Notes under the pieces: generated by a model
What the model saw: only the letters and a program-made list of their open reading frames with translations
Database searches by the model: none
What the model was told of the DNA's origin: nothing
Position numbers and translations under genes: made by a program
In this document: piece after piece, positions 1 through 22,302 of the stretch
How positions within the stretch are numbered: position 1 is the first letter of the stretch
Layout of the letters: every line of letters begins with the position of its first letter
Virus record (IMG/VR): IMGVR_UViG_3300046009_007297
Coordinates: 1-22,302 of that record
Length of the DNA: 22,302 nt
Direction: 5' to 3' (one strand)
Source: a virus

Positions 1-1504
1 CTTGTGTACTAGGAACACCAGCTACTATTAAGTTACATTGGTATACTGTACTTGCGGTTATATTAAATCTTTGAGCCCTTATTATATCTCCTACTTGGAA
101 ACTGTGTCCATATTGGCTTCCGGTATCGAACGTTAAGTAATATGTATTATTTCCCAAATCAGTAGCTGTTTCTACTTTTCCTGTGTTTGAGACAAATATA
201 GATCCGTTTGTAGCACGAATTTGAGAGATTAATAGTTCGTATACTTTCATAGTACCGCGAACTGTTAAATTATCTAATTCTAAAGAATATAAATTACTAC
301 TGTCTAATTTCCATCCGCTTCCTGCAAAGCCAGAAAAGAAAGTAGGAGAATTTAAATTATTTGCAAAAGTAGAAACTCCAGTTACACCTAGCGTAGTTCC
401 AATAGTTGTAGAATTAGCAACACGCAAATCAGAACCCGATATCCAACTTGATGCTGATATTATAGATGCTGTTAAGGCTCCTCTTATTATTGTATTTCCA
501 TTTATATCTAGTAAAGCAGTAGGTGTTGTTGTATTTATACCTACATTACCGCTATTACTAATAGTCATTCTTACAGAACCGTTAGTTTCAAATTGTAAAT
601 TTTGGTTGTCATTAGTACCTAAAAGTGCAGTTGTACCAAATGAATTGCCTCCTTGCACAAATACATTAGTACTGGTAATATTTACAAAAGACGCTGTTTG
701 AGCATTAATAGCATTTGAAGCACTTTGTGCCCATGAAGATGTTATTTGGTATGTTCCAACAGGTAAAAACGAAGCTGTTCGAGCATTAATAGCGTTAGAG
801 GCACTTTGTGCCCAAGATGCTGTTCCAAATAATGAACCGGTTATACTATTAGAAGCAGATATTATAGAGGCTGTTATAGAAGTAGCAGTTATACCGCCAT
901 TTACTTGAAAAGTATTTGTAGGAGTTATTGTACCTATACCTATATTATTACCGCTTTGGTAAATTGCTGAAGTAGCAATCGTAGATGTTCCAGTCCATAA
1001 TGGTATATAGTTAGCACTACCTGCTCCTGTTAAACTCCCTCCTCCAGCTGTCGTTATAGACGATGTATTAAATATTGTAACATTTCCATTACTATCTACC
1101 CCCAGCACTTGTGCCTGAATAGCAGTCGAAAGTTGAGTTCTAAAAGTTCCACTTATATGTAATGTTGAAGAAGGTGTTATAGTTCCAATACCTATATTTC
1201 CACTTGAGCTTACATATAAAAATGTAGATGAACCGCTTTGTACCCTAAAAGTATTTGCTCCTATATTTACAGCAGCTGTTATACTTCCTGTTGTAATTCT
1301 ATCTCCTACAGTTCCTCCACTTCCCGATACTCCTGTAGTTAGTGATAATCTATTGTCTTCTCCTATAGTTAACACATAGCTATTCCATCCTCGAGTAACT
1401 ATAGGGATTTGGTTTTTATTTATACCAAAAGCTTGATCAAAGTAGGCTTTACCTTTATTAGGAAGATCTAATCTATTATTACCACTTTTTCTATTTTCAG
1501 CCAT
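1..1504 (-). CDS. Tail-fibre-like virion protein, 3' end cut by window edge
   Basis: An open frame runs from an ATG at 1504 to the left edge without a stop (501 codons seen), starting MAENRKSGNNRLDLP. It carries GIGT/GINT-TP modules near residues 102-110, 182-192 and 313-325, known from phage tail fibres. Around residues 225-290 are two GTASWAQSASNAINA-type segments joined by FLPVGTYQITSSW. From about residue 380 a different domain begins (SPTFFSGFAGSGWKLD, then LTVRGTMKVYELLISQIRA). From memory this resembles a segment of large structural proteins in Bacteroidetes phages; I could not check that. It is most likely a receptor-facing or baseplate-attached fibre. The ATG follows TATTTATA by 20 nt. 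The C-terminal tip lies outside the window, so receptor-binding or chaperone domains cannot be judged. Confidence 0.75.
   Translation of the reverse strand, partial: MAENRKSGNNRLDLPNKGKAYFDQAFGINKNQIPIVTRGWNSYVLTIGEDNRLSLTTGVSGSGGTVGDRITTGSITAAVNIGANTFRVQSGSSTFLYVSSSGNIGIGTITPSSTLHISGTFRTQLSTAIQAQVLGVDSNGNVTIFNTSSITTAGGGSLTGAGSANYIPLWTGTSTIATSAIYQSGNNIGIGTITPTNTFQVNGGITATSITASIISASNSITGSLFGTASWAQSASNAINARTASFLPVGTYQITSSWAQSASNAINAQTASFVNITSTNVFVQGGNSFGTTALLGTNDNQNLQFETNGSVRMTISNSGNVGINTTTPTALLDINGNTIIRGALTASIISASSWISGSDLRVANSTTIGTTLGVTGVSTFANNLNSPTFFSGFAGSGWKLDSSNLYSLELDNLTVRGTMKVYELLISQIRATNGSIFVSNTGKVETATDLGNNTYYLTFDTGSQYGHSFQVGDIIRAQRFNITASTVYQCNLIVAGVPSTQ
810..875 (-). repeat. Fibre cassette repeat, copy in left-edge fibre gene
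   Basis: More diverged copy of the same 66-bp cassette, keeping the core TTCCAAATAATGAACC (plus strand) and AGAAGCAGATATTATAGA. A second shared segment in this gene (about 739-780) matches 9779-9820 in the collagen-bearing fibre gene and encodes FLPVGTYQITSSW. Confidence 0.75.
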
Positions 1505-1524
1505 ACTGCTTTATACTACCTCTA

Positions 1525-1532
1525 TATAAATA
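1525..1532 (-). promoter_or_regulatory. TATTTATA motif before the partial fibre gene
   Basis: The coding strand reads TATTTATA, 20 nt upstream of the ATG at 1504. It lies within an inverted repeat (CTCTAT / ATAGAG, 1520-1535) with a four-base loop. This is one of six intergenic copies of the 8-mer. A promoter role is inferred from position only. Confidence 0.4.
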
Positions 1533-1538
1533 GAGTCC

Positions 1539-1709
1539 TTAGTATATTTTATTCTCTTTGGTTTGTTTTAATTTCCCCATCGCTTCTTCGGATGTAAGTA
1601 ACTTACCTACACTTGCCATTTTTTGAAATTCTTCCATAGTAATACTGATAATGGGTTTACCACTATCTTTAATTTGTTGGAGGAGTTGAGGTGTGGGTTT
1701 AAGGAACAT
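1539..1709 (-). CDS. Small hypothetical protein, 56 aa
   Basis: This short frame runs from ATG 1709 to TAA at 1539-1541 and encodes a Lys/Gln/Glu-rich peptide (MFLKPTPQLLQQIKDSGKPI at the N-terminus, ending KQTKENKIY). It begins 10 nt after the stop of the 193-aa fibre-like gene and ends about 35 nt before the next fibre start, so it fits the operon spacing exactly. A predicted helix covers most of residues 25-50 (EEFQKMASVGKLLTSEEAM). No signal peptide or membrane segment is visible. I do not recognise a family. Two similar-sized genes sit between other fibre genes here (6384-6557 and 6562-6774), so small helical proteins accompany fibres in this module. A chaperone or adaptor role is speculation. 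Confidence 0.6.
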   Translation of the reverse strand: MFLKPTPQLLQQIKDSGKPIISITMEEFQKMASVGKLLTSEEAMGKLKQTKENKIY

Positions 1710-1719
1710 AGTGTTAGCG

Positions 1720-2301
1720 TTAGTTAGGTAAATAACAGGGGATTAGGACAGTATTTCCATTTAATTTTATTTCCATCCAATAATCAGGTGTTCCTAACGC
1801 AAAATCATCAGCAGTTTGCCCATATATTTCCTTAGCGGGAACATCTGGTACGTATCTTGGTGGAGGATTACTAGCTCGTGCAGCATCAATTTGAATATAT
1901 TTTGTACCTGAAGGGTCTGATGTTATGTGTATATATTCGGCAGGTGATGATTCTTGTATTCCAACAAAACCACTACCTGCAGTTACAAGTATTCTTGAAT
2001 TTCCACCCGTAAAAACATCAATTGCTCCAGTTGGTGTTTCAGTTCCTATACCAACATTACCATCGCCCTGTACAAATAATGCTGCCGATGCTGATGGTGA
2101 AGATACCCGCAGTAATGATTGATTATTTGCCCCACTTATATGTAATCTTGCAGAAGGGGTTAATAATCCTATACCTACATTACCACTACCTGATATAAAT
2201 AATGCTGCTGATGCGGTTGGTGATGATACTTGTAATAGAATGGCATTATTTGAACCAGTTATTGAAGCATTGTCTAATATGGTAGGTGAAAATATATCCA
2301 T
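1720..2301 (-). CDS. Fibre-like virion protein with duplicated GIG-TP module, 193 aa
   Basis: The N-terminal half holds two copies of one unit of about 42 residues: SNNAILLQVSSPTASAALFI then SGNVGIGLLTPSARLHISG, repeated as NNQSLLRVSSPSASAALFV then GNVGIGTETP. The duplication is also visible in the DNA (2060-2130 against 2190-2260). A third, weaker copy (GGNSRILVTAGSGFVGIQESSP) follows. The C-terminus (TPDYWMEIKLNGNTVLIPCYLPN) is a compact module that, from memory, closes short fibre-associated proteins in T4-like marine phages. It probably sits on the tail fibre or baseplate. It lies 5 nt after the stop of the 938-aa gene, with an A-rich leader (AATAAAA) and no Shine-Dalgarno sequence. Confidence 0.7.
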   Translation of the reverse strand: MDIFSPTILDNASITGSNNAILLQVSSPTASAALFISGSGNVGIGLLTPSARLHISGANNQSLLRVSSPSASAALFVQGDGNVGIGTETPTGAIDVFTGGNSRILVTAGSGFVGIQESSPAEYIHITSDPSGTKYIQIDAARASNPPPRYVPDVPAKEIYGQTADDFALGTPDYWMEIKLNGNTVLIPCYLPN

Positions 2302-2306
2302 TTTTA

Positions 2307-5123
2307 TTAATAGAATATTAAGGTTCTGAAGTGCGGTGTATCATTACTTCTTAAATAGTATAAGTAATCTAATCCATCCTCACTCGTTTTTAATATCATT
2401 CTTTGAGATTGTCTTGCTGTTGAGTTACCTGCTGGTAATGTGGTTGCACCATTCTCCATTATATCTCTATCAGTATCTATGTAAACAAACTGAGCTGAGA
2501 CGTTAGGTTGAATATAAATTCGGTTTTTACCATCATAAGTAATATTAGTTCCATCAGTCAAGTTTAATGTTGTGGAGTGATGCCAAGGTGGTATAAACGG
2601 ATACTCATACATCATCGTTGCTATATTGTATTTTACAAACCTTAATGTAGAGTTTGCCTCAAACATATAAATGTATTTTCCCAATGAGCTAGTTGGTGTT
2701 AAGTTACTACCACTCTCTCTACCATATATCCATTTCATATCAGCACCCCCAGCACCTGATGTTGTAGATGTTGTATTTCTTCTACCAGTTGGTAAAATGC
2801 TATAAACAGTTGTTGTATCAGGCGTTGCAGTAGTACCACCAGCAGTATTAGTAGTACCAAAGGTTATTGTGTTGCTGGTATTTGATGAGATAGTTGCTTC
2901 TTGTCCAACACCCGTTCCTGCTAAAAATCTAATTTGAGCACCTACCCAAAAGTTAGTAGGCCAGTTTTTAGTACCATCTACAAGGGTAGATGCAGTACCT
3001 CCTGTTGCTGTTCCAAAACCACGTGATGATGATAATTCAACAGGTAATACTACGTTAGTAGTTGTTGCTGTTGCATTTTGTGAAATTGAAGCTGTTATAA
3101 ATAATCCGTTTGAACTTGTTTCATATGAGCGGTAAAAAGTACCTGCAGGAATACCACTGCCTGTAATAGGAGCACCAATAGGAATAGCTTGAATTGTAGG
3201 TAATTGATTTCCTGCTCCTGATGCGCTTAAAAATACTAAACTTGAGCCGTTGGTAATACTACCTGTCAAATAAAAGCTACTTGTTCCTGTTGTTAATCCT
3301 GTATCTAATCCGTAACTTGCTCCAAATGCTTGAGGGCTTAATATGTTGTACCCCCACACGGCTGTATTACCTGTTAAGGAAGTAGCAGACGCCATAGCGG
3401 TTGCTAATGTCAATGATTGTGAAGTATTTGCAGTAATTCTTGAATAGTTAGTTGTAGGTGCGGTTGGTGAACTGCTCCATACTTGTACTATATTACCTAC
3501 ATGCTCATTTGTTACCCAGTTTTTAGATGTATCAAATAATAGTGTAGTTGTATGTGCGTTTAATACCGCATTTGCTGATGGTGTACTACCCATCGCATAA
3601 GTGAATTGAGTAGGTTGTGAAGTACCTGTTAAAGTAGCTGATAGTGGATATGATGATGTTACAACAAAATTACCATTGTAAATTGCAGCATCTGCTCCTG
3701 TTGCACCTGTAATTGTTATTCTGTCTCCAGTTTCAAAAGGATGTCCTGTAATTGTTGTTACAGTAGCAATATTACCTGTTCTTGTAATTGCTGATATAGG
3801 AACTTGAAAACTAAAAGATGAAGAATACCTAACTGAAGCAACATTCGCTACACCTTCATCTAACCTTTGAGATGGATAAACTGAATTATTTAAGTTGGAG
3901 AATTGTCCTACTGTAGCAAAGTTACCGCCATTTATATAGGATTTATCATCATCCACTATAATTTCGTATTGATTTGAACCACTTGGTGCTATATCTAAAT
4001 CAGCAGCAAATTGAAGAGTGTTGCTAGTATTTGAAGTTATTAATCTTTCAATACCATTTGTTTTATTTACAAACCTATAATTTCTCCATTGATTAATTCC
4101 CCAGTTTTGGGTAGTATCTACCGCTAAACGAGCTGAACCACTTGTTAAACTTCCAGTAACAAATGGAGGTACTAATTCAGATGAAATAGGTTCATATTGT
4201 AATGTAGTTAAAGCTAAATAATTAGGCATTACACCTGTTTGAGTATGTAATGGAAACCAGTTAGCATATAACGGATCATACCTGTAAGCTAAATAAAATG
4301 CATTAGTAGATATATTTTGAATACTAACTAATGAACCTACATTGATTTCAAAACGTGAACTTTTATCTAAATTAGTAGTCCAAGGAGTATCTACTGTAAT
4401 AGTGCTCCGTTGAATAACACATCGAGTAGCAGTTCCTACTGAAATTGCGTTAGCATCATATACATGGTTATATGCCTGATTAGGGTCGGTTACATGCCAT
4501 TCTGCATTAGCAAAGAATAGAGTATCATTGTTGTTATATAATACCCTTCTAATAAAATATTGTTGTGAAGTTCCTAAATATGCTCTTACTTGATAACCTC
4601 TCCATTGATTAGGCACCCACTTTTTGGTAGTATCAGTTATTGAAGTTACACCTGTTGTGGTGTTTGTATAAGTTGCAGTCGGAGTTAGATATTCAATATT
4701 TTCAGGTTGAGTACAAGCGGTAATAGTTCTTTCCTGTCCTCTACCCAATCCAGCTACTACTTTTATTTTTAACCCAACCACAGCACTTTCATTAATAAAT
4801 GCTCCGATTGCAGTTGAACTACCACTTGTCCCTGCTATAAAGTTACCATAGTGTCCTTGACTTAAATCCCATGAACCATTTACAGTTGATGCTGGTGAGT
4901 TAGGTAATAAAGCACCTAATGTTGTCCAAGAATCACTGTAAGTGTCATATAGGTACATTGTTGTAGCCGAAGTGTGGAAATTATACCTATTATACCGGCT
5001 TCCAGTTGCTGCAGCAGGGAAGTTATAAACACAAGAGTTTGCTGCGGTAGTATAAGGTGAATACCTCATCCATTCCCATACGGGCTGGTCTACCATTGTT
5101 TTTAATCGTTTTGTTAGTGCCAT
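2307..5123 (-). CDS. Large virion structural protein with four-fold repeat, 938 aa
   Basis: This is the largest gene in the window. It encodes a Ser/Thr/Asn-rich, probably beta-rich protein with no transmembrane segment. Four repeats share a core Trp-x-x-Asn-x-(Trp/His)-x-Gly/Asn: WVPNQWRGY (169), WGINQWRNY (341), WVTNEHVGN (536) and WPTNFWVGA (721). Each is preceded by DTTK/DTTQ/DTSK/DGTK and followed about 20-30 residues later by an (R/E)x(I/L/T)xxNTSxxLxF-type strand. A partial unit may lie at residues 115-135 (GLKIKVVAGLGRGQERTI). The C-terminal 140 residues are aromatic-rich and lack the repeat (GKYIYMFEANSTLRFVKYN and onwards). It sits among fibre genes, so a tail, baseplate or neck-fibre component is likely. 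I do not recognise a T4 counterpart. Confidence 0.7.
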   Translation of the reverse strand: MALTKRLKTMVDQPVWEWMRYSPYTTAANSCVYNFPAAATGSRYNRYNFHTSATTMYLYDTYSDSWTTLGALLPNSPASTVNGSWDLSQGHYGNFIAGTSGSSTAIGAFINESAVVGLKIKVVAGLGRGQERTITACTQPENIEYLTPTATYTNTTTGVTSITDTTKKWVPNQWRGYQVRAYLGTSQQYFIRRVLYNNNDTLFFANAEWHVTDPNQAYNHVYDANAISVGTATRCVIQRSTITVDTPWTTNLDKSSRFEINVGSLVSIQNISTNAFYLAYRYDPLYANWFPLHTQTGVMPNYLALTTLQYEPISSELVPPFVTGSLTSGSARLAVDTTQNWGINQWRNYRFVNKTNGIERLITSNTSNTLQFAADLDIAPSGSNQYEIIVDDDKSYINGGNFATVGQFSNLNNSVYPSQRLDEGVANVASVRYSSSFSFQVPISAITRTGNIATVTTITGHPFETGDRITITGATGADAAIYNGNFVVTSSYPLSATLTGTSQPTQFTYAMGSTPSANAVLNAHTTTLLFDTSKNWVTNEHVGNIVQVWSSSPTAPTTNYSRITANTSQSLTLATAMASATSLTGNTAVWGYNILSPQAFGASYGLDTGLTTGTSSFYLTGSITNGSSLVFLSASGAGNQLPTIQAIPIGAPITGSGIPAGTFYRSYETSSNGLFITASISQNATATTTNVVLPVELSSSRGFGTATGGTASTLVDGTKNWPTNFWVGAQIRFLAGTGVGQEATISSNTSNTITFGTTNTAGGTTATPDTTTVYSILPTGRRNTTSTTSGAGGADMKWIYGRESGSNLTPTSSLGKYIYMFEANSTLRFVKYNIATMMYEYPFIPPWHHSTTLNLTDGTNITYDGKNRIYIQPNVSAQFVYIDTDRDIMENGATTLPAGNSTARQSQRMILKTSEDGLDYLYYLRSNDTPHFRTLIFY

Positions 5124-5126
5124 AAT

Positions 5127-5645
5127 TTAACTGAATTCTAATTGGTTTCTTAAAGTTGCGTATGCTATTCTGGATTGTAGTACAAATGTGGACTCGGGTG
5201 CTGATATTGTTGCGTTACCAGAAGGTCCGTTTATCATAGTACTTTGCATTACTGTTGCTGTTCCTGTACTGCCCCCAATATCAATACTCTGTCTACCACT
5301 GGCATCTTGTCTTGATATTGGTTCTAATAATTTAACCATTCTACCTAATAGTGCCGTTTGGTCACTCAAATATTGTAGAGTTTCTTGTGATGCAGGAGTA
5401 TATTGGTTTTCTAAAAATATCTGCAAACTATCACTATCACTCATTAGTGATGTATTATATGTTAATGTTAATACATTACCACTTATAGTTCCCCCATAGT
5501 TAGGGTCTGCGAAGTTATAAATAATAAGATTATCGGTTACATTTGTTATAATTAATAGCTGTTGTAATGATATTGCTTCTGATGTGTTAAATGTGATTTG
5601 CTTTGCAGCCGCATTAAATGTATAATCTTCAAATAATATTTTCAT
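5127..5645 (-). CDS. Structural protein of fibre module, 172 aa
   Basis: The N-terminal 85 residues are predominantly beta (ITFNTSEAISLQQLLIITNV, GGTISGNVLTLTYNTSL). A helical segment follows (ETLQYLSDQTALLGRMVKLL, about residues 88-108), and the C-terminal part is Gly/Ser-rich and polar. From memory, small proteins with this DQTALLGRMVKLLEP segment occur next to fibres in marine T4-like phages, but I cannot name a function. The start ATG (5645) overlaps the stop of the 64-aa gene upstream as ATGA, so the two are probably translationally coupled. It ends 3 nt before the 938-aa gene. A trimeric adaptor that joins fibre proteins would fit, but this is inference. Confidence 0.65.
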   Translation of the reverse strand: MKILFEDYTFNAAAKQITFNTSEAISLQQLLIITNVTDNLIIYNFADPNYGGTISGNVLTLTYNTSLMSDSDSLQIFLENQYTPASQETLQYLSDQTALLGRMVKLLEPISRQDASGRQSIDIGGSTGTATVMQSTMINGPSGNATISAPESTFVLQSRIAYATLRNQLEFS

Positions 5646-5836
5646 AATACCCCATCATGTTTTATAATTCTACATAGTTTTGGATGATTTTCAATTTGTA
5701 ATTTTTCTATGTACCTCTCCGCATCTTCGTAAGAAGTAAATAGGTATATTGGGTTATTTTCCCCATCAACCAATGAAGCCCACATAGAGTTGTTACCATC
5801 TAAAAATTGTATTTGTATTTCGTATCGTTCATTCAT
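5642..5836 (-). CDS. Small hypothetical protein, 64 aa
   Basis: This is a compact soluble protein with a likely beta-beta-alpha-beta pattern: YEIQIQFLDG, ASLVDGENNPIYLF, the helix EDAERYIEKLQI, then CRIIKHDGVL. No signal peptide or membrane segment is seen. Its TGA stop overlaps the ATG of the 172-aa structural gene by four bases (ATGA), which is good evidence that it is genuinely translated. The start codon follows an AT-rich leader without Shine-Dalgarno. I do not recognise a family. Its size and fold pattern fit a small assembly factor or accessory protein for the downstream structural protein, which is inference from coupling alone. Confidence 0.65.
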   Translation of the reverse strand: MNERYEIQIQFLDGNNSMWASLVDGENNPIYLFTSYEDAERYIEKLQIENHPKLCRIIKHDGVL

Positions 5837-5854
5837 ATCTATTATATATAGTTT

Positions 5855-6289
5855 TTATAAAACAATTGAATATGCTATCATTAAAGAAAGTGCGTTATTA
5901 GGTAACACACTACCTACTGTCGCACTTGCATATCCAGCTCTTGCCGTTGAAAATGTTATAACTGATTGATTATCTGATGTTCCTTGAATTGAATCAGGAA
6001 CCACCACTTGATAACTATTATCGTATACTGTTATTACAGGTGTTCTAAAATTAAGATTGTGATTAAAAGTCCAAGTAGTTGAAGCAACTGATTGTGTGAA
6101 TGTTGCAAAGTTTTGACCAGAAAATGATGATGCAGTTAGTGCGTTTTGAGCCCAAGAGGATGTTCCAAATAGTGAACCAGTAATGCCGCTAGAAGCAGAT
6201 ATTATAGATGCAGTTAAAGATGTCGCTAAGCTAAGCGAGTTAAGGGATGCATCTGATCCCGATGTAATTAATTTCTTCCAATTCGGCAC
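5855..6289 (-). CDS. Miniature tail-fibre paralogue, 144 aa, GTG start
   Basis: The N-terminus MPNWKKLITSGSDASLNSLS matches the start of the 628-aa fibre (MATWKKVIVSGSNAHLTGIT). It then has the shared module ASIISASSGITGSLFGTSSW (residues ~28-47), encoded by a DNA cassette also present in that gene. The C-terminal ~85 residues differ: TTWTFNHNLNFRTPVITVYD, then a strand-rich tail ending LSLMIAYSIVL. From memory this C-terminal domain recurs at the tips of T4-like phage fibre proteins. The only plausible start is GTG at 6289: there is no in-frame ATG between it and an upstream TAA at 6311-6313. The gene therefore looks like a short fibre with the same attachment end and an alternative tip. Confidence 0.75.
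   Translation of the reverse strand: MPNWKKLITSGSDASLNSLSLATSLTASIISASSGITGSLFGTSSWAQNALTASSFSGQNFATFTQSVASTTWTFNHNLNFRTPVITVYDNSYQVVVPDSIQGTSDNQSVITFSTARAGYASATVGSVLPNNALSLMIAYSIVL
6150..6215 (-). repeat. Fibre cassette repeat, copy in mini-fibre gene
   Basis: A 66-bp cassette encoding SIISASSGITGSLFGTSSWA is found at 6150-6215, 7798-7863 and, more diverged, at 810-875. By hand I count about six differences between the first two. A shorter related copy (about 33 bp, GSLFGTASWA part) lies at 9834-9867. The copies are in four different fibre genes, all in the same orientation. Confidence 0.8.
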
Positions 6290-6383
6290 ACCTATTTCTA
6301 TTATGGTTGGTTACAACAAATGTGTGTTGTCCACTTCCCTTTCGGGCCAATAATATCAATAATAAATATGTAAAAAAAAAGTA
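6290..6383 (-). other. Structured intergenic leader of the GTG-start fibre gene
   Basis: In transcription order this gap holds a run of nine T (6372-6380), a TATTTATT sequence near 6359-6366, a small CCC-GAAA-GGG hairpin (6337-6346, GNRA-type loop) and an ACAACA / TGTTGT inverted repeat (6313-6330, six-base stem). It is the longest gap inside the fibre module. The T run could end the upstream transcript and the hairpins could lie in the leader of the fibre mRNA. Function is inferred only. Confidence 0.35.
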
Positions 6384-6557
6384 TTATTGCTGAGATTCTA
6401 GAGCTTTTTCAAGTTCTTTGTCCCTTTTTTGAACTTCTTTATTGTACATATTTTCTACTTTGTCTTGTAATGTTACCATTTTGCGAGCACTAGCTCCCGT
6501 AATAGTAAGTAAATCTAGACCTTGCCTAATAACAGATAATTCTTCAATTGTAAACAT
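6384..6557 (-). CDS. Small coiled-coil-like hypothetical protein, 57 aa
   Basis: The frame runs from ATG 6557 to TAA at 6384-6386 and encodes an almost entirely helical, charged peptide: MFTIEELSVIRQGLDLLTIT, then a helix from about residue 24 to 57 with many Lys, Glu and Gln (KVENMYNKEVQKRDKELEKA, ending LESQQ). Hydrophobic spacing suggests a short coiled coil. It starts 4 nt after the stop of the neighbouring small gene, so the pair looks like one unit. No signal peptide or membrane segment is present. I recognise no family. Its place between two fibre genes suggests an oligomerisation or assembly helper, but nothing in the sequence proves that. Confidence 0.6.
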   Translation of the reverse strand: MFTIEELSVIRQGLDLLTITGASARKMVTLQDKVENMYNKEVQKRDKELEKALESQQ

Positions 6558-6561
6558 AACA

Positions 6562-6774
6562 TTATTGGTTTATTTTGGAATGATATTCTTGTAATTTATA
6601 TGCTAAATCGTATATTAATTCAACCATATTGCCACTAAATGTGGAATTTTTTATAAGGGTTAATAAAAATTCTATTTCTTGTTTTGATAAATCTATAGAA
6701 TGAGTAACAACAGCAGGAAGTTCTGGTTGTTTTTGAGAAGAAATAATATTTAGATTAGATGCATTAAAAGCCAT
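6562..6774 (-). CDS. Small hypothetical protein, 70 aa
   Basis: I chose ATG 6774 (MAFNASNLNIISSQKQPELP). The frame stays open upstream to ATGs at 6801 and 6837, but the 6837 start would overlap the end of the 628-aa fibre gene and both longer forms would place TATTTATA inside or immediately before the gene. The body is soluble, with a helical segment SKQEIEFLLTLIKNSTFSGN and a second helix MVELIYDLAYKLQEYHSKIN at the C-terminus. From memory, the run 'LSKQEIEFLLTLIKNSTFSG' recalls small conserved proteins of marine T4-like phages with unknown role. If ATG 6837 is used, the extra N-terminus (FLKINIFIGMVTYLKKLF) would be hydrophobic, which changes the prediction. Confidence 0.6.
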   Translation of the reverse strand: MAFNASNLNIISSQKQPELPAVVTHSIDLSKQEIEFLLTLIKNSTFSGNMVELIYDLAYKLQEYHSKINQ

Positions 6775-6804
6775 AAACAGTTTTTTTAAGTATGTTACCA
6801 TACC

Positions 6805-6812
6805 TATAAATA
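6805..6812 (-). promoter_or_regulatory. TATTTATA motif between 628-aa fibre gene and small gene
   Basis: The coding strand reads TATTTATA, 9 nt after the stop of the fibre gene and 30 nt before ATG 6774 (3 nt before the alternative ATG 6801). The spacing to 6774 is longer than at the other copies. Promoter function is inferred from recurrence. Confidence 0.35.
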
Positions 6813-6821
6813 TGTTAATTT

Positions 6822-8708
6822 TTAAGAATAAATCCAAATACTTTCATCTCCACTTGAAACATAAATATTACCTACGGCATTGTACCGGGTTGCGGGGGAT
6901 GGAGTAGTACCTGCTGCTGTAACAACTGCGGCCATAAATGCATCTGGTGTGAATCCAGCTTGGTTAGCACTAAATGAACTTGTAATACCCCAACGTAAAG
7001 TATTTGTAGCATCCCATCCAAAAGCTTCACCAACACCTTGTGAACCGGATTGTTGAATTACAATACCACCATCACCGCTTGGCGAAGTACCTGATCCTGA
7101 GGCTAATAGTATGAATCTATCAGCTACTAATAAGTTTGTGGTCTCTTGGAAAGAAGCGGTACCTATTACTGTTATATCTTTATTAAATACTACGTTACTC
7201 GCAAATGTTGTCGTTCCGGAAGTATTTCCAATGTTTAATGCTGTTGAGGCTCCACCTGCAAAGTTAACTGTTGTTGCGGTTCCATTTACTAAGTTAAAAG
7301 TAGTTGAGGTTGTTGTTATATCACCACCATTTACTGCTAAATCACCTGTTAATGTTGTGTTGCCTGTTACTTGTAAAGTACCTGCTATTGTGCTACTACC
7401 ACCGATAGTTTCATTACCTGTTATATGTAAAGTTGATCCTGAAATATTACCTGATGCTGATATTGCTGATCCGGTTAAAGCACCGGTTAAAGTAGTTGCA
7501 CCTGTTACCCCTAATGTGCCTCCTATGGTAGCATTACCAGTTGCAGTTAATGTTGTACCTAATAAACCAGCTGATGAACTAATAGCTCCAGATGCGGTGA
7601 TAGTTGTAGTTGTTATAGCGCCGTTTGCTGTTAATCTACCAGTTAATGTAGTAGCACCGGAGTTTGTTAATGTACTGCCGTCAAATGTTAAATTAGCTTC
7701 ACCATTTATTGTTCCACCACCGGTTGCAGTTAATACTCTATTATCAGTATTATTTGTTATAGCAGGAAATATATTTGAAGCAGTTAGAGCATTTGTTGCC
7801 CAAGATGATGTTCCAAATAATGAACCTGTAATGCCACTTGAAGCAGATATTATAGAAGCAGTAACAGCACCTGTAAATGTTGGTGATGCAGAAAATACCA
7901 AAGTACCTGTTCCGGTTTCATCCGTTACTGCAGCTGCCAAATTTGCCGAAGATGGAGTGCTTAAGAATGTTGCTACACCTGTGCCCAATGTTTGAGTTGC
8001 CACCCTATTTGAAGATGTGATAACTAACATGGTGCTTGAAAGAGCACCTACGGCCAATTGGTTAGCTAGTGTAAGGGTTTGAGCGTTTACAGTTACAGTA
8101 TCAGCGCTTGCATCACCTAATATGGTTGAACCGCTAACTGTTAGCCCTAATGATAAATCAGCTGATCTTGCATATATATCTCTAACATATACTTGATTAA
8201 ATCTTAAACCGGAGTTTACACCTATGTTTACAGTATCAGTTGTGTTTGGAGCTAATATTTTAGAAACAGTGATTCTATCATTGATGCTATCGTAGCTAAG
8301 ACCTCCAGAACCAGTAAACTTACTTTTACCTATTGGTGTAGTCCAGTAAAGGAACTCTCCACTTGATGCGGTTACAGCAGCTCGAACAGTAGCTGCAGAA
8401 TTACCATCATAGGTAAAATCTTCTATACCGTCTCCAGCAGTTAAGTCTTGTAAATTTACACTTAAACTACCACTAAATGTTCCTGTAAAAGAACCGCTAA
8501 AAGAACCCGTTAATACTGAATTAGTACCAGTTGAAGTTATATTGGCACCGCCAATTGCTAAAGTAGTTCCGTCATAGGTTAATCCACTATTTTCAATTTG
8601 GCCGACATTGCCCGCGATAAGTAAATTATCATTTGTTAATACTGATGATGTTATTCCAGTTAAGTGTGCATTACTACCGGATACAATGACTTTTTTCCAA
8701 GTTGCCAT
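6822..8708 (-). CDS. Large tail-fibre protein with trimeric-fibre repeats, 628 aa
   Basis: The N-terminus MATWKKVIVSGSNAHLTGIT matches the 144-aa mini-fibre. The middle includes FLSTPSSANLAAAVTDETGT and SGITGSLFGTSSWATNALTA. About residues 340-520 are a long run of Thr/Gly/Ala-rich repeats (TIGGTLGVTGATTLTGALTG, TIAGTLQVTGNTTLTGDLAV), typical of elongated trimeric beta shafts. The C-terminus (LLVADRFILLASGSGTSPSG, GDGGIVIQQSG, GNIYVSSGDESIWIYS) resembles, from memory, the end domain of structural fibres in T4-like cyanophages. It should be a long fibre attached at the baseplate or neck. It starts with ATG 21 nt after TATTTATA. The low stop-codon density of these repeats also leaves a long spurious frame on the opposite strand. 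Confidence 0.8.
   Translation of the reverse strand: MATWKKVIVSGSNAHLTGITSSVLTNDNLLIAGNVGQIENSGLTYDGTTLAIGGANITSTGTNSVLTGSFSGSFTGTFSGSLSVNLQDLTAGDGIEDFTYDGNSAATVRAAVTASSGEFLYWTTPIGKSKFTGSGGLSYDSINDRITVSKILAPNTTDTVNIGVNSGLRFNQVYVRDIYARSADLSLGLTVSGSTILGDASADTVTVNAQTLTLANQLAVGALSSTMLVITSSNRVATQTLGTGVATFLSTPSSANLAAAVTDETGTGTLVFSASPTFTGAVTASIISASSGITGSLFGTSSWATNALTASNIFPAITNNTDNRVLTATGGGTINGEANLTFDGSTLTNSGATTLTGRLTANGAITTTTITASGAISSSAGLLGTTLTATGNATIGGTLGVTGATTLTGALTGSAISASGNISGSTLHITGNETIGGSSTIAGTLQVTGNTTLTGDLAVNGGDITTTSTTFNLVNGTATTVNFAGGASTALNIGNTSGTTTFASNVVFNKDITVIGTASFQETTNLLVADRFILLASGSGTSPSGDGGIVIQQSGSQGVGEAFGWDATNTLRWGITSSFSANQAGFTPDAFMAAVVTAAGTTPSPATRYNAVGNIYVSSGDESIWIYS
7798..7863 (-). repeat. 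Fibre cassette repeat, copy in 628-aa fibre gene
   Basis: Closest match of the 66-bp cassette to the copy at 6150-6215, located about 305 codons into the 628-aa fibre gene and preceding a different downstream sequence. Confidence 0.8.
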
Positions 8709-8729
8709 ATATTATGTTTTATTGTTTAT

Positions 8730-8737
8730 TATAAATA
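8730..8737 (-). promoter_or_regulatory. TATTTATA motif before the 628-aa fibre gene
   Basis: TATTTATA on the coding strand begins directly after the TGA stop of the upstream fibre gene (8738-8740) and ends 21 nt before ATG 8708. The following sequence continues ATAAAC and contains a TATAAT hexamer overlapping the motif. Confidence 0.45.
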
Positions 8738-10261
8738 TCATGAAAATCCAAAAAAGTAATCATTTTCTGCAGAAAAATAAATTCCTCCAGCTACTGGGGT
8801 AGGGGATGAACTTAATGTTCCTAGTACTACTATACCTTCATTGTTAATTTTAAATTTATCTGTATCTCCGTTGCTATCATTTAATTTTACTAATAAAGTA
8901 TCATTAGATGATGATCCTGATATTGTTAAGGATGCAGATTGGTGTGTTGTCCCTATTGAAACTTTTTTTATTATACATAATGATTCTTGTAAAGTAACAT
9001 CTCCTTGTGTTACATCTATAGAACCACTAAATACAGCGGGACCTATATTTGTTAATGTATTAGAACCGCTAATTAAAACAGAACCCACAACTTGTAATTT
9101 TGCTGTAGGTGTTGTTGTACCTATACCTACATTTTGATCTTCAGTTAAGCTCATTACTGAAGCTGTAGTGCCTGTTTTTGGATCACCTCCGGTAATTCCC
9201 GTAGTAAGAATAAAATCTTGTATTTGTTTGCCGCCTACTTGTCTTTGAGCAGTTGAAAATGCACTATTACCTAACGCGGCATCACCTTTTGATGTGTATA
9301 TTTCAGGTATAATAGCATAATGTTTTCTATTACCATCGCCTGGTCCAACTATTAATCGCAATCCACCGGCGTCTGTACCCGGTATTGATACAACATCTGT
9401 TATTATTATAGCATTTGCATTAGAAACAACGCCTGTCCCATTAGCAGAACTTAATACACCATTAAAGTTTCTAAGTAAATCGCCGGATGCACCGGGTGCT
9501 CGAACAGAACCTGAAAATGAACCAGTAAACGATGTTGCTGTTATACCCCCATTTACTTGTAGAGTGTTTATAGGAGTAGTTGTACCTATACCTATTCGAC
9601 CACTTGAACTTATAAAAAAATAAGTAGAGGAACCACTTTGTATTCTAAATGTATCATTATTTACATTTACGGATGCGGTTATGCTACCCGTTGAAATACG
9701 AGATAAATTTAATCCTACAACATTTTGAGCATCTATATAAGAGGCGGTAAGTGCTTGTGAGGCGCTAATGGCCCAAGATGATGTTATTTGGTATGTGTTA
9801 ACTGGTAGGAAGGATGCGGTTAAAGCATTTATTGCCCAACTTGCCGTTCCAAATAGTGAACCAGTAAATGATGTTGCTGTTACAGAACCAGGAGAGCCAC
9901 TTACAAATATAGAACCAGTTACAATTAAGCCAGAAGCAGCAGTAATTACACCAGGAGGGCCTATAGGGCCAACAGGGCCAACAGGACCCTGAGCACCAAT
10001 GGTAGCAACTTGTATAACTTTTGTAATAGGTTGTATAACATCTACTTCAACAATAGGAGTTTCATTGTAAGTAAATATGCTTTTACCCGAAGTTTGTATG
10101 TTTATATTAACTGGATCTGCTTCTACTACAATTTGGTTAGATGTAGGCGGTGTTATTTGTGCATTATAAGATACATTAGTAATCAAAAGCAGATTTTCGT
10201 CTGTTTGAACAGTTACCGTATTACTTGTAGAATCAATTGCAATTTGATTCGGGATAGACAT
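8738..10261 (-). CDS. Tail-fibre protein with short collagen-like segment, 507 aa
   Basis: Residues 1-85 form a beta-rich N-terminal domain (QIAIDSTSNTVTVQTDENLL). A collagen-like stretch of six Gly-x-y triplets follows at residues 89-106 (GAQGPVGPVGPIGPPGVI), then the shared fibre modules SFTGSLFGTASWAINALTAS and SFLPVNTYQITSSW, two GIGTTTP modules (SGRIGIGTTTPINTLQV and NVGIGTTTPTAKLQV), and a C-terminal tail rich in Asn/Asp/Lys (LVKLNDSNGDTDKFKINNEG, ending SAENDYFFGFS). Such triplets are known in phage fibres as trimerisation segments. It is very likely a trimeric receptor-facing or linker fibre. It starts 2 nt after the 134-aa gene, so the two are probably co-translated. It shares DNA cassettes with the partial fibre at the left edge. 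Confidence 0.8.
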   Translation of the reverse strand: MSIPNQIAIDSTSNTVTVQTDENLLLITNVSYNAQITPPTSNQIVVEADPVNINIQTSGKSIFTYNETPIVEVDVIQPITKVIQVATIGAQGPVGPVGPIGPPGVITAASGLIVTGSIFVSGSPGSVTATSFTGSLFGTASWAINALTASFLPVNTYQITSSWAISASQALTASYIDAQNVVGLNLSRISTGSITASVNVNNDTFRIQSGSSTYFFISSSGRIGIGTTTPINTLQVNGGITATSFTGSFSGSVRAPGASGDLLRNFNGVLSSANGTGVVSNANAIIITDVVSIPGTDAGGLRLIVGPGDGNRKHYAIIPEIYTSKGDAALGNSAFSTAQRQVGGKQIQDFILTTGITGGDPKTGTTASVMSLTEDQNVGIGTTTPTAKLQVVGSVLISGSNTLTNIGPAVFSGSIDVTQGDVTLQESLCIIKKVSIGTTHQSASLTISGSSSNDTLLVKLNDSNGDTDKFKINNEGIVVLGTLSSSPTPVAGGIYFSAENDYFFGFS

Positions 10262-10263
10262 TT

Positions 10264-10668
10264 TTACTGAGTTACTTGTTTAGATAATCTTACTTGACCT
10301 TCTAATATTCTTGTTCTAATGTTTCCTGAGGTGATTTCTAAATCATAGTATGCTTGGCCAGTAAAAGTTAATAAGTCTGTTGCTGCCCATCCTGCATATA
10401 TTCCTATACTTCCTGAAGTAGTAGAAGTAGTAAGGTTACTGCCCGAAAAACTTAGGAATGCACTTCCACTTGTTTTTGTATAAGTATCTCCTAAGCTAGA
10501 TGTTAATGTTAAGTATGTTGTTCCACTACCGCTGTAATTAGAACGAATTTGCATTTTACCCGTGTAACCTGTTAGGTCTATAGGGTTTCCACTCGAATCT
10601 TTATATTGAATTTCAAAGTCTAATGTTGCCCCCTGCTCAATTATAAAAGAATATTTTCCTGCTGCCAT
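10264..10668 (-). CDS. Small beta-rich virion protein (Ig-like or BppU-N-like), 134 aa
   Basis: The protein is nearly all beta: YSFIIEQGATLDFEIQYKDS, PIDLTGYTGKMQIRSNYSGS, a Ser/Thr-rich centre, then YYDLEITSGNIRTRILEGQV ending LSKQVTQ. The order 'polar strand, DxxGNPIDLTGYTxxMQIR, YDLEI-R-LEGxVxLS' is, from memory, shared with small structural proteins of T4-like marine phages and recalls N-terminal domains of phage baseplate or fibre upper proteins. It lies immediately before the collagen-bearing fibre (2-nt gap) and could be its attachment partner. TATTTATA lies only 10 nt before its ATG. Function is inferred from fold pattern and neighbours. Confidence 0.65.
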   Translation of the reverse strand: MAAGKYSFIIEQGATLDFEIQYKDSSGNPIDLTGYTGKMQIRSNYSGSGTTYLTLTSSLGDTYTKTSGSAFLSFSGSNLTTSTTSGSIGIYAGWAATDLLTFTGQAYYDLEITSGNIRTRILEGQVRLSKQVTQ

Positions 10669-10678
10669 TGGTTTTTAT

Positions 10679-10686
10679 TATAAATA
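10679..10686 (-). promoter_or_regulatory. TATTTATA motif before the 134-aa structural gene
   Basis: The coding strand reads CTATTTATAATAAAAACC and then the ATG region. The motif ends 10 nt before ATG 10668 and begins 5 nt after the phoH-like stop. It would be the entry point for the whole fibre module if it is a promoter. The overlapping TATAAT is also a good generic -10 hexamer. Confidence 0.45.
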
Positions 10687-10691
10687 GCTAG

Positions 10692-11378
10692 CTACTCTCT
10701 ATTGTCCTCGTATACTTTTAAGATATCCTCAACAATTGGATGACGGTGATTCTGCTGTAATTCAAAAACTTTAAAACCTTTAACTTGTTTTTCTACTATA
10801 TTTAAAAACCTGAATCCCGATTCTTTTCTATTTCTTAAATCAATTTGGGAAGTATCACCACATATTACCATTTTGGAATTTTTACCTAACCTAGATATTA
10901 CCATTTCCATTTGTGTACTTGTTACATTTTGTGCTTCGTCCACAATAATAAAAGCTTCTGTAAATGTTGTTCCTCTCATAAAAGCAAAAGGTAGTATTTC
11001 AATATCGCCTGCTTGTATACAGGCTTGTATTTTCTCTCTATCATAAAGCTTATATAAATTCTGGTAAATAGGTGCTAGCCATGGGTCCATTTTTTCTCTA
11101 ATATCCCCGGGTAAAAAGCCTATGTCTTCTTTTGATACTGTGGGACGAGATATTACAATCTTACTAATTTCTTTTCTAAAAAGTAAATCTAATCCTACCG
11201 TACAAGCTGCAAGAGTCTTTCCACTTCCTGCCTTACCCTTTAGTACCGTAATCGGATTTGATAGTATAAGCTCTTTAGCTACCTTCTGCTCTTCGTTTAG
11301 TGGTACATGAAATTTAATTGGATTTTTTATCTTTCTCTTTTCTACAAAAACTTGATCTGTGTAATGATTTGAACTCAT
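10692..11378 (-). CDS. phoH: PhoH-like P-loop ATPase, 228 aa
   Basis: A canonical Walker A, GKAGSGKT, lies at residues 48-55, and Walker B, IIVDEAQN, at 144-151. A downstream GDTSQIDL (174-181) acts as the sensor-type motif of the PhoH/helicase superfamily-1-like fold. Length and motif order match the phage PhoH family, common in marine and freshwater T4-like phages. The biochemical role in phage infection is not settled; RNA-associated ATPase or nuclease activity and phosphate-stress links have been proposed for the family. It sits alone between the capsid terminator (11471-11499) and the fibre module, with its own TATTTATA 20 nt before the ATG, so it probably has its own transcript. No truncation is seen. 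Confidence 0.9.
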   Translation of the reverse strand: MSSNHYTDQVFVEKRKIKNPIKFHVPLNEEQKVAKELILSNPITVLKGKAGSGKTLAACTVGLDLLFRKEISKIVISRPTVSKEDIGFLPGDIREKMDPWLAPIYQNLYKLYDREKIQACIQAGDIEILPFAFMRGTTFTEAFIIVDEAQNVTSTQMEMVISRLGKNSKMVICGDTSQIDLRNRKESGFRFLNIVEKQVKGFKVFELQQNHRHPIVEDILKVYEDNRE

Positions 11379-11398
11379 ATATTAACTGGCTGGTTTAC

Positions 11399-11406
11399 TA
11401 TAAATA
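11399..11406 (-). promoter_or_regulatory. TATTTATA motif inside a palindrome before phoH-like gene
   Basis: The motif ends 20 nt before ATG 11378 and forms the centre of an inverted repeat TTTACTA / TAGTAAA (11394-11411; seven-base stem, four-base loop). It follows the capsid-gene terminator by about 65 nt, where a new promoter is needed. This is the best-placed of the six copies. Confidence 0.5.
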
Positions 11407-11470
11407 GTAAATAGTCTATTTTCCTACCTGTATCTTAAATCACCGCAATCCCAAATTCGCCAAATTTTTC

Positions 11471-11499
11471 TTTAAAAGAAAAGAGCCCCGTAGGGCTCT
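11471..11499 (-). terminator. Rho-independent terminator after the major capsid gene
   Basis: Twenty-one bases after the capsid stop, the coding strand forms AGAGCCC-TACG-GGGCTCT (11482-11499), a perfect seven-base stem with a UNCG-class tetraloop, followed by TTTTCTTTT. This is a textbook intrinsic terminator and the strongest one in the window. Confidence 0.92.
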
Positions 11500-11520
11500 C
11501 ATCTCTTTAATGTGCACTAA

Positions 11521-13140
11521 TTAGACTGTTGCCAAATCAGATACAAAAATCTTACCATAAAATTCTGGACGAATCATTTTCTTAGCGTAACGAGTCATCA
11601 AACCTTTCCTTGGTGTGAAAGTGTTTGGATCGTATACAAGAGGTGTCATCATTAATGGAATATATGGAGCATAAACTGCACCTGTTTCTAAGAATTGAGA
11701 TCCTCTAAAGCCCATTAAGATAATGTTCTCTGTAAAGTATGGATTCTTGTAAACTCTAAATCTAGAGTTCAAGGAACCTACCTTTTGTACGCCCATTGCA
11801 AAATCCATCTTATCTCCGTTTGTTTCCGCAGCATATCCTGGAATAGATTCTAAAATAGTTGCTACTGAAGGAGAACATACTAAGAAATTAGCACCTCCTC
11901 TTAAGGTCTTCTGGTGAATCTTGTTAGATACTTTCTGGACTTTAGTTCCTAAAGTCTGGAACCATTGTCCTTGTGTATTGTAGTATCCTGGACTATTAAC
12001 TACCCAAGCATTACCATCCCATACTCTGTTACTTACAGCAGACCACTTCTCAGTAGTTCTAGCATCAGAGATTAACATATCTAAAATTTCTAAATCAATC
12101 TCAGCAGAGATATACTCAGATAGAGTAGAAGTTAATTCCGCCTCGGCATCAATAGAATGGTATGCATTCAAATCTTGAGCAAATTCAGGAGTCCATTGTG
12201 CTTTTAACTTACGTGTTTTAGCAACAATAGCTTGCGATTTTAACTCAACGTTAATTTCTGGAATTGTAATTGAATTGGCTGGATTATCTTCAAAATCACC
12301 TCTTGAATTATCAGCGGGCTGTAAAGAATACACGAGAGATCCGGAGACTGAACCTCCGCCAATATTCGTAGGTCTTGCGATTACAAATTGAAATACACTA
12401 CCTGTAATTTTAGTGTATTCGGGGTAAATACTTACACGGTTCGAAACAGTCGGTATTGTAGCTGTACCTGTATTTGATCCTGAATGGAATTGGAAAGATC
12501 TTACGGCTAATGAATCAAATCTAGTGTTAATTCCTGTTGAACCTGTAGGAATGGTTAATTTAACTGCAGTAGATAATAATCCGATAGAACCAGAATCGTA
12601 ATTAATGTCTGCAATAGTTAACGAACCTGTAGTAGCAGCTGCAGCGCTGGGACCAACGCTTGCTGTTAATTCGTTTAAAGAGTATCCATATCGACCTACT
12701 CCATAAAGACCATCATTAGCGTCAACATCTAAGGTATCGAGTGTACCGTACATCGAATTGTTAGATGCAAAAGGTGATACATTAGTTCCGTATTTGAAAT
12801 CTAAATAGAATACAAGACCGGAAGGTAAATTCATAGGTTGTACGCTAACAAATTCCTTTGTCGAAAGTTGGGCAAATACTTTTCTTACGAGAGGTAATGC
12901 AACACCGGCCCATTGTTCAGCGGAAAAGCTATTACTACCTATAGTAGCAGTACCGGTTGAGGATTGTTCAGCAACGATGCCTTTAGCTTGATTTTCAAGG
13001 ATCATTGCCATATTGTTTCGGTCCGTAGAGGACTCTAGACCTTCTAAAAGGCCTGTTCTTTGCCATTTTTTGGCAAGTCTGCTGGCTTCGTCTTGGAGAT
13101 TTTTCCAAGGATTGGCAGTTTCTAAAAGTTGGTTTATCAT
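11521..13140 (-). CDS. Major capsid protein (T4 gp23-like), 539 aa
   Basis: The N-terminus carries the T4 gp23 family signature: KKWQRTGLLEGLES (24-37), NMAMILENQA (43-52), then the transition SFSAEQWAGVALPLVRKVF and FVSVQPMNLPSGLVFYLDF (97-115). Length (539) is close to T4 gp23 (521). Family knowledge says gp21 protease removes an N-terminal propeptide after (I/L)xE-type sites; candidates here are LLE (31-33), ILE (47-49) and the IVAE region (55-58). The middle contains Ser/Gly-rich insertions, plausible as the variable surface domain. It forms the hexameric capsid lattice. The gene is followed by a strong terminator and has no gp24-like vertex gene next to it. Confidence 0.93.
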   Translation of the reverse strand: MINQLLETANPWKNLQDEASRLAKKWQRTGLLEGLESSTDRNNMAMILENQAKGIVAEQSSTGTATIGSNSFSAEQWAGVALPLVRKVFAQLSTKEFVSVQPMNLPSGLVFYLDFKYGTNVSPFASNNSMYGTLDTLDVDANDGLYGVGRYGYSLNELTASVGPSAAAATTGSLTIADINYDSGSIGLLSTAVKLTIPTGSTGINTRFDSLAVRSFQFHSGSNTGTATIPTVSNRVSIYPEYTKITGSVFQFVIARPTNIGGGSVSGSLVYSLQPADNSRGDFEDNPANSITIPEINVELKSQAIVAKTRKLKAQWTPEFAQDLNAYHSIDAEAELTSTLSEYISAEIDLEILDMLISDARTTEKWSAVSNRVWDGNAWVVNSPGYYNTQGQWFQTLGTKVQKVSNKIHQKTLRGGANFLVCSPSVATILESIPGYAAETNGDKMDFAMGVQKVGSLNSRFRVYKNPYFTENIILMGFRGSQFLETGAVYAPYIPLMMTPLVYDPNTFTPRKGLMTRYAKKMIRPEFYGKIFVSDLATV

Positions 13141-13166
13141 AATTTTATTAGTTTAAAATGTTAGAA

Positions 13167-13283
13167 TTAAGCTTTACGTTTACCTGGCATAGTTTCTTTA
13201 CCTGTTCCAGGTTTTTTATGAGTTCCAGGTTTTTGAGTTCCGGGTTTTTGAGTTCCGGGTTTTTTAGGGGTTACTACTGGCAT
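13167..13283 (-). CDS. Tiny basic KPGT-repeat protein, 38 aa
   Basis: The frame runs from ATG 13283 to TAA at 13167-13169. The peptide is dominated by four Lys-Pro-Gly-Thr units (KKPGTQKPGTQKPGTHKKPG) and ends MPGKRKA. It has no acidic residue except one Glu and is strongly basic. It lies 30 nt after the scaffold stop and 26 nt before the capsid start, in the middle of the head operon, and its leader (ACATAAAACAT before ATG) matches that of genuine genes here. I recognise no T4 counterpart. A DNA-binding internal head protein, or a partner of the highly acidic scaffold, would fit the charge, but both are inference. The repeats at DNA level (TTTTTGAGTTCCGGG on the plus strand) suggest growth by slippage. 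Confidence 0.65.
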   Translation of the reverse strand: MPVVTPKKPGTQKPGTQKPGTHKKPGTGKETMPGKRKA

Positions 13284-13313
13284 ATGTTTTATGTTTAGAG
13301 GTTAATAATAAAT

Positions 13314-14318
13314 TTAAATAGGTTTTTTAATTCCGGCTAAAATTTGGAATCTGTTTATTACGTCAGTAGATAGTACATCAACGCTTTCTGTAATAACTCT
13401 TTTAGGAGCATTACCTGTGGGTCTAGATGCAAATCCTCTACTTTCGTTTACTTTTACTTTTGCTTTAGATGATAAACTACTATTAGTTGATTCATATACT
13501 AACTTAGCTTCAGCTGTAGTAGTAGCTTTATCAAATGAAGCCATGATATTAACTACCTGAGATTCAGATAATGAATGATTTTTCATTAACTTACTAAGAT
13601 AGAGTAGTTTAGCGTTAAGCAAGTTCACTTCTGTCAAGTCTCTTTTTAGAGTGTTAATTGTCTTTAATGCTTCTGTTAATTGACGATTCTGTTTGTTTGA
13701 TTTTTCATTTCGAGTTCTGAAAGATTTTAGTTCTTGTAGAATATCTTCTATATCCGGTTCTTCTTCGTGGGATTCATGTGTTGGTTCATCTTCAATTTCT
13801 TCTAATTCCAACTCTGCTAAGAGTTCTTCTAAGTTAATATCATCAGAATCTTCCATATTGCTCTCCATACCGCTTTCTGTTCCGGATTCGACATCACCTT
13901 GTGGTTGAATTCCCATTGCTTGAAGTTCATCCCGAACTGCTTTTGCGATAAAAGATTCTAACTCCGGTATATCCATATCTCCTACTTCTATATCAGTCTC
14001 TTCGTCTTCAGGTTTTTCATCTTCAGGCATTTCGTCTTCAGGCATTTCGTCTTCAGGCATTTCGTCTTCAGGCATTTCGTCTTCAGGCATTTCGTCTTTA
14101 GGTTTTTTACTACTTTTTTTAGCTTCTTTCTTCATTTCTTTTTCCTCTTCCGTAATTTTGTCTTCTTCCTCTAGTTCGTTTAATTTGTTTGCAATTAATT
14201 TACTTAGTCTCGGAGTTATTGTCTCTTCTAATGCAGCTTTGGCATTTGCAATAGCGGCCTCACGGACTGCTTTAGCTTCAGCAATAGCCTCTTTAAATAA
14301 AGTTGAATTACTTTCCAT
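13314..14318 (-). CDS. Prohead scaffold/core protein (T4 gp22-like), 334 aa
   Basis: Order of parts: an Ala/Glu/Lys helix (1-54), a Lys-rich hinge (60-74), a tandem acidic PEDEM repeat (73-105), an acidic linker (140-190), a long coiled-coil helix (about 191-245), and a C-terminal segment ending NRFQILAGIKKPI that recalls the end of gp22-family proteins. Position between protease and capsid gene matches T4 gene 22. It should form the internal core that shapes the prohead and is then destroyed by the gp21-like protease. At 334 residues it is longer than T4 gp22 (269), partly through the acidic repeat. A hairpin-rich 149-bp gap precedes its start, so its expression may be set separately from the protease. 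Confidence 0.85.
   Translation of the reverse strand: MESNSTLFKEAIAEAKAVREAAIANAKAALEETITPRLSKLIANKLNELEEEDKITEEEKEMKKEAKKSSKKPKDEMPEDEMPEDEMPEDEMPEDEMPEDEKPEDEETDIEVGDMDIPELESFIAKAVRDELQAMGIQPQGDVESGTESGMESNMEDSDDINLEELLAELELEEIEDEPTHESHEEEPDIEDILQELKSFRTRNEKSNKQNRQLTEALKTINTLKRDLTEVNLLNAKLLYLSKLMKNHSLSESQVVNIMASFDKATTTAEAKLVYESTNSSLSSKAKVKVNESRGFASRPTGNAPKRVITESVDVLSTDVINRFQILAGIKKPI
14001..14105 (-). repeat. 15-bp tandem repeat inside the scaffold gene
   Basis: Seven consecutive 15-bp units encode (K/M)P(E/K)DE. Four central units (14031-14090) are identical on the plus strand (TTCGTCTTCAGGCAT), and the outer three differ by one to four bases. The period of 15 keeps the reading frame, so copy-number change would only lengthen or shorten the acidic arm. 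Confidence 0.95.
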
Positions 14319-14339
14319 AATTTAAGGGGTTTAATGTTG

Positions 14340-14358
14340 TACGTTTATTTTAAACGTA
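14340..14358 (-). other. Perfect 8-bp inverted repeat upstream of scaffold gene
   Basis: TACGTTTA-AAA-TAAACGTA on the coding strand: eight paired bases and a three-base loop, 21 nt before the scaffold ATG. It could be an mRNA 5' hairpin or a protein-binding dyad. No T tract follows, so it is not a typical terminator. Confidence 0.6.
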
Positions 14359-14363
14359 ATATA

Positions 14364-14397
14364 TTTTTAAATAAATAAATACCGTAAGTGACGGTAT
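14364..14397 (-). terminator. Terminator-like hairpin between protease and scaffold genes
   Basis: ATACCGT-CACTT-ACGGTAT (14379-14397) forms a seven-base stem with a five-base loop on the coding strand and is followed by TTATTTATTT. The T tract is interrupted, so termination may be partial. It sits about 70 nt after the protease stop and would lower read-through into the scaffold and capsid genes unless a promoter lies between. Confidence 0.6.
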
Positions 14398-14467
14398 ATT
14401 TCAGTAATAGATAGTTGGTGTATTTACTAAAGTCTACCTTTATATATGTATATGGTAAATTTTAATA

Positions 14468-15061
14468 TTATTTATTACCTGTTAAGTATAATAAGTCTGT
14501 TACAATACTGTGGGCTCTTATATACTTTGCAATAAATTGCTTATTTTCATTTAATGAAACAGGCTTCATGAAAGCTCCTCTAGTTGAAGGATTTGAAACA
14601 AAATCCCAACAGACAAGTTCAAAATCATCTTGAACTCTTAAATATCCCTCGTTTGTTTCTTTTACCGTACCTGTACCTCTTGAAGATATACCGATGGTAT
14701 GACCTCCTCTTAGGATTTCTTTGACTATATTTCCCGAAGGAGTATTTAGAAGTTCTAATCTACCTAATAATTCTTCATCCTCCCACCAGAGAGATTTTAC
14801 TACGTGAGAAGCATTCTTTAAATTAACTACCGGAGAATCTGGGTGATCTAGTTCACCGTATGCATTTCCGTTCTGTACAAATTCTTTTATGTATTTGTCA
14901 ACTTCTCGTTTCAGTATACTCATATCGTATACTCTCCCGTTTTGATTTTTATCACCTGCCCTCTGTACAACACCCTCTACTTCGAAAACTCCAGGCTTAG
15001 TTTTTGATTCTACTAAAGTTCCATTAAAAACGGAATACTCGGTTAACATCGAATTGGTCAT
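14468..15061 (-). CDS. Prohead core protease (T4 gp21-like serine protease), 197 aa
   Basis: The herpes/T4-type prohead protease signature is present: catalytic His in GELDHPDSP (His73) and catalytic Ser in GHTIGISSRGTG (Ser126/Ser127). The N-terminal GVVQRAGDKNQNGRVYDMSI is the family's beta-rich entry region. Length (197) is near T4 gp21 (212). It would digest the scaffold and trim the capsid protein during head maturation. The ATG overlaps the stop of the 157-aa gene as ATGA, so expression is coupled to the upstream prohead genes. A TAA stop is followed by 149 bp of noncoding sequence. Confidence 0.92.
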   Translation of the reverse strand: MTNSMLTEYSVFNGTLVESKTKPGVFEVEGVVQRAGDKNQNGRVYDMSILKREVDKYIKEFVQNGNAYGELDHPDSPVVNLKNASHVVKSLWWEDEELLGRLELLNTPSGNIVKEILRGGHTIGISSRGTGTVKETNEGYLRVQDDFELVCWDFVSNPSTRGAFMKPVSLNENKQFIAKYIRAHSIVTDLLYLTGNK

Positions 15062-15531
15062 CTTTCTACTATTTCTTTTATAAATTTAGCAAAATGTTCA
15101 TTTAACTTTACTTTTTTCATTCCGTTAGCTGTATCAACTAAATTGCTTCTTTTTTCATCTACATACTGCGGTAAATCAGATCTCTTTTTTTTCTCTACTG
15201 CAGTATAAAAGTTAGAGTCTTTTTTTAAATTATTAAAAACTTTAGTTCTAGCTTTATTGTATTCCTCTTGAGTGGGAGTTTGTCCGGGGGGTAGTCCTAT
15301 CTTTTCTAACTCTATTCTAGTTCCTAGGTCAATTTGATATAGCGAATAGTTGGCAGTAGGTTCTGTATTTTCAGTAAGTACCCCTTTGTTTTTTAGTATT
15401 CTAATAATATCATCATAACTATTAGCAGGAGATATAAAATCCGGATAAGTGTATTTAGCCTCCCTAATAAAATTAGCTTTATCAAATTTTCCTTGCTGTA
15501 TAGCTGTATACTTTTCTTGTAATGTTCTCAT
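15058..15531 (-). CDS. Prohead-region hypothetical protein, 157 aa
   Basis: A basic, mostly helical protein: MRTLQEKYTAIQQGKFDKAN at the N-terminus, then FIREAKYTYPDFISPANSYD and DDIIRILKNKGVL. The centre (LPPGQTPTQEEYNKARTKVF) is helix-rich, and the C-terminus ends in a charged helix (NEHFAKFIKEIVER). From memory, the opening 'LQEKYxAIxxGKFxKxxFxREA...P' pattern recurs in distant T4-like phages at this same place. It lies where T4 encodes prohead-core proteins gp67/gp68 and is coupled to the protease by an ATGA overlap, so a role in the prohead core is plausible. No catalytic motif, membrane segment or signal peptide is seen. Confidence 0.65.
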   Translation of the reverse strand: MRTLQEKYTAIQQGKFDKANFIREAKYTYPDFISPANSYDDIIRILKNKGVLTENTEPTANYSLYQIDLGTRIELEKIGLPPGQTPTQEEYNKARTKVFNNLKKDSNFYTAVEKKKRSDLPQYVDEKRSNLVDTANGMKKVKLNEHFAKFIKEIVER

Positions 15532-15541
15532 AATGTATTTT

Positions 15542-15754
15542 TTAATAGTACCTAATTACATCCATAGCCTTGCTTTTGAACTTAGGTGGTTTTTTAAATC
15601 CGTATTTTTTTAGTATTTTAACACCTGGGTTACTATATTCATCTGAACCTTTAGCGGTAAAAGCATATTTAGTTAAATAACCTCCTACTCCAGCTGTAGT
15701 AGATTGTTCTTTAATTATTTTCTGAATAATCTCTCTTAGTTCTTTTCTAGTCAT
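15542..15754 (-). CDS. Small basic prohead-region protein, 70 aa
   Basis: It begins with a short amphipathic helix (TRKELREIIQKIIKEQ), then a Gly/Lys-rich segment (GGYLTKYAFTAKGSDEYSNP) and a basic tail (KKPPKFKSKAMDVIRYY). It is basic, whereas T4 gp67, at the same place, is acidic, so it is a positional rather than demonstrated counterpart. The start lies one base after the stop of the 286-aa gene, and the 157-aa gene follows after 10 nt. The helix MTRKELREIIxKIIKE is, from memory, a common opening of many phage head-module proteins and may be a scaffold-targeting tag removed by the protease. Confidence 0.6.
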   Translation of the reverse strand: MTRKELREIIQKIIKEQSTTAGVGGYLTKYAFTAKGSDEYSNPGVKILKKYGFKKPPKFKSKAMDVIRYY

Positions 15755-15755
15755 C

Positions 15756-16616
15756 CTAATCTATATTTTTAAGCTCTTCTATTAGCTCGTAGTAGTTCAT
15801 AAGAGCAATCAAGTGATTATCTTCTAATTTTTCATTGACTTTAATCTCAGACATATTATTAACAAGTTCGTTAATTTTAATCTTCAATACTTCGTCTCCT
15901 ACTTTATTATTAAGATCTTGTAAAGTAGTTTTTATTTTTCCTATATGTTCATTAGCGAATGTTCTCAATTTCTTTGTGGAAGAAACTGCTACTATAAATT
16001 CTTTTAGTATTTCTTTTTGTACAGGTAGAAGTGTGCTGTATTTATTATTAAATTTCTGTAAAAGAATTCTATAGGTAAGCAATCTAAGATCGTGATCATA
16101 TTTTGAATATTCTTCAATTAAACTATCCCTTGAATCTTCTTGTGAAGTTTTTTCCTGTACCATGTGTTCTAGTATAGTTGTCCTATTAGCCACAATTATA
16201 TCCGGATCTATTAAATCTTCCGTATTATGACATTCAATTAATGTATAGGTTGCAGCTAAAATTTTATACTCCGGTATTTTTATACTAAAGAATTCATTTA
16301 AATCATAATTCTCTTTTACTTCTTTTATTAATTCGTACTTAGCTTTAGTAAGTTTTTCTTTGTTAAATTTTCTAGATAATTCTAATACTGTGGAAATAAT
16401 AGCGTTAGCTTTGCCGGTACCTACGTTAATATTTTCGGTAATCACTTGGTATAGTTTATTTTCTTTACTTAAGTCACTGTTATTACTGAAATATTTCTTT
16501 ATAATAGTACTAGAAGCTGAATTTCTTCCTTCAAGTATATCGGAAGTTAATTGCTTAACAAGCAGATTAAATATTAACCCTGTATTTCTGTATTTTGAAT
16601 GTTTTATTTTATTCAT
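15756..16616 (-). CDS. Helical prohead-region protein, 286 aa
   Basis: An all-helical protein opening NKIKHSKYRNTGLIFNLLVK then QLTSDILEG, with many Leu/Ile/Lys heptad-like stretches, for example KEFIVAVSSTKKLRTFANEH and KLEDNHLIALMNYYELIEEL. I recall the KIKHSKYxNTGLxFxLLVxQxTxD opening from uncharacterised proteins directly downstream of portals in distant T4-like phages. It has no T4 homologue that I can name. It follows the portal by about 35 nt, with TATTTATA 15 nt before its ATG, and heads a tightly packed run of three genes leading to the protease. A structural role inside the prohead (core or portal-attached) is the best guess. Confidence 0.7.
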   Translation of the reverse strand: MNKIKHSKYRNTGLIFNLLVKQLTSDILEGRNSASSTIIKKYFSNNSDLSKENKLYQVITENINVGTGKANAIISTVLELSRKFNKEKLTKAKYELIKEVKENYDLNEFFSIKIPEYKILAATYTLIECHNTEDLIDPDIIVANRTTILEHMVQEKTSQEDSRDSLIEEYSKYDHDLRLLTYRILLQKFNNKYSTLLPVQKEILKEFIVAVSSTKKLRTFANEHIGKIKTTLQDLNNKVGDEVLKIKINELVNNMSEIKVNEKLEDNHLIALMNYYELIEELKNID

Positions 16617-16631
16617 CTTCTAGTATTCTCT

Positions 16632-16639
16632 TATAAATA
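16632..16639 (-). promoter_or_regulatory. TATTTATA motif between portal and 286-aa gene
   Basis: The motif lies 11 nt downstream of the portal stop region and 15 nt before ATG 16616. It is one of six intergenic copies. If it is a promoter it would drive the prohead core/protease cluster separately from terminase and portal. Confidence 0.4.
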
Positions 16640-16650
16640 TAACTACTTTG

Positions 16651-18498
16651 TTATAAATCCCTAATATTACTTTCATCGAGTAAATTACCGGTGTTTTCAA
16701 ATAAGTTTATTTTTTTTGGTTTAAAAATATCTTGGTTTTTGTAGTATACTGCTTTTGTTTTTTTCGTTTCGTTCATAATAGTACTGTCTGCCGGATATCC
16801 TCCTTTCATTCCATGTGATCCTAATCTATCGATTCCTCCTAACGGATCTTCATGAGTTCCGTATATAGATGTATGTTTTACTGGCCTACCTACAGGATTT
16901 TTTCGTTCGTTGTAACCGTCAGGTAAGTGCTGTTCTTCATCTCGATTAGCTCGGTAGATTGTAGCAAGATCGTGGGGAGTACCGTAGGTTTCACCACTTT
17001 GTGCGGGATCATTTCCTTCATTTTCAATTTGTCCGATTCTGAAAGCTCTTTTTGCATCCTCTCGTACTAAATCCCTCATCTCCGTATATTGATCTTCAGA
17101 AAATTTAAAGATATTCTCATATATCCAGTCACTAGATATTAGTTTTGTATCCAATAGACTACTAACTAAATTTACTTTTTCTGTCATTAGAGCAACCCGC
17201 TCCTGTTCAAAAATAATAGAGGGTGTTGATAGACTTATTTCAAAATTAGTTAGACTCTCTCCGGTATACCCCTGTACGTATAGATGTATTAGAGCAATCT
17301 TAGTTAATTCACTTTCTACTATTCTCTGTATACGTTCTACAGTTCTAGCAAATCTTATATCTTCTGCAGCAAGAGTTGCTTTACCCTGTAACTCTCCTTC
17401 ATACCCAAAATATGCTTTAGGTACTTTTAAAGCTGCAAACAATTTATCCCGTAAGTACGATACGTCTGTTACGCCATCGTATGCAAGACCTGGTAGATTC
17501 TCGATCTTAGTAGTCGTATCATTACCCCGTATTGGTATGTAAAAATCCTCTAACATGTTCTGCATGTTATATCTCATATTATATTGCCCGGTCTGTTGAT
17601 CAACATAGGGAGTTTTCTTAATGGTATTTATAGTCCTTTGCATAAACTGCTCTACTTCGTTAGCAGGAATCGACCCTACATTAACGTAAAAGATTCGTTT
17701 TTCCGGTGCTCTTGTTATTCTATGTAGTAACATAGCATCTTCCATTAGGGTTAGCTGTTTAAATACCTTTCTGCCCGGTTCTATGTAGGATCTACCATAA
17801 GGTAGGTAATTAGCATCTGAAAGTAATCTAAAATGTGCTACTTCGTAGTTATCCAGTACTATCGCATTTTTTTGAGTGTTTGGTAGGTAGTTTGGATCTA
17901 ATGTGGACATAAGGCCGTCTAAATCTAAGATAAATTCTACTTTAGCAGGATTTTTCTTATCTGTTCCTTCTGATCGAGCCATATTATAAACTGTATACGG
18001 TATACAGTTATATACTCCAAATTCTTCAGAAATTTCTAATTTTAAAAAGAAGTCTCCGTATTTGCACATTTGGCGTACCCACGTCCATAAGTTAAATTCA
18101 ATATTTAATATATCGTAAAATAAATTATTTAGTATATTCTTAATATTTTCATCTGAGCTATTAATTGTTAAAAGTTTTCCTTGTTCATTCTTTAACGTAG
18201 TTTCATCAGCGATTATATCTAATGTAGAAGCAATTATAGAATCTGTATCCATGGCTTCGTAGTCAGAGTAGAGCTGTTGACGTAGAGTTTGATAGTTTTG
18301 ATTTGGATTATATATGTTTAGATTTCTATTTACAAATAATCTAGTGTACCTATCCATTAATGAATTTGTACGGTATTTACCTGTAGTTTGAATCTGATTA
18401 GTATCAGCTACTTTTATGTTAGTGCCTCCTACGTTTCTAACGATTATATCTGTTGAAAATAATCGTTTTAATCTTCCGAATATACTAGTGTCTGCCAT
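16651..18498 (-). CDS. Portal vertex protein (T4 gp20-like), 615 aa
   Basis: Family motifs are clear: DYEAMDTDSIIASTLDIIAD (79-98), the clip/stem entry WTWVRQMCKYGDFFLKLEI (138-156), YLPYGRSYIEPGRK (231-244), the highly conserved RAPEKRIFYVNVG (263-275), then the MLEDFYIPIRG segment and FAALKVPKAYFGYEGE. The length (615) is somewhat above T4 gp20 (524), with the extra residues mainly in a polar C-terminal tail (YNERKNPVGRPVKHTSIYGT). It forms the dodecameric ring through which DNA enters the head and to which the terminase docks. It starts only 3 nt after the terminase stop; T4 has the sheath and tube genes in this space. Confidence 0.93.
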   Translation of the reverse strand: MADTSIFGRLKRLFSTDIIVRNVGGTNIKVADTNQIQTTGKYRTNSLMDRYTRLFVNRNLNIYNPNQNYQTLRQQLYSDYEAMDTDSIIASTLDIIADETTLKNEQGKLLTINSSDENIKNILNNLFYDILNIEFNLWTWVRQMCKYGDFFLKLEISEEFGVYNCIPYTVYNMARSEGTDKKNPAKVEFILDLDGLMSTLDPNYLPNTQKNAIVLDNYEVAHFRLLSDANYLPYGRSYIEPGRKVFKQLTLMEDAMLLHRITRAPEKRIFYVNVGSIPANEVEQFMQRTINTIKKTPYVDQQTGQYNMRYNMQNMLEDFYIPIRGNDTTTKIENLPGLAYDGVTDVSYLRDKLFAALKVPKAYFGYEGELQGKATLAAEDIRFARTVERIQRIVESELTKIALIHLYVQGYTGESLTNFEISLSTPSIIFEQERVALMTEKVNLVSSLLDTKLISSDWIYENIFKFSEDQYTEMRDLVREDAKRAFRIGQIENEGNDPAQSGETYGTPHDLATIYRANRDEEQHLPDGYNERKNPVGRPVKHTSIYGTHEDPLGGIDRLGSHGMKGGYPADSTIMNETKKTKAVYYKNQDIFKPKKINLFENTGNLLDESNIRDL

Positions 18499-18501
18499 AT
18501 G

Positions 18502-20079
18502 TTATAAAAGCCAATTTAAATCTTCTATTTGTCCTTGAGGAGTTATCATCTGATACTGTGATGCTAACTGTAGATCTCTGTTATAAATATTATCTCGGTT
18601 GTTTAAGTTTGTTATAGTATTTAATTGAGCTCTTACGTGATCTAATCCTTGATCTCTAAGCCGTATAGCTGTATCTCGTACATACATAGCAATACAGAAT
18701 GTAATAACTAAGTCATCATTGTAGCCTACCTGTGCTTGCGGTTTTCCATTTTTCCATACAAATACTCTTAACTCCTCTATAAGTCTTCTAGACCGTATAG
18801 AAATTGCTTTTGCTCTAAAGAATTCACCTCCCTTAGCTATAACTAAAGGTCTAGTCTTTGAAGTTGTACTAAATCCGGGCACGCTTTCTCCTCTTTGCAT
18901 TTTGTTAAAATAAGAAGATATGTCTAATTGGTCACTTCTACTTGAATAAAATAAGTTTGAATAATTTTTTGAAACCAATTCTTCAAGTGTTGCCCATCCT
19001 ACATTAACATTTTCAACAACTAGCAGAGCTCTATTATATTCTGTTGCTATTCCCAGTAGTAAATTAGCAAAATCTTTAGGAGGTAACTTTCCTCTATATT
19101 CTGCCACCTGTGTAAGTGTTTCAATATCAAATATATGAAATGCAGAATAGTCCATACTGTCTCCTCGAGATACGTCAGCAACCACCATGTACTCTTTGTT
19201 GTAGTCTACGTATTCCCATATCCAAAGTCCTGCATCTAAACCTCTCCTTTCTATGGGATCTATAACAGTGTTTTGTTCGTAATCATTTATTAGTTCTGGT
19301 TCAAAGACAGTATCCCCAGATGATAAAAAATCACAGTCACATTCTTGCGCTGCTAGACGTGTACCTAAGTCACTATCTTGCTGGGTTCTCCATTTACTAT
19401 CCCTCTCCGGATGTAAAGTCCATGGTAATTTAATTGGTATAAAAGAATTTTCTTTTTCTTCTGCTTTGACCCATGTCTGGTGAAACCAATTACCTACCCC
19501 GTTTGGGGTAGAAAGAGCTATACACCTGCCTCCAGTAGCTAAAGTCTGTTGAGCAGAAGCAAACGTTTGATCAATGTTTTCAATAAAAGCAGCCTCATCT
19601 ATAATCAGCAATGATACAGCTTCGGATCTAGCAGAATCGGTGTTAGAAGATACTGCTTTTGCTTGTGAGCCATTAGATAGCCTTATTGATAATTTATTAT
19701 TCTCTACTGCTTTAATTTTTAACCAAGCTGGTAGATTATCGTAAGCAAATCTAATTTTTGTAATGAGGTTCTTTGCAGTACTTTGTGTGGTTGCAAGAGC
19801 TAGTATATTTTTATCTTTATGAAAAAGTATTAGCCATAATGCATACCCTGCAATTAAGGTAGATATTCCTAATTGTCTTGATTTTAAAATTATTGAATAT
19901 TGATGTTTATCAAAGAGATTTAAAACCTTCTCTTGAAAGGGATATAAATGAAATAATATACGTCCTTTAGTCGGGTTCTGTATGTATACGTATTTTCTTA
20001 AGAAGTATACTGGATCATTAGCACATTTAAAGTACTCTTCTCTTATTAAATTTTTAACATTTACAGGTTGTTCGCTCAC
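18502..20079 (-). CDS. Terminase large subunit (T4 gp17-like), 525 aa, GTG start
   Basis: The ATPase domain has a T4-type Walker A with altered residues, KSRQLGIST (66-74; T4 has SRQLGKTT), Walker B SLLIIDEAAF (156-165) and the coupling motif STPNG (190-194). The nuclease domain has the RNase H-like acidic set: D302 (VADVSRGDSMDY), E356 (LLVVENVN) and D455/D456 (YNDDLV). It packages and cuts concatemeric DNA at the portal. It starts at GTG 20079, which overlaps the TGA of the upstream gene (GTGA), so translation is probably coupled; no in-frame ATG lies before the motifs. Length is below T4 gp17 (610), mainly from a shorter N-terminus. The Ile in place of the Walker A Lys is typical of T4-like terminases with the catalytic Lys placed early. 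Confidence 0.95.
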   Translation of the reverse strand: MSEQPVNVKNLIREEYFKCANDPVYFLRKYVYIQNPTKGRILFHLYPFQEKVLNLFDKHQYSIILKSRQLGISTLIAGYALWLILFHKDKNILALATTQSTAKNLITKIRFAYDNLPAWLKIKAVENNKLSIRLSNGSQAKAVSSNTDSARSEAVSLLIIDEAAFIENIDQTFASAQQTLATGGRCIALSTPNGVGNWFHQTWVKAEEKENSFIPIKLPWTLHPERDSKWRTQQDSDLGTRLAAQECDCDFLSSGDTVFEPELINDYEQNTVIDPIERRGLDAGLWIWEYVDYNKEYMVVADVSRGDSMDYSAFHIFDIETLTQVAEYRGKLPPKDFANLLLGIATEYNRALLVVENVNVGWATLEELVSKNYSNLFYSSRSDQLDISSYFNKMQRGESVPGFSTTSKTRPLVIAKGGEFFRAKAISIRSRRLIEELRVFVWKNGKPQAQVGYNDDLVITFCIAMYVRDTAIRLRDQGLDHVRAQLNTITNLNNRDNIYNRDLQLASQYQMITPQGQIEDLNWLL

Positions 20080-20657
20080 TTGTTTATTCTGTAGTAAGCG
20101 CCGATAGTTAAAGTGTTATTTCGAATACCGTAACTTAAGCTATAGGCGCTTTTATTTTTTGTTATATAAAGTAAACTAGGTTCTATAGATGTATTATCTA
20201 CAATATTTAAATTTAAACTTCCTCCTAGGTAAAAACCTTTTTTATAAATTAACTTTGTATTAGTAATATACTTAGTTACTGTAGGTAGTATACAACTGTA
20301 GTCTATTTTCCGACTAGTAAGTTTATTTTCTGTTACTGTATCTGTAATATAAATACTAACAGTATCTCCGGTGATAGAATCCTTGTAAATTCTGTAGGCG
20401 AAATAATCTTCTAATATTTGTAGAGTGTCTTTTCCTAACATTCGCTCTTCAAAAAAAGTATCCGTAATAATTTCCGGTACGTAGTCAATTGTAGTTTTGT
20501 ATAAAGTATTAGTTAGGGTATCGTACTTAACTATCTCAAATGTATCTGTCTTACTCTCTTGGTACTCTGATGATAAAAAATCAATTCTATTCTTTAATAG
20601 GTACACCGTTAATAATGTAATAATAACCCCAAATAAAAAAGTAGTAGCTGTTTTCAT
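20076..20657 (-). CDS. Membrane-anchored hypothetical protein, 193 aa
   Basis: Residues 4-21 form one hydrophobic helix (ATTFLFGVIITLLTVYLL) followed by KNR, giving an N-in or signal-anchor topology with the rest outside the cytoplasm. The middle is Asp/Thr-rich strands (KYDTLTNTLYKTTIDYVPEI, DSITGDTVSIYITDTV). The last ~50 residues alternate polar and aromatic residues like beta-barrel strands (FYLGGSLNLNIVDN, YSLSYGIRNN, LTIGAYYRINK). Small proteins with an N-terminal anchor and such an end are common in Bacteroidetes phages; their function is unknown to me. An envelope-spanning lysis (spanin-like) role is possible. It overlaps the terminase start by four bases, an odd partner for a membrane protein. 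Confidence 0.65.
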   Translation of the reverse strand: MKTATTFLFGVIITLLTVYLLKNRIDFLSSEYQESKTDTFEIVKYDTLTNTLYKTTIDYVPEIITDTFFEERMLGKDTLQILEDYFAYRIYKDSITGDTVSIYITDTVTENKLTSRKIDYSCILPTVTKYITNTKLIYKKGFYLGGSLNLNIVDNTSIEPSLLYITKNKSAYSLSYGIRNNTLTIGAYYRINK

Positions 20658-20658
20658 C

Positions 20659-21207
20659 TTAAGTTGTAGGTATAGCCTCTTTTTCTACTGCTTCTTCGTC
20701 TTCTAATTTAGGTTGAACTTTTGGTGCAGCTAGTGGATTAGGGCGTATAGGTAAATTTGAGGGTACTTCTAATGATTCTTCTCCAGTTCCTGTTATATTT
20801 ATGTCTTCATCGTTTGTGTTAATAGGATTGTATTTTAATATCTCACCTAATCTACGTAAAGCTTGTTGAAATTCTCCAACTAATTCTAAACTATATTTCT
20901 TTCCCTGTATCTGTGCTCTAAAACTACTGCCTGTCCATTCAAGGAAAAAGTGCTCTTTATTTTTTAGATTAACTTTAAATGTCGTCGGACGCGGTACAAC
21001 TAATTCTATACTCTCTATAAAGTTGTTGTATTGTTTACTAAGTAGGTATGTTGTTATTTTTTTAAGAGCTGGAAATTTATATAGAAGGTAGTGTATTTCT
21101 CTCACAGGAGCAACATTCTCTCCGGAGGGTGTTATATCCTTCAAAGCAGTTATTCTACTCAGAGATGTCCTGATTAAATCTATAATGTCGCTACGCTTTA
21201 CTTTCAT
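20659..21207 (-). CDS. Hypothetical protein with acidic Pro-rich tail, 182 aa
   Basis: The first ~125 residues form a mixed alpha/beta domain: a helix (RSDIIDLIRTSLSRITALKD), then FPALKKITTYLLSKQYNNFI and strands KVNLKNKEHFFLEWTGSSFR and AQIQGKKYSLELVG, closing with a helix (EFQQALRRLGEILKYN). The last 55 residues are low-complexity, rich in Pro, Glu and Asp (RPNPLAAPKVQPKLEDEEAV). No signal peptide or membrane segment is seen. Its size and place two genes before the large terminase recall a small terminase subunit (T4 gp16 is 164 aa and lies directly before gp17), but I see no helix-turn-helix or convincing gp16 motif, so that is only a possibility. It is 1-2 nt from the next gene. Confidence 0.6.
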   Translation of the reverse strand: MKVKRSDIIDLIRTSLSRITALKDITPSGENVAPVREIHYLLYKFPALKKITTYLLSKQYNNFIESIELVVPRPTTFKVNLKNKEHFFLEWTGSSFRAQIQGKKYSLELVGEFQQALRRLGEILKYNPINTNDEDINITGTGEESLEVPSNLPIRPNPLAAPKVQPKLEDEEAVEKEAIPTT

Positions 21208-21221
21208 TATGTTTTTAACTA

Positions 21222-22292
21222 TCAGTCATGTTTATGTTGGCATGAGCATTGTGTAGTTTTACTTTCGTTTTTATTAGCATAAATAGCTCTTTCCTGTCTT
21301 AAAGCTTTTTCTTTACTCGTATGTGTGCCTAACTTTTTTCCAGAGTGTGAATATAAACTATACTGGTTACCTTTTTTTCTAATAATTTCATCTACATCTT
21401 CGTCAATTGTTGATAAACTATCTAAAGCAAGATCTGCAGGATTAAAGTTCATTATACCGTTAAAAATTTTTTCATATTCTTTTGACTTTCTCTGTAAGGT
21501 ACTAAGTTCGTCTTCTTCCGAGAAAATTATTTGCTCTACTAACCCATCTTCCTCGCTGTATGTTTCATCCTCACCAGATAGACGTCTGTCATAATCTTTT
21601 AAATCTTTAGCTAAATTTATGTATTTAGCTTTTGCCCAATTCAGTTGCTCGGGGGATAGGTTTCCGTTTAACATATTATTTATAAATGAATTAAACTCTA
21701 CAGGCTTTTTTTGATACTCTAAATACATTTCCGATAAAAAAACATCTATAAGTCTTGGGTCTGAAATTTTTGTCTGTTCTTCTAATCCTTTAAAAAATGA
21801 ATCGTAAATTCGGTATATATTCTGACCGTACATTAGATCTCTTGGCTCATTTATGTAAGTATCTACTTTCTGTCTTGCTTCACGCTCTGCTCGTTCTTTC
21901 TCTTCATCACTTAATGTATCCGCGGATATCTGGTCAGCAAGGTAACTAAGAAATCCTTTTATAATTTCGTGCACAAGTATTGGAAAACACTTAGCTCTGG
22001 CTATAATAGTTATTTTTTTTGAAACATCCTCGTCATCCATGTCATCCATTTCTGGTACTAGTACTTTAGACCATCCAGTTTCGGCTCCTGCTCCGGACAT
22101 GTTCTTAAGTATGTCAGTAAATGTTTGAACTATACTCTCACTCTGGTATAATCCAGTAAACATCTTTGTTGTAAACTCTTCGTACTTTCGTAATAAATCT
22201 TCGTCGATATTATCAAAAAATTCTTTAAAAATTTTAAATTCTAATCTAGATACAGATCCTCCTTGACTAAGAGCGTTTTTTAATCGCCGCAT
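21222..22292 (-). CDS. Hypothetical helical protein with C-terminal KGxxYxLYS module; start uncertain
   Basis: Visible from ATG 22292, but the frame stays open to the right edge (GAA GAT AAA precede it), so the true start may lie outside. The body is acidic and helical (EFFDNIDEDLLRKYEEFTTK, DEEKERAEREARQKVDTYIN). Near the C-terminus is KKGNQYSLYSHSGKKLGTHT then SKEKALRQERAI, a short module I recall from the ends of unrelated phage virion proteins, thought to be a fold of two or three strands plus a helix. The very end, TQCSCQHKHD, has two Cys and two His and might bind a metal. It lies 14 nt before the 182-aa gene in the same direction. Function unknown; a head- or neck-associated structural protein is a guess from position. 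Confidence 0.6.
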   Translation of the reverse strand: MRRLKNALSQGGSVSRLEFKIFKEFFDNIDEDLLRKYEEFTTKMFTGLYQSESIVQTFTDILKNMSGAGAETGWSKVLVPEMDDMDDEDVSKKITIIARAKCFPILVHEIIKGFLSYLADQISADTLSDEEKERAEREARQKVDTYINEPRDLMYGQNIYRIYDSFFKGLEEQTKISDPRLIDVFLSEMYLEYQKKPVEFNSFINNMLNGNLSPEQLNWAKAKYINLAKDLKDYDRRLSGEDETYSEEDGLVEQIIFSEEDELSTLQRKSKEYEKIFNGIMNFNPADLALDSLSTIDEDVDEIIRKKGNQYSLYSHSGKKLGTHTSKEKALRQERAIYANKNESKTTQCSCQHKHD

Positions 22293-22302
22293 TTTATCTT
22301 CT

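Follow-up and report, generated by a model that had tools for sequence, protein, structure and literature searches.

Four tail-fibre genes in one fragment of an uncultured phage share a short repeated segment, which raises the question of whether this segment is a place where unrelated fibre parts become joined, and whether it acts as DNA or as protein. The initial annotation took the repeats to be built-in DNA sites for the swapping of fibre tips. The window, i.e. the whole stretch of 22,302 nt analysed here (positions 1–22,302 of IMG/VR record IMGVR_UViG_3300046009_007297), is a metagenomic contig and covers a fragment of the phage. Its genes, which all lie on the minus strand, are those of a T4-like phage: terminase, portal, protease and scaffold (these four named by their likeness to annotated immuto genes), then gp23-type capsid and PhoH, followed by tail or fibre genes. 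Among isolates, Flavobacterium phage immuto has the most similar capsid protein (63% identity), and no close whole-genome relative of the window was found, the best capsid match being 67%. The phage is an uncultured T4-like one, probably with hosts of the flavobacterial type. In transcription order, its fibre genes are as follows:

8738–10261, minus strand: fibre gene G, with a collagen-like stretch
6822–8708, minus strand: fibre gene F, with a MATWKK anchor
5855–6289, minus strand: fibre gene E
2307–5123, minus strand: fibre gene C
1720–2301, minus strand: fibre gene B, with two 41-aa GNVGIG repeats
2–1504, minus strand: fibre gene A, which runs off the window

Pfam assigned no fibre family to these genes and PHROGs gave only weak tail-fibre matches; neither collection gave a match to a homologue of T4 gp38 among the fibre genes of this window, the contig being a fragment. 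No tRNA or Rfam RNA was found in the window. Two further features of the window were recorded: a 15-bp unit (MPEDE) repeated about seven times at 14001–14102, inside an acidic scaffold-like gene (13314–14318), and a small conserved ORF at 6562–6837 that overlaps the end of gene F and has relatives in about 50 loci of the set then compared.

An in-frame motif, (TASIISASSG)ITGSLFGTSSWAxNALTAS, hereafter called the cassette, is common to genes A, E, F and G. Its copies, and the segments used along with them below, are:

9834–9867, minus strand: partial cassette copy in gene G (TGSLFGTASWA), with a 34-nt core in common
7798–7863, minus strand: cassette copy in gene F
6150–6215, minus strand: cassette copy in gene E (TASIISASSGITGSLFGTSSWA), where homology with several relatives changes
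810–875, minus strand: cassette copy in gene A
447–475, minus strand: short fifth copy in gene A (LTASIISAS), found by blastn within the window and absent from the initial annotation
9779–9820, minus strand: second common segment in gene G (TASFLPVNTYQITS), repeat family D7
739–780, minus strand: second common segment in gene A (TASFLPVGTYQIT), repeat family D7
6216–6289, minus strand: anchor at the N terminus of gene E (xPNWKKLITSGSDASLNSLSLATSL), a module found widely in this position

The four copies originally reported were all present, in frame and on the minus strand. Those of E and F, said to carry about six differences, differ at 7 of 66 bases (60 of 69 agree when neighbouring codons are included), and the copy of A is more diverged (56–58 of 69 bases agree). 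Matches extend to 85% over 92 nt between E and F and to 73% between E and A, and a blastn search of the window with the E copy recovered the others at E = 2e-25, 1e-18 and 4e-8. The longest exact runs between copies are 17–22 bp, for which ‘near-identical DNA’ was too strong a description. The FLPVxTYQITSSW segment is indeed shared by A and G, at 72% over 88 nt. Given the identical protein and the codon usage of the phage, codon choice in E and F coincides at 15 of 22 sites vs 8.4 expected (P ~0.002), and an excess against the same expectation was also obtained for E/A (P ~0.016) and F/A (P ~0.01); the DNA likeness of the window copies modestly exceeds what the common protein alone predicts. 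All copies lie in the same orientation, so inversion between them, as in invertase-type switching, is impossible. A further repeat that had not been listed with these, GNVGIGT..P..LxVxG, occurs at 498–553, 897–952, 1149–1204, 2132–2187, 9084–9139 and 9549–9604.

We then looked at the motif in about 300 related viral contigs, loci of which are given L-numbers. The core is TGSLFGT[AS]S[WYF]A, mostly followed by xNAxTAS (347 copies at 163 loci, the window included), a consensus that is partly fixed by the copy-finding pattern, with W favoured by the search. A single ORF carries up to nine cassette copies. The FLPVxTYQIT-type motif occurred 25 times in 19 ORFs, 14 of these within 40 aa after a cassette. 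When the consensus was searched against 50,697 phage records, only immuto isolates matched, with a cassette-like motif in a tail spike protein, so the motif seems to belong mainly to uncultured phages. A cassette scan of bacterial genomes returned two MAG contigs only (one Sphingobacteriales, one Chthoniobacterales), too few to name a host.

The positions of joints between unrelated fibre sequences were evaluated on a nonredundant set of 208 ORFs with 329 cassettes. Flanks were taken well outside the motif and its surroundings were excluded, because windows touching the motif could be inflated by the composite GIGT-cassette repeat; the test pairs are not fully independent, and near-identical ORFs were merged and per-ORF means used. 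Where one flank was at least 75% identical, the other was unrelated at 78% of cassettes when conditioned on the upstream flank (95% range 69–87%) and at 81% when conditioned on the downstream flank (73–89%). The corresponding values were 53% and 41% when positions in these ORFs were drawn at random, and 12% and 14% for non-fibre ORFs, which carry no cassette. Many of the loci had been gathered by motif search, which affects the apparent frequency of the motif, not the comparison of flanks. DNA homology ended within 40 bp of a cassette 3.0–3.5 times as often as under random placement in the same ORFs for the sets of at least 75% and at least 85% identity, a level never reached in 500 randomisations, and the enrichment was 2.7-fold in the set of at least 90% identity, the smallest one (52 ends). 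Upstream families with at least two downstream partners amounted to 30 of 37 at cassettes vs 13 of 30, 20 of 33 and 21 of 45 in controls, and an MPNWKK-type anchor with a nearby cassette was found in 21 ORFs, which fall into 19 unrelated tail families. Unrelated modules are joined preferentially at the cassette, and joints of this kind are present in the window too. The search for chimeric joints in related genomes that had been recommended at the outset was positive, in E, A and F individually and statistically over the 208 cassette ORFs. These sequence comparisons show the cassette to be a favoured joining place of unrelated fibre pieces, and the fibre genes look like assemblies of swappable parts.

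Whether the DNA of the cassette is kept for this role was examined at synonymous sites. Among the 19 orthologous pairs that share both flanks, codon identity was 0.88–0.94 in the cassette vs 0.88–0.97 in the flanks; since it is equal inside and outside, the cassette has no special DNA conservation. The GNVGIGT motif, in addition, was enriched as a joint to the same degree as the cassette in both the discordance and the homology-end tests. These two results, along with the shortness of the exact matches, speak against the term ‘built-in’; the cassettes are not unique as joints, and they are best seen as a protein repeat rather than as DNA kept for recombination. Codon identity of copies was 0.42 between genomes and 0.49 within genomes vs 0.38 and 0.40, respectively, expected from codon usage; the within-genome excess is modest but significant (per-locus difference 0.05 over 83 loci, Wilcoxon P = 3e-4; 0.19 vs 0.06 for the window). 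This small excess, together with the unexceptional synonymous sites, means that the copies resemble each other in DNA mainly because they encode the same protein motif. Pairs that are otherwise unrelated showed amino acid identities of 0.70–0.85 in the cassette core vs about 0.1 in the flanks, so that raw DNA identity, too, is higher in the motif than around it. In pairs related only upstream, the synonymous signal declines where the core starts (‘ITGS’), and in those related only downstream, it sets in there, which fits crossovers inside the motif without proving that homology guides them. Exact identity of up to 22 bp is short for efficient general recombination.

An AlphaFold model of E (26 sequences) gave a confident beta domain at residues 61–124 and low confidence over the anchor and the cassette, the model being a monomer that cannot reveal a trimeric shaft. 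A fold search of the PDB with this model returned nothing significant (best E = 0.09); in a viral structure library, the C-terminal domain of E resembled small beta domains found in many phage structural proteins, among them proteins with collagen repeats and Peptidase_S74.

These observations bear on an alternative in which the motif is a protein linker, i.e. a structurally tolerant boundary between modules: recombination would strike anywhere, only joints that can fold would survive, and DNA homology would play a minor part. The lack of excess synonymous conservation, the equal performance of GNVGIGT, the shortness of the exact matches and the location of the cassette in a low-confidence, linker-like part of the E model, just before a well-folded domain, all speak for it. 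The within-genome codon excess is at odds with it, however, as is the change of the synonymous signal inside the conserved core of one-sided pairs, which suits homology-guided crossover. We consider this alternative possible, albeit rather unlikely. The reading that we lean towards, with reasonable but far from complete confidence, is that a structural fibre repeat doubles as a recombination joint between fibre modules.

The joints of the window and its relatives were then traced gene by gene. Three features carry this comparison:

1558–6143, minus strand: exchanged block comprising the end of E, small genes, C and B; 91–95% DNA identity with L190, with one insertion in L190 at 2167–2202
5855–6133, minus strand: C-terminal beta domain of gene E, residues 61–124 well predicted; the same protein sequence is attached to a different 980-aa fibre in L190
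8462–8712, minus strand: N-terminal module of gene F, which matches L190 at 89.6% DNA identity and ends in the TGSFSGSFTG repeat

Positions 2167–6143 of the window match L190 at 91.2% DNA identity, and positions 1558–2202 match further along the same contig at 94.7%; from 2167/2168 onwards, the same block is found in L193 (84.6%) and L194 (76.7%). These matches end at 6143 (L190), 6183 (L193) and 6183 (L194), in or beside the cassette of E, and codon-by-codon likeness to L190 starts at the boundary between ALTAS and SFSGQNF. The capsid proteins of these three genomes are only 53–56% identical to that of the window (L190, 55%) and the terminases 46–59%; with capsids and terminases so distant, a block of such high identity indicates that it moved between distant phages. 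In L190, the identical C-terminal domain of E follows a cassette of its own and ends a different fibre of about 1,080 aa. A single contig carries the E joint of the window itself.

For gene A, L170 matches the window at 852–1536 (81%), so that its homology, covering the N-terminal half of A, ends in the cassette of A. L088 has a single gene with an E-like start and an A-like continuation, whose DNA matches the window at 6129–7177 and 526–876; its two matches overlap by 85 bp (L088 3396–3480), and this overlap is the cassette. All cassette copies are direct repeats, so recombination of the E copy with the A copy would produce a fusion of the L088 type. In gene F, the module after the cassette is common to L145, L150, L152, L153 and L090, the upstream parts of which are unrelated. 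Around the cassette of gene G, many loci carry the segment that follows and others the segment that precedes, but none of the related loci showed a clean recent joint. Of the earlier idea that tip domains are swapped, the exchange is supported; its restriction to tips is not, as N-terminal anchors, shaft pieces and a 4.6-kb block of genes are also exchanged.

Some further changes between the window and its relatives were observed along the way. The first ~80 codons of gene F match L190 and the rest of F differs, the joint lying in the TGSFSGSFTGTFSGSL repeat. L190 contains about 1.2 kb extra in gene B (L190 12045–13228), between copies of the GNVGIGLLTPSARLHISGA repeat (window 2167–2202), suggesting that fibres grow or shrink by recombination between the 41-aa repeats. 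For L190, L193, L194, L088 and L169, homology stops within one and the same short intergenic region, between B and A (1558–1600), as if this were a second conserved joint. The contig of L190 (3300007735_000793) also shows its terminase gene in two matches about 1.2 kb apart (L393/L394, 23656–26427; residues 7–254 and 248–525), and an intron, an intein or an inserted gene could account for the split.

Two other explanations fare much worse. Ordinary paralogy, in which the cassette would be the residue of an old fibre-gene duplication and recombination at the motif would not be needed, is highly improbable: the N-terminal anchor xxWKKxIxSGSxAxL common to E and F tells of some paralogy, but the cassette sits directly after the anchor in E and at residues 282, 210 and 132 in F, A and G among unrelated surroundings, vertical descent leaves high-identity one-sided homology with diverged cores unexplained, and the block of 91% identity between genomes with 55% capsid identity contradicts it. 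We give equally little credence to joints created by assembly at repeats, for although the contigs are metagenomic, assemblers can break or mis-join at repeats and L191 begins exactly at the E joint, the arrangement of the E domain in L190, L193 and L194 recurs in independent samples at 76–91% identity, that of anchor, cassette and same domain is found again in L195 and L196, discordance is seen in hundreds of contigs, the window contains exact repeats of no more than about 20 bp, and in the isolate immuto an E-type anchor is joined to a different tail.

On the favoured reading, the cassette would be a short structural repeat found in the tail-fibre proteins, presumably trimers, of a large group of uncultured phages, T4-like and other aquatic ones. 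It would stand between an N-terminal anchor, or a piece of shaft, and the fibre module that follows. Its presence in several fibre genes and in many phages would allow in-frame recombination between coinfecting phages or between copies inside one genome, with the RecA/UvsX-type recombination of the phage acting on about 60–90 bp of partial homology, so that whole distal or proximal fibre modules would be exchanged. RecA/UvsX-type recombinase genes were found in seven of nine related records. UvsX may be the enzyme that performs the crossover, and the DNA likeness of the cassette may guide it, rather than selection merely tolerating joints there. The fibre proteins presumably bind receptors, and the exchange may thereby alter host recognition. 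More broadly, and more tentatively, one short repeat could serve as a common in-frame joint through which aquatic, probably Bacteroidota-infecting phages share a community-wide pool of anchors, shafts and tips, exchanged between phages and between genes of one genome; we regard this as plausible, if somewhat short of an even chance.

Tail tips of phages such as the Bordetella phage, with its Mtd protein, are also diversified by diversity-generating retroelements, which change single adenine-derived positions. Here, by contrast, whole modules change, and the initial expectation that no reverse transcriptase is involved agrees with our searches, in which no RVT_1 was found in the nine related records and no reverse transcriptase family matched among the ten genes of the window that were scanned, which extend from the fibre end up to and including the capsid gene (Pfam/PHROG).

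Closer parallels exist in cultured phages. In T-even phages, recombination of tail-fibre genes at conserved motifs is a classic finding, as far as later papers relate it (Tetart 1998, as cited in PMC3797505, PMC4919323). From these accounts, the T-even case likewise concerns a T4-type tail-fibre locus in which short conserved motifs between variable modules are the swap joints; our motif is unrelated in sequence, is present in several fibre genes of one genome and is known from sequence alone. Conserved DNA motifs have also been described at the border of the anchor and the receptor-binding domain in tailspikes of E. coli O-antigen phages, and were proposed as hotspots (Pas et al. 2023, PMC10408124). 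In our case, single genes hold up to nine copies of the motif, which also lies inside shafts, and the joints were tested against control positions; moreover, the conservation reported for the tailspike motifs is DNA identity, whereas DNA-level conservation beyond that of the protein was tested here and not found. With both systems the cassette shares the flanking of the same motif by unrelated modules in different phages, and the enrichment of joints at the motif over other places in the same genes. The cassette motif itself did not come up in our literature search, a weak negative because the search was by idea rather than by sequence. Modular evolution of fibres at motifs is thus known, and what is new is a multi-copy protein repeat as the joint in uncultured phages.

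In practical terms, assemblies across these fibre genes need checking, and similarity of fibres on one side of the motif says little about similarity beyond it. Since a short motif marks the joint, it becomes possible to compile inventories of fibre parts, to delimit the modules of host recognition and to quantify fibre mosaicism in metagenomic data. The cassette gives a definite place at which fibre shuffling can be tested in abundant uncultured phages, probably with flavobacteria-type hosts.

Follow-up and report, generated by a model that had tools for sequence, protein, structure and literature searches.

The window, by which we mean the whole stretch of 22,302 nucleotides of viral DNA that was analyzed, is, judged by its sequence, part of the genome of an uncultured phage related to Flavobacterium phage immuto. 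Its genes follow the T4-like order portal, protease, scaffold, major capsid protein (MCP) and PhoH. Matches to PHROG 213 (portal), PHROG 207 (protease) and PHROG 138 (MCP) identify a T4-type head cluster (20-21-22-23). The elements around the scaffold-MCP junction are as follows.

11521 to 13140, minus strand: gp23-like MCP gene (PHROG 138 major head protein, E = 1e-71; 62.8% identical to the immuto MCP)
13141 to 13166, minus strand: leader of the MCP gene, 26 nt
13167 to 13283, minus strand: KPGT-repeat ORF, 38 aa, ATG to TAA (in-frame codon log-odds and start context)
13204 to 13264, minus strand: 3.9 copies of a 15-nt tandem unit (AAACCCGGAACTCAA type), translated as K-P-G-T-Q/H units
13284 to 13313, minus strand: leader of the KPGT ORF, 30 nt, A-rich and lacking a Shine-Dalgarno site, like other gene leaders of the window
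13314 to 14318, minus strand: gp22-like scaffold/core protein gene (position, acidity, and an N-terminus and a C-terminus, the latter with LAGI, conserved with sister phages)
14001 to 14102, minus strand: acidic DEMPE repeat within the scaffold gene, 15-nt unit, 6.8 copies
14468 to 15061, minus strand: gp21-like prohead protease gene (PHROG 207, E = 3e-53)

The ORF between the scaffold and MCP genes encodes a strongly basic 38-aa peptide, MPVVTPKKPGTQKPGTQKPGTHKKPGTGKETMPGKRKA, with four KPGT units. It begins 30 nt after the scaffold gene and ends 26 nt before the MCP gene. Rereading of the sequence bears out these features of the original prediction, together with its statement that T4 has no gene at the equivalent place, where 18 nt separate genes 22 and 23. 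The peptide contains nine lysine, one arginine and one glutamate residues, giving a net charge of +9, as well as seven prolines, and its N- and C-terminal ends lie outside the repeat. Common gene callers have a floor of 90 nt. At 117 nt the ORF is therefore not strictly too short for routine gene callers, and the earlier claim to that effect is doubtful.

A number of observations suggest that the ORF is translated. Scored against the window's own genes, the codon log-odds is +21.5 bits in the KPGT frame, compared with −10.5 to −45.5 bits in the other five. The opposite strand also carries an open frame here, of 46 aa, but its codon score is −16 bits. Synonymous codon preference fits that of the window's genes with a nominal P = 0.0004, a value that is overstated because the repeat units are not independent. 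The genes of the window have A-rich leaders without Shine-Dalgarno sites, and in a start-context model trained on 17 gene starts the ATG of the ORF scores 3.97, better than 99.7% of 369 other ATGs and level with the best true genes. Within the KPGT cores all differences among units are synonymous (CCC/CCT and ACT/ACA), an extra AAA codon in the repeat preserves the frame, and the sole amino-acid change between units is Q/H in the spacers. In 173 nucleotides of random sequence, the coding strand would contain an ATG-initiated ORF of at least 38 aa with P about 0.01–0.02, but openness alone is weak evidence because the 15-nt tandem repeat itself keeps frames open. In codon usage and start signal the ORF resembles the neighboring genes, and in all probability a genuine gene encodes the basic peptide.

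The peptide matches no protein family described in the profiles and sequences searched. No homologue was found in PHROGs, Pfam, PDB or by phage blastn, nor by phage tblastn, although low-complexity filtering in tblastn may hide a query of this kind. DNA patterns were used to scan IMG/VR for KPGTxKPGT(xKP), MPGKRKA-stop and MPVVTPKK, corresponding to the repeat, the C-terminus and the N-terminus. These scans gave no diverged homologue, and recovered only a near-identical contig, L086; the other matches were rejected as unrelated proteins, other frames of other genes, or chance. Bacterial genomes yielded three short, chance-like frames. Comparison with the records of 33 relatives produced no match, a weak result that lacks a positive control. 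One might consider that a cationic peptide of this kind acts on the host, at nucleic acid, membrane or a defense system, and is merely located in the head operon, as are many phage accessory genes. According to a review, small phage proteins often target the host (PMC11323111), and restriction to one lineage is compatible with an arms-race gene. Yet the gene occupies a late position, the peptide has no defined fold or hydrophobic stretch, and there is no similarity to known effectors in PHROGs, Pfam or PDB, so we consider a host-directed function improbable.

The scaffold-MCP gap is 173 nt in the window. Across 109 distinct relatives among the matches listed its median length is 28 nt, and none of those 109 loci has an inserted gene in the gap. 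Closer relatives were recovered in a scan with the 286-aa neighbor protein, giving a sister clade with portal proteins about 85% identical and MCPs 87–89% identical; a further scan with an alignment added no sister. The four sisters whose contigs include the junction (L099, L100, L101 and L104) lack the KPGT ORF there and have spacers of about 30 nt. The sister contigs extend to at most 11 kb, and absence thus applies to the scaffold-capsid junction, a copy elsewhere in the genomes being possible. A single gap value of 110 nt comes from L099, in which a frameshift at about 5245–5265 interrupts the scaffold gene, such that the ORF ends ...LLYLHLRK and the C-terminal part lies in another frame; its real spacer is about 33 nt, and the frameshift may be either a sequencing error or real. 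The only other copy of the KPGT ORF is that in L086, which matches the window at 99.97% identity over 11.3 kb and shows no difference within the ORF. On that comparison L086 is the same phage, and so is uninformative on selection.

The ORF is therefore not found at the same place in relatives, and does not behave as a conserved head-operon gene of the group. The original prediction had suggested that such genes may be widely missed, and had proposed searching the equivalent gaps for small KPGT-type frames. None is present in the 109 scaffold-MCP gaps among the matches listed, and with gaps of only about 28 nt in these relatives, and about 30 nt in sisters with 88% MCP identity, there is no gene there to miss. 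Since relatives lack the gene at this place, the comparison identifies it as a recent, lineage-specific accessory addition rather than an overlooked part of head building.

The location directly upstream of the MCP start, and the seven prolines and nine lysines among 38 residues, could also be read in terms of a cis element. On this account the ORF would be a short Pro/Lys-rich leader or spacer that tunes how the capsid gene, 26 nt downstream, is translated, and the peptide itself would be irrelevant. However, RNA structure is not significant (z = −1.08), the MCP genes of relatives lie behind a spacer of about 30 nt with no leader ORF, and the MCP gene in the window has its own normal leader. 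We regard a cis-acting role as quite improbable. The 26-nt MCP leader has a loose likeness to the whole 28–33 nt scaffold-MCP spacer of the sisters, but as a guide to descent the alignment is suggestive only and not significant, with a best P of about 0.1.

A less easily dismissed alternative is that the ORF is a near-neutral proto-gene, i.e. a tandem-repeat insertion that is open and translated by chance and is tolerated in the spacer with no selected function. The ORF is a low-complexity 15-nt repeat, the neighboring scaffold gene has a 15-nt slippage repeat as well, the peptide is without homologues, and it is confined to a single lineage, being missing from sisters at 88% MCP identity. Against this, the start context is well formed and the MCP gene retains a normal leader, the codon usage resembles that of established genes, the ends of the peptide are non-repetitive, and phage genomes are compact. 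On balance we think the near-neutral origin somewhat less likely than a young accessory gene, to which it is a close rival. We tentatively prefer a young, lineage-specific small gene whose product would be a disordered polycation with an accessory role in or near the head.

The sister L104 has a free-standing homing endonuclease gene between MCP and phoH (6664–8037, plus strand; PHROG 3339, E = 4e-101); in T4 the corresponding position, following gene 23, is occupied by segD. Only the last homing endonuclease codons are left in the window (11379–11520, minus strand; RIWDCGDLRYR-stop) and in L100 (8539–8705). By its sequence the remnant in the window is what a homing endonuclease gene left behind when it was lost, and an intrinsic terminator lies next to it. 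The leader of the scaffold gene (14319–14420, minus strand) contains TACGTTT-N5-AAACGTA, a perfect hairpin, together with a terminator-like stem (ATACCGT...ACGGTAT); both are kept in four sisters, among which there are no compensatory changes. A different conserved basic peptide of about 42–46 aa, ending K/R-x-YRGQGR, is encoded about 3–4 kb upstream of MCP in seven relatives (L017 at 376, L019 at 222, L033 at 288, L036 at 3, L038 at 722, L045 at 404 and L050 at 591, all plus strand). We rejected it as a counterpart of the KPGT peptide, as it is absent from the window and differs in place and sequence.

The positive charge of the peptide had led to the suggestion that it partners the scaffold or is a packaged DNA-binding peptide, the second of which may or may not hold. 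The scaffold is indeed acidic and repeat-bearing, with the DEMPE tract described above. The corresponding gene of immuto (MW353175.1, 125626–126867) is labeled 'DNA polymerase phi-like protein', apparently a misannotation resulting from acidic low-complexity sequence. Pairing by charge predicts that scaffold acidity and the peptide should co-occur, but the sisters contradict this. Their scaffolds, with net charges of −41 to −47 and no KPGT peptide, are equally or more acidic than that in the window (−39). Co-expansion of the acidic scaffold with the peptide was therefore rejected, and the proposed partnership is weakened. Because the sisters keep intact head genes without the peptide at this place, it is unlikely to be an essential scaffold partner, while an accessory electrostatic role is possible.

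We compared the KPGT peptide with known small head proteins. The gp22 core of T4 takes up various internal proteins that the phage can do without, and lysines of internal proteins contact packaged DNA (PMC9026906, PMC3012670); by analogy, association of the KPGT peptide with DNA is plausible. Like IPI, IPII and IPIII, which are packaged from the prohead core, it would be a small, accessory protein, made late and variable among related phages, and what it would have in common with them is contact of its lysines with packaged DNA. The internal proteins carry an N-terminal capsid-targeting propeptide that is cleaved by gp21 at L/I-x-E (PMC9026906). The 38-aa peptide, by contrast, has no L/I-x-E or A/V-x-E prohead-protease site and no recognizable T4-type capsid-targeting peptide, although the MCP and scaffold of the window have several L/I-x-E sites. 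It is therefore not a classical T4 internal protein, and it is also shorter, built of a low-complexity repeat and without sequence homology to them. The small core proteins gp67 and gp68 of T4 are likewise encoded in the head operon near gp20–gp23, but T4 cannot do without these parts of the core, and gp21 cleaves gp67. In the operon the KPGT gene has another place, from which it is missing in the sisters.

A 37-aa ORF in L091, MGKLKGTQRVKPAAAPAKPGTKKPGTKKPKPKPAKE, is another short Lys/Pro-rich KPGT peptide; its start site is good, and it is flanked by two genes in the neighborhood of capsid genes. It differs in belonging to an unrelated high-GC phage head operon and in having a Shine-Dalgarno start. 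The compositions are alike but homology is not demonstrable, and at best the sequences point to convergence. A further parallel is with orphan small genes in the spacers of T4-related phages, which are similarly lineage-specific ORFs between core genes. Insertions in intercistronic spacers are part of the ordinary mosaicism of T4-related genomes (PMC2993671). The KPGT gene is likewise ordinary phage mosaicism, though its place and composition are unusual; the 22-23 position was occupied by an insertion in 0 of 109 loci among the matches listed.

A possible course of events for a young accessory gene can be outlined. A module of about 140 bp, comprising the ORF with its own leader, would have entered the scaffold-capsid spacer in one immuto-like relative of T4. 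The gene would be co-transcribed with the head genes and translated from its own Bacteroidota-type start. Its product would be a disordered Lys/Pro polycation, probably extended by in-frame slippage of the 15-nt unit, and the gene is likely to be accessory and dispensable. Made in bulk beside scaffold and MCP, a lysine-rich peptide might stick electrostatically to DNA or the acidic core, and could become trapped in the head like the T4 internal proteins. The most specific form of this proposal, a newborn polycationic head peptide, grown from a repeat in a single lineage, that either becomes part of the acidic prohead core or covers the packaged DNA, we consider rather doubtful.

The analysis corrects a plausible over-reading, in that the most conserved stretch of the T4-type head operon hides no widely missed small gene. 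It provides instead a clearly delimited example in which a short accessory gene entered a core spacer of about 30 nt, and for which the sisters, with 88% capsid identity, represent the 'before' state. Should the peptide be present in virions, it would show that a simple repeat can give rise to a head peptide that is packaged. If it is indeed a newborn head peptide, the locus would capture a moment in the acquisition, by T4-type phages, of internal head proteins that lack a classical capsid-targeting propeptide.
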